Source of the DNA: Mytilus galloprovincialis
Taxonomy: Eukaryota > Mollusca > Bivalvia > Mytilida > Mytilidae
Direction of reading: 5' to 3'
Assembly: GCF_965363235.1 (NCBI RefSeq)
Contig: NC_134846.1
Location: forward strand, 59,199,121 to 59,263,120
Length of the DNA stretch: 64,000 nucleotides
The translations under genes and the position numbers were made by a program. The notes below the pieces were generated by a model. It saw only the letters and a list, made by a program, of their open reading frames with translations. It ran no database searches and was not told the DNA's origin. This document shows positions 1 to 64,000 of the stretch, one piece after another. Each line of letters begins with the position of its first letter. Positions within the stretch are counted from its first letter, which is position 1.

Positions 1-58
1 AATCAAACTAAACTGTTCATTTTTTTTTAAGTTGAGTACAATATATTTTTCTTTTTAG

Positions 59-2598
59 GTGTGTGATGAGCCTCTTCATAGTATACGTGTACAAGAACAA
101 GGCAGATTGGTGTCATGTGGTTCACACTCAGGAACAACAACATTGTTAGAACTATCAGACAGTTTATACTCATTACAGAGAAATGAGAAGAATTTAGTTA
201 CTGCAGTATGTATTGTGTTGTTAAAATAACAAATTATATTGTGTTCTTATTATGAATTCTTCGGCAGTTAATTTTTTAGTATTATTCTTGTACATTATAT
301 TGAGTTATCATTGTGTAAAAAGAGGTTATTTGATTTCATATATTTTGGTATTCTCCCCTATTGAACACAAATTTGAAAGACATTTTTAAGCTTATTGTAC
401 TTATCTTTTTTGGTGAGACTTATTAGTAATGCATTGGAACAATAATTGACCAATTGATAGCATAAGACAAGTATTACATTTCAAAGTCAATATGAAATGA
501 GATTGATTTTTGATATCCCCTTGTTCAACTTTATATTATCGGATTTTCCACAGTGAGATTTCATCATGATATTGATCGTTTGTATGTTTATGCAGAGACT
601 TATACCTTGATAAATTCATTTAATTTTTACTATTATTTGCTAGATGTTTGAAAGAGAAACAAGAAGAGAAAAGATCCTAGATGCAAGACATAGAGAAATG
701 AAATTGAAAGAAAGATCAAAGAGTTCAGCGGACAAAGATAAGGTAAATCTTTTGAAGTAGTTGATTGTTACGCATCTCAATACTAACAGTATAATTAATT
801 TACAAATTTCATATAGTTTAAATGCAAAATACTGATTGAGTATTGAAACAGTTGTTCTAATTCAGATTAGAAAAATCATCTAAACGATCAACTTGGTATT
901 TTTATTATCATTTGCTATTTTAGGATGAAGGTGAAAATAAAGGTGAAGGGGAAGAATTTAATGAAGAGGACTTGTACACAAAGGCAGAAAAAGAATTCTA
1001 TAAAATCATTGAAGAAGAAAAGAAATTACATGAGAGACGACAAGCGACAAAAGACGACATGGACAAGGGAGACAAGGGAAAGGTTGGTTTATTCTCATAC
1101 CTGAAGATTCTCATTTTAGAAATGTGTACCTAGTTAATTTAAGATTTGCTAAAAAAACAATGTTCAGATACTATTGTTTTTTTATAACCCCACTTTTAAG
1201 AATTAAACAAAGGACCTTAGTTTTAAAATTTTTATAATTGTTTTAATTAGTACTTAAATTAATATAATTATTTTTTTCTTTTAGCAATCACCAATCCAAG
1301 AAGAAGAGGGTGAAGAAAAGGCAAATGGACAACCTGTAAGTTTTATGTGCCTTAAGGGGAGACAATTTTGACATAATTTATATTGCATACTTTTTGAAGT
1401 AAGAGAGAAGGTACAAGTTTAACTCTGCCACATGTTTATGTGCTTTTCTCAAGTCAGTAAAACTCAAATGTTGTCTGTTATCATATCTTAATTTAGAGAT
1501 TTTGGTATTCATGGCAGATTTTTTTAGTCTTTTAAATCTAATCACATTTTGTTAAGACTCTCACCAGGCAATTTTAGGATTGATGTACTGTAGACACATG
1601 TCTGTTGTTAAAAATCTTATGTTGACATTATAATCATAGAATATGAACACTACAAGTCAAGGACATACAAATGACTCTCTGCATTTTAATATTCTTCCAA
1701 TTTTTTATTTATTAAATAGACTAATGGTTCAGGAGGGTCTCAAAAATATGAAGGATACCCTTAAACTGTAAGAATGTGTTAATGAACATTCATATAAAAG
1801 CACTTTTGTATGGAGCATGGTACACAACAATGCATTAGCATTATCTATAAGGAAGGGCACTATTTATGGTGATTGCTAAACATGTGTTTTTTCTTTGCTG
1901 TCACAGTGGCAAAATAAAAAAAATCTGCAAGGAAATTTCTGTTTTATAAATGAATTTTGTTTGCTTTATGTTTTTTAGACTTCACTAATAGAAGATTGTA
2001 CAGGCAAAAAATTACAATATATCATAAAAAAAAGAGTAAAAATAGTACTCCTTAATTGAATGGTTGCTTTTGTCAAAGTATTGTAATTGGAAAATTATGA
2101 TCATCATATAGTTTTGCATGATTATGGTTTTATCTTGAAATTTTAGAATAGAATAGATTTAGTTTTTTATGTGCATTTATTTCCCTTCAAACTGTATATT
2201 GTACCTTGAACTCTAGTGATAATTCATCTTTTCGTCAATCAAGACATTTCAATTTGAAAAAATTTAAACGTGAGACTAGTCAACATTTATAAAGAAAAGA
2301 GCAGTGTGGACATGCACAATAATCAATTTTAGTTGTTTTTTTTTTATCAATTTGACACCTTTTTTATGGTAACCTGTGAAAAAGTGGTCTTTCTTTGCTG
2401 TCACAGTGGCAAAACAGATGAATTTCGACTGATGAATAAGTAAACCTCATTTATTTGAAAATTAATCAATTAATTCAGAGAAGTATCTATTGGCTTTATT
2501 AGATTTCAAAAAAACTCCCAAGTTTATGATGTTTTATTGTATAGATAATGAGTGTGTTTCTTTCATTACAGGAAAAAGAAGAAGGAAAGAAAGATTAG
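59..2598 (+). CDS. DNAI2: Axonemal dynein intermediate chain 2, 3' exons (partial gene)
   Basis: Coding exons are 59-205, 644-742, 924-1082, 1285-1335 and 2572-2598 (stop TAG 2596-2598). All join in phase 0 with GT-AG introns. The first exon reads VCDEPLHSIRVQEQGRLVSC and the second MFERETRREKILDARHREMK, which match the end of the WD-repeat propeller and the following basic helix of DNAI2. The later exons are Glu/Lys-rich low-complexity tail, as in family members. DNAI2 is an intermediate chain of outer dynein arms in motile cilia and sperm flagella. The visible part encodes 160 residues; the rest of the gene, including most WD repeats, lies left of the window. Assignment is from remembered family sequence and is strong for the first two exons, weaker for the variable tail. 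Confidence 0.9.
1720..1764 (+). CDS. DNAI2: Alternative terminal exon of DNAI2
   Basis: After an acceptor (AG at 1718-1719) the phase-0 frame reads TNGSGGSQKYEGYP and stops at TAA 1762-1764. It could replace the 2572-2598 exon (EKEEGKKD, stop) as the C-terminus. Both choices follow exon 1285-1335 in frame. Which is used cannot be told from sequence; the Gly/Ser-rich peptide differs in character from the charged tail. The acceptor is ordinary, so a chance open stretch of this size is also possible. Confidence 0.4.
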   Translation, partial: TNGSGGSQKYEGYP

Positions 2599-2955
2599 TT
2601 TATCTAACATAAGACATCTTAAAAGAGGCTAAACAAAGTGACCTAGACATTATGACAACTACGATAGCATTTAGTTTTGTTTTCGTTTTGGATTAGATGC
2701 TGAATATCATATGTAATTACAACACAAATTTGAAGTGCCATTCATTACTTTTAAGAGAAACCATGTTTTTAAAAACTATAAGCATTTACAGGAAATGAAA
2801 TGTGCTACGTTATTAATAGCCTTATAAAGAACAGAATTATTTATTGAAAATTAGTGGTTTTTACTTTATTGTGATTCCATCTTATTTATAATTGTTAACA
2901 GACAATACACTTTTTATATTTGTTATAACAAATAAATTACATGAAACAATATATT
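2599..2955 (+). other. DNAI2 3' untranslated region with poly(A) signal
   Basis: AT-rich sequence follows the DNAI2 stop. The first clear AATAAA lies at 2931-2936, so cleavage would fall near 2950. A further AATAAA occurs near 3165. The exact end is inferred. Confidence 0.5.
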
Positions 2956-3650
2956 TTTGTATACATACTTCTTCAAGTAGTCTATTAATGCTCCTGGAAT
3001 ATTCATACGTCACTGATGGAAGTCACAGACAACAGGGTATGAGGATATCAAGTTCAAGTAGCATTTCAATGAATGTATATTCTTTTTATAAATTTTAGAA
3101 TGGGAATGTGTCAAAGATGAATGAATGGCATAAAAAGTATTCAGTTTCTTAAGATCTTTTAAAGAATAAATTGTTGGCTTGTAATGAACAGCAAAAAGTT
3201 TAAAATATATTTTATTATTTTTCCTCTCTGTTTTTAATATCACCAAATTCTCTATCTTTTATATTTCCAATGATAGATTTATAAAAAGGAGTGTCGAGTA
3301 AAAAAATTATATTAAACACTGCTATACGTAAGAGTGACGGCCTGAAATCAAAAACCTAATCACTGGTTGTCTGTTTTAACATCTAGTGTTATTTGTTCTT
3401 TAATTTCAGTTTTGTAGTCTTGAAATTTATATATGGCTTGTCCTGAATCGTGACGCTTCAGAGCCTGACATATGGAATAGTAAACTGAAGATTACCTCTT
3501 ATGTTTTATTTTCTATGTGGTTTTATGAGGCTTTTCTACCTCAGGCATAGATAACCTTAGCTGTATTTGGCAAAACTTTAAGGAATTGTGATTCTCAATG
3601 CTCTTCAACTTCGTACTTTATTTGGCCTTTTTAACTTTTTTAGATTCGAG

Positions 3651-3692
3651 CGTCACTGATGAGTGTTTTGTAGACAAAATGCGCGTCTGGCG
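3651..3692 (+). ncRNA. Hammerhead ribozyme, degenerate core (array unit 1)
   Basis: CTGATGA is present and the GTC cleavage triplet is kept, but the second core box reads AAAA instead of GAAA and the closing stem II pair is weakened. Activity is unlikely. It shares these changes with the copy at 4301. Confidence 0.7.
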
Positions 3693-3975
3693 TATATACT
3701 AAATTTAGTCCTGGTATCCTCAGAAATTGATTACCTTAGATGTATTTGACAAAACTTAATACTCTTCAACTTCATACTTTATTTGACCTTTTTAACTTTT
3801 TTGGATTCGACTATTTACTGTTTACAAATTTTTTAATTTTTTTAAAATACTTAGGGTTTTCTACCTCAGGCATAGATAACCTTAGCTGTATTTGGCAAAA
3901 CTTTTATGAATTTTGGTTCTCAAAGCTCTTCAACTTCATATTTTATTTGGCCTTTTTAACTTTTTTGGATTCAAG

Positions 3976-4017
3976 CGTCACTGATGAGTCTTTTGTAGAC
4001 GAAACGCGCGTCTGGCG
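3976..4017 (+). ncRNA. Type I hammerhead ribozyme (array unit 2)
   Basis: Stem I pairs CGTCA with TGGCG (one G-U). The core CTGATGA (3981-3987) is followed by stem II GTCU/AGAC with a UUUGU loop, then GAAA at 4001-4004. A very short stem III made from palindromic ACGCGCGT leads to the GTC triplet, with predicted cleavage after 4012. All core bases needed for catalysis are there. Stem III is too short for a stable monomer, but its palindrome could pair between two molecules, as known for minimal hammerheads that cut as dimers. Confidence 0.85.
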
Positions 4018-4300
4018 TATATACTAAATTTAGTCCTGGTATCCTCAGAAATAGATTACCTTAGCTGTATTTGACAAAACTTAATGCTCTTCAACTTCAT
4101 ACTTTATTTGGCCTTTTTAACTTTTTTGGATTCGACTATTTACTGTTTACAAATTTTTGAATTTTTTTAAAATACTTAGGCTTTTCTACCTCAGGCATAG
4201 ATGACCTTAGCTGTATTTGGCAAAACTTTTATGAATTTTGGTTCTCAATGCTCTTCAACTTCGTACTTTATTTGGCCTTTTTAACTTTTTTAGATTCGAG

Positions 4301-4342
4301 CTTCACTGATGAGTGTTTTGTAGACAAAATGCGCGTCTGGCG
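4301..4342 (+). ncRNA. Hammerhead ribozyme, degenerate core (array unit 3)
   Basis: Same AAAA substitution for GAAA as unit 1, plus CTTCA in place of CGTCA in stem I. Predicted inactive. Confidence 0.7.
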
Positions 4343-4625
4343 TATATACTAAATTTAGTCCTGGTATCCTCAGAAATAGATTACCTTAGATGTATTTGAC
4401 AAAACTTAATACTCTTCAACTTCATACTTTATTTGACCTTTTTAACTTTTTTGGATTTGACTATTTACTGTTTACAAATTTTTTTATTTTTTTAAAATAC
4501 TTAGGCTTTTCTACCTCAGGCATAGATAACCTTAGCTGTATTTGGCAAAACTTTTATGAATTTTGGTTCTCAATGCTCTTCAACTTCATATTTTATTTGG
4601 CCTTTTTAACTTTTTTGGATTCAAG

Positions 4626-4667
4626 CGTCACTGATGAGTCTTTTGTAGACGAAACGCGCGTCTGACG
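4626..4667 (+). ncRNA. Type I hammerhead ribozyme (array unit 4)
   Basis: Core CTGATGA, GAAA and GTC are intact. The 3' strand of stem I is TGACG, giving five Watson-Crick pairs with CGTCA, where other copies have a G-U pair. Predicted cleavage follows 4662. Confidence 0.85.
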
Positions 4668-4950
4668 TATATACTAAATTTAGTCCTGGTATCCTCAGAA
4701 ATAGATTACCTTAGATGTATTTGACAAAACTTAATGCTCTTCAACTTCATACTTTATTTGGCCTTTTTAACTTTTTTGGATTCGACTATTTACTGTTTAC
4801 AAATATTTTAATTTTTTTAAAATACTTAGGGTTTTCTACCTCAGGCATAGATAACCTTAGCTGTATTTGGCAAAACTTTTATGAATTTTGGTTCTCAAAG
4901 CTCTTCAACTTCCTACTTTTTTTGGCCTTTTTAACTTTTTTGGATTCAAG

Positions 4951-4992
4951 CGTCACTGATGAGTCTTTTGTAGACGAAACGCGCGTCTGGCG
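4951..4992 (+). ncRNA. Type I hammerhead ribozyme (array unit 5)
   Basis: Identical in core and stems to unit 2. Predicted cleavage follows 4987. Confidence 0.85.
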
Positions 4993-5265
4993 TATATACT
5001 AAATTTAGTCCTGGTATCCTCAGAAATAGATTACCTTAGCTGTATTTGACAAAACTTAATGCTCTTCAACTTCATACTTTATTTGGCCTTTTTAACTTTT
5101 TTGGATTTGACTATTTACTGTTTACAATTTTTTAATTTTTTCAAAATACTAAGGCTTTTCTACCTCAGGCATAGATAACCTTTGGCAAAACTTTTAGGAA
5201 TTTTGGTTCTTAATGCTTTTCAACTTCATACTTTTTTTTTCCTTTTTAACTTTTTTGGATTTGAG

Positions 5266-5307
5266 CATCACTGATGAGTCTGTTGTAGACGAAATGCGCG
5301 TCTGGCG
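5266..5307 (+). ncRNA. Type I hammerhead ribozyme, variant (array unit 6)
   Basis: Core CTGATGA and GAAA are intact and stem II GTCU/AGAC is kept with a GTTGT loop. Stem I carries CATCA, which leaves one mismatch with TGGCG, and stem III has a U for C. It closes the array; predicted cleavage follows 5302. Confidence 0.75.
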
Positions 5308-5340
5308 TATATACTAAATTTTGTCTTGGTATCTATGATG

Positions 5341-6495
5341 AGTTTATTTATTGTTTTGCTGTCCCATTGACATATACACACCACGTTTCGAATTGAAAGC
5401 TCACCAGAATAACTTCTGTCACTTGATGTTTGTCAGCAACCCTTACTGTCTTTAAACTTTAACAAAAACCTCTTCTGAAACAAGTTGGCAAGTCAGGATA
5501 GAAATGAGCCTGAATTATCCTTAGAATATTTTTTTGACAATGTCTGATGATCCCAGCTACTTACTAACAAAGCCACCATGGCTTAAAATGAAAGAAAGGT
5601 GTCAAATGGAAGTATTGTCTAATATCTTGAAAATTATAACAGAAAAAGAAAATCTAGCACAATAGAAAAGTTTTCAGAAAGTCAAGATGTACCCTCTGTC
5701 CATCTGAATTAAAATAGTAGGATGATTTCTTGAGCAAATTATTTAAAATAATATAAAGATTTTTCTCATATTTTTCAAATGTTGCAGCTATCTTGAATAT
5801 ATAATAGATAAAGAAAAGAACAAAAATTAAAATAAAAGAGGATCAACTACACAAAATGTACAAATAATTAAAAATGATTGTAATTGTCAGACTCCGTTTT
5901 GCCTTTAAAGATGAATTTTGAAATGTCTTGACGAAAGAGAAAGGCAACACTTATGCATGCTGTTTGTAGCGGTGGTAGCAACAAGTTTGCGATTAGATCA
6001 GTTTTAAAGGATTCATTTATGGTAGGTCAATGATATTTGGTATGCAGTTGTATTAACATCTGTATATCTAATTTCAATCTTATTCTATATTATTTGGCCC
6101 AGCTTCCTTGAAGCAAGGTTTATTGCCTGTAACTTAATTGCTAAGTTTTGTTTGTAAATTAGTGAATGGGTCAATTTTTTTTGTAACCAATTAATACATA
6201 TTTTAGCAATTTAAATGAATAATATAGTAGACCAAGAGAAATGCACATAACCAATAACCAAGACAATTAAGAACTTCAAAGGTCAAACATGACCAAATTA
6301 TAAACTAAATGTCTTCTCATAATAGCAGTTATGATTCATTTATGCATTTTTTATCTTGAAAATATACATACCTAGATAACTAATCTAAGTCTTTATAATC
6401 ACTAACATCATATGTAAACTTACTCCCACCTTGAAACCTCTTAATTTGTTCATTTGCGAATAAAATATTAATTGTTTGGAAGAGCCTTATATGAA
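5341..6495. other. Intergenic, no gene seen
   Basis: AT-rich sequence with no supported coding region. The stretch near 6025-6120, with TCAATGATATTTGGTATGCAG, resembles one near 62490-62560 and is probably a worn dispersed repeat. Confidence 0.5.
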
Positions 6496-6589
6496 TTAAA
6501 TGCTATTTATATATGGATTTGACACATAGCATATTTGACGGACTGAGAACACATAAAAAAATAAAAGATTGAAAACAAAACTAGAACCT

Positions 6590-6990
6590 AATAAACTCAT
6601 CATAGATGCCAGGATTAAATTTTGTATGTACGGCAGACACACGTTTCTTCTTAAAAAAGACTCATCAGTGACGAATGAATCCAAAAAAGTTAAAAAGGCC
6701 AAATAAAGTACGAAGTTGAAGAGCATTAAGTTTTGTCAGATACAGCTAAGGTAATCTATTTCTGAGGTAGAAGTCCTTACTATTTCAAAAAATCAAAAAA
6801 TTTGTAAACAGTTAATTTATAAATATCAATGATAATTCATATGTCATCACAGAAGTGCTGACTACAGGGCTGGTGATAACCTCCAGGATTTAAAACTCCA
6901 CCAGCAGCTGGCATCGACCCAGTGGTTGAAAATTAATAAAATCATCATAGATATATACCAGGATTTAATTTTGTCATAAACTCATCATAG
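6590..6990 (-). repeat. Full-length retrozyme-like unit, minus strand
   Basis: Read on the minus strand from about 6990, it has the tail block found at 10440-10540 (CCACTGGGTCGATGCC, then GGTTATCACCAGCCC). This is followed by the CTCTTCAACTTCGTAC block and a hammerhead ending near 6631. It therefore joins the 5' body of the 355-nt type to a 3' half close to the 325-nt type. Near-identical flanking stretches (about 6495-6590 and 7020-7110) lie on both sides, suggesting a local duplication. Confidence 0.65.
6631..6673 (-). ncRNA. Hammerhead ribozyme, degenerate stems
   Basis: On the minus strand CTGATGA, GAAA and the GTC triplet are kept. Stem II has a mismatch next to the core and stem I has an internal mismatch. 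Activity is doubtful. Confidence 0.65.
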
Positions 6991-7113
6991 TCTAGATACC
7001 AGGATGGAAAAGCCTCTGAAGCAAATGCTATTTCTATATTGAGTTGACACATACCATATTTGAAAGACTGAGAACACATCAAAATTAAAAGTTTGAAAAC
7101 AACACTAGAATTG

Positions 7114-9690
7114 ATTGTCTACGTTTTTTAATAATTGAAGTTTCTGGTCATTGAATATCTGTGTTATCCATTCTTTTGAAGTATTTGTGCTTTTAAATTT
7201 AACATTTGATTAAGGACTTTCCGTTTTGAATTTTCCTCGGAGTTCAGTATTTTTGTGATTTTACTTCTTTCAACCATTTAGTGCATATAGTAGAGAAAGA
7301 ATGTCATGATTTACAATGTTGAAATCTAATAACGATTAGATAGAGGAATTTCTGTTTAGAACATCTCACTGTATTGCTTTTTGCAATGTTGTGTTTCTCA
7401 TTTCCTTATTGTGACATTTCGAAATGTGGATAAGCATGGATGGTGATGCATGCATAACAGCTTTATTACTACTAGGATATTCTTATCCTGTCGTTGTACC
7501 CTGTCTTTTCCCTTAAAGATTGTGTATGGATTTATTTGATTTGAACATTGTCAAACTACTGTTGCCCTAAGGTTACTACCACTAAGTCTCCGAAACCGCA
7601 TGCTCGAGTAAATGAGCTCTGAAATGCTAAAAGACCCCTTTTAGCCCTATAACAAATAAAAATGAGCCGGCCCGGCTTTCCCTGGCCCTAGCCCAAAGCT
7701 TCTATAGTCTGCAAGCAATACTCAATCACACTGCTTGTAAATACTTAGTACACATGTTTCATGCAGTTGTAACACCGAAAAACGATTTAAACACAGCCTC
7801 AAAACCGTCCCAGAAATAATCTATACAAGTATTAAATTCTGTCCTCTTCATTTAATATATCTGATAATATAAAGCCCCCATTTAACAGATTTCATCTTCT
7901 AAACTGTTCTAGTGGCATATTAAACTAGCAGAACATATAATTTGAAAACCGATTTAGGTTTCTAGGAAATGCCATGGTTATGGTTATGCCGTGGTATAAG
8001 AAAGAATGAAAGGAGGAGATTGAACAAAGTCAACAGTCGAATGATATAAACACGAAGCAATATAACAATTAATTTATTGAACATTTAAAAAGATTCATAT
8101 CAACTTCTAGCACCATGTATCAAATGCCTTATTTTGGACAATTTTGGATTTCAAGTAACCATTGAACTTCATATTTTTTTTAATTGGAGGGCCACTAATC
8201 CACATTGTTTTCAAAAACGCTCATCTCGTGTACCAAATCAAAAATATCACTTTTTTTTTACCTGACACGGAACTAACGAACGAACACACTGACTGGAAAA
8301 CACACAATACTAGTACCCTCTACTGCGGACCATATAAGTATTTTTTACACCCATTTATTTAGAAAATGAAGTACTGGTATTAGTATTTATTCGAAGGTTT
8401 AATATTTCAGAAAGGAGTTAGTTTTATTATATATAAAATGATGTTTTATAATAGAGATTCTTCTGGGATGTACCAGGTGTTCATTTTTCATGATTTGATA
8501 ACTAAAATCAGCTTTGAATTCAGTGTCCACTGGAACTATTACATATCTATTGGTCGAAGCTTCCACGATTAAGGGATAGCATAAATTAGCTTAAGTAATT
8601 TTTTGATTGATATATACTAGTTTGTTTTCATTATTAGGTTATATATATATTACACAAAATCTTAAATGCAAAATAATACCAACACAAGTACCGCGTACAG
8701 AGTAATCCTTTACATTAATGTACTACAACGCTGATGAATTGTCAAATTGTAACTTACGTTCTATTATTGTGCTAATACTGTGGCACAATAATCCATAGCT
8801 GTCAACAAAATCCTCCTCCTAGTGTCTGTGAAAACTTTAGAAGTAATAATTTAACCAGTGGAAACTGTTGGTTCAAGGACATTAAACTTCTATCAAAGGA
8901 ACTATGGTAGAAGACATAAGTTCTGGGATACCGTACATGCAATCTGGGAGATATATGGGTCATTATAAAAAAGTGCAAATTTCGACTTGGTAATATTTTG
9001 AAAAATGATATCATTGTTTAAAACATTTAAATGTGTCCCGCTATTCTATAATATGGTAGCAACGATATTCAGAAATATGCAATGGGAAAAATGAAGAGTT
9101 CCTTCAATTTTAACAATATTAGGTCATCCTTTGATAGAATCGTGTCAAATGATGTTACCAATTCAAAGCATGCATTTAGGTACTAAATGTTATCGTTTAA
9201 CACCAAACAACTGTTCCAATTTGCTGTTTAGGTTTAAATTACGACTTATTGACATTATTCATATAGCTGTGCATTCTATTCAAACATGAATTTCAGAATA
9301 CATTGTCGTAAAAAAGTTGGCTGTCGTAATTATGGCCGTTGTGAATACTAAAAAATACACTTAAACTGAATATATGAGAATGTATCAGATTAAATAATAA
9401 TACTATACCTAATCCTTCGTACACGACCTAAAAACACTTTCATTTATAAATAAAAATAAAAAAAATGTCGCATTTTTATATAATAACAACCTTCAGTAAC
9501 TCCAATGACTCAAAAAAGTATCACCATTGTCATCATATTTCAAATTTTTACCTTTAATAAGTACTGAACACAAGGCCAAGAACACCGAGCAAGAGAAAAA
9601 GATGAAAAAAAAATTCTTAGGCTAAAATATCTCAAATTATATAACATAACACCAATAACTAAAAATGTCAATAGTGTTACTAAATAGTGT
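7114..9690. other. Intergenic, no gene seen
   Basis: No conserved coding region or structural RNA was recognised. A short GC-richer patch at 7560-7740 (containing GAGCCGGCCCGGC) stands out from the AT-rich surroundings but could not be identified. Confidence 0.5.
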
Positions 9691-9754
9691 TTTTGGTGTT
9701 ACCAGCATGCATCAGTCTGTGAAAACTTTTTGTATATGTAATACATGCTATTGT

Positions 9755-10015
9755 TGATAAATAAACTTATCATAGATACCATGACTAAATTTAGTATACG
9801 CCAGACGCGCGTATCGTCTACAAAAGACTCATCAGTGACACTTGAATCCCAAAAAGTGAAAAAGGCCAAATAAAGTACGAAGCTGAAGAGCATTGAGGAC
9901 CAAAATTCCTAAAAGTTTTGCCAAATACAGCTAAGGTAATCTATGCCTGAGGTAGAAAGGCCTTAGTATTTAAAAAAAATTAAAAAATGTGTAAACAGTA
10001 AATTTATAAATATAA
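9755..10015 (-). repeat. Single retrozyme-like unit, minus strand
   Basis: On the minus strand it reads from the CTGTTTACACATTTTTT block through CTACCTCAGGCATAG and CTCTTCAGCTTCGTAC to a hammerhead, then the tail ATCTATGATAAGTTTATT. It lacks the structured 5' body, so it is a partial unit. Confidence 0.65.
9799..9840 (-). ncRNA. Hammerhead ribozyme, mutated core
   Basis: CTGATGA, stem II and GTC are preserved, but the second core box reads GATA. Stem I pairs TGTCA with TGGCG less well than the array copies. Predicted inactive. Confidence 0.65.
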
Positions 10016-10374
10016 CAATAAATATTGTTAAATAAGTATTGTTTTTTTCATAAATAATATGATGTTTTGCGTGTTTAGCATGAAAGAAGCACAAAACAAT
10101 GCTGATTGTCATGATATATTCAGTGGTGTCACTAAACTGGTCAATGGTGTTAATTTATCAAAATGATCTCACCATTTACAGTAACACCAATGATTTAAGG
10201 TGTAATTGAAGATGAAGTTACGAAATAAGTGCTCCATTCCCCTATTCTATATGTTGGTACTGGTGCATGTTTCTACATTAAATCAATATATTTCAAAATT
10301 CAAAGTTCCTGAAATGTTTCCTCAATGCTCTTCAACTTCGTACTTGTTTGGCTTTGTAGATATTTTGATGTGAG

Positions 10375-10416
10375 CGTCACTGATGAGTCTTATGTAGACG
10401 AAACGCGTGTCTGGCG
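10375..10416 (+). ncRNA. Type I hammerhead ribozyme, left copy
   Basis: Stem I CGTCA/TGGCG, core CTGATGA, stem II GTCU/AGAC with a UAUGU loop, GAAA, short stem III (ACGCGTGT) and GTC triplet. The core is complete. Confidence 0.85.
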
Positions 10417-10729
10417 TACTAAATTATAATCCTGGTACCTTTGATAACTATTTGCACCACTGGGTCGATGCCACTGCTGGTGGACGTTTCGTCCCCGAGG
10501 TTATCACCAGCCCAGTAGTCAACACTTCGGTGTTGACATAAATATCAATAATGTGGTCATTTTTATGAATTTCCTGTTTACAAAACTATGAATTTTTCGA
10601 AAATCTAAGGATTTTCTTATCCCAGGCATAGATTACCTTAGCCGTATTTGGCACAACTTTTTGGAATTTTGGATCCTCAATGCTCTTCAACTTCGTACTT
10701 GTTTGGCTTTGTAGATATTTTGATGTGAG

Positions 10730-10771
10730 CGTCACTGATGAGTCTTATGTAGACGAAACGCGCGTCTGGCG
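10730..10771 (+). ncRNA. Type I hammerhead ribozyme, right copy
   Basis: Same stems and core as the left copy with the fully palindromic ACGCGCGT in stem III. Predicted cleavage follows 10766. Confidence 0.85.
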
Positions 10772-10800
10772 TACTAAATTATAATCCTGGTACCTTTGAT

Positions 10801-12040
10801 AACTGTGTTCAAAAAATGTAAGGGTGCACCATGGACACTATTTTCAATTATGATATAGCTTTTACTTACTTTTAAGATTTTGTCATTAAATTTCAACATA
10901 AATGTTTGTTTTCTTTTGCATAAAATGCTGACACTAGGTAACATTGCTAAGGGAGAAACTATTGCAACTGCTGAAATCTTGAGAAAGATAACTCTTATCT
11001 TACCAATTTGTCTTTTGGTTACACCATTGACTTTAAAAATGAGACTTTTCCTTTTGGTGAATTTTTTTATTATAGAACCTACATACACCTCCCAAATCAT
11101 TAAACAATGTTTGTGTATATCAAAATGCAATAAAAAGTAATAAATCCTAATAACAAATGGTATAAATAAGAGTCCTACTTTAGGTCTGAAAGTATTTGAA
11201 GTAAAAAATAACAGTTGATTCTTGCTATATCCAAGGGTTTAAGAAATCATTAAAGATGGTTTTTTTTTATAACATTTCATACTGTAAACTGTGTATAGTG
11301 TATCACAAAACATTCATATCTAACATATGCAAGTGTTATTTTGATACATTTTGATATATGTTCATGTCTTTTGACTTAAACATACCAAATAACATAGTTT
11401 TGCATATTTTTTTGATAATGACCCATATACTCCATATCGTTCGTTGTTTGACTATATTACTACCTCTCGATTATTTCAGAAACGGAAAGTTTACGATTGG
11501 AAAGCAGAAAAAAATCTCTTTTCGAAAAGTTCATTTCACAAGCGATAACTTTCTGCACACTCGCAATAGACAGGACCGATAATTGCTAATGCCTTACTGT
11601 TTATGTGTTATTAAACATTATTACAAATCAAAGGTGTCTGATTAACTGACGCATAATCAGCATTCACATTCTTATAACCAGGTAACACACATATGATGAT
11701 GTTTTGACTATCGGTTCATGAATTTTAAAAATATACGTGATATTTAACCCTTACTGCAACAAAAGATACTCTCAAGAACATAAAGAGGTTTCTTGTTTCT
11801 CATTGAACAATTCATAGAATGTATTTTTATTATTAATCAGCTAATATCAATATAAATCATTGTTTTATGTGGTGTCTTCATACTAATAAGACACTATTTT
11901 CTCATTTTCTGATTTTCCTCATCTGGCTGAGCGAACCAACTATGCAACACAATAACTGCCAGAATGATTTCAGGTTTAACATCACTTCACAAGACAACAC
12001 GACGATGCCACGATGCAACGATGGCCTTTAACATTTTAAT
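10801..12040. other. Intergenic, no gene seen
   Basis: Open frames of up to about 118 codons occur on both strands (10774-11140) but overlap each other and show no recognised domain. Nothing else is supported. Confidence 0.5.
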
Positions 12041-12044
12041 ATTC

Positions 12045-12115
12045 GTGCATCTTTTGTAAACGAAACGAGCATCTGGCGCAAATATATTTCAATCCCGGTA
12101 TCTATGATAAGTTTA
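12045..12115 (+). repeat. Worn hammerhead-element 3' end
   Basis: CTTTTGTAAACGAAAC followed by a CATCTGGCG block and a TATCTATGATAAGTTTATT tail matches the second half of the hammerhead plus the element tail. The CTGATGA box is missing, so this is a remnant. Confidence 0.6.
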
Positions 12116-12268
12116 TTAATTTGATTCTCTTTTGAAGTTGATATATAACGTAATTTGAAAGAAAATACATACCTTTTTTTAATCTATTTACCATGAATAA
12201 AAGTAGATTTACGGTTTGTATTAATTAGATAGCAACGAAACGACAAAAACTAAAAGAAATACACCTAA

Positions 12269-12517
12269 GGCCAAATAAAAATATATGTGTGGTTCCAGTA
12301 ACCCTACCGTTCCTACTTTTTCGGCTTAAAAATAGCCTACCCTAAAGATTTTATTGTCATTTTTCATTAAGCACTGTTAAAGACAGAATGTTGCTCCCAT
12401 AGACTCAATGCAAAAAAAAAAAAAAAAACAAACCATAAAATAAAAAGAAATCCCTACCTACCTACCCTAACTTTTTTTCAGACGTAACTGGAACCACACA
12501 TACTTTTTTATTTGGCC
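12269..12517. mobile_element. MITE, PIF/Harbinger-like (249 bp)
   Basis: Terminal inverted repeats of about 35 bp begin GGCCAAATAAAAA and include GTGTGGTTCCAGT. Both ends are flanked by TAA (12266-12268 and 12518-12520), the 3-bp target duplication usual for PIF/Harbinger. The subterminal CTACCTACCTACCCTAAC resembles the larger elements at 24280 and 42330, which also start GGCCAA. No coding capacity. Confidence 0.75.
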
Positions 12518-12884
12518 TAAAGGTCAACATACAGTCTTCAACTGGCAGGTATCTTTAAAATATGTGACTCTCCAAAGCGGTCAAATTCTGAACTTTGTTA
12601 ATACCTGCCCCATAAAGATCTGCCTTAAAAAACAAATTCTTTAACTGACAAAAACAAACAAAAGAAAACCCCATTAATATTTGTATTATCTGAGAAAACA
12701 ACTGACGAAGTTGCTAACTTAGGACAGGCTTGTTGTTTCCTTACTAATCGTAAAGTTTGGAAAATACTAAAGTAAACATATACACTCTCTTATCACTTAA
12801 AATACGAATGATGACGTTAACATTATTTAAACACATTTCTTCAACACTCTCGCTGAATTTGTTGTCCGAAGACTGTAAATATTA

Positions 12885-12892
12885 TATATAAA
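12885..12892 (+). promoter_or_regulatory. TATA-like motif before the C1q gene
   Basis: TATATAAA lies only 22 bp before the start codon, so a start site driven from it would leave almost no 5' leader. It may instead be chance in AT-rich DNA. Confidence 0.25.
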
Positions 12893-12913
12893 CAACGAAA
12901 ATCAATCAGTTAA

Positions 12914-14483
12914 ATGATTTTTACACGAAAAAGCATAGCAACAATTTTATATTTACTGTTGAGTTTCATCAATGGAATTTCAACTAATAAACAAGAAAAG
13001 AAAGAGAAGTTCGAGATTTTGGATAAATTAGAATTACAGGCAAAGAAAGAACAATTTTACATTCAAAAAGAAATATCACAATTGAAGGATTTTAAGTATG
13101 AAATGCAGCAACAGTTGAGGGAGATAAAAAGTGCAAATTTATTTCTGACCAACAGAGTGGATTACCAAGAAGAAAGGATACATATACTGGAATCTATATT
13201 GCAACAGTTCAAGGGAATAGGTTGGTACATCTACATCGTTATTTTGCATATATCATTGAAAAAGCTATGGAAGAACATATGAACTTGTACGTTTAAAGGT
13301 ATCTCGTTGCAAAGAGATGACTGTAAATAGAGTTTACCATGTAATGTCTAGTTGACAGGTTGACAGCTTTCAAGATGAATACTTAAACAGTTGAACAAAT
13401 TTGGTCGTAAATAATCGAATCGGTTTTTTCATGGATCAGCACGAACGTAAATTGATTGCAATTGTTCGGAAGTTTGTTATATGGTACCTAATCTTAGGCA
13501 AGTTATTAATGCATTATATACATTATACTAGTATATTTTCCGACGAAAAAAAAATATATCAAGAAACTAATGTTCAAAGTCCTTCGAGCAAAGCGGACAC
13601 AAAAATAGATTGTTATTATACGATCACTTTAAGTAATATAACTCCCTCAGTATTTGCACATCGTTGGCTTTAGATTTTAGCATTATAACACATAATGAAG
13701 GTAAATCTATGAAAGTTGGAAAAATGAACCAATGTGTAAGTGTCAATTATATTTTACATGTTCGCAAATACCGGTATGAGGATAAAGAAAGACATCTAGT
13801 TCTGTGATTACCAAAGTAGTTACTATTGATTTTAGTTTGTCTTATCATACAGAGTATTATACACGTGCTCGATCTCCTCTGCAAATCATCAAGAAATCAC
13901 ATAAAAACATTGTGTCGACGTCCACGTCCACTACAGTCTGCATAAAACACCGAAATTATCTTATATTGCCTGTATTAATCTGAAGCCTTTTTTTAAATGA
14001 TACATAACTGTTGTCTACAACCAGTATTAATATACATTTTATCCGTTTCAAATTCCAGGGTTGAATGGAGCGACACCAGCTTTTTATGCATACATGACAA
14101 AAGATGAAAATAATCCAGGAGTTGGACACACACTGATATACGACAATGTAATTGTCAATTTTGGTAACTCATACAATCATTCAAGTGGAAGATTCACAGC
14201 TCCAACCCCAGGGTTATATATTTTTTCTTATTCAACAATTCCGTCCAGCAATTCAGATATTCCTACTGAAATTGTGAAGAATCAAGAAGTCATTGGCGCA
14301 ACCTATTCGAATAATAGATATCACTATACTTCAACCTCCTCTTCGACTGTTGTCGTTAGCATGACTGCAGGTGATGTATGCTTTGTTCGAACAAGCAAAT
14401 TCAATACTCCTAGTGGGAGTGTCTATAGCCGAAATGATGGACGAACATCGTTTTCTGGATGGCTTCAGTTTTATGTAGAATAA
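12914..14483 (+). CDS. Secreted C1q-domain-containing protein, two exons
   Basis: Exon 1 is 12914-13220 and exon 2 is 14059-14483; the intron is GT-AG and splits a Gly codon. The 243-residue product has a signal peptide (about 1-23, hydrophobic IATILYLLLSFI), a charged coiled-coil stretch (about 28-98) and one C1q domain (about 107-243). The domain shows the family pattern, including SSGRFTAPTPGLYIFSY and an FSGWLQFYV end. There is no collagen region, so it is a C1q-like rather than classical C1q protein. Bivalves carry hundreds of such genes, many acting as haemolymph recognition lectins; that role is inferred here. The start codon is chosen because it alone gives a signal peptide. The stop TAA sits inside an AATAAA (14479-14484); a second AATAAA at 14656-14661 is a likelier poly(A) signal. 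Confidence 0.88.
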
Positions 14484-14569
14484 AGAAGGCAAAGATTTTA
14501 ACTTGCAGTATTACTTGGGAACCAATTAAACAGCCTCTTTATTATTATCATAGTCATACGCGACAGTGT

Positions 14570-15740
14570 TATTTCAGCTCTTTCAATCACTGCGCATTAT
14601 TTTTAATTTAATTAGATTAAAATTTGGACGATTTTTGTTCAGTGGCATTCCACAAAATAAAGTTGTAGTAATCAATGTTCATGATACATGCAAAATATCG
14701 GTAGTCACGGATTTCTTGTTCTACATTCTACACAGTATTCGTTTTTTGATTTTGCAGAAGGCCATACGATGACCTTTAGTTGCTCAAGTCTACGTCTTGG
14801 TGCATTTGGGTCTCAATTGATATTAGAAAGCCTGTAGACAGCTTTGAGATTAAACTGAAGTAGTTTTGCAGTAACTGCAGGTTCGAAGAGCGATGCTTTT
14901 CACGGTAATATGTGGACGTTTTATTACCCCCCTTCTATGGCATACATTTTAACTCTTGCAGGGCATCACTTTATTTGCAAAGAAGGCAAGGCTTTTTTGG
15001 TCAGGTCAATCCGTACGGATCTTCAAGACCATTGACTAATACCATGACCCAATTCAGACATAACCTGGAATAGGGTAACCATCCTTTTCTTGTTGAAAAG
15101 AAAGACCGTCGATTATTTATAGCACCAGATCCAGTGAAGAGGGCAATAATGGGGAAACTGAGAAGTAAATTTCTTTTCTTTAGGTGCTGTTTGATCTTTA
15201 TTAAATGACAAAGGAGAGGAGTTTGATGATCTAAAATTTATCCTTCAACTGGTGGACCCAGCCTTTGGGTTTACACAACTTCCTTTTATGGGCACCTTTT
15301 CCAACCTCACATGGGATAATGCACTTATTTTAATGCCTCTTAATGAGACTCTGTTTTCTCCATTAGTAAAAGGATAAGTTATCCAGCCTCCCTTTTTGAA
15401 CATTTCAAGATGAAGCTAGTAAATAAAGGCAACTGAAGTATACTGCTGTTTAAAACTCGTAAATCCATGGACAAAAAACAAAATTGGGGTGATACTGTCA
15501 TCCAGTATAATATTTTTTGTTCTACTAGTTTTCATGCTGTAAGGCTACCGGACTGGTAAACCTGTTGAGAGGATGATGTACAAATGAATATTTAGAAAAA
15601 TAAAGTCATAACTTCTCAATCACCTTCAGCTACCTTCCCTTCAAATAAAGGTTATTTTCAATCGCCACATCAACCCAAGAGATCAGTTGGTAGTGAAAAA
15701 AGATAAAGTTGTTAAGAGGAAGTAGTCTAGTAAATGATGT
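14570..15740. other. Region with no supportable gene
   Basis: Slightly GC-richer than its surroundings and patchily open in several frames. Around 14750-14815 it resembles the dispersed repeat seen at 35950-36060. It may be the worn upstream part of the retroelement fossil that follows, but that is a guess. Confidence 0.3.
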
Positions 15741-15749
15741 TCTTCCTCT

Positions 15750-16110
15750 TCTTTAGTACTATATTGCGGAGCGGAGAAGGAGCGTTTGCCAACTGCTTGT
15801 CCTAAAATGCCAGACTGACTCACTTCCTAGATCAGTCAAATCTGATCACTTCAGACAAGTGGGTTCTATCTGCCACTGCAGATGTGTTGGTCAGTTGTAG
15901 AAGACAAAAATCAATAACTTCAAACAAGATACCATAAGGATCATTCAGGCCAGGTGTGGTTTAAGAGGAATTACAAAAAAAGTTAATGACAACCTACAAC
16001 AGAATCCAAGGGATACCAACTGCTTGTATTGTCGAAATGAAGCATTGAGCAATTCCAGTATTAGCACATGCTTTACATCCCAGCTCCTTTGTTCTACCAG
16101 GGGTGATCTG
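15750..16110 (+). mobile_element. Fossil of a DIRS-like retrotransposon (reverse transcriptase fragment)
   Basis: A short stretch near 15810-15890 encodes LITSDKWVLSATADV, resembling the motif before the reverse transcriptase of DIRS-type retrotransposons. The element is broken in several places and has no recognisable ends. Family call rests on one motif. Confidence 0.35.
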
Positions 16111-16239
16111 AGCCGGATCATCCATACCAGACCACTTCAGCTTCAGTTTCTATGTTTTTCATGCTTTCTTTTGTTTTATATCATTTTGGCGGGAATGCCT
16201 AATCCACAATAAAACTTAGAATTATCTATGTACACTTAC

Positions 16240-17590
16240 AAAAAAAAATGTTGAAAAATTCATTTTCTAATCTGGGATTTGAACTCAAGCCCTTTGGCAT
16301 ATAAAGTCACGACACATTACCCAACACCAGGACCACTGGATACTAACTTTCAGTAATTTAACATATTTAAAGGAAGCAAGATATTTTCATGAGTGGGGTG
16401 AGTTGGCAGATCTTTATTCAGTGGGATTTTAACCCTTTCATATCTATGATTTCTAAGGGGAAGGAAAAAATATTCAGATCAAAATTAAAAACAGGAGTTG
16501 CACAATAGCATTATATGGTTAAGAACATTAGATTTGGAGAAAGACTTACTAAATTGCAATAAGGGGTTTTGAAAGAGTTGCAGATTCAAAATGAGTACTA
16601 CATGTATCAAATAAAGTATTTGGATAGTCCATGCTTTGGTAAAATGAACCTAAAACTTATTTGCTTTATAGTCATGAGTAATAACTATCCAGTAATGATC
16701 ATTCCATGATAATATTACAATCTTAAAAAGAAAACTGGAGGTGCACTGACCCTGCACAATGGCATTATATACATGAAGTACATGTCTGAGAAGGATTCAT
16801 CAAATCATGTTTATAGGTATCAGAGAAACTGATACAAATGTGTATTTTAGTGCATAAAGGATGAAGTCCATGTCCTAACAATGATAACAGCAAAAATCAA
16901 ACAGGTCAAAAATTAATTAGGAGGTGCAAAAGAACATTATGTGAGTTAGTTGCTGTGAAAGTTTTACAAATTCTGTCAAACTGTTCATGATCAGTTTTAC
17001 AAACATAGAACAGAAGGCATAGGGTTCAATAACAAATCACAAAAAAATGAAATGGAAATAGTCTTTATTTATTATCACAGAATATTGCTGCACCATGGTT
17101 ACTTTTTATGTACATATTACAATTCATGTGCTTAGTTATCAACAATGAACATATATCTGTATTACAGTAAATGCATTGAGTCAGAGCTTTTAATAATTAA
17201 AGATAAATCTATGTACACACATTTCTACATGTGTATTACAATTCATGCGCCGAGTCATTGCTATCATGAAATGATAACTCTATATACATACATATGTATA
17301 ACAATGCTGAATCAAAGCTTCATGATATGATTACTCTATGTACATATAATAATTCACAGCTACAAATAACATCATTCCATGCATTTTTTAAGCCATATAA
17401 TCTATAAATGATTATTTATGTACTTTACATTCATAACTATCCATGTTTATATTACAATTTTTGTGTCATATTATAAATGAAAGATATTCTTTTGAGAATT
17501 TTTCAAAACTATCAAGCAGAAAGTTTGGACAAGATAAGTATTTTGTTTAAATATCAAGTATGATTTAATCAAAATGTCACATGAATGAAT
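16240..17590. other. Intergenic; loosely repetitive, no gene seen
   Basis: At 17090-17460 there are imperfect repeats of about 70 bp built on TATTACAATTCATG and a CTATGTACAT motif. At 16480-16930 a GGAGGTGCA motif recurs with CAATGGCATTATAT. These look like decayed tandem duplications. Confidence 0.4.
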
Positions 17591-17602
17591 TCTCATTTAT
17601 AA

Positions 17603-17799
17603 GGGCTGTTCCAAAAATAAATTTGTTAGGGTTGGGCACTTATTGTTTAACCCTGCCATGCATTATATGATTAAGTTTAAATAAATACTCCTATTATTGT
17701 TCAGGCTATCTTTCTAAAATAACCAGTGCTCTTCAAATTTAAACAGAAATACCTTTTGACCATATCCCATCCCCATACCAATCAATTCTGGAACAGCCC
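17603..17799. mobile_element. MITE, PIF/Harbinger-like (197 bp)
   Basis: Inverted ends GGGCTGTTCCA and TGGAACAGCCC are flanked by TAA on both sides (17600-17602, 17800-17802). No coding capacity. Confidence 0.7.
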
Positions 17800-18209
17800 T
17801 AAGTAAAATATGACTTTTCTGTGTTCTTCATAACACAGTTACACTTATAAATTATTTATACAAAGCATTAATGGTTTCTGTAACATACTTCTTTCTTTAA
17901 ATTCGAATTTACAAACTACTTAAATAAATACATTCATAAAGTCAACAACATATATCCTTACATTAAGATAAAACATTGCAATTGTGTCAAGAGTTCCATT
18001 CAATTCACAGGAATTAATTTAGTAAATTCAGATTTGAAGCCTTAAGAAATATTTGCTTCTTATGGATTTAATTCAAATTAGTAGAATAGTCAGTGATCAA
18101 TAACTTAATACCACATCTTTAACAGAACTATTCATTCAAAATCAGTGATCACTTTTAATTTAATTAAGACTTCATAATAAATCAATTATACCATTTACAT
18201 TATCAATTA

Positions 18210-18600
18210 AGACTCTGTGATCCACTACTTGTATCCATAACACTTCAATTAAGACAGGATGAACAAAATTTTATATCCCACTATACTTTCAGTTAAGATT
18301 TAATGATGAATCATATAAATCCATAACACAATCTATTAAGACTTGGTGAACATTCACTTTTACACATTACTCTATCTATTAAGACAGAACATGTACAATC
18401 ACTTATACCTAAAGGCTATTACATTATCAATTAAGACTGGGTGAACAATCACTAATATACATAACTCAATCCATAAACTAAGATTGTGTGAACATAAACA
18501 ATCACTTATACCTATAACACTATCAATTAGTAGACAATCATTTATACCCATTACACTATAAATAATAACTCAATATTCAATCATTTATACCCAAAAAAAT
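18210..18600. repeat. Degenerate tandem repeat, about 55-60 bp
   Basis: Successive copies carry CACTTATACC followed by an ATTACACTATCAATTAAGAC-like block. At least six copies are visible with many changes. It could lie in the long 3' untranslated or downstream region of PDPK1 (minus strand). Confidence 0.55.
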
Positions 18601-18952
18601 CTATGAGCAGATAGTAATGTAACATTTTAAACTGAAATGCAGCTTTATGAGTGTCTAAGTAAAATATTTAGAAGGCTTCAAATATTTAAAAAAGAAAAAG
18701 CCTTGAGATTTTTGTCATCCCCATTATACTTTACAATTTCAATATCTTAATGCAAGACATGGTTATGGATTGAATAAGTTTATTGCATTATTAATGATTT
18801 TTCATAAGATAAGTTATTGGTGGACATTTCACAGATATAAGATATACAAATATCCTGAAACAGTTTACACCTCAATACATAGATAAATCAATAAACTCTA
18901 AAAGGTCATAAAGAATTTAATTAGAGGTAAATCAGAAATGACAATACCATGA

Positions 18953-19250
18953 AACAAGAATGTGTCCATAGTACACGGATGCCCCACTCGCATTATCATT
19001 TTACATGTTCACTGGACCGTGAAATTGGGATCAATACTTTAATTTGGCATTAAAATTAGAAAGATCATATCATAGTTAACATGTGTACTAAGTTTCAAAT
19101 TGATTGGACTTCAACTTCATCAAAAACTACCTCAGCCAAAAACTTTAATCTGAAGCGGGACGAACGAACGGACGAACGAATGGACGAATGAACGGAGGCA
19201 CAGACCAGAAAACATAATGCCCCTCTACTATCGTAGGTGGGGCATAAAAA
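18953..19250. mobile_element. Small element with ATGCCCCAC inverted ends and GACGAACG microsatellite
   Basis: ATGCCCCAC at 18979 and GTGGGGCAT ending 19245 are inverted. A degenerate tetranucleotide run (GACGAACG type) lies at 19158-19198, before the right end. This layout resembles pearl-like non-autonomous elements of bivalves; classification is uncertain. Confidence 0.55.
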
Positions 19251-20405
19251 CATTTCATAAGAAGATATCAGAGTTGGGTGATGTAAACAAACAGATTGCT
19301 AATTTGGTATCAAATATGTCAACTGTTCAAATCACTTTTAATCAGAAAAATGTGAGTAAGATTATAATATGCAAAGTCAAAATAGACAGAAAAACAAATT
19401 TGACAATGGTAATACCCCTTTTGAAAGTGAAAATAAAATGTCTGATAAGGGGCTTGAGATTATCCAATGATAATCAAGAACTGAATATTAATGATATAGT
19501 TGACACAAATGGTTATGCAGAAGTTTTTTCTGTTGAACTGGAGAAGAGCCCCAGAAATTGTGAAACAAAATAGATGATCAGATGGAATCGTAAGTTGATC
19601 AGGCAATCTACAAGCCATTAAAACATCAACAAAACTTGATGACACTTACTCAGACTCAGGGGACTAGAACACTAGCAGTATAGTCTAGAAAGTCAACAAG
19701 GACCTAAAAAGGGTGTAAGAGCAAGAAACAAAGAGACCAAGATCCGCAATTACAAAATGTGCAGAAACAGACAACAATAACTTAAGTGACTGTATCTAAA
19801 TCTCGGGAGGTCATGCAAAGTGGATATGATATCAGAGACAGCATGACTTGAGACAAGCTCAAAATAAATAAAGTTATTACATTGGTTGCAATGAATTACA
19901 TTGATTTCCCAGTTAAATAAAAACCAATAATTTCACATGTGAAATAAACATGTTATTTCACTCTCTGACGTCATACAACAATAGGCGTTGTCAAGACGTC
20001 GATAACAGCGGATCAAAACAAATTGTGAATGCATAGTTCTCTAAATCATTGTAATCTCAAGTAAAAGTATTGTCTTATATCTCATACTGACAATTAAATT
20101 GAAAAAAAAACAAACAAACAAACAATAACAATGTCATAAAACTATTTCTTTCCATTCAGCTTTCAAACTTCTAGTGCTCACCATGCTCACATATGATAAA
20201 GACATCATTTTTCTACAAACATATTTGAAGAATGTCAGCTCTAAGACTAGCATATTTAAAAATTAAAATTATGTATAAACTTCCAATAAAAATTTCTAAT
20301 CAAGCTGCTGTTACTAATTCAGAATGCTAAATGTTTTGTTCTGATCCAGTGGTCTGAATTCATTACATAGAATAACACAGAATATTTTATAATTCACTGT
20401 TACTG
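19251..20405. other. Region downstream of PDPK1 (likely includes its 3' UTR)
   Basis: No gene or clear repeat. A 118-codon open frame at 19217-19573 (+) has no recognised domain and partly overlaps a repeat; it is not accepted as a gene. Confidence 0.4.
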
Positions 20406-20531
20406 TCATCCATTTTTTGAACCATCTTTTGTTTTTTTATCACCATAATAAGTCTTCCACACTTCATCAACTTTTTGAACCCAGTCTTGAGATCCTAATT
20501 TTTTATCTTCTAAATAGTATGTTCTGTTAGG
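20406..20531 (-). CDS. PDPK1: PDPK1 coding exon 14 and stop
   Basis: [17 protein letters not shown] and [10 protein letters not shown], the last strand and C-terminal helix of the PH domain, then a Lys-rich tail and stop TGA (20406-20408). Confidence 0.95.
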   Translation of the reverse strand, partial: PNRTYYLEDKKLGSQDWVQKVDEVWKTYYGDKKTKDGSKNG

Positions 20532-23500
20532 CTGAAAAAATATCAAATGTCCAAATTACTCTCTTTAATTCTAATCAAGTGCTGAAAAATCTAGTTGCAA
20601 ATAATAGTATTTCATCATCTACAATTTTTTTTATCTATACTTGATGTCATTGACATACAAAAACACTTTTTGGGCCCTCATTTGAGCCAGGGGAGTGTCT
20701 TGACCCTGTCCAACCAGCAATGTTTAAATGCATGCACACAATCAAATATTCCAGAATAGTTAAAAGTTGTATCTGCACAAAATTTATTCTATACAAAGGA
20801 AACCTTTTTTCAGACATATACAAGAAATAAAGCATTTTAAATTATTTCAAATAAATATATGCCAGATAAGTACATCACAGCATTTTAAATTATTTCAAAC
20901 AAGTGAAACTGCGAGCTACTGCTCACTGATGATACCCCCGCCGCAAGTGGATAATATTAATAGTGTAAAAATATGCAAGTGTTCGGTAAACAGGAAGTTG
21001 TCGAGTGATGAATCTGAAAACGCATCACACGGTATAGCTGACTTATATAAATCCTGAAACCAAATTTCAGAAATCCTTGTATTGTAGTTCCTGAGAAAAA
21101 TGTGACGAAAATTTTCAACTTGGCTATCATGTGTAAATTCATACAAGTGTTCGGTAAACAGGAAGTTGTCGAGTGATGAATCTGAAAACGCATCACACGG
21201 TATAGCTGACTTATATAAATCCTGAAACCAAATTTCAGAAATCCTTGTATTGTAGTTCCTGAGAAAAATGTGACGAAAATTTTCAACTTGGCTATCATGT
21301 GTAAAATCAGACAAGTGTTCGGTAAACAGGAAGTTGTCAAGTGATGAATCTGAAAACGCATCACACGGTATGGCTGACATATATAAATGTTGATACCAAA
21401 TTACAGAAAGGGTGGATGTGTAGTTCCTGAGAAAAATGTGACGAAAGTTTCATGGGACGGACTGACTGACGGACGGACTGATGGACGGACTGACGGACGG
21501 ACTGACGGACTGATGGACGGACAGACAGAGGTAAAACAGTATACCCCCCCTTTTTTAAAGCGGGGGTATAATAAATATACGCCAGATAAGTACATCACAG
21601 GAAACTGATAACTACTACATATTCTTATTTTCTAATTTTTTTAAAACTTTTAAAGAAATACAACCAAACAATCAAGTTATACTTACTGTGTGAATGAAAA
21701 AAGTTTTAAAATTCTTTGCCTCTGGTCGAAGATCTTCTGACCTACAATTATATAATTAAAAGTAAATAATCTTTCACATAAGAGTTTTATGTAAAATTGT
21801 ACTGCTTCATTGTTATAATTTTTCATCAATAAATAAGCAGCATTGGATAGAAATCAAGTTTATCAAAATGATTTTCTAATACATCTGATAACCTATTTTG
21901 GGTTGAAAAAAATCTTAAAAGAAAGTTTGTAACTGTTGTAAACTGATTTTAGTAGAACCCGACAAAATAAACCAAAATTCCTCTTTTATTTCGTATTCAA
22001 TCTTTCCAAAAATCAATCAAATTCTATTCACTAACATGTTTACATCCACTTGCTTCATGTAGATTTCTAACAGCTCAAATACTGTTTAGACTAAACATAT
22101 TTCCATGAAAATATCTGTATACTGAAGCAGTCAATTCTTTTTATATAGAAAGCTGCCGATTCTAAATAACATATAAAAATCTTTTAGTCTCTGTTAAAAA
22201 TGAATGCTAAGTTTCAAAGTAACAATTGGAAAATCTTTGTTATGGACTTTAATGCATAAATTTCCTCAAGTCAATCAAGCATCAGATAACCAAAATAGTC
22301 CCCAATTGTTTTGCAATGCATTATAAATAAATTGTAGCAAATTATTGATATATTTCAAAGGAAACCTTAATTATAGACCTAAGTGAAGACAGAAGTAAAA
22401 TTGTTTTAGCATGAGCTGTATGTTAGAATAAACTTGCAGTGAACAAAAAACAAGTTCATGCGTTCTTTACATTCATGTTAGTTTATAGAAAATACTAACC
22501 ATGGAATTTGTCCCTTTAAAACTTTATTAGCCGGATCAACATAATATAAATGTGGTCCCTCTGTTAATAATAGCATACGTCTTCTTGCAAATAAACCCTG
22601 GAAGAGAAATAAATAACACATGACAATCTTATTTGCTATGTACTGAAATGTCAAAAATCAAAGCTAATCCAAAATCAAATGATTACGTTTAATAGCATAC
22701 ATATAGTATCGTTTACTCTTATTTTTATCTCATACATATAGCTGCTAGATAGAACGAAGACGCCTTTAGTGTGAATTATAAGTTATCATTTATTAATCTT
22801 GCCTTAAGCAAATGATTTTTAAATTAGTTTTTTTACATACAACACAATTTATCAATACTATCTTATATACCTTACCGGGTAAATTTAAAATGCAAAGAAA
22901 TTATGTTTTTATGCTGTTTTTACACTCTGGCAATTGATTTACATTTTTCATTCAATAATTTTTCAAGCATTTGGAAAATACTTTCCATTAAGAGCAGTTT
23001 ATTTTATTTGAAGTGTATTATTGTCTTCTATCTACAATACCTTTCTTTTATCCACTAGACCCTGTTTCAGAATAAGGTTGTCTTCCACAAATTTGTGATA
23101 TTCATTATTTTTCTTTTGATCCTCTAATCTTTTGTTTCTTTCATCTTCAGTTATACTCCTTTTAAAAGTAAGTAAATCAATATCATTTTGAGAATCAAAA
23201 CGAAACTTAAAAGTACAATAATACAAAAAAGCAAGTAAAGGATTCTTTTTAATTATGGTATCATAAAATCTTTACCTAGAGTCACAAAATTTTGATAAAA
23301 AGTGAATGCAAAATGCGAGTTCTGTGCTGCCTACAGGCCTTTTTCCAAAGTATTATGGAGTAAACCGTAACCTAAGATGACTGATTGACATATTTCCATT
23401 ATGCTATTAGATGACCTTAAGTAGAAACCTTGAATTTAAACATGCTTAATCCTGATAAAAACCAACTGCATCTTGTTAGGTGGAGTCTAGAACTCTAGCA

Positions 23501-26500
23501 ATGCCTCAAGGTATAATAGGATGTTTCGAAAATATATATTACTCTTTTGTTGGACAAAAATGGGGACTTATAATAATGCAAACCCAAAATTTTAAATTCT
23601 TTTATCACATTAAAAGTTAGTATTCAATACATATGGATGATTATATTGCTTATAAACATAACTGCTGAAAATTCACCAAATTATCTCATTATGTCCTAAA
23701 TTCTGGCAATATCAAGAACTTTTTGGAAAACTCATGATAAATGGTTTAATTGGATTCAGCAAGTTTGTCTTTTTTATTGGATTCAGCAAGTTTGTATTCT
23801 TTATCAGATTTAACAAGTGTGTATTTTTTATTCCATCAAAAATGTGTACTTACAAATTATCACTAACATTATTGGTTATAAGTTCTACAATTCTTTTATC
23901 ATCAAAGCCAGGCTGAAATAAAGAATCGGCTTTTTTAATCAAGAGACAATACTGTGGCTGACAAAAATCAAATCATTTGCATACATTAATATATTATGTT
24001 CACAAGTGTGCATTTATTTGAGAAGATCTCAAACAATCCATAGGTTTATGAATTATTTCATTTCTACATTTTCTTTGTAAAATTTTGATAGCAAAGCTTA
24101 AATGTTCTATTACAATTATAATTTTATAGTATTTTTCAAATCACATAAAAACACTAATTTATTTCTCTATACATTATAAGTACATGATATACAAAAACTT
24201 TCTGATTCAATTTACATACATTTCAAAAAAAATACATATAAAACTGCTTGCAGGGCTCGTTCATCTTCTAAAACAATTAGGCCAACATTAAAAATATCTT
24301 TGTTTCCCCTCTCCCGACTGAGGTTGTTAGGGTATGGGTAGGTAGGTAGACAAATTATTCTATTTTATTCCTTGATATGGTTTTCTATATTGAATTTGTA
24401 CAAAATTCAACAGGTAAGGCTCAAGTCAAGAAAAGAGGGGTATTCCCTGTATTCTAATTCAGTGTACACCACAGTTTTCTGGTGTTAAAAAAACCAGTAT
24501 ACAGGGACCTTCTTTTTTTTCCTATTCATTTAATTTAATGAAATCTACAAAAGCGCACATTCTACTTGTGATACTAATGCCTATTGATAGCAAGTGTTTT
24601 TTTAGTTAAAAAATCAAGCTTATTTCAAGTCTAATTTGATGCATAACTCACAACAAAACAATTCCTTTGTTCACCAATTCATACCTTGATCATCAATTAT
24701 GAGATGACAAAAAGATACATGTATGTTAATCACTTGGGAATTAAAATTCAATGAATAAAAATTTCAATAGAAGTGAACATAATTCAGTTATGTTCAGTTA
24801 CACCTGGATCATGCAGCTTGGTCAATTGATTCCCAAACAAAGATTTATATGTTTTTTTCGAGTTCTAGAAGAAACAAGGCTTCCCTTTATATTCATGTTT
24901 TGTATTTCCTAAAATACTTTTAATAAGTATTTACGAATTCTACTGATGCAGGTATAACGTTAAAACGTGTCCTTTTGTAATTTTCATGCCATAAATTGAA
25001 AAAGGAAATCCCATTTAAACTGTTTTTTTTTACACCAGAAAACAGGGACGTTCCCTGAAAGCAGGGAATACATGTATCCCACATTTCCTGACTTGTGCCC
25101 AACCTGTTCAAAGACAAAGTAGATAGATTTTAAAGCACGAGTCAGACCATTTTTACTCAAAGTCTTTAAGATTTTATCCTTTAAACAGGAACAGAAGTTA
25201 GACACAAAGCAAATCAAGATGCACTCAGTGGATTGAAAGATGCTTCATTTTTTTTTTATCTTCAAAAAAAGATCACCCTTGCAAACAAACAAATTGTGTG
25301 GGAAAGCATTTTGTTTGTTTTCCTTGATTCCGAATCATGTAGACGCTTCAATGCAAAAATACCTTGATTTAAAACACTCGTTGACTACAGCATCGGAAAG
25401 GTATCCCCAAAACCCAACGATCGTTGACTTCAGCATCGGAAAGATATCACCAATAACCAACATAGCAAAAAACAAAATAGTGGACAAGAATGGCCAATAA
25501 AATTTTTCGGGTAGCGGTGATTTTACTGGGTCGGTCGTGTGAGGGGAAAGAAACAATATTTTATTTTTGGCCTTAGGATAAGTGACTTCACTTTTTGACA
25601 TAAATTATAAGGTGACAGATCAAAAGAACATTGAACTTAATATAGACATACTAACCCGACTCCATAATTCATCTGGATTGTCTTTTGTTGCTGGTAAATA
25701 TGGAAGTAGTTCTGGTGGTTTTTGTTCAGATAAATGTTCCCAATCTATTCCTTCAAAGAAGGGATGAGATTTAAGCTGTTCCATTCCACCCAATTCTTCA
25801 CAACCAAGTCGTTGTGTAGGTTCTATAACCTATAAATTCCAAAACAAGCATTATTAATGTATTTTAGCAAGTGTTTATTTTTGGTTGCTTCTTATTGTTA
25901 AGTTGTCTTATTAATGATGTGTACTTCTCTGAAATATCCTTTAAAATTATATTTAAAAATATTTGGGCATCAATAGCTAGTTTGAGGGTGAAAATCTTTA
26001 ATTTTCTAATCTAATGCAACTGATAGTTTATTAATTTTATGCATATATAAATACTGTGTAAGATGTTAAAGCCTTTGAACCAAGTTTTGTTTTATGAATG
26101 GATTAACAGTACATCAGGACTAACAACTGCAAGTTTTAACATTGTGTGCATGTTCTTCAAATTCTTTTGGACTGTCTGAACAATGGTAATTACAAAATTA
26201 TAATGTATTCATCTTAACTATTCAACTACTTACCAGTAATTTTTCTACCAAATCTCTGGCTAGTGGATCAAAGCCATCTGGAAATTCATATTCTAATTTC
26301 TGGATTTTTTGGAATATTTGAAATTCATGACTGTAATGTATAAATAATAATACAAAAACAATCAATCAAAAGTACAATCTAGCTTCAAACATAAATTTCT
26401 AACAGACTTACTTGAAATAAGAAAACTTTGCAAATAAAAATTTCTCTATGTAATATTTTCATTACTACAACATTATAATATCTGTCATAGATATAAAATG

Positions 26501-29500
26501 ATATAACCTAAAAGTTCATCTAACTCATGCTAGATGGATGTTCATGTCCAGTGGCAAATTAAATACACATTCAGAACAAGAACATTATAATGTAATATGA
26601 ATATTAACCCAATTTGTTCTAAATCAACACACTGAGCAAGATTTTTAGTGTGCTAGTTCACATGGTAACAGTGCACAGGAAGACATGTCATCATACAAAG
26701 AAACAATATTCTGACTACGGGCCGACAAGTATTTGATCTTACTCCTTGATGAAGACAAAAGATAAGATTATCAATATGACTTAAAATTGGTGTTAAACCT
26801 TGAAATAATCATCTAAATATACTGGTTCATTTCAATTAAATGATAGTACTCACCCTCCTCTGAATGGTGGTAGTCCAGACAATAACTGATAAATAATACA
26901 ACCTAAAGCCCACAAGTCTGAACTGAAAAAAAAAGACATATAAAAGAAATTAGATAACATATGTCAATAAATTGCTTCGCTGAGCGCAGCTGGATACAAT
27001 TGCAGCTGGATACAATCGCAGCTGGATACAATCGCAGCTGGATTCTATCGCAGAAGTCCAACCCTGAACAGTTTGGGCAAAAATGTACGCAATATTTGTG
27101 CTTGATACAGTTCTGAATTTGGATTGTAATTAATTATTTGACACACAATGGGTTTCTGACACAGAAGAACTGTAAAGAACTTAAAATTGGTTATATAATT
27201 TGAATTTGTATATTTTTTGCTGTTGAGCAAAACACTATGCTGTTGCAAATTGACCCCCCCCCCCCCCAAAAAAAAAAAAAGGTTAACTTCCCCTTTTTTG
27301 CAATACTCTATGATGTTGCGAATTGACCACCACCCTAACCCACCTATACTATAAAAAAATATGTGTACCACCCTTTTTTGCTTTTTAGCAAGCACTATGC
27401 TGTTGCCTATTGTCTGGTTACTAAATGCGTCTTGGGACGACAACAACAACCCAGACAAAATAGACGACGACAACATGATAGCAATATATGACAGTCGTAT
27501 TAAAATCAAAAATGCAATTAAATAAGAAATGTTATACCAATTGACTCTACATTGAATAATATATTCAAACTTGTTTCTCCACATACATATATTATATATA
27601 TTATCAGAGTTTTAAAGTTTAAACTTTGCTAGTTATACTAACCTACTGCAGACTTGTTTACTGGTGAGAACTTCTGGAGACACATACTGGGCAGTTCCAA
27701 CAAAAGAATTCTTTCTCCGTTGTGTATGGTGTTCTGAAAACAGAAAAAAGAATCTATAATTATAACAATTGCTTAGTCAACTGTTCAGAGTTTTAAGGTT
27801 GTTATTACGAAGAAAAAAGCGACAGGATTGGATTAACAAAATTAAAAAGCCATTTTAAATTTGAAAGCAAAATATTCTTCAAAATTCCTGTGATCACAAT
27901 TATCAATCATGCATTTTTGGCAAATTGTTCAATAATTGCAATAACAAATAAACACAATTTTCTAAATATAGAGCACACTGATCATCATTGAAATTTATGT
28001 TGAAAGACAATATCATAGTTTGATTACAGGTATCACATTATCTTGGCATTGTCAATGATTCATGAATATAAGGTCAGGTCAAAAGAACCTTGCCAGAAAA
28101 ACATGTACACATTACAATCAATCACACACAAAATAAACTTAACCTGTTGCTAATAGAATTTGAGAAACAATAACTAATTACGAAAACTAAACATTGACCA
28201 TGAAAATGACATAAAGGTCAAAGGTTCCTAACAGACAAACATGTACACATTACAATCAATCACACACCAAATATAGTTGACCTGTTGCTAATAGAATCTG
28301 AGAAACAATACCTAATTACGAAAACTAAACATTGACCATGAAAATGACATAAAGGTCAAAGGTTCCTAACAGACAAACATGTACACATTACAATCAATCA
28401 CACACCAAATATAGTTGACCTGTTGCTAATAGAATCTGAGAAACAATAACTAATTATGAAAACTAAACGTTGACCATGAAAATATCATAAAGGTCATAGG
28501 ATTGTAACAGACAAACATGTACACATACACATCATTCCATACATCAAATTCAGTTAACCTATTGCTTACAGTATTTGAGAAATGGACCTAACGATAGAAA
28601 CGTTTTGTTGAACACTGATCCATGATATCAGGTTATGGTCTGGTGAACCCAGTCTGTAGAATATGTTTCAACCAAATATAAAACTGGATAAAACAACAGT
28701 GTATACACTGAAATGACTGCTTAAATAATCATGTTTTAATTTTATGTTAAAAGTCTTTAAGATTAAGATTCTACTAAAGATACCACTTAAACTCATTTGA
28801 AAATAATGCCGATGAAAACTAGAGGCTCTAAAGAGCCTGTGTCGCTCACCTTGGTCTATGTGAATATTAAAGGAAGCAGATGGATTCATGACAAAATTGT
28901 GTTTTGGTGATGGTGATGTGTTTGTACATCTTACTTTACTGAACATTCTTGCTGCTTAAAATTATCTCTATCTATAATGAACTTGGCCCATTAGTTTCAG
29001 TGGAAAATGTTAGTAAAAATTTACAAATTTTATGAAAATTGTTAAAAATTGACTATAAAGAACAATAACTCCTAAGGGGGTCAATTGACCATTTCGGTCA
29101 TGTTGACTTATTTGTAAATCTTACTTTGCTGAACATTATTGTTGTTAACAGTTTATCTCTATCAATAATAATATTCAAGATAATGACCAAAAACAGCAAA
29201 ATTTACTTAAAACTAACAATTCAGGGTCAGCAACCCAACAACGGGTTGTCTGATTCATCTAAAAATTTCAGAGCAGATAAATGTTGACCTGATAAACAAT
29301 TTTACCCCATGTCAGATTTGCTCTAAATGCTTTGGTTTTTGGGTTATAAGCCAAAAACTGCATTTTACCCCATGTTCTATTTTTAGCCATGGCGGCCATC
29401 TTGGTTGGATGGCCGGGTCACCGGACACATTTTTCAAACAACTAACCCAAAAGATGATTGTGGGCAAGTTTGGATTAATTTGGCCAAGTAGTTTCAGAGA

Positions 29501-32500
29501 AGATTTTTGTAAAAGATTACTAAGATTTACGAAAAATGGTTAAAAATTGACTATAAAGGGTAATAACTCCTAAAGGGGTAAACTGACCATTTCAGTCATG
29601 TTAACTTATTTGTAAATCTTACTTTGGTGAACATTATTGCTGTTTATAGTTTATCTATATCTATAAAAATATTCAAGATAATAACCAAAAAGAGCAAAAT
29701 TTCCTTAAAATAACTAATTCAGGGCCAGCAACCCAACAACGGGTTGTCCGATTCATCTGAAAATTTCAGAGCAGATAAATGTTGACCTGATAAACAATTT
29801 TAACCCCATGTCAGATTTGCTCTAAATGCTTTGGGTTTTGAGTTATAAGCCAAAAACTGCATTTTACCCCATGTTCTATTTTTAGCCATGGCGGCCATCT
29901 TGGTTGGATGGCCGGGTCACCGGACACATTTTTCAAACAACTAACCCAAAAGATGATTGTGGGCAAGTTTGGATTAATTTGGCAAAGTAGTTTCAGAGAA
30001 GATTTTTGTAAAAGATTACTAAGATTTACGAAAAATGGTTAAAAATTGACTATAAAGGGCAATAACTCCTAAAGGGGTAAACTGACCATTTCAGTCATGT
30101 TGACTTATTTGTAAATCTTACTTTGGTGAACATTATTGCTGTTTACTGTTTATCTCTATCTATAATAATATTCAAGATAATAACCAAAAACAGCAAAATT
30201 TCCTTAAAATTACTAATTCAGGGGCAGCAACCCAACAACAGGTTATCCGATTCATCTGAAAATTTCAGGGCAGATAGATCTTCACCTGTTTAACAATTCT
30301 ACCCCATATCAGATTTGCTCTAAATGCTTTGGTTTTTGACTTATAAGCCAAAAACTGCATTTTACCCCTATGTTCTATTTTTAGCCATGGCGGCCATCTT
30401 GGATGGTTGGCCAGGTCACCAGACACATTTTTTAAACTAGATACCCCAATGATGATTGTGGCCAAGTTTGGTTTAATTTGGCCCAGTAGTTTCAGAGGAG
30501 AAGATTTATGTAAAAGTTAACGACGACGGACGACAGCGACGCCGGACGACAGCGACGCCGAACGCCAAGTGATGAGAAAAGCTCACTTGGCCTTTTAGGC
30601 AAGGTGAGCTAAAGATAAGTTCATTAATCAATTAAGCATAATACAGATGAAAAGTTTTTTTTGCTGTGGATACTTTCTCTTGATCAGAAATATAAAATAA
30701 GTTTTGACAAGTTATCGATATCTATACAAAATTTGTTTCAGAATCAATCTTATTGCGATTATGACAACAGAATAACAACATCAATACACTGATATGGGAG
30801 GGTTACATAGTTTGTTATACAACTTATTACCACCTGAGGCCTCCATCAAAGAAAAGAATTCATCTAGTTTAAAAAAAAATACATTAAGTATTTGGCATAC
30901 ATTAATATAACAGTAAAAACTATAAGGTTCAATACAACTGCATAAAATGTTATGAAGAAATAACAAGTGTGCACACGCTGAAATGTCTGGCCTTCTTTAC
31001 TAATCATTGATATTATATTGATAGTCCTAAATATAAAGCTTTATTACAACTGTCACATAAACTTAGCATTGACCAATGAACCATAAAAATGAGGTCAAAG
31101 TCAGATGAACCATGCCAGGCAGGCATGTACAGCTAAAAATTCTTCCATACAACAATTATAGTCGACCTATTGCTTACATTTAAGAAAAACAGACCAAAAC
31201 ACAAAAACTTAACACTGTGCAATGAACCGTGAAAAGGAGGTCAAGGTCAAATAAAACCTGCGCGACTGACAAATAGATCATAAAATATTTCCATACACTA
31301 AATATAGTTGACCTATTGCATATAGCAGTGTTCTCCCCAGGACGTTTTAGTGCTGTGCTATCACAATTTCCCGCTGTTCTATTGCACTGACTGCAGCGCT
31401 GTCCAAGGCAAACACGTCGCTATATTTTTTTTTCGTATTTTTTTCAAATTTCCCATTTATTTTTCACTTCGGATCACATGATCGACTGGTTTACTATTTC
31501 TGAATGAATTATTACCGTTTTATTAAGTAACTCTGCAGGACCAGTCTAAGATTTACAAAATGGCGACATTGAAAGATCAAAATAAACAAAGATTTCAACA
31601 TTGACATCTATTTTGTTAGTTAAAAGAATGTAAAGAGGCATCTATGAATGAAATGAGATGAAATAAATTGATCACATTTCCCGACGACACTCACAAACTT
31701 GTTTTACGACCTTTGAACAAACGATGATTTTAAAAAGAATCAAACACAGTGGTTTGTTACACTCGCCGGGTTTACTATAAATACGAACCCCGAAAATGAG
31801 CAAGTTTTTGAAGTATTAATTATCAGCTATTGGAACAAGTGAAACTGCGAGCTACTGCTCACTGATGATACCCCCGCCGCAAGTGGATAATATTAATAGT
31901 GTAAAAATATGAAAGTGTTCGGTAAACAGGAAGTTGTCGAGTGATGAATCTGAAAACGCATCACACGGTATAGATGACTTATATAAATCCTGAAACCAAA
32001 TTTCAGAAATCCTTGTATTGTAGTTCCTGAGAAAAATGTGACGAAAATTTTCAACTTGGCTATCATGTGTAAAATCAAACAAGTGTTCGGTAAACAGGAA
32101 GTTGTCAAGTGATGAATCTGAAAACGCATCACACATTATGGCTGACATATATAAATGTTGATACCAAATTACAGAAAGGGTGGATGTGTAGTTCCTGAGA
32201 AAAATATGACGAAAGTTTCATGGGACGGACTGACTGACGGACGGACTGATGGACGGACTGATGGACGGACGGACGGACAGACAGAGGTAAAACAGTATAC
32301 CCCCCCTTTTTTAAAGCGGGGGTATAACTAACAATTGTTTAGTAAGCAATTCTACAGTAATGAATTTACCATTTGAAAACAATTGAGAGGATGTGATTAG
32401 AAAAACAAACCCCAAGCTGATACGACTTGAGAAATTCACTTTCTCGATGTCCAGCTGGGATGAAGCCATTTGAATATTATAAAACGTTAAGGTCAGAAAA

Positions 32501-35500
32501 ATGAAAAATCATTATGCTAAAAAATGTCAATTCCTGTCAAACGTCGTAAGGTTAACAGTACACTGCTACAGTTACAAAACCAAACACAGAAGCTGACAAT
32601 GACTTTATTGTTGGTCCTACATGTTCTGCAACATCACCTGTTAGTGCTAAGAAATTTTCACATAGGCAGTCTGGTATAGACCCATCATGGAAAAAGACTT
32701 CTCCTTGGGTTTTATACACAGATAGTATGAGGATTATATGAATTTACAATGGAGAAAAAAAGACTCTTCTTCTATATCCAGACAATAATATTAACAAACA
32801 AAAGGGTAACTTCTATGAGCATGATGAGGACATGTTACTGAGAATTGTCGAAAATTAACAACAGCCCTATCCAAAAATCCTGGGGAGAACACTGCGATAT
32901 AGTATTAGAAAAAAAGACCATAACTCAAAAACTAACTTTGACCACTAAACCATGACAATGAGGTCAAGGTCAGATGACAACTGCCAGCTAGACATGTACA
33001 CCTTACAATCATTCCATGCATCAAATATAGTAGACCTATTGCATACAGAAAAACAGACCAAAAACACAAAAACTTAACTATAACCAATGAACCATGAAAA
33101 TGAAGTCAAAGTCAGATAACACCTACCAGCTGTACACTTACAGTCCTTCCATACACTGAATATACTAGACCTATTGCTTAAAGTATCTGAGACATGAAGA
33201 AATGTTTGTTCTGTTCTATAAAGATGTAAAAACATAAAGAATTATTACACTGAGACTATGGCATGTATTATTATCATTGAGAGACCAATTTTTAATGATT
33301 TTATTGTCTCCTCGCCAATTACAGATTTTGACCTAAACCCACAAAAGATAGGCAATGTATAGTTGTGTATAAGCTTTAAGGTGTCATATCATATTATATA
33401 TTTTTATTATTACAGATTTCTGATTTCATTTACTTTGATATTTAATTAAATCAAAATCAATTAAGTCAAAATCAATCATATTATGTACTGTGTTTTAATA
33501 TATTTTTAATGTACCTTATATTATGTTTGAAAATTATATTGTAATTTTTCTGCTCATTTTGGGTGCAGTGATTGGTAAATAAAAAATTTGTTTGTGTAAA
33601 AATTTAATTTTACACTTCAGACTGCTTCTATGTAAAAAAATGATCATATCATTTGTAAACTTTTAAAGAGGTAGCACATTTTGTTCTTAAGTTGCTCTTC
33701 TAAGATGAACTGAAACATTAAAAGCATAACTGCTGAAACAAACATGCAGCAATGTATATCATATATAACACATTAAGGTTAGAAAGCACACCTTCCTCTG
33801 GTTTTATCTCTTCTTCTTTATTTAAGATCTTTGCACTGCCAAAATCTGTTATCAGTATGTGCATATCTGTGTTTAATAAAATATTTTCAGGCTTCAAATC
33901 TCTGAAATATAGAAAAAACTTTTAAAAAAGATCATTCTTATGTCAAACAGAAATATTGTATTAATATAAGTAGTGTAAAGGTTATCTTATTGGGGGAAAA
34001 AAAGATAATGTGTATCTATGAAGACACACAATCACTTAGCGTACATGCAACATTTAAACATCAAAAGTAAAATAGAACAGTGCTTTTGTTGCTATTCTTC
34101 ATCACAAAATCACAATGATGAAAAAACACTCATCTAACTGAACATTCAAGGCTTCCCTAGCACCTGTTAACTTTAGCTAATTACTTAAAACAAAAGGATG
34201 AATGTATCTTTTGAATTCATTTTAAGGTATTCGAGAAAAAAAGTAATTTAGTTAATGCTTTATCAAAGGAATTGATCCCATTCATGTTTTTTTTTACATT
34301 ATCCTAACATGATGTAAAAAATTCTTTAATATCTTTGACAAAGTCTATTAATTCTACAAATATCATAAACTTTACTAGAAGTCAGAAGGTTTTCTTCCCC
34401 ATATAATAATCTTTCTTTAATAAAGCTCAATTTACAGACATTCAGTAACTATGAAAATCTTACCTATGAATAAAATTTAAACTGTGCATATATTCTAAAG
34501 CATGTACAATTTCTGCTGCATACCACTGAGAACAAGGTACATCGAATGACGACAACTTATGTAGATAATCCAGAAGCTCCCCTCGTTCTGCATAGTTTAA
34601 CACAAAATCTTCATTTCACTAAGGAATCAGAACTATACTATATGAAATCTTTGAAATGCCACTATATTGAATTATAATCATAAAAGGTGACTACTTTGTC
34701 GAATTGATCAAAATTCTGAACTGTATTTCAGAAGTAGTTGTTTATTAGGATCTGTTAGTATGGTGCTTCAATTGCCATCATGGTAAGTTTTCATGTCAAT
34801 ATGAAGTCAATTGTTAATAGCAGTTAGTGGAGTGAGGTGTTGGTGGTTTGAAAGCAATCTTTAAAATGACCATCACCCATAAAATTGCATTTTACTTTGA
34901 ATATAATTTTATTTGAACTTCAAGATATGCTCTATCCAATACATTTACAAACAAAGTGCCATCATTACCCTCCCCCTTCCAACCCCCAACCCCTATATTA
35001 TTTTCCTGGAATATCCCTGACTGTGTTGGTATACATTCTTTTTTTCAGACATGTATAATGAAGACTCGGTTGTCATTATTATCTATTTCATTTTGCTTAG
35101 TTTAGTGATAAACATGTAAGAACTTTCCAAGACTGCTTGTTTACTATATAATTGTGTGTGAGATCTTGCCTATCACTTGACACCATATTTTGACCTCTGA
35201 GGGCCAGATAAAACCTGTCTAGTATTAACAAAATGTTCAATCCAAAAGGTGTTCCGTTTAGATAATGCAGAGTGTTGCTGTGAATCCATGTCTACTTCTA
35301 TTCATTACCATGATATAATGACTTTTATAATGAATTAAATAACCTTTAAAAGGATACATAATCTATCTGTATCTTGAAATGTAAAATATAATCTAATTAT
35401 AAATGGATGATTCATCTTCATTAAAACTTCTTTTTCTCTCATCACATATTGTGATTTCTTTTCCCTCATTATATGTCTCTTTTCTAAAACTTTAACTGAA

Positions 35501-38500
35501 AAGAAAAGAAAAATGCCTAAAAAAATTAGTCTTAGATGCATGATTTTTTTATAAGTTGTTAGTGGCTTTGAACTAGCTGTCAGTTAATTGCAAGTACTCT
35601 CAGAACTGTTCCTCGTGTCTTTTTGTTGTTGGGATATACAAGTACCCAGCCACATTCACTTGTATCTTTGTCCATCTGATGAGTTCATCATTTTTCAACT
35701 GATTTTCGTAGTTCGTTCTTATGTTGTACTGTTATACCACTGTCCCAGGTTAGGGGATGGGTTGGGATCCCGTTAACATGTTTAACCCTGCCACAATATG
35801 TATGTGCCTGTCCCAAGTCAGGAGCCTGTAATTTGGTGGTTGTTGCTTGCTTATGTGTTACATATTTGTTTTTCATTCATTTTTTTATATAAATAAGATT
35901 GTTAGTTTTCTCATTTGAATTGTTTTGCATTGTCATTTTGTGGTTTTTTAAAGCTTACTATGTGGTATGGCTTTGCGCATTGTTGAAGGCTGTACGGTGA
36001 CCTATAGTTATTAATTTCATTTTGGTCTCTCGTGGACAGTTGTCTCATTGGCAATCATAGTTATCATACCACATATTCTTTTTCATATTTGAACATTGAG
36101 AACAGCTTGTCAAACAATAAAACAATTTTGTAACAGTAAAATTTTCATTTCTAAAGAATTTCTAATTAAAGAACCTTAGTGAGAGCGCTCACATACCCAA
36201 CATCCTCCTATTATCACTGGAAAAATAAAATAACTCTCAGAAAAATAATTGTACAGTACAATTTTCGCGAAAGCCATCCCAAACTCCATACACCGAGTTT
36301 TTTCCTGGTGTGACACCAGGAAACTCTGACATCACTCCCTAAATTCTCGGAGAAATTTGGGAGTATTCCCTCCGACTTCCGCGTAAATTCGTTACCTTTT
36401 GTTTATTGTATTAGCGACATCTCTCCCAGTCTGGAGTGACGCGGTGTCACACCAGGTAATTAATTGCCCTAATCCTTCTGATCTATGCTGGCACGCGACA
36501 GTCAAGGTATGCGAGATTATTAATGTAATTAAACAATTGTATTTCCTGTCTATTGATTATCAGTTTATATCTGATTGCTTGAAACAAAAGACAGATTAAA
36601 ATAAAAATCAAAATGTTGTTGTTAATTCTTTTAATTGCTCTTTACATCTAAATCAATTTTTAAAAACAACTATATTTGATTTTGACTTCCGTTTTTTATC
36701 AGTAAATAAATATTTAATCTACTAAAAGAGATATAATTGCGTAACAATAAACAGAGACTAACGCTGAATGAATTAGGGTAGTTTAAAGAAAAGTGACACG
36801 TCTCAAAGTTTTTTATACAAGTAAAAAAGAAAATATTCACTATCTGTTATGCTAATAAGTCTACGCCATTTCCATTTTACGATTACAAAATAAAAGTTTT
36901 AAAGCAAAAGGTTGTTGTTATTAAATGCTTTCAATTGCATTTAAGTTTTATAAAAAAAAAAATCTATACTTGATTATGACCTCGGGTTTTTTTTTTATCG
37001 GTAATTTATATAACTTACGAAAAGAGACATACTTGCGTGAAAATAAACGGAAATTAACGCTGAAGGTATAAAATGTGAGAAAGAAAAAAAATTACATGTC
37101 TTAAAACTTGTATATGCAAGAAAAAAAAATACTTTTCACCATTCCTTATGCTTGATAAGTCTACGGTATTTTCTCTTCACGATTTGTTAGCATTACTTTA
37201 GGATAAATAATACATTTCGGCTACAACAGGAATACTTCTATAGCTGTATCAACTCGTCGTTGCATAATATTCATTTACGCACAATGAATGTAAACTTTTG
37301 TGTTGTATTTAGAACAGTGATCTTTAAATATTTTTAAAGCAATTAATTGCCGTGGGAAGACGATACGCATCTCAGTGATCAACAGTGCGTAGTTGAACTT
37401 GAACTTGACTTTGCTCACAATACTGAATGCTAAAAATAGTGACATCAATTTTGTCCAGAGATTTTTATTTGGCGGGAAATAGTATCATGTAACAGTAAAC
37501 TCATGTGACCTTTCTGGATAACCGTGAGAAAATTCATTCAAGGTTTAAACTTGCTTTCTAATGATTGACATGAATTTGTGTGCGATAAGATTGAGGCTCT
37601 AGATGGTACTTTTACAATTGATTAACCGGATTCTAAATTGTATTCCTTTTCTGAATTAACCAACATCAGCCTTTTATTTTTACGTTTCTCAATCAACAGA
37701 GGACATAAAACCGGACATTATTTATACGTCCATAGTCAACACTATATATTAATGGTAGATGAAAACATGATGCATGTCGTTCAGTTCCTGGTGGGCGTTG
37801 GTAGAGATCCTCTGTGAAAATTGACCGATCGTAAAAATCCTATCCACATTTTTTTTTTTACATATTTCTTTCTTGTAGAACACGATGTAATTTCATTTAA
37901 ATATTCTATTCTATAATTGTTGAAATACTTCTTTTTATATTTTGCCGAGGACTTTTAACGAGCTGTAAAATATGGATTGCGCCAATCCAATTTTATTTTA
38001 AATAATTAAAGATCAATAACAGATCATAACAGATAAAAAACACGATTTTTTTTTTCTCCATATAATTAAATATTTAAAGGTTGTGATTATTGTGTTGTGT
38101 CTGGGCGGCGAATGTATCTCAGTATTTATGAATATAGGGCTGCCACATTGCATACAAAACTATTTGTCACTTAACAGTTTCTTTTTTAAATTCAAAAATT
38201 TCAAGTCTGTAATCTACCGAGGTAGTGAAACATAATATTTTACATTTCAAAATAAATTGAAAGTAACAGAGTTCACTTGTTGATCCGATAAATTATATAA
38301 TTAACTCTTGGGTTTTAATTTAGATTGGACATATTACCGTAAAAAACATCATTTTGTTTTAAGCCAGTTGATATTAATTATATAATATTGAACTATTAAT
38401 GAACCGAATATTGCTCACTGAGTAGGTCATAAAAGGTTCTAATTGTGGTAAAATCGTCTTTGTTGAAAAAACAAAATTATGACCTGATCGGACTATAATG

Positions 38501-40272
38501 AAAATACAAAATAAGTGTTTTAATTGTATTTTTATACGTTTGTACGTTGTATGTCATATGACAATGACATGGGCATATACATACAAGAATAATTATCTTA
38601 TTTTAAATAAAAATGTCACACTTTTATCTGAAAATGAAAGGACATTTAAATAACGTATTTTAAAGCACTCAGGTGCAATCAAGATCGATTAAATGTACAA
38701 AGGTAATAAATCTGGCTAATCCGATGATGTTGTCACGCGTCATTAATTTTCAGTACATCCGATGGGCAATAAACCAATAAACAGCCACGCGGTGTTGGGA
38801 GAGAATCTTTGGAGGAAATTGGGAGTATAATCCGTGATTCGCGGTGTCACACCGCTACACTCGGAAATCGGTGATTAGAGTTCGCGATTACATACTCTCT
38901 GGGCGTACTGTATAAGAAAAAAAATTTGAATCACAATTTCCTGTCGATATGCACATCTACATAGTATGTCCTTATTATCTACAAAGTTTCATGAAATTCA
39001 ATTGTGTGGTTTCAGAGGAGTTACGATGACAAACTGTTGCAGAGGTATATTGAAGCAAATAAGTTCAAAGGCGCGTAACTCCTAGAAAAAAAATGAATTA
39101 CAATTTCCTGTCGATATGCATATCTACATAGTTTGCCCTTATCATCTAAAAAGGTTTCATGAAATTCTGTTGTATGGTTTGAGAGGAGTTGCGATGACAA
39201 GAAACAGGACTAACGGGTCATGAATATTATACCCTCTGCAACTTCGTTGCATGGGGTATAAAAACATGATTTACAAAAAGTTATTACAGAGATATGTTTC
39301 GCCTTTTTGTTGTTTCGATAGTAAAATGCAAACGTTTAAATCAAAATAGCAATACTTTATCATTAAAGTTATGCAAAATATGTGGTCAGTGAATTTCAGA
39401 ACCATGACTAACATCTAAAAACTCTATAAATTTTTAGGACATATTTGTTTTCTCTATTATTCAAATAAAAGAATTTTAAATAATATATTCTAATGTGAAA
39501 CTTACTTGCAAATTCAGTTCCAGTTTCTACTTCCTTTGCTAAATATACCTAAAAGTAACATCATGAACATTGCAATGTTATGTATTTTTTACAAAACAAT
39601 TTTAAACACATCATTAATTTATAAACTTAAAAAAAACTTAAATCTTTAATATTGTCAAAATTGTCATTTGATAAATTACAATATTGCCAATGTAATAAAA
39701 AGAGTAACTTATCAAAGAATTCAAATATGGAAAAATATTTAACTTGTGACCAAACAACACTGATAATTAACTCATGTGCTGCGCACATTCGTGAATTAAT
39801 TTAATGTGTCGGTCTGTCACTCGTTGAATATTTTTCTCTATTTGAATTCTTCGATTAGTTATTCTATAAGTAATCAAGATACACAAAATTGCAAGTTTTC
39901 TTCAATCCACAAATATTGATATTCGACAAAATAAAAGATTCCACTGTATTCAAATAATGTAAACACTGTCTAGTCCCCCAAAAAACAACATTTTAAATGA
40001 CAGGCTTTGACTGAAAATATATATTTGTTTAAGTTAATGCTTTGTTATAAATACAAGTGGGTATAATTCTTCCTTTTCAAAATTACTTGTAACTAAAAGA
40101 ATGTACATGTTCTTATAGTTCAAGAATGCATATATATGCAACTGTGCTTTCAAGATTTAATACTTACTGTAGAATATGAACCTTCTCCAATGACCTTTCC
40201 AAACATAAAGTCATTTGGTGTCTTTTTCACTGGCTTTTTATTGCCATCACCTCCCTCTTGAATTTGAGACAT
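20406..40272 (-). CDS. PDPK1: 3-phosphoinositide-dependent protein kinase 1, complete coding sequence
   Basis: Fourteen coding exons on the minus strand, all with consistent phases, give 1428 nt and 475 residues. PDPK1 is the master AGC kinase that phosphorylates the activation loop of AKT, S6K, SGK and PKC; its PH domain binds PIP3 at the membrane. Visible kinase features are the glycine loop GEGSYS (29-34), K51, helix-C E70, HRDLKPEN (D145) and DFG (D163). The activation loop [13 protein letters not shown] carries S190, equivalent to human Ser241. The PH domain follows (about 360-475) with basic KRKGLFARRR for inositide binding. The N-terminus is short compared with human PDPK1 (556 residues). 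The upstream acceptor at 40293-40294 shows that at least one noncoding 5' exon lies further right, probably near 45.4 kb. Most introns are swollen by transposons. No broken or missing catalytic residue was seen. Confidence 0.96.
20833..20880. repeat. 48-bp tandem duplication split by a transposon
   Basis: The 48 bp from CATTTTAAATTATTTCAA to AAGTACATCACAG occur once at 20833-20880. They occur again as 20881-20898 plus 21571-21600, with the element 20899-21570 sitting inside the second copy. Confidence 0.85.
20899..21570 (-). mobile_element. Pearl/Helentron-like non-autonomous element, copy A (672 bp)
   Basis: One end is ACAAGTGAAACTGCGAGC, the other a CCCCCC...GGGGGTATA hairpin. In between are three units repeating every 168 bp (GTTCGGTAAA at 20981, 21149, 21317) and an ACGG/ACTG microsatellite (21456-21530). 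The flanking 48-bp duplication supplies the empty site and shows no target duplication at insertion, as for Helitrons/Helentrons. Pearl elements of oysters and mussels have the same parts. Lies in the last PDPK1 intron. Open frames of 154 and 135 codons run through the repeats but show no known domain. Confidence 0.75.
21687..21741 (-). CDS. PDPK1: PDPK1 coding exon 13
   Basis: [18 protein letters not shown], mid PH domain. A Helentron-like element ends 116 bp from its donor. Confidence 0.94.
22500..22597 (-). CDS. PDPK1: PDPK1 coding exon 12
   Basis: [20 protein letters not shown], the PH-domain strands whose arginines contact inositol phosphates, then [13 protein letters not shown]. Confidence 0.95.
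23041..23158 (-). CDS. PDPK1: PDPK1 coding exon 11
   Basis: Linker helix followed by [20 protein letters not shown], the start of the PH domain. Confidence 0.94.
23854..23912 (-). CDS. PDPK1: PDPK1 coding exon 10
   Basis: [19 protein letters not shown], linker between kinase and PH domains. The linker is shorter here than in vertebrates. Confidence 0.85.
24280..25572. mobile_element. PIF/Harbinger-like element, copy 1 (1293 bp)
   Basis: Inverted ends begin GGCCAACATTAAAAATATC and GGCCAAAAATAAAATATTG and are flanked by TTA on both sides. No transposase is visible, so it is non-autonomous. Its partner at 42330 matches over the full length. It sits in the intron before PDPK1 exon 9. Confidence 0.75.
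25656..25829 (-). CDS. PDPK1: PDPK1 coding exon 9
   Basis: [20 protein letters not shown] then [10 protein letters not shown]: end of the kinase domain and start of the linker. A Harbinger-like element ends only 83 bp downstream of its donor. Confidence 0.94.
26234..26330 (-). CDS. PDPK1: PDPK1 coding exon 8
   Basis: [20 protein letters not shown] and [10 protein letters not shown]-lobe helices G and H. Ends in phase 0. Confidence 0.94.
26854..26922 (-). CDS. PDPK1: PDPK1 coding exon 7
   Basis: [20 protein letters not shown], the helix F region of the kinase C-lobe. Confidence 0.95.
26985..27050. repeat. Minisatellite, about 16-17 bp x 4
   Basis: GCAGCTGGATACAATC repeats four times with few changes, in the PDPK1 intron between exons 7 and 6. 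Confidence 0.75.
27050..27560 (-). repeat. Partial copy of the ACGACCGC dispersed element
   Basis: On the minus strand the part near 27050-27130 matches the right end of the elements at 54362 and 60948 (AATCCAAATTCAGA, then GAACAGTTTGGG on the plus strand). Runs of C and A around 27254-27282 are simple sequence. A 179-codon open frame here is not a gene. Confidence 0.5.
27643..27733 (-). CDS. PDPK1: PDPK1 coding exon 6
   Basis: Activation segment [16 protein letters not shown] with the autophosphorylated Ser190. Separated from exon 5 by a 6.1-kb intron full of nested elements. Confidence 0.95.
28065..28640. repeat. Tandem repeat with exact 138-bp period
   Basis: ACATGTACAC recurs at 28101, 28239, 28377 and 28515, giving three periods of 138 bp. 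The middle two units are nearly identical, so the expansion is recent. The unit is related to the repeats at 30963 and 57341 (each with CCATGAAAATGA and TATAGTTGACC). Confidence 0.8.
28820..30613. mobile_element. CTCACC-ended element with 500-bp tandem units, copy 1
   Basis: The left end has a GGCTCT/AGAGCC hairpin followed by GCTCACCTT. The right end has AGCTCAC, a short hairpin, then AAGGTGAGCT, preceded by a GACGACGG-type run. Inside, a block containing GCCATGGCGGCCATCTTGG recurs at 29386, 29885 and 30384. No coding capacity. A second copy lies at 47329-50138 in the other orientation. Confidence 0.7.
31326..32894. mobile_element. hAT-like non-autonomous element
   Basis: Ends are CAGTGTTCTCCCCAGGA and its inverse TCCTGGGGAGAACACTG, typical of hAT elements. 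The 8-bp flanks GCATATAG (31318-31325) and CGATATAG (32895-32902) differ at two adjacent bases and fit an old target duplication. No transposase is recognised. It carries a nested Helentron-like copy at 31835-32326; without that it would be about 1.08 kb. Confidence 0.75.
31835..32326 (-). mobile_element. Pearl/Helentron-like element, copy B (492 bp)
   Basis: Same ends as copy A but with two rather than three 168-bp units (GTTCGGTAAA at 31917 and 32085) and a shorter ACGG/ACTG run. Nested in the hAT-like element. Confidence 0.75.
33201..33790. other. Intron sequence, no feature
   Basis: AT-rich, with short direct repeats of AATCAAAATCAATTAAGTC near 33452. Nothing else supported. Confidence 0.5.
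33792..33901 (-). CDS. PDPK1: PDPK1 coding exon 5
   Basis: Carries [10 protein letters not shown] and [10 protein letters not shown]: the catalytic loop and magnesium-binding DFG. Confidence 0.95.
34464..34608 (-). CDS. PDPK1: PDPK1 coding exon 4
   Basis: Begins by completing Tyr96 ([16 protein letters not shown]) and runs to FIH before the catalytic Arg-Asp. It holds the hinge and helix E. The acceptor is AAATGAAG, chosen over a nearby TTAG because it restores the conserved LYF. Confidence 0.92.
35358..35495 (-). CDS. PDPK1: PDPK1 coding exon 3
   Basis: Residues 50-95, with the catalytic lysine (IKVLEKRH) and helix C ([16 protein letters not shown]). The donor is GTATCC; reading on past it would give a false in-frame end a few codons later. 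Confidence 0.94.
35590..36095 (+). repeat. Dispersed mussel-type repeat, well preserved copy
   Basis: Blocks in order: GTCCATCTGATGAGTTCATC, CACTGTCCCAGGTTAGGGG, GTTTAACCCTGCCACA, CTGTCCCAAGTCAGGAGCC, then GGTGACCTATAGTTATTAA and TTGTCTCATTGGCAATCAT. I recall this series as very common in Mytilus sequence; its class is unknown to me. Worn pieces occur at 40555-40790 and 46605-46690. Confidence 0.6.
36272..38905. mobile_element. Unclassified insertion in PDPK1 intron 2
   Basis: Its ends are related: a TCGCGAA motif then GGTGTGACACC on the left, and GGTGTCACACC with TTCGCGA on the right. GTACAGTAC and GTACTGTAT at the borders could be a diverged target duplication. No coding sequence is recognised. 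Class unknown. Confidence 0.4.
36605..37195. repeat. Old tandem duplication of about 300 bp
   Basis: The two halves (about 36605-36890 and 36905-37195) match in order through GTTGTTGTTA, TTTTTATC, TAACGCTGAA and ATAAGTCTACG. Many changes separate them, so the duplication is old. Confidence 0.6.
39506..39548 (-). CDS. PDPK1: PDPK1 coding exon 2
   Basis: Encodes [14 protein letters not shown] (36-49) plus the first base of Ile50. Only 43 nt; it lies 4.0 kb from the next exon. Confidence 0.92.
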
Positions 40273-40292
40273 TTTTTCAGATCAATATATAC
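40168..40292 (-). CDS. PDPK1: PDPK1 coding exon 1 with 20 nt of 5' UTR
   Basis: Start codon at 40270-40272; residues 1-35 from MSQIQEGG to the glycine loop GEGSYST. An acceptor precedes position 40292, so translation begins in the second or a later transcript exon. The donor is GTAAGT. Confidence 0.93.
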
Positions 40293-40554
40293 CTATAATG
40301 TGAAACAGCATGTTAATTTTGATCTTAGGACAAGTAAAATTAATGATCAATAACTTTATAAACTTGTTTTCTACAAATCTATATACTAAAATTATATCAA
40401 AACTTTATGATGTTTTGTTTCAGATTATATGCAACTCTATGGGCCATTTAGCCAATAAATAATTCATAACCAACACATAATTTATTAAAGCAAATTCTAA
40501 CTAATTTTCACCATTATAAAATAAGTTAGCCAGCACTCAATAGACATTGAATAG

Positions 40555-40790
40555 TACACCAGGACTGAGGTCACCATACAGCCTTCATTAATAATTAAAA
40601 CCTATACCATCAAGTCTGCTATAAACGGCCAAACATAAAAATGGAAAACAATTCTAACAAGAAAACTAACTTAAAAACAGTAATTGTAACAGTAAATTTG
40701 ACAAAAACAAACAAATATGACTAATAAAAACAAATGGCAACAACTGCATTAACGGCTACTGAGTTGGGCCAAACTCATAAAGTGTTCCAG
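40555..40790 (-). repeat. Worn copy of the 35590 dispersed repeat
   Basis: Reverse orientation; retains GGTCACCATACAGCCTTCA and AAGAAAACTAAC blocks. Confidence 0.5.
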
Positions 40791-41279
40791 CTAGCATGAA
40801 ATGGCAGGGCACTGCACGCTTTTGAAAAAAATTTAAAAAACAATCTTTTTTCTTCATATCGTCGCCATTTTGTTGAGTTTTTAATACACACACTTCATTA
40901 AGACAACAGATTAAAATTGTTGACACTTGCTACCTGTATAAAATCACCTATTTGATTAGAGTCAATTACTTAATCAGGTGAAATTTACGACCTTGTCTAA
41001 TCCCTTTGCCCTGAAAACACCAAACATCCAAGTTAAATGAATTGATCTTTTAACACCTGACGATGCAAAATAGAATTTATAAAATAAATGTGAACAATGT
41101 TCATTTCTGTTGTAAATGTTATTTATAAAATAACGTTAATTAAAAAAGAATCATTCCAATAGTATATTGTAAATCGTCAACACACAAAATGCCGATGAAA
41201 AAAGAAAAATGACCAACTCGAAAATGACAAGAAGAAAAAATCAAAGACTTGCCATTCCATTACATCTTTTGTCAAGAAT

Positions 41280-41990
41280 AATAATAATCTTTATTTGTCA
41301 TATAAGTAACATTATACTTGTGACATAAACAAAAGTAACAGCAACAATAAAATAACTGAGTTAAACACACACATATCTATATATATACAAGTAAAAGTAA
41401 CTAAGAGTCCCCTGTCCTCAGCTCTAAAGACTGTTTTATAAAGGAACCTGTTTTTTTCACTTGGTTTATATTAGAAAGATTTAGTAGGACTACTAGTTTT
41501 TCAGTATCAGATAGATTTGGAAACATAGGATTATCTATTGCCATGTCATTAAAAAGTTTTATACGTAAAACATTATTAATTTGACAGTGGAGGAGAAAGT
41601 GATTTTCATCTTCTAAGGTTTTACAAGTTGGACATGTTCTATTGTCTCGAGGTATTTTTAGATATCTGCCCTTCTCAATGAGCAAATTATGGTCACTAAT
41701 TCTAATTTTTGTAAATAAACGTCTAGTTTCAAAATTGTGATATTTTAGATAAAACTCTTGGTCTTGTTTGACTTTAATATTTTTGTAAAGAAAAAGTTTG
41801 TTACTTTCGTTCAAACCATTAATTTTATTTTCCAGTAGTTCTGAATAAAATTTACTTGTAATATTCTTAATCCAAGTCTTTAGTTTGTTTACTTGTTCCA
41901 TACTTTGACAGGACATTACTTTTTGTATATCAATATTCATTTCTTGTGTTGAATCTTTTATAAAAGTGGCTAATGGCCATCAAAGGTAAA
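41280..41990 (-). mobile_element. 5'-truncated LINE, C-terminal ORF2 fragment
   Basis: A 179-codon open frame (41401-41940) ends in a non-LTR retrotransposon ORF2 tail. It shows KIRISDHNLLIEKGRYLKIP, then a CCHC knuckle with C103, C106, H114 and C119 (CPTCKTLEDENHFLLHC). No reverse transcriptase core is present. The 3' end carries an ATT microsatellite tail (41280-41295 on the plus strand). Likely I/Jockey/CR1-type; the exact clade is not resolved. It lies between PDPK1 coding exon 1 and its upstream exon. Confidence 0.7.
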
Positions 41991-42329
41991 AAAATCAGTT
42001 AATTCTTTACTTTTATATAAAATCAAAAAGAAGAAAGGTTTCTAACAGATATTGCAATTGTTCTTCTATTGTAAATTCCACCAATTACAGAGCACTCAAA
42101 AGTCCAATTTTTATATCATTTTTCTTACAATGAAATCCGTTTTGACTAACTTTAATATTGATATTATTAGATACGCTCAACATGAAATATACGGAGATGC
42201 TTGTGGAATTGATAATAAACTTTCAAGGTTGAATAAATTTATTATTGTGCCGATTACAGAGCTCTTGAAAGTCCGATTTTTGTATCAATTTTCTTATTGA
42301 AATCCATTTTGACAAACTTATTGATACTA

Positions 42330-43596
42330 GGCCAACATTAAAAATATCTTTGTTTCCCTCCCCAACTGAGGTTATCAGGGTATGGGTACGTAGGTAGGCA
42401 AATCATTTTATTTTATTTCTTGATATAATTTTTCTATATTGAATATTCTATTCAACAGGTACATGTAAGATAAGTCAAGAAAAGTGGGGTATTCCCTGTA
42501 TTCAGTGTACACCCCAGTTTTCTGATGTTAAAAACAGTATACAGGGACCTCCTTTTTCCTATTCATTTTATGGTATGAAATTTACAAAAGCACACATCCT
42601 TCATGTGATAACAATGTGTTATGAAAACAAAGAGTTTAATTAGTTAAAAATCAAGCTTATTTCAAGTCTAATTGATGCATAACTCACAACAAAACAATTC
42701 CTGTGTTAACCAATTCATATCTTGATCATCAATTACGAGATGACAAAAAGATATGTTAATGACTTGGGAATTAAAATTCAATGAATACAAATTTTCAATA
42801 GAAGTGAACATAATTCAGTTATGTTCAGTTGCACCTGGATCATGCAGCTTGGTCAATTAATTCCTTAACAAAAGATTTGTATGTTTTTGCGAGTTCTAGA
42901 AAAAACAAGGCTTCACTTATATGTTTTGTTGTTCCTAGATTACTTTTAATAAGTATTTACAAATTCAACTGATGCAGTTATAATGTAAAACGTGCCCTTT
43001 TGTAAATTTCATGCCATAAACTGAAAAATAAAAACACATTTAAACTGGTCTTGTTTACGCAAGAGGTTAAAGCAGGGAATTCACGAATCCAACATTTTCT
43101 GACTAGTGCCCAACCTGTTCGAAATCGAAGACAAAGTAGATTGATTTCAAAGCACGATTCAGACCATTTTTACTGAAAGATTTTATCCTTTAAACAAGAA
43201 CAGAGGTAAAAGACAAAGCTAATCAAGGTGCACTTAGTGGGTTGAAAGATGTTTCAGAATTTTTATTTTCAAATATCACCCTTGCGCACACAACACAAAT
43301 CGTGTAGCAAGGCAGTCTTCTTTCGTAATTCCCTCCTGTTTAAGAGTTTGTTTTCCTTGACTCCGAATCATATAGACGCTTCAATGCAAAAATGCCTTGA
43401 TTTAAAACGCTTATTGATTACAGCATTGGAAAGGTATGACAAAAAATCAATGCAGGTTTACTACAGCATTGGAGGATATCACCAACATAGCAAAAAAAAA
43501 ATTTTGCACAAGAATGGCCAATAAAATTTTTCGAGTCGCGACGATTCTACCGGGTCGGTGGTGGGAGGGGAAACAAACTATATTTTATTTTTGGCC
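42330..43596. mobile_element. PIF/Harbinger-like element, copy 2 (1267 bp)
   Basis: Same ends and interior as 24280-25572, flanked by CTA (42327-42329 and 43597-43599). Short open frames inside are in different states in the two copies and are not genes. Confidence 0.75.
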
Positions 43597-43675
43597 CTAT
43601 TAGATCAATCAACATGTCAAAATATAACCAGTCTACCAGGAATACTGTTTCAACTAATTATTATTTATACCAACT

Positions 43676-44110
43676 TTGTGTTTCCCACTAGGATTGATAC
43701 TTGTTACAAACTTTGCAAAGCATCAATCACACGGAAGTTATGGTAGTCAGACATGGTCTACTGTAGGTTATAAACTGTTGTGCAAAGATAAGATACCAAT
43801 CCATCAAGACAGTGAACATCATAAATGTGCAATAACTTTAGATATGGCACACACCGTTGATTACATGGCTTCTAATATCTCTACTATTGCACAAAAAGCA
43901 GTGAAGGATGCTCTGAAAGTTCTATTTTTTATTCTGCATCATCACCTGCCACTAGACATATTTACATCAAAAGTTGACAAAACACAGACATTAACAAAAA
44001 TATTAACTATAAAATTTAACTGTGATGAAACTAAATTTGAAAAAAATCTTGATCAATGTGTGACAACCTTCTTCATAAAGAAAAACAGAAAACTTGTCAA
44101 TGGTTTTTAA
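43676..44110 (+). pseudogene. Possible hAT/zinc-finger-derived protein fragment
   Basis: A 144-codon open frame; from about residue 20 it reads TNFAKHQSHGSYGSQTWSTV and LLCKDKIPIHQDSEHHKCAI. This recalls the TTF-type zinc finger and linker of hAT-derived proteins (ZNF862/KIAA1586-like). The first residues do not fit, so it may be an exon or a remnant with an upstream part lost. Low certainty. Confidence 0.35.
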
Positions 44111-44166
44111 TATTTATTTGCATTTGAACTCTACTTTGAAAAAATCTGTAGTTCTGGAAGAGAAAT

Positions 44167-44422
44167 CATACCTGCCAACTGTCACTATTTGCGGGGGATT
44201 TCCCCCATTGAGGCTCCCAAAAGGAAATTTTGAAAGAGCAGTTTTGTCCACAATTTAAATAAAACAATAAATTTTACAATGGCTATAGGCTTGTAAGAGT
44301 ATGAAGAAGCCAAAACACAATATTACAATTTATTTGAAGGCCCCCTTGATGGTTTTGTAGGACTATAGGATCCATCTTGCACGTAAAACCCCCATGGGCA
44401 TTTTGAAAAGTTGGCAGGTATG
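44167..44422. mobile_element. MITE with CATACCTGCCAACT inverted ends (256 bp)
   Basis: CATACCTGCCAACT at the left end is matched by AGTTGGCAGGTATG at the right. GAAAT occurs just outside both ends. Superfamily not certain. Confidence 0.7.
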
Positions 44423-45339
44423 CGAAATGAATATACATGTAGTAATGACTATTAGTGCTCTCAGTTTGATTTTAACTTATAAATTCTAAATAAATGATTT
44501 TTAAACTTGAATATCATAGTATAGAGTATTGAACTTAGCTACATGCTTGCTAAAAATATGTCATTATGTGGTAATATTAAGTATTTGATTTTTTTCAGTG
44601 AGAACGTGCTAAAGTGCCCTTTTTAAAAACCCGCTACTCTATTTTCAAATTCTAGCTGGAACACTGTCATAGGACTCAATAAATCGATATGGAGCACACA
44701 AAAACAACTGACATATAAATGTTAGCCATAAAGCACAGCTATAAGAGTAGATCAGGTTATCCCCACTAATACATCTTATTCTAATGGTCAGACTTAACTG
44801 GACATCACAAAAGTTCCCGTAAAATTGTGATGTCATAATAGAAACTATCTGACATGACAATGGAAAAGTGATTGTTGTTGGACATCAAAAGATAGAGGAA
44901 GACAGATTGTTAGGTCAAGTAGGACAAATTTCTAAATAACGATAAAGTGTATCGGACACTAAAGTATCAAACTGTACACATCCAACAGATTTAGTGAAAG
45001 TTATCCATGTGCTCTACAAATTCGTCAGTCCAAGCTTCAATCTTACAATGAAAATCTTTGCATATCTATCTTTTTAATGGAAAGGGAAATGAAACAAAAA
45101 GTTACACCCTTTGAAAGAGTACTGTCATCAAAATTATTCATTATACAGATATGGGGAATGGACATTTGTTTGGGTGTATGAAAAATTGACTATTAAATAC
45201 AACGTAAAATCACCCAAGATGATTGTGGTATGGATCATTCAATTACCAGTTAGAAACACATATCTGTTATCGCCAAGTAAGTCTAAATACAAAGTTAATT
45301 CACTTTCTTTAAAATTTCAACCCGGCATCTTCTTATTTT

Positions 45340-45574
45340 TCTCAAATCCGGAAGTTGAAAGGTAACCAAACGCAAGCGCATTTGCGCAAGATCTGTCAGT
45401 AATGAACATCCTTATTGCATCGGCTTTTCAATGTTTTGGTGAAATACATAATTCAAACAATAGTATGCATAAAGTAACTTATAATTCAACTTTTATTTAG
45501 CATTTATATACAGAATATTCACAAAACAAATTTGTATCTATTTATAGAATTTAAAACATCCGGGACTTTCGTGA
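45340..45574. promoter_or_regulatory. Probable bidirectional promoter between PDPK1 and a plus-strand gene
   Basis: CCGGAAGT (45348-45355) is an ETS site, and GCGCATTTGCGC (45376-45387) resembles an NRF1 palindrome with altered spacing. The stretch is free of the repeats that fill its surroundings. It lies upstream of the plus-strand start at 45575 and on the 5' side of PDPK1. Inference from motifs and position only. Confidence 0.4.
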
Positions 45575-45609
45575 ATGGCGGATGACAGAACCTATTTCCG
45601 GAATCAAAT
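45575..45609 (+). CDS. Putative first coding exon of an unidentified gene
   Basis: ATG in good context (GTGAATGGCG) opens MADDRTYFRNQ and runs to a strong donor GTAAGG at 45610. It looks like a real short first exon, but no downstream exon could be matched by phase with confidence. Product unknown. Confidence 0.45.
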
Positions 45610-46604
45610 GTAAGGTTGTTTTTCATACGAGAAACACGATCTACAAAAGACAATAACTTGTCAATTGCCTGATCTGATTGCCAATAAATCTAAAGTACTA
45701 GGTAATGTTACAGATGACATAAGTATTTACCACGTGAATAATTTACAGCAAATTGTGTCACTGTTTTTGCAACTGTCTGAACTCAGAAACATAACTTTAA
45801 TATCTCTTGTGTCTATATTCCTTAAGCCATTTCATTTGATAGTACGAATTTGGTAGGTTCTGTGAAGGTAGTTACCTGTTTCTGCTGTTAAAACCAAACC
45901 TTTCCTGGTAGGCTGATACTAGTTGATAGTGAAACTATCCAACTAGAACACAAGTTGTTTACAATGGGCCTTGAAAACAGATGCACCTGAATCTGGGTAC
46001 CTTTAGCAAAATCTAGTTTACTCCCTTCACTTTTGCATCCAATACATGACCTCTTTTTAAAGGTTTTGTGTTGTATCATAAATTTCTTATGCACCCGCCC
46101 AGGAACATATATATACATTGTATATTGACAGGACTTGACGCTACCAAATTATATCAGATTTTATCATCGGAACATATTCAATAAAGATACAATACAGAAA
46201 GTGACATGTATTAGAAAAGTATTCGCTTTTACCGTAATAGTTTCTGATGATATTAATAAAATGTCATTCAAATATATACATGTACACTGTAGTTGCCAGA
46301 GTATCAAACTTATTATCTGTCACTTCAAATTTGTTAATAATCGATTCATTTCTGCACAGAATGCAGACAGGATAATTAAAAAATGGTGCTGATTGCATTC
46401 CCAAATTCTTGCATTTTAAAACATTTCACATCATAAATCACACTTATTCATTTACTATTAATTTGCAATATACCAAAATTGTATAAGTCCTTTGCCAAAT
46501 TTTGTTTGTTAGGACTTTGGACCACATTTTTGGAGAACTTTGGTCTTGTGACATTGAAACTGTTTGTAGTTTACATTCATATTTATATTAAAGTTTATGA
46601 TAAA

Positions 46605-46690
46605 TATAAAAAAGAAGATTTGATATGAATGTCAATGAGACAACTCTCCACAAGAGACCAAATGACACAGAAATTAACAACTATATGTCA
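46605..46690 (-). repeat. End fragment of the 35590 dispersed repeat
   Basis: AATGTCAATGAGACAACTCT, then AAGAGACCAAATGACACAGA, matches the terminal block of the repeat in reverse. Confidence 0.6.
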
Positions 46691-47328
46691 ATATATTCGA
46701 TCAGTCTAAGATGGTTCTCTGATTTAAAGTATGGAGTTGTATTGGCATTTGCAAGTCTAATTTCCAGCATGTACAGTGTGCACCAAATCTTTTCTGACTA
46801 CTGGTTGGAAGACCTAGTTTTAAACATTTTTCTGAGTGTTTAAATAATGTTTTGTAAAAAATTACTATTCAGAATTTTTTTTTTAACTTGTCCAGGCATC
46901 TGACTAGTGGCTAACTGTACATACTAAATTTCAATGAAAATTGTGGGATCTTTCTTGGCCCTCATACATGTTTCATTTGGATATTTTACATGTTAAAGTT
47001 TGCATTTATGTCTGCAGTTAAAAGAGAACTTCTGATGGATAGTTCATGATATTTGTCAAACAGTTATTTTAGTATTTTAGACATGGTTCATTGATTTTGA
47101 ATATTAGCAATATTAAGTTTTTGTGGTTTGATTTATTTTTCAGATCCTACAATAGGCCCACTATATTTAGTGTATTGAATTATTGCATGTATATGTTGTC
47201 TGGCAGGGTTATTTAATATGACATTGACTTCATTTTTATGGTTCATTAGTCACTGTTCGATTTTCATTATTAGGTCTGTTTCTCTGTTCTGCCTTTTTAT
47301 TTTTCACTCTATTAGGTCCTGCCTTTTT

Positions 47329-50138
47329 AGCTCACCTGTCCCGAAGGGACAAGTGAGCTTATGCCATCACTTGGCGTCCGTCGTCCGTCGTCGTCTGTCG
47401 TCGTAAACTATTTCAAGAATCTTCTCCTCTGAAACTACTGGGCCAAATACTTTCAAACTTTAACTGAATGTTCCTTAGGGTATCTTATTTATAAATTGTA
47501 TCCGAAGTTTTGATCTATCAACAAACATGGTCGCCATTGCTAAAAATAGAACATAGGGGTCAAATGCAGTTTTTGGCTTATAACTCATAAACCAAAGCAT
47601 TTAGAGCAAATCTGACAGGGGTAATATTGTTTATCAGGTCAAGATCTATCTGCCCTGAAATTTTCAGATGAATCAGACAACCCGTTGTTGGGTTGCTGCC
47701 CCTGAATTGGTAATTTTAAAGAAATTTTGCTGTTTTTGGTTATTATCTTGAATATTATTATAGAAAGAGATAAACTGTAAACAGGAATAATGTTCAGCAA
47801 AGTAAGATTTACAAATAAGTCAACATGACGGAAATGGTCAGTTGACCCCTTTAGGAGTTATTGCCCTTTATAGTCAATTTTTAACCATTTTTCGTAAATC
47901 TTAGTAATCTTTTACAAAAATCTTCTCTGAAACTACTGGGCCAAATACTTCCAAACTATAATTGAATGTTCCTTAGGGTATCTAGTTTGTAAATTGTATC
48001 CGAAGTTATGATCTATCAACAAACATGGTCGCCATTGCTAAAAATAGAACATAGGGGTCAAATGCAGTTTTTGGCTTATAACTCAAAAACCAAAGCATTT
48101 AGAGCAAATCTAACATGGGGTAATATTGTTTATCAGGTCAAGATCTATCTACCCTGAAATTTTCAGATGAATCAGACAACCTGTTGTTGGGTTGCTGCCC
48201 CTGAATTGGTAATTTTAAGGAAATTTTGCTGTTTTTGGTTATTATCTTGAATATTATTATAGATCGAGATAAACTGTAAACAGGAATAATGTTCAGCAAA
48301 GTAAGATTTACAAATAAGTCAACACTACGGAAATGGTCAGTTGACCCCTTTAGGAGTTATTGCCCTTTATAGTCAATTTTTAACCATTTTTCATAAATCT
48401 TAGTAATCTTTTACAAAAATCTTCTCCTCTGAAACTACTGGGCCAAATACTTCCAAACTTTAACTGAATGTTCCTTAGGGTATCTAGTTTGTAAATTGTA
48501 TCAGAAGTTGTGATCTAATATGAGGCAGGCATTACCTGTAAATGGGGACGAAGTCTGTATGAATTATTTTTTTGTAACTTAAATATTTGTTTTAAAAAAA
48601 AGAAACGGAAATACCGTAACGTTTCCGATTTTGGTTCTGTTGTTAGGGATTTAGTTGTGACGTTATTTAAATTATGACGTCATATGCAATGTAAACAAAG
48701 AAACGCTATCATCAGGTAACGTTTTTTCATATCAAGGAATTATTAAAAATGAAATTGGTATTGCGCGTTCCTTCCTATTTTATACTAGACTGATAAATAT
48801 ATATTTTACTCAAAGTTTCATACAAACAAGACCAGAAAAAGGAAGTACATTGTACATTTCTGCGCAGGTCCGGGATTTCAAAACACGACAAAAAAAAATT
48901 GAACGATTTTGAGTTCATTAGTACAATGAAAAATTCGGGAAATTTTCCCGTATTTTTTTTTTATTGAATTTTCTACCGTTATTAGGGACTCCGTCCCCAT
49001 ATCAACAAACATGGTCGCCATTGCTAAAAATAGAACATAAGGGTCAAATGCAGTTTTTGGCTTATAACTCAAAAACCAAAGCATTTAGAGCAAATCTGAC
49101 ATGGGATGTTATTGTTTATCAGGTCAAGATCTATCTGCCCTGAAATTTTCAGATGAATCAGACAACCTGTTGTTGGGTTACTGCCCCTGAATTTGTAATT
49201 TTAAAGAAACTTTGCTGTTTTTGGTTATTATCTTGAATATTATTTTAGATAGAGATAAACTGTAAACAGCAATAATGCTCAGCAAAGTAAGATTTACAAA
49301 TAAGTCAACATGACGGAAATGGTCAGTTGACCCCTTTAGGAGTTATAGCCCTTCATAGTCAATTTTTAACCATTTTTCGTAAATCTTAGTAATCTTTTAC
49401 AAAAATCTTCTCCTCTGAAACTACTGGGCCAAATACTTCCAAACTTTAACTGAATCTAGTTTGTAAATTGTATCCGAAGTTATGATCTATCAACAAACAT
49501 GGTCGCCATTGCTAAAAATAGAACATAGGGGTCAAATGCAGTTTTTGGCTTATTACTCAAAAACCAAAGCATTTAGAGCAAATCTGAGGTAGGTAATATT
49601 GTTTATCAGGTCAAGATCTATCTGCCCTGAAATTTTCAGATGAATCAGACAACCTGTTGTTGGGTTGCTGCCCCTTGAATATAATTATAGATAGAAATAA
49701 ACTGTAAACAGCAATAATGTTCAGCAAAGCAAGATCTTCAATTAAGTCAAATTGACCAAAATTGTCAATTGACCCCTTCAGGAGTTATTGCCCTTTAAAG
49801 ACTTTTTTCACAATTTGTTCATCATGTTGATTTACTTTAAAAAATCTTCTCCTTTGAAACTGCTGTATCAATTTCAGCCAAACTTCATTGAACTTAGGCT
49901 AAATGAGTTTCAGAGTATCTAGTATAAATTTTATATTTTATTTCCTTGTATGTCAAGAAACATAGCTCCTATGGCTAAAATAGAACATAGGAGAAAATGA
50001 TTATTTTTTTTTGGCTTTTGAAGAAAATAGGACGATCCAAAAACATTTAAATAAATTGAAAAGCCAAAATAATCATTGATGAGAGATTTAACCAAAAGAA
50101 TTAAGGTGAGCGATTCAGGCTCTTGAGAGCCTCTTGTT
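47329..50138. mobile_element. CTCACC-ended element with 498-bp tandem units, copy 2
   Basis: Begins with a hairpin of AGCTCAC and GTGAGCT around TGTCCCGAAGGGACA, then a GTCCGTCGTC run. Ends with AAGGTGAGCG and an AGGCTC/GAGCCT hairpin. Units containing AACATGGTCGCCATTGC recur at about 47523, 48021, 49008 and 49495. Opposite orientation to copy 1 and interrupted at 48519. Confidence 0.7.
48519..48992. mobile_element. Element of about 475 bp nested in copy 2, TA target
   Basis: Interrupts the unit exactly between GATCTA and TCAACAAAC; the TA at the junction is present on both sides. Near the ends are ATGGGGACG and its inverse CGTCCCCAT. No coding sequence. Class unclear; TA duplication is compatible with Tc1/mariner-like MITEs. 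Confidence 0.6.
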
Positions 50139-50575
50139 TTATAAGTTAACCCTGATTTTTTTTAACATAAATCTGTTTCTCAGATACTATAAGCAATAAG
50201 CTAACAATATTTTCTGTATGGTATGATTTTCCAAAGCCAGAACCTGCCATCCAGTGGTTTTTGCTGGTCACAGTTTGCCATATATATGTATCTTTTTTAT
50301 ACATGTATTGTATAAATGTAGACATTCGTTTTCTCTTTTTATTTTATTCACATTTAGTCACCAGGAGAATTTAAAGTGGGTTTGATGATTTCCTAAATTG
50401 GATATCTGCTTATTTAAAATAAGATTTCTAAATCTGATTTGATTTTTTTTCAGTTGTTTTTGTCACAATATATAAAAAGGACTAGAAAGAACTTACCATG
50501 ACTGGACACAGTTCCCTCATAAAAGTAAGAAAATTAATGTTTGCTCCACTTTACTATTAACTATGAATTTATTAT

Positions 50576-51208
50576 TATACCCCCGCTTTAAAAAAGGGGG
50601 GGTATACTGTTTTACCTCTTGTCTGTCTGTCCGTCCGTCAGTCAGTCCGTCCCATGAAACTTTCGTCACATTTTTCTCAGGAACTACACATCCACCCTTT
50701 CTGTAATTTGGTATCAACATTTATATATGTCAGCCATACCGTGTGATGCGTTTTCAGATTCATCACTTGACAACTTCCTGTTTACCGAACACTTGTCTGA
50801 TTTTACACATGATAGCCAAGTTCAAAATTTTCGTCACATTTTTCTCAGGAACTTCAATACAAGGATTTCTGAAATTTGGTTTCAGGATTTATATAAGTCA
50901 GCTATACCGTGTGATGCGTTTTCAGATTCATCACTCGACAACTTCCTGTTTACCGAACACTTGTATGATTTTACACATGATAACCAAGTTGAAAATTTTC
51001 GTCACATTTTTCTCAGGAACTACAATACAAGGATTTCTGAAATTTGGTTTCAGGATTTATATAAGTCAGCTATACCGTGTGATGCGTTTTCAGATTCATC
51101 ACTCGACAACTTCCTGTTTACCGAACACTTGCATATTTTTACACTATTAATATTATCCACTTGCGGCGGGGGTATCATCAGTGAGCAGTAGCTCGCAGTT
51201 TCACTTGT
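50576..51208 (+). mobile_element. Pearl/Helentron-like element, copy C (633 bp)
   Basis: Plus-strand orientation of the same family as 20899 and 31835: TATACCCCCGC hairpin end, short CTGTCCGT run, three 168-bp units, and an ACTTGT end. Confidence 0.75.
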
Positions 51209-51689
51209 TTAGTAATGATGACAATGTTTTTATTAATGCCAAAAATGCAACAGTATCAGGTTTGAAATTATAAAATCTTGCATTCTTAATTACATCTCAG
51301 TTTGTCAACTATTTTGTTACCCTACCCACTAGTTGGTCCAGCTTCTTCAAATTAATGAGGAATGTAGCTGACCATCAGATTGTCTTTTTCTGTATTTTAT
51401 GCAGAGAGGTGAGACATACCGTATATCTGTGTAAATAGTTTATTTAAAATTGAAATTTAGTATTTTTAATGAAAATGATGAAATTGATGTATATTTTAGT
51501 ATATTTAACCATTGATCAATGTACAATAAAAAATATTAGAAACTGTTTATTTGCGTGTGAATGAGATAAATTTTGAACTATTAGTAAATGAGAGTCATTA
51601 TCTTCCTAGGTTTTATATCTTTAATAATAAGGATGACTGATACCTGAAATGTATATATACACAGTACATAAGTAAATGATTAGTTATCT

Positions 51690-52420
51690 CCTCCCCTGGG
51701 GACAAGTTTTTTTGGATACGAAAAAAAACTTAAACAAATAAAGTCGTCTATTAGACAATAAATGTTCAGGAATGTTCTGTTACAGTCTTCCGGACACGAA
51801 CAAGATTAAACGTATGGTGTCCTTTCACAATTTTAAAAGCAAAGTCTCTAGATTCACTGATCAATGTCTATGCATAATTCATTTATCAGATCCTGATTCA
51901 TCAATGTTATGTTCTGTTGTGTTGCGGCGGCTTGGTCTTCGTGGTGTCAATAGTTCCTTGTCTCCAGCTTTATTATGTGGCTGAAGACGGGATAGAGCAC
52001 TTGGTATTCTAGACATAGAAGGTACATCTGGTTCAGGGGTGTGGTGGAATGACTGGTCCAAATCTATTTGTGTAGGCTGTTGAATTGTCTGAGTCGCCTG
52101 TTTTTGAGTGGGGACTATAATTGGTGTCTCATTCAATGCAGCTGGTTGACTTAAGATTCTTGTTGGTGATAAAGACACTGGAATCTTGGGCACTTGTGGC
52201 TGTGTCGTCTTGGATGTAGTTGGAGAGCTCAAGATCACTTCTTGATGTTGAACTGCAGTAGGTGCCATCAAAGTACCTTGTGTTTGGTTGGTTTGAAAAG
52301 GAGTGAACTTTCAAAGGTGTTGGCGGTTGCGGATAGTTACTCGGCCTGTGCCATCTACACGTATAACATACTGGTGGTATTATCATCAGGGAAAAAACGG
52401 AGTTTATTAGATATGCAGAT
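51690..52420 (-). mobile_element. Fossil LTR retroelement, Ty3/gypsy-like pol tail
   Basis: The minus strand shows short stretches like the region after integrase in Ty3/gypsy pol, followed by a proline/serine-rich tail and a purine-rich run near 51690 like a polypurine tract. It looks broken, with a few breaks; no LTR pair is seen. Family call is tentative. Confidence 0.4.
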
Positions 52421-52545
52421 GTTTTAGGAGGAAAACTAGATGTCAAGACATTTAGGACATAAATTAACACTTGAAAATTCAATAATAGTTCTTTTGAAAT
52501 TTGGCTCAATGCCTTAAATTTATTTTACAACTATTTAAAATGATA

Positions 52546-53649
52546 TCTATACTATTAAACGAGAAGACCTCATTTTGGGTGTCGCTTCTCCTCCTTCCAC
52601 AATAAATTAATCATCATGCCTCTGTGTCCTATAGGTAACATGTATAGTCGCATTTGTCATCCATTCTTATGATCATTCAGTTGGGGTTATTTTGGGATAA
52701 AAACGAAAAAGAACGCGTCCGGATATTTTCCCGTCATTGGACAAAACTTTAAGTCAGATTAGACTTCCGGTTTGTGTTTTTCTGTACTTTGAACATGCAA
52801 AGACTATGAATAAAGTATATAAATTTGCTTTCTGCTGTCATTTTGAGTTCTAGCATGTATCATCCTTGCTTAACGTGTTTCAGTTTGGGATATTTTGGGA
52901 GGAAAACGAAAATAAATAATATTTGCTATTTAGTTTACAGTGGCGGATCCATAACTTTTCATAAGGGAGGGGGGCACTGACTGACCTAAAAGGGAGGGGG
53001 GTGGGCGTTCATCTCATGCTTCAGTGATTCCCCATATAATCAACAAAAATTTTTCAACGCCCCCCCCCCCTGGGATTCACCTATGGGTTACTATCAACGG
53101 CGGTCACTGCGGATATATATCTGTATACATACATTTACTATGAATAACTGTATTTGTTATAATTTACTATAAATTCCAATGGTTATCTTTGGGGGGGGGG
53201 GGGGCTCTTTACTATTCATGGCGTTCACTGATGTAAATATATATATGTAAGTACCTTTGACTTTTGATACCTCTCCTGAAATTCTCTGTATAGTAATTAA
53301 AGTATATATGCATGTTCATAGAGTACAAAAAAACAGAAGGTATAAAAATCGGTATTTGAAAAATAGGGGGAGGGCAAAAAAATGTGCCCAGTCCCTAAGT
53401 ACCTTTGACTTTTGATACCTCTCCTGAAATTCTCTGTATAGTAATTAAAGTATATATGCATGTTCATAGATTACAGAAAAACAGAAGGTATAAAAATCGG
53501 TATTTGGAAAATAGGGGGAGGGCAAAAAATGTGCCCAGTCCCTAAGTACCTTTGTCTTTTGATATCTCTCCTGAAATTCTCCAGTCAGTATATTTTTTTT
53601 ACAGTTTACATACGCTTTATTTCCCCGCGATTTTGCGGGTGTGTTCTAG
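52546..53649 (+). mobile_element. Non-autonomous Helitron (1104 bp)
   Basis: Begins TCTATACTATTAAACGAG and ends CTAG. A CCCGC/GCGGG hairpin (53624-53639) lies ten bases before the 3' terminus. It sits between A (52545) and T (53650), the canonical AT target without duplication. Inside are two and a half repeats of about 147 bp beginning GTACCTTTGACTTTTGATA (53251, 53399, 53545) and G-rich low-complexity runs. No Rep/helicase. Confidence 0.85.
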
Positions 53650-54132
53650 TATTTTTTTAATTTTGAAAATCTTAAAAGGACACTCCTGGCAGGATTGTTA
53701 ATATGCAAATAAAAACTATTGCTTATTAAAAAATTGTATTTTGCAATTGACTTGATATCAATTTAGAAAATCACCTTCTAGTAATCTCTGTTAAAGGGGC
53801 ACTAGCTATGGGATATATAAAAAATCTAACATATTATTATTTTTGCTCAATTATTAATGAAATGCAATTAGTGAAATAATAATTCGCTTTTATCAGCCAG
53901 TATTTGACAGCTAGTGGCCTTTAAGGGTGCCGTTTGGCTTTCAAAATAACAACTACTACATGTATTGTCTTTCTTGTTGTGTTGACATATATATTTTTGA
54001 ATTTCCAATATCAGCCTGAATTCAGCTGTTTGTCTTATTGAATGATCTTACTACCCCTTGCAGAATGGTCTGATGAAGAATCAGTAACTGGTTACCTTAA
54101 ATATTACATCAAGTTCATTGTGTCTTTATTTT

Positions 54133-56490
54133 TTTATGCCCCCTAATTAACACTTTAACCATTTTAGAGTTGTTTCCCTTGATCAATAAAAAAAATGCTG
54201 AATTTTTAGTTTCCGTTAACCTACTTTAGTTTGCCTCAACCAAAAATTATGAAACTTATTCACAATGCTTATTACCACAAAACACAGATCAAGTGTGAAT
54301 TTTGGTGACATCACTTTAACTGTTCTAGAATTATGACCCTTCATAAATAAAAAAATTCTTTTTTTATACGACCGCAAAAACTGAAAATTTTTTGGTTTTG
54401 GTATCACATTGGCGTCGTCAACTTCGTCGTCGTCGTCCGAATACTTTTAGTTTTCACACTCTAACTTTAGTAAAAGTGAATAGAAATCTATGAAATTTTA
54501 ACACAAGGTTTATGACCACAAAAGGAAGGTTGGGATTGATTTTGGGAGTTTTGGTCCCAACATTTTAGGAATTAGGGACCAAAAAGGACCCAAATAAGCA
54601 TTTTCTTGGTTTTCGCACTATAACTTAAGTTTAAGTAAATAGAAATCTATGAAATTTTGACACAAGGTTTATGACCACAAAAGAAAGGTTGGGATTGGTT
54701 TTGGGAGTTTTGGTCCCAACAGTTTAGGAATTAGGGGCCAAAAAAGGGCCCAAATAAGCATTATTCTTGGTTTTTAGCACAATAACTTTAGTATAAGTAA
54801 ATAGAAATAAATGAAATTTAAACACAAGGTTTATGACCACAAAAGGAAGGTTGGGATTGATTTTGGGAGTTGTGGTCCCAACAGTTTAGGAATTAGGGGC
54901 CAAAAAGGGGCCCAAATAAGCATTATTCTTGGTTTTCACACCATAACTTTAGTATAAGTAAATAGAAATCTATAAAATTTAAACACAAGGTTTATGACCA
55001 TAAAAGGAAGGTTGGGTTTGATTTTTGGAGTTAAGGTCCCAACAGTTTAGGAATAAGGGGCCCAAAGTGTCCAAAATTGAACTTTGTTTGATTTCATCAA
55101 AAATTGAATAATTGGGGTTCTTTGATATGCCGAATCTAACTGTGTATGTAGATTCCTAATTTTTGGTCCCGTTTTCAAATTTGTCTACATTAAGGTCCAA
55201 AGGGTCTAAATTAAACTTAGTTTGATTTTAACAAAAAATGAATCCTTGGGGTTCTTTGATATGCTGAATCTAAAAATGTATTTAGATTTTTGATTATTTG
55301 CCCAGTTTTCAAGTTGGTCCAAATCGGGGTCCAAAATTAAACTTTGTTTGATTTCATCAAAAATTGAATAATTGGGGTTCTTTGATATGCCAAATCTAAC
55401 TGTGTATGTAAATTCTTAATTTTTGGTCCCGTTTTCAAATTGGTCTACATTAAAGTCCAAAGGGTCCAAAATTAAACTAAGTTTGATTTTAACAAAAATT
55501 GAATTCTTGGGCTTTTTTGATATGCTGAATCTAAACATGTACTTAGATTTTTGATTATGGGCCCAGTTTTCAAGTTGGTTCAAATCAGGATCCAAAATTA
55601 TTACATTAAGTATTGTGCAATAGCAAGAAATTTTCAATTGCACAGTATTCAGCAATAGCAAGAAATCTTCAATTGCACAGTATTGTGCAATAGCAAGAAA
55701 TTTTCAATTGCACAGTATTGCGCAATAGCAAGAAATCTTCAATTGCACAGTATTGTGCAATAGCAAATATTTTCAATTGCACAATATTGTGCAATAGCAA
55801 GAAATTTTCAATTGGAGTTATCTTTCTTTGTCCAGAATAGTAGTTGAATCAACTTAAATCATTGTTTTATACAATATCCAATGTATATTCACTTTTACTA
55901 CCAACTGATAAATTAAAACAATCTTTACCATTCAGTGATAACAAGCACTTTATTTTACATTTTAATATTTTATGATGTATTTAAATGAGTAGTTATTGTT
56001 GCAAATGGGGAGGGGGGGAGGGGGGTTAAATTTTTCTCATTTCAGATTTCATAAATAAAAAGAAAATTTCTTCAAACATTTTTTTGAGAGGATTAATATT
56101 CAACAGCATAGTGAATTGCTCAAAGGCAAAAATATTTTAAGTTCATTAGACCACATTCATTCTGTGTCAAAAAACCTATGCTGTGTCAACTATTTAATCA
56201 CAATCCCAATTTAGAGCTGAATCCAGCTTGAATGTTGTGTCCATACTTGCCCCAACCGTTCTGTGTTCAACCTCTGCGGTCATATAAATCTGTGCCCTGC
56301 AGAGCATCTGTTTTTGTTTTTTTTTTTCATTCTCTAACTTTAATTTGTCTAAACCAAATGTCATGAACTTTCTACACCATACTTATTACCACAAAATTTA
56401 GATCAAGAAATAATTAGAGTAGTATCACTTTAACCGTTCATCAGTTGTGTCCCTTTGTAACTTTATATGATATGCAAGCTGGGGCATACA
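54133..56490. mobile_element. TATGCCCC-ended element split by another element
   Basis: Left part (54133-54360) starts TTATGCCCC. Right part (56312-56490) ends GGGGCATACA. The two share a unit with ATTACCACAAAA, then AGATCAAG, then ATCACTTTAAC, which shows they were tandem units of one element before the insertion. Confidence 0.6.
54362..56311 (+). mobile_element. ATACGACCGC-ended satellite-rich element, copy 1
   Basis: Ends TTTATACGACCGC and GCGGTCATATAAA are inverted. Inside are three tandem arrays. About four units of 140-145 bp carry GGTTTATGACCACAAAAG (54500-55060). Two units of about 245 bp follow (55070-55600). About six units of 32 bp with AATAGCAAGAAATTTTCAA lie at 55617-55815. No coding capacity. 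Remembered as very abundant in Mytilus; class unknown. Confidence 0.65.
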
Positions 56491-56806
56491 CATTCCCCAT
56501 TTATTTAATGAAAATTTAGTCATAACTAAACAAATAAATTAAACATAGAATCTTACTGATGGCAGTTTATTATTTGGATTTTAGATCAAGAACTGCTAGA
56601 TGTAAATATAAAAAACATAAATTGTAATGAAATAATTTGGAAGCACTGATCCTTCCATAATGTTTGGCTTGCAGTTGCTTGGTAGATACACATTCTGATT
56701 AATAGGTAAAACTTTCAGTGTAAAGAAAATGAAACAAAAATTATGTAGATCATTGTATTTAATATATACTGTAAACTGCTGTAAACTTTAAAACATTTTA
56801 TCATTG

Positions 56807-56982
56807 CAGCGGTAGATCCAGCCTTATTTAAAAAGGGGTTCCTAACCCAGGAGAAAAGAGGGGTGTTTCAAACTATATGTCCCCATTCAAATGCATTAAT
56901 CGACCAAAAAAAAAAGACTATTAAAACACCCATAGACAGTACCCCACCCCCTCCCCCACCCCTCCCCTTGTATCCACCACTG
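56807..56982. mobile_element. Small hAT-like MITE (176 bp)
   Basis: CAGCGGTAGATCCAG and the inverse of CTTGTATCCACCACTG form imperfect inverted ends like those of CAGTGGCGGATCCA-type hAT MITEs. No clear 8-bp duplication. The CAGTGGCGGATCC end also appears once at 52940 inside the Helitron. Confidence 0.45.
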
Positions 56983-57340
56983 CATGGAATTTCAACTAAT
57001 TCCCTGCAACTAGTAACTGTTGGAGTTTTCTCTGCACTTGTGCTACACACTTTAAATTTAAAAGGGGATAATGCACAATTTCGGGTAATTTCTATTTCTG
57101 AAGAATAACATTAGATGGGACAATATCCCTAATGCGCCTTGAAATAAGGAACTCAAAAGTCATGTGTAAACAAAAAATCTCTGTGTAGTGATATTTGACA
57201 CATTTCTATGATAAACAAATGACTGAGCTGAACCATTTGTGTTAATTTAGAAAGTAGGGGAACACAGAATAAATGTGTAAAAACTATGGAGCTATTAAAT
57301 GTGTTCAAAGTATTAAATTTTCAAATAATGTATTGTGTTA

Positions 57341-58425
57341 ACAAGAGTGCACACGCTGAAATGTCTCGCCTTCTATACTAATCATTGATTTTATATTGAT
57401 AGTCCTAAGTATAAAGCTTAGTTTTATTACAACTGTCTCATAAACTTAACATTAACCAAGATAACTAAACAAAGACCAATGAACCTTGAAAATGAGGTCA
57501 AGGTCAGATGAACCATGCCAGGCAGACATGTACAGCTAACAATGCTTCTATACAACATATATAGTTGACCCATTACTTATAGTTTAAGAAAAATAGACCA
57601 AAACACAAAAACTCAACACTGTGCAATGAACCGTGAAAATGAGGTCACCGTCAAATAAAACCTGCGCGACTGACATAAAGATCATAAAATATTTCCATAC
57701 ACCAAATATAGTTGACCTATGGCATACAGTATTAGATAAAAAGACCAAAACTCAAAAACTTAACTTTGACCACTGAACCATGAAAATGAGGTCAAGGTCA
57801 CATGACATCTGCCCGCTAGACATGTACACCTTACCATCATTCCATACAACAAATATAGTAGACCTATTGCATATAGTATGAGAAAAACAGACCAAAACAC
57901 AAAAATTTAACTATAACCACTGAACCATGAAAATGAGGTCAAGGTCAGATGACACCTGCCAGTTGGACATGTACACCTTACAGTCCTTCCATACACCGAA
58001 TATACTAGCCCTATTGCTTATAGTATCTGAGATATGGACTTGACCACCAAAACTTAACCTTGATCATTGATCCATGAAATTAGGTCGAGGTCAAGTGAAA
58101 ACTGTCTGACAGATATGAGGACCTTGCAAGGTACGCACATACCAAATATAGTTATCCTATTACTTATAATAAGAGAGAATTCAACATTACAAAAAAATTG
58201 AACTTTTTTTCAAGTGGTCACTGAACCATGAAAATGAGGTCAAGGACATTGGACATGTGACTGACGGAAACTTTGTAACATGAAGCATCTATATACAAAG
58301 TATGGAGCATCCAGGTCTTCCACCTTCTGAAATATAAAGCTTTTAAGAAGTGAGCTAACACCGCCGCCGCCTGATCACTATCCCTATGTCGAGCTTTCTG
58401 CAACAAAAGTTGCAGGCTCGACAAA
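57341..58425 (+). mobile_element. Dispersed element of about 140-150-bp units with 3' hairpin
   Basis: Starts GTGCACACGCTGAAATG and contains about six units with CCATGAAAATGAGGTCAAGG. It ends in a strong two-step hairpin (58388-58422): GTCGAGC/GCTCGAC enclosing CTGCAAC-AAAA-GTTGCAG. The end hairpin recalls rolling-circle elements. No coding capacity. Confidence 0.65.
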
Positions 58426-58429
58426 AATG

Positions 58430-60940
58430 GGATTTTTTACCATGAGGAGCCGCATCACAAAAGGATATTCGGGGTTTGTTAATTTACGGAAAAAGTAAAC
58501 TCACTTCGAACCCCAAAAATTTAACCACATATGTGAAAATGTCTCAGCTTTGAAACGAGCCATAAAAAATATCCAAGTTAACGATATGGACTGAGCAACA
58601 GAAGAAAACGTTACCATTACGACCTATGGAGAACCTAATACGCATCTTGACCCAGATGAAGCTATCAAATATTTTCCTGTAATGACTATCACATGTGCAG
58701 TTCAATTATTTTGGAGAAGAACATATAAGATATGTAATCAGAGGCATCATCTGTGTGACACATAGTGTGCCATGGACACATTCCCAATTAATTTGTATTG
58801 TGTCATTGAATAACAACTTAAAGAACTACTACAATATGATGAAATGAAAGATTGAAATTGAATTAACTGATTACTTCCCTATATAGTGTAGATACATTTC
58901 TTTTAAATGTCTTATATAATGCTATAATAACAATGAATGGTTGATTTTTAAATAGAATTTAGATGTTTTTAATGAATATGACAGGAAGGAAAGCTTGCAG
59001 TCTGTACATTGTTAAATACATTTGTTATTTTACTTCCTGGTGTGTTTGTAGAGAGAACAGTCTCAGTATTGTTTTGGTAGATGTATTTTAAGGTCAATAT
59101 TTGCTATCAAATGCATACAATGTAAGTTTTATAAACTATCATATAAAATAGACAAAATATGGAAGAATATTTGATTTATGCAACACAAAAGTCACAAGTT
59201 TTTGTATCTTGCAACTATGACAAGCTTGTTTTACATAAGGGCCATTAAACAAATTTTTATGGTCTTTTATATTTTTATGCCCTCCCTATGTAGATGATTG
59301 ATATTTTTTCTGGTCTGTGTCTCCTTCTGTCTGTCCGGCGTCTGTCCTATTATACACATTTTACCAATTGACCTCTCAGGGAGTTGTTGCAAGTGTTCTT
59401 TTACATGCTGAGAGTACATGAGACATCTGATTTAGAGTCCCCAATCTGACTAATCTAACTGTGTATGACAGAGTATTATATATCAAACACATCTGAATAG
59501 ACTGTCCACTACAAAATGGGTTTAACTATTGAACAGGTCCAGAGATGACCATATTTTTGTATTCTTTAGTAATAAAATAGAAGAAGATATTGGTTACGCA
59601 TAAATGACACTTCTACATTACATACGAAAAAGCCATTACAACATTTAGAGGTCTATAAATGGTTGTTAACAATAAACAATTGGATTTAGCATACTTATTT
59701 ATCAAGCTTAAATATTATCATGTTTAACAGATACTTCAATCATAGTAATGCATAGTAAAAAAACTGTCTTAATTTGTATGACCCACCCTTAATGCTTTAA
59801 TGAAATTGATAAGAAATGCTTAACTGAATATTTAACCAACATAATTTACATTTTTTTTTCTAATCGTGATGTACATTTTATGGAGATGTTGTAAATCGAT
59901 CAGCAGTTGATTTCATGATATTAAATCCTATCAGAAGGTTGCAGTAACAAGTTAATATACTCAAAGAAAGCATTAAATTTCAAAATGAACAAAATAAACA
60001 GGTTTCTTCAGAAATCAAAGTTCACCTGTCCTTTAACAACTGTTTTATAGTAGGTGGTATAATTAATTATCTACAAAAAATAAAAAATAAAAGAAGCATA
60101 AGTTGGTTTAATATCTACATAGATAAATCATATGTAGTAAGAGATGAAATGGTATGCAATGGGAATTAATGTGCAGCTATTTATAACTTTGCGATGAATG
60201 TGTTATCTCTGTCATGATGGGGGTTTGATGAGGAGGAAAAAAACATGGATGTGATTTTAGTACCTCAATATAGTGCATAGGGGGTTATGGTTGTGTTAAT
60301 ATTACACAATGGAAATGATTGGTAAGTTAATTAAATTTTTCTCTGGCAGGTGCTTGCTTCATTGATCTAATCTAGTTATTTCTGGATTTTCTGAAATACC
60401 TGGAAGCCAATGTTGTAAATCATTCATTTCTCAAATAAACTGAAATCAATTTGCAAAGCTAATGATGATAACTAATATAAGTCTTTTTATATACTTTTTT
60501 TTTTAACATTTTACAACTTTCTGTGTTAGATATCTAGATAATCTTTATCTGTTTTATAAAAATAGGTTTGTTTGATTTAATGAGATTTCATTTTGTTTAT
60601 GTCAGGCATTGTGCAATACCTTGTAAGTGTTTAAGGTCAAGAGAACTTGTAAATCTTATATGATGAGGATACATTTAAGAAAAGAACTAGGATGGGAACT
60701 GTAAGTGACACCGATTGTTGGTCTTGGTCATCAGCCATGCATTTTAATAATTTGTCAAACTGACCTAGTTTCTAATTTAATAAATAATGTTAGATTTGGT
60801 ATTTGGTAGCATCTTATATATTGATATTAATAAGTCCCAATTTATGCACAAACAAATATGTTTAACCCTGACATATATATATTGTTTGTGCTGTATTTAG
60901 ACCCTTGTACAACAAAATTTGTTACATGCACACATATAAA
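58430..60940. other. No gene seen
   Basis: AT-rich. At 59272-59400 there is a fragment (TTATGCCCTCCC, then GTCTGTCCGGCGTC) like the start of TATGCCCC-type elements. Nothing else supportable. Confidence 0.5.
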
Positions 60941-60947
60941 AATTGCG

Positions 60948-62290
60948 TTTTTTATACGACCGCCAAAATTAAAAACATTTTGGTCGTATATTGGTATCAA
61001 CGGCGGCGTCAGCATCGTCGTTGTCAGAAGACAGATTGTTTCCAGATAATAACTTTTGAATAAGTAAAAAGAAATCAATAAAATTTGAACACAATGTTTA
61101 TAACCACAAAAGGAAGATTGGGATTAATTTTGGAGGTTATCATCCCAAAGGTTTAGGAATTAGGGGCCCAAAGGGGCCAAAAACAGCATTTTATAATATC
61201 TAGTTTCAGGACAAAAAGTTGTGTATTAGTATTTCAATTGTTCTGATATTGTACCACAATGTTTAATACCATTAGCAGAAGGTTGGGATTTATTTTGAGG
61301 GGTAAATGGGCAAACAGTATAGGAATTAAGGGCCAAAAGGGGCCAAAAATAAGCATTTTTCTAGTATTAAGACAATAACTTGTGTGTAACTGTATGGATC
61401 TCTCTGACATTGTGCCACAAGTTTCTATATACAACTCAGGGAAGGCTGGGATTCAGTTTTGGGTTGATTTTCCGGAATGTGTAGGAGTAAGGGGCCAAAA
61501 AATTGCCAAAAAGAAGCATTTTTCTAGTTTACAGACAATAACTTGTGTTTAAGTGTATGGATCTCTATAAATTTTTACAAGAAGTTTCAATACCACTGAA
61601 GGAAGGTTGGGATTGATTTTTGGAGTTATGGTTCCAATAGTTTTGGAAAAAGGGGCCAAAAAGGGGGCCCAAAATAATCTTTTTTGTAGTTTTCAAACAA
61701 TAACTTATGTTTAAGTGTATGAATCTTTGTAAAATTAAACCACAAGTTCCATACCATGAAGGGATGGTTAGTATTGACTTTGGGTGGTTATGACTCAAAA
61801 TGTTTCAGATTAAGGGGCAAAAAAGGGGAAAAACTAGGTATTTCTGGTCAATGAACAATGAAGACAATTTAAAAACAGTGTAATGGAGGTAATTCTAAAA
61901 CATTTAACTTACAATGTTGGGTATGTTCGGATTTACCTCCCTTACACTACTTGTAGATTATGTATAAAGAAATGTCAGGTTTTGGACTAATTGCTAAAAA
62001 GAAAGGGGTGTGGTAGTTGTTTTCAATTTTTTTTTTCTTCAAATTTTTCAAATTCCAAATTTTTGAAAAGTTAAATGAAGAAATCTTTAATTGCACAATA
62101 TTGCACACTAGATTTGTAAGATCTTGACATTTGCTTTGTGTCAGAAACTCATATTATGTCAAAAATTTTATTGCAATCCAAATTCAGAGCTGTATCAAGC
62201 TTGAATGTTGTGTCCATACTTGTCCCAATTGTTCAGGGTTCGACTTCTGCAGTCGTATAAAGCTGTGCCCTGCGTAGCACCTGGTTATCC
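60948..62290 (+). mobile_element. ATACGACCGC-ended element, copy 2
   Basis: Same ends (TTTTTATACGACCGCC and GCAGTCGTATAAAGC) as 54362. It has at least four diverged 140-170-bp units with GGAAGGTTGGGATTGATTTT-like blocks, and lacks the long 245-bp and 32-bp arrays. Confidence 0.65.
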
Positions 62291-63470
62291 AATGCAATCA
62301 TAGGTTTGAACATTGTTTTTGATTTAGACTTGCTTATATATGTTGTTGTTGTTGGTTGCTCTCTGTCATATTTTTTTCTGTTTAATGTTGTCTTGCCTTG
62401 AATGATTCAAAAAGAGAAACATAAGTATGCTGTTCTGACTGCAGAGGTTGTTGTGATGAGGTCAGTTTATGGTGAACCAATATTGGAAGTCAATGATATT
62501 TGGTATGCAGATTCAAGGTCTTGGCACATCTTATTTCCATGGAAGTTATTTGGCCTGTCTGCTTAGTCAGGATATATTGACCTTGAAACTTTTGCTTACT
62601 TAACAGGCATTAGTGTGTGATCATCTCATTTCCATGGAGATTAATACTTAGAAAATTGAAGTAAAACAGTATTTTTTTCTTTGATATGCTTTATAATCCA
62701 AAGACTAACAAAAATGTCCTCTGAAAATATTTTTCAAGAATAATGATATATGATTTGCCAACCAATATAATCACCACTATGACTTTAAATAGATTTTAAT
62801 TTCAGCTAATGTTATTCTTGGAATTGCATTTAACATAAGAGGACAACCACGACATAACAGAAACACAACACCAAAATACAATTAACACATACAGAAACGA
62901 ACTATAATATAACCCGGCACAGGACACCCCAAGAAAAATGGCGGCAATTTCCATGACATTCAATAAACAAGCACTTTTCAATGTTAAGTTAGTTTGATAG
63001 TACTATATCAAGGCCCTGTCCCATTAAGTGATGATCCAACAACTTTCCTTTATTTAGCAATGTTGCTACCCATCAGATTGTCTTTTTGTGAATGTTCTGC
63101 CTACAGGCGAGGCTTAACTCAACATCAACAGTATTATAATATGTCACATAAAAATTATCTATGGTCAAAAAGTCAGCCAAGTGAAACTGATTGTTGGTTG
63201 ACTACAGAATGATTCTACAATCTTTCTCAACCAATTTTCTAGCAAACAAAGTTCCTAATTGTGTAATTTATTATAAAGTGGTATCCAGAAACTATTGGTT
63301 ATTTTAAAGACTACATCAGTACGTGCCAGTGTACGCATGGATGACTAAACTGTGTGCTCTAGAAGAATCCCGATATGATTTTGGCAATGTCCATATATAT
63401 TACATCACTTGTAAGACAATTAACATGTCTGTTATGATATAACAATAACAATAGTTTTTTTGTGTTTTTT
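62291..63470. other. No clear gene; worn repeats
   Basis: 62480-62640 resembles 6020-6120 (TCAATGATATTTGGTATGCAG). Around 63050 and 63270 are short stretches resembling 51380 and 54070, possibly old duplicated exons or transposon remnants. Confidence 0.35.
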
Positions 63471-63476
63471 TTCCAG

Positions 63477-63515
63477 ATATAGCTGCAGCAGTTTCCTTGC
63501 CTCAAGTCAGTGTTG
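63477..63515 (+). CDS. Possible 39-nt internal exon
   Basis: A good acceptor (TTTTTTTTCCAG) and donor (GTAAGT) enclose 39 nt. One frame reads IAAAVSLPQVSV. It could belong to the gene starting at 45575 or to another plus-strand gene. Product unknown. Confidence 0.35.
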
Positions 63516-64000
63516 GTAAGTAAGGGTTTTATGGGCCAGCTTCATATATTATAAATATTAATGATTACTAAAAAATATTATTGCCCTCTACTTATAAAAA
63601 TGTCAAAGAGATGCATATTGTTTTCCCTTTGACTCACTGTCTTATGTTTTACATAGGGTACATGGTTAGTCCTGTTTCCTCCTGCTTAAACATTTAACTG
63701 GAACTTTTATATTATATGGAGGATGATAGAATAATAGTTCAACTAATTTGAAATAAATACCGATAAGATTATGATATTATTAGGATTTTCTGACAAATTC
63801 CTCTAAATGATAAGACGATGAACTTTGTCAATTCTTTGTGAAAATGTGCGGGGAACATTTTTTGTATGCTTAAAGTCTATTTTTCTGTTATACGAAGCAA
63901 AATGCATTGATAATGGCTTTTCATATGTCATATGGAATTTTCAGTTAGTGTTTATACATGGATCTGATATTAACTAAGAGCAGTTGGCACTTACAATGCA

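Follow-up and report, generated by a model that had tools for sequence, protein, structure and literature searches.

A retrozyme-derived tandem array with a patchwork 325-bp unit in the mussel Mytilus galloprovincialis

Results

A tandem array of hammerhead units and its relatives

The window analyzed here is a stretch of 64,000 nucleotides from Mytilus galloprovincialis (contig NC_134846.1). Near its start lies a tandem array, array A, whose units we number u1 to u6. Four relatives of the array, elements B, C, D and E, lie within 7 kb of it; they were recovered by BLAST of the array against the window and, in the case of D, with Rfam. Coordinates are given in Table 1.

An earlier note on this DNA had proposed a tandem array with a period of 325 bp, and Tandem Repeats Finder (TRF) agrees: period 325, 94% matches and 5.6 copies over 3528-5333. 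It had also counted six hammerhead motifs at steps of 325 bp with a final step of 315. The CTGATGA motif is indeed found at 3656, 3981, 4306, 4631, 4956 and 5271, that is, at four steps of 325 followed by one of 315, the last step being short because of a 9-bp deletion in u6 and the loss of one T in u5. The GTC triplet is present in all six copies and GAAA in u2, u4, u5 and u6, which bears out the earlier count of four motifs with CTGATGA, GAAA and GTC. Pairwise identity among u1 to u5 ranges from 93.8 to 98.2% (97.8% between u5 and u2); over the part common to all six, u6 is 90.7-91.8% identical to the other units.

Table 1. Array A, its component parts and its relatives in the window.
Feature	Position	Strand	Basis or remark
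Array A: 325-bp unit in 5.6 copies, then a tail of 15 nt	3528-5348	+	TRF; tail end 5348
u1 hammerhead, broken (A in place of catalytic G12; mismatch in stem II)	3650-3693	+	Position check; without Rfam listing
u1 filler	3719-3813	+	93.3% to B over 89 nt
Intact hammerhead of u2; cut predicted after 4012	3975-4018	+	Rfam 32.5 bits
u2 filler	4044-4138	+	97.8% to B (6677-6767, minus strand) over 89 nt
u3 hammerhead, broken as u1, also stem I mismatch	4300-4343	+	Position check; without Rfam listing
u3 filler	4369-4463	+	94.4% to B over 89 nt
Intact hammerhead of u4; cut predicted after 4662	4625-4668	+	Rfam 33.3 bits
u4 filler	4694-4788	+	96.6% to B over 89 nt
Intact hammerhead of u5; cut predicted after 4987	4950-4993	+	Rfam 32.5 bits
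u5 filler	5019-5113	+	97.8% to B over 89 nt
u6 hammerhead with intact core, a mismatch in stem I and a wobble in stem III; possible cut after 5302	5265-5308	+	Rfam 24.7 bits
Terminal tail, absent from repeat unit	5334-5348	+	Last 12 nt match ends of B, C and E
Element B: degenerate retrozyme copy, same subfamily as the filler; partial stem-loop module	6590-6968	-	5' boundary approximate
Element C: 5'-truncated single copy, core broken	9760-10016	-	91.1-92.4% to u2-u5
Element D: dimer, 355-bp spacing	10319-10804	+	Rfam, repeat comparison
D hammerheads, both intact	10374-10417 and 10729-10772	+	Rfam 29.4 and 33.0 bits
D stem-loop module, 128 bp	10441-10568	+	No match in A, partly in B
Element E: 3' fragment with family end motif	12050-12117	+	BLAST, tail comparison

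Element C is the closest sequence in the window to the ribozyme half of array A. Element D consists of two 138-bp copies 355 bp apart and carries a stem-loop module for which a search of the window found no match in array A or C; its sole other match is in B (6926-6840, 86% over 87 nt). Direct repeats of ∼110 bp, at 6492-6586 and 7017-7110, flank B, by eye close to its two ends; they lie 525 bp apart and are 83.6% identical over 110 nt (87.6% over 89 nt in a second comparison). These may be a very long target-site duplication, or B may have inserted between tandem copies. A comparison of flanks, with element boundaries set by hand, found no long direct repeat around A, C or D.

Three of the six hammerheads are intact

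Array A carries six type I hammerheads, of which three are intact, one is weakened and two are dead. For these calls, and for the cut sites, we take as our basis the textbook hammerhead position names (G12, C17) and cleavage rule. In u2, u4 and u5 stem I has six pairs, stem II four, and stem III two pairs plus a tetraloop; all positions are paired when wobbles are counted, and through one of its changes u4 has U-A in place of a U.G pair in stem I. The variable columns among the units include a catalytic position (column 149). Two of the changes shared by u1 and u3 resemble CpG decay by eye.

The earlier note had suggested a scan with the Rfam type I model as a check. The model aligned over its full length to u4, u2 and u5, and more weakly to u6 (Hammerhead_1, E = 0.13 in a 64-kb search). 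E-values for u2, u4 and u5 are significant (5.9e-6 to 1.1e-5 when 2.1 kb were searched, 1.8e-4 to 3.4e-4 over the full 64 kb), but all of the scores fall below the gathering score: at that score, 34, there is no match in the window, the best reaching 33.3 bits. Neither u1 nor u3 was listed for Hammerhead_1 in the 2.1-kb or the 64-kb search.

A strict home-made descriptor, defined by the hammerhead core and three stems, returned five sites in the window: u2, u4 and u5, together with 10380 and 10735 in element D. In 100 dinucleotide shuffles of the window it returned a mean of 0.02 sites and a maximum of one. Exact-pattern scans with the hammerhead core gave no match in viral or genome contig collections, and an 18-nt piece of the motif gave none in literature text.

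The repeat unit is a patchwork

Each full unit is made up of a 230-bp ribozyme-bearing part and a 95-bp filler without a ribozyme; the stretch 4038-4060 spans a junction of the two. The ribozyme parts of u2 to u5, the four units compared, are 91.1-92.4% identical to C. The fillers are 93.3-97.8% identical to B over 89 nt in all five units, and filler and B have in common an internal gap of 18-19 nt relative to C and D. Judged by these alignments, the unit is composed of parts from two subfamilies joined together: a C-related ribozyme part and a B-related filler.

The filler had previously been read as a duplicate of the ribozyme half that itself has no ribozyme. When aligned with the u2 ribozyme part, the sole one compared, the fillers show 88.4-93.0% identity over 86 nt with 24 gap positions, the value for the filler of u2 itself being 93.0% over 86 nt, again with 24 gap positions. 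We rejected the filler as a copy of its own unit's ribozyme half: B is closer (97.8%) and the internal gap of B is present. It is the second subfamily, represented by B, that the filler resembles instead.

Ends of the array and of its relatives

Within 3500-5400 the tail motif occurs once, at 5334, and never within a unit. The distance from the cleavage site, or former cleavage site, to the 3' end is 46 nt in A and B and 44 nt in C and E, all of which end in one motif; in D it is 38 nt. The 5' starts, placed on the unit of D, all differ: 197 for A, 45 for B, 145 for C, 332 for E and 263 for D itself. Insertions made by target-primed reverse transcription usually have a fixed 3' end and are truncated to varying extents at the 5' end, and the pattern of ends seen here is as expected if these elements inserted in that way. 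Array A ends in a tail that its unit lacks, and is therefore not a plain copy of a 325-nt circle.

Short target-site duplications do not rise above chance, an equally good match being reached in 195 (A), 204 (B), 78 (C) and 209 (D) of 1000 random pairs, again with boundaries set by hand; in the published description of metazoan retrozymes such duplications are optional (‘when present’). Penelope-like elements have been named as strong candidates for the helper that animal retrozymes use (PMC7229834, in excerpt), and are described as starting reverse transcription at internal sites, leaving tails of this kind (PMC11167929, in excerpt). A Pfam search (E up to 0.01) of 10 open reading frames, out of 28 of at least 90 aa, found no reverse transcriptase helper gene, nor the reverse transcriptase with GIY-YIG endonuclease that defines Penelope-like elements.

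Predicted RNA products

The earlier note had expected a transcript of the array to be cut into equal pieces of 325 nt. With u1 and u3 dead, the predicted plus-strand cuts (Table 1) would instead release pieces of unequal length, 650, 325 and perhaps 315 nt; the intact u4-u5 pair accounts for the one predicted piece of exactly 325 nt. If this reading is right, the distance between genomic hammerhead motifs is not in itself a guide to how large the resulting circles are.

If a plus-strand transcript is made, u2, u4, u5 and perhaps u6 would self-cleave, and the 650-, 325- and possibly 315-nt RNAs so released could be circularized by a host ligase. For a mussel retrozyme self-cleavage is reported to be slow (kobs about 0.1 per min) and circularization to reach ∼30% with RtcB ligase as against ∼1% unaided (PMC7229834, excerpted text).

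Retrozyme circles have been described as highly self-paired. We folded the predicted circles at 18 C and compared them with shuffled sequences (60 shuffles for the 325-nt and 315-nt pieces and for D, 25 for the 650-nt piece). The circles of array A are no more structured than shuffles, with z of +2.42 (650 nt), +0.70 (325 nt) and +0.95 (315 nt), and the predicted energy of the D circle is no lower than that of its shuffles (z +0.12). Because D, a relative of standard size, fails in the same way, we regard the measure as uninformative and not as excluding. GC content is 0.31-0.32 in the three pieces of A and 0.40 in D.

Discussion

Probable insertion followed by local expansion

We consider it probable that array A is a chimeric non-LTR retrozyme insertion that was expanded in place at the level of DNA. 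The array would descend from an insertion of the metazoan type whose founder was itself chimeric, combining a C-related ribozyme segment with a B-related, ribozyme-less segment of ∼95 bp and having no counterpart of D's stem-loop module. This founder would have landed truncated at its 5' end and with the tail typical of the family at its 3' end. Unequal exchange in the DNA would subsequently have multiplied the 325 bp lying between its homologous ribozyme parts, a process that would also have copied ribozymes already broken.

Growth at the DNA level is favored because the tail motif is terminal only and because u1 and u3, which are not neighbors, share changes: the two agree in 7 of 28 variable columns, the dead-ribozyme changes included. 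One variable column, in which u3 goes with u5, contradicts this grouping. The last unit, u6, has eight private changes against zero to three in the other units, and in none of the eight does it show the state of C. This hints at an edge copy that escaped exchange. The argument is a weak one, since the unit tree (supports 0.73-0.91) places u6 with u1 and u3 and not in a basal position, and since its identity to the other units (90.7-91.8%) is similar to that of C (91.0-93.1%); u6 may be a separate, older copy.

If this account is right, array A illustrates one way in which a retrozyme insertion can become a small satellite array. A recombinant of subfamilies inserts with the 3' end typical of the family, and the stretch between its ribozyme copies is then amplified, together with ribozymes that are dead. 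The general picture of retrozymes is unchanged by it. It is possible that homogenization of this sort has been described before in hammerhead satellites (pDo500, cave crickets).

Alternative readings

The array could be an inert, satellite-like relic whose ribozymes were inherited without any present RNA processing, an origin compatible with insertion and local expansion. The two dead ribozymes and the weak one, out of six, speak for this, as does the presence of a catalytic position among the variable columns (column 149); we nevertheless think it less likely than not, in view of the fact that three of the six ribozymes keep their core and every stem pair and that the change in u4 replaces a U.G pair of stem I by U-A.

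Alternatively, array A might be the direct rolling-circle cDNA of a circle of 325 nt, or of 650 nt with one live and one dead ribozyme, with no expansion in DNA. Tandem cDNA made from circles is the published model for retrozymes (PMC7229834, in part), and the order dead, live, dead, live in u1 to u4 is what a 650-nt circle would produce. The alternation is broken at u5, however, which is live and 97.8% identical to u2; u6 is more diverged than u1 to u5 are among themselves; and the terminal tail is missing from the unit. We think this origin unlikely.

A further reading, in the direction of the earlier note, is that array A is a currently mobile retrozyme with a 325-nt circle as its transposition intermediate; it draws on the size of the unit, its low GC (0.32) and the exact 325-nt piece predicted from the intact u4-u5 pair. 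It appears improbable given that the stem-loop module present in D and partly in B is absent from A, that the tail is not part of the unit, and that the window holds one array of the 325-bp unit. A more elaborate scheme is more doubtful still: alternate decay of ribozymes would set the size of the circle (650 nt, one live and one dead ribozyme), rolling reverse transcription would spread the alternation, and the units would represent a distinct, module-less patchwork lineage arising through recombination of subfamilies.

Finally, tandem type I hammerheads occur in Penelope-like elements (PMC7761336, in excerpt) and bivalve Helentron elements bear tandem repeats (PMC7492417, in excerpt), but pseudo-LTR remnants of the former or central repeats of the latter are scarcely credible as an account of array A: none of its stop-to-stop frames exceeds 95 aa, and these frames recur from unit to unit; Pfam found no reverse transcriptase family in the 10 frames, lying outside A, that were scanned among the 28 with 90 aa or more; stem III with two pairs and a tetraloop is the invertebrate retrozyme form (PMC7229834, in excerpt); and a GACGGACT-type microsatellite adjoins two of the window's three 168-bp arrays, whereas TRF finds none next to A.

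Relation to known retrozymes

We return to the proposed insertion and local expansion of a chimeric retrozyme, and to the class in which its product belongs. Type I hammerheads with core and helices intact number three of six in A and two of two in D, these five having Rfam E-values of 1.8e-4 to 3.5e-3 in the 64-kb search with every score below the gathering score. The head-to-tail repeats of the class run from ∼150 to 450 bp, as dimers to multimers; A has 5.6 copies of 325 bp and D is a dimer at 355 bp. GC content in both (0.31-0.32 and 0.40) is under the 45-50% of the class, and a highly self-paired circle is predicted neither for A nor for D. To call array A retrozyme-derived is justified; to call it an active retrozyme is not. 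The earlier note had seen here the genomic form of a retrozyme, and the type I hammerheads and the low-GC tandem of ∼325 bp agree with that form (PMC7229834, as excerpted); the equal pieces and the duplicated half that went with it fall away.

The mussel M. galloprovincialis is reported to have about 5000 hammerheads, usually in repeats of ∼350-390 bp and with heterogeneous circles, and a retrozyme monomer has been obtained from the construct DRtz_Mg353; circRNA clones from the mussel are deposited under MN642551-MN642576 (PMC7229834, partial text). The 355 bp of D fit both this range and this construct. Array A belongs to the same, already described kind, and its patchwork 325-bp unit is unusual: compared with the published mussel elements as they are described, it lacks D's module, combines live ribozymes with dead ones and appears to have grown at its present site.

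Two further systems invite comparison. The hammerhead repeats of axolotl and newt form tandem units of ∼330 bp with type I hammerheads, as in A; for axolotl class 1 the source counts one pair in stem III, closed by a palindromic tetraloop (PMC7229834, in excerpt), whereas by our own count A has two pairs plus a tetraloop. The Penelope-like element PAc of Anolis is likewise tandem and carries a hammerhead, and its insertions stop at sites inside the element, by which a tail is defined; the 3' ends common to the A family are comparable. PAc encodes a reverse transcriptase with endonuclease (PMC11167929, in excerpt), whereas no such frame is seen in array A.

Other features of the window

A C1q-domain open reading frame lies at 14031-14483 (Pfam E 3.5e-23). 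A 168-bp tandem-repeat element occurs in three copies that are 93-95% identical (20897-21574, 31834-32327 and, on the minus strand, 50572-51210). In two of these a GACGGACT-type microsatellite follows the array (TRF arrays at 20976 and 31913). The element resembles the non-autonomous Helentron elements of bivalves. Rfam gave a sub-threshold match to sraA at 48922-49012 on the minus strand (44.2 bits against a cut-off of 56, E 0.0013). Two arrays with a period of 499 bp are found at 28983-30516 and 47423-48517; by eye their consensus units look related, in opposite orientation.
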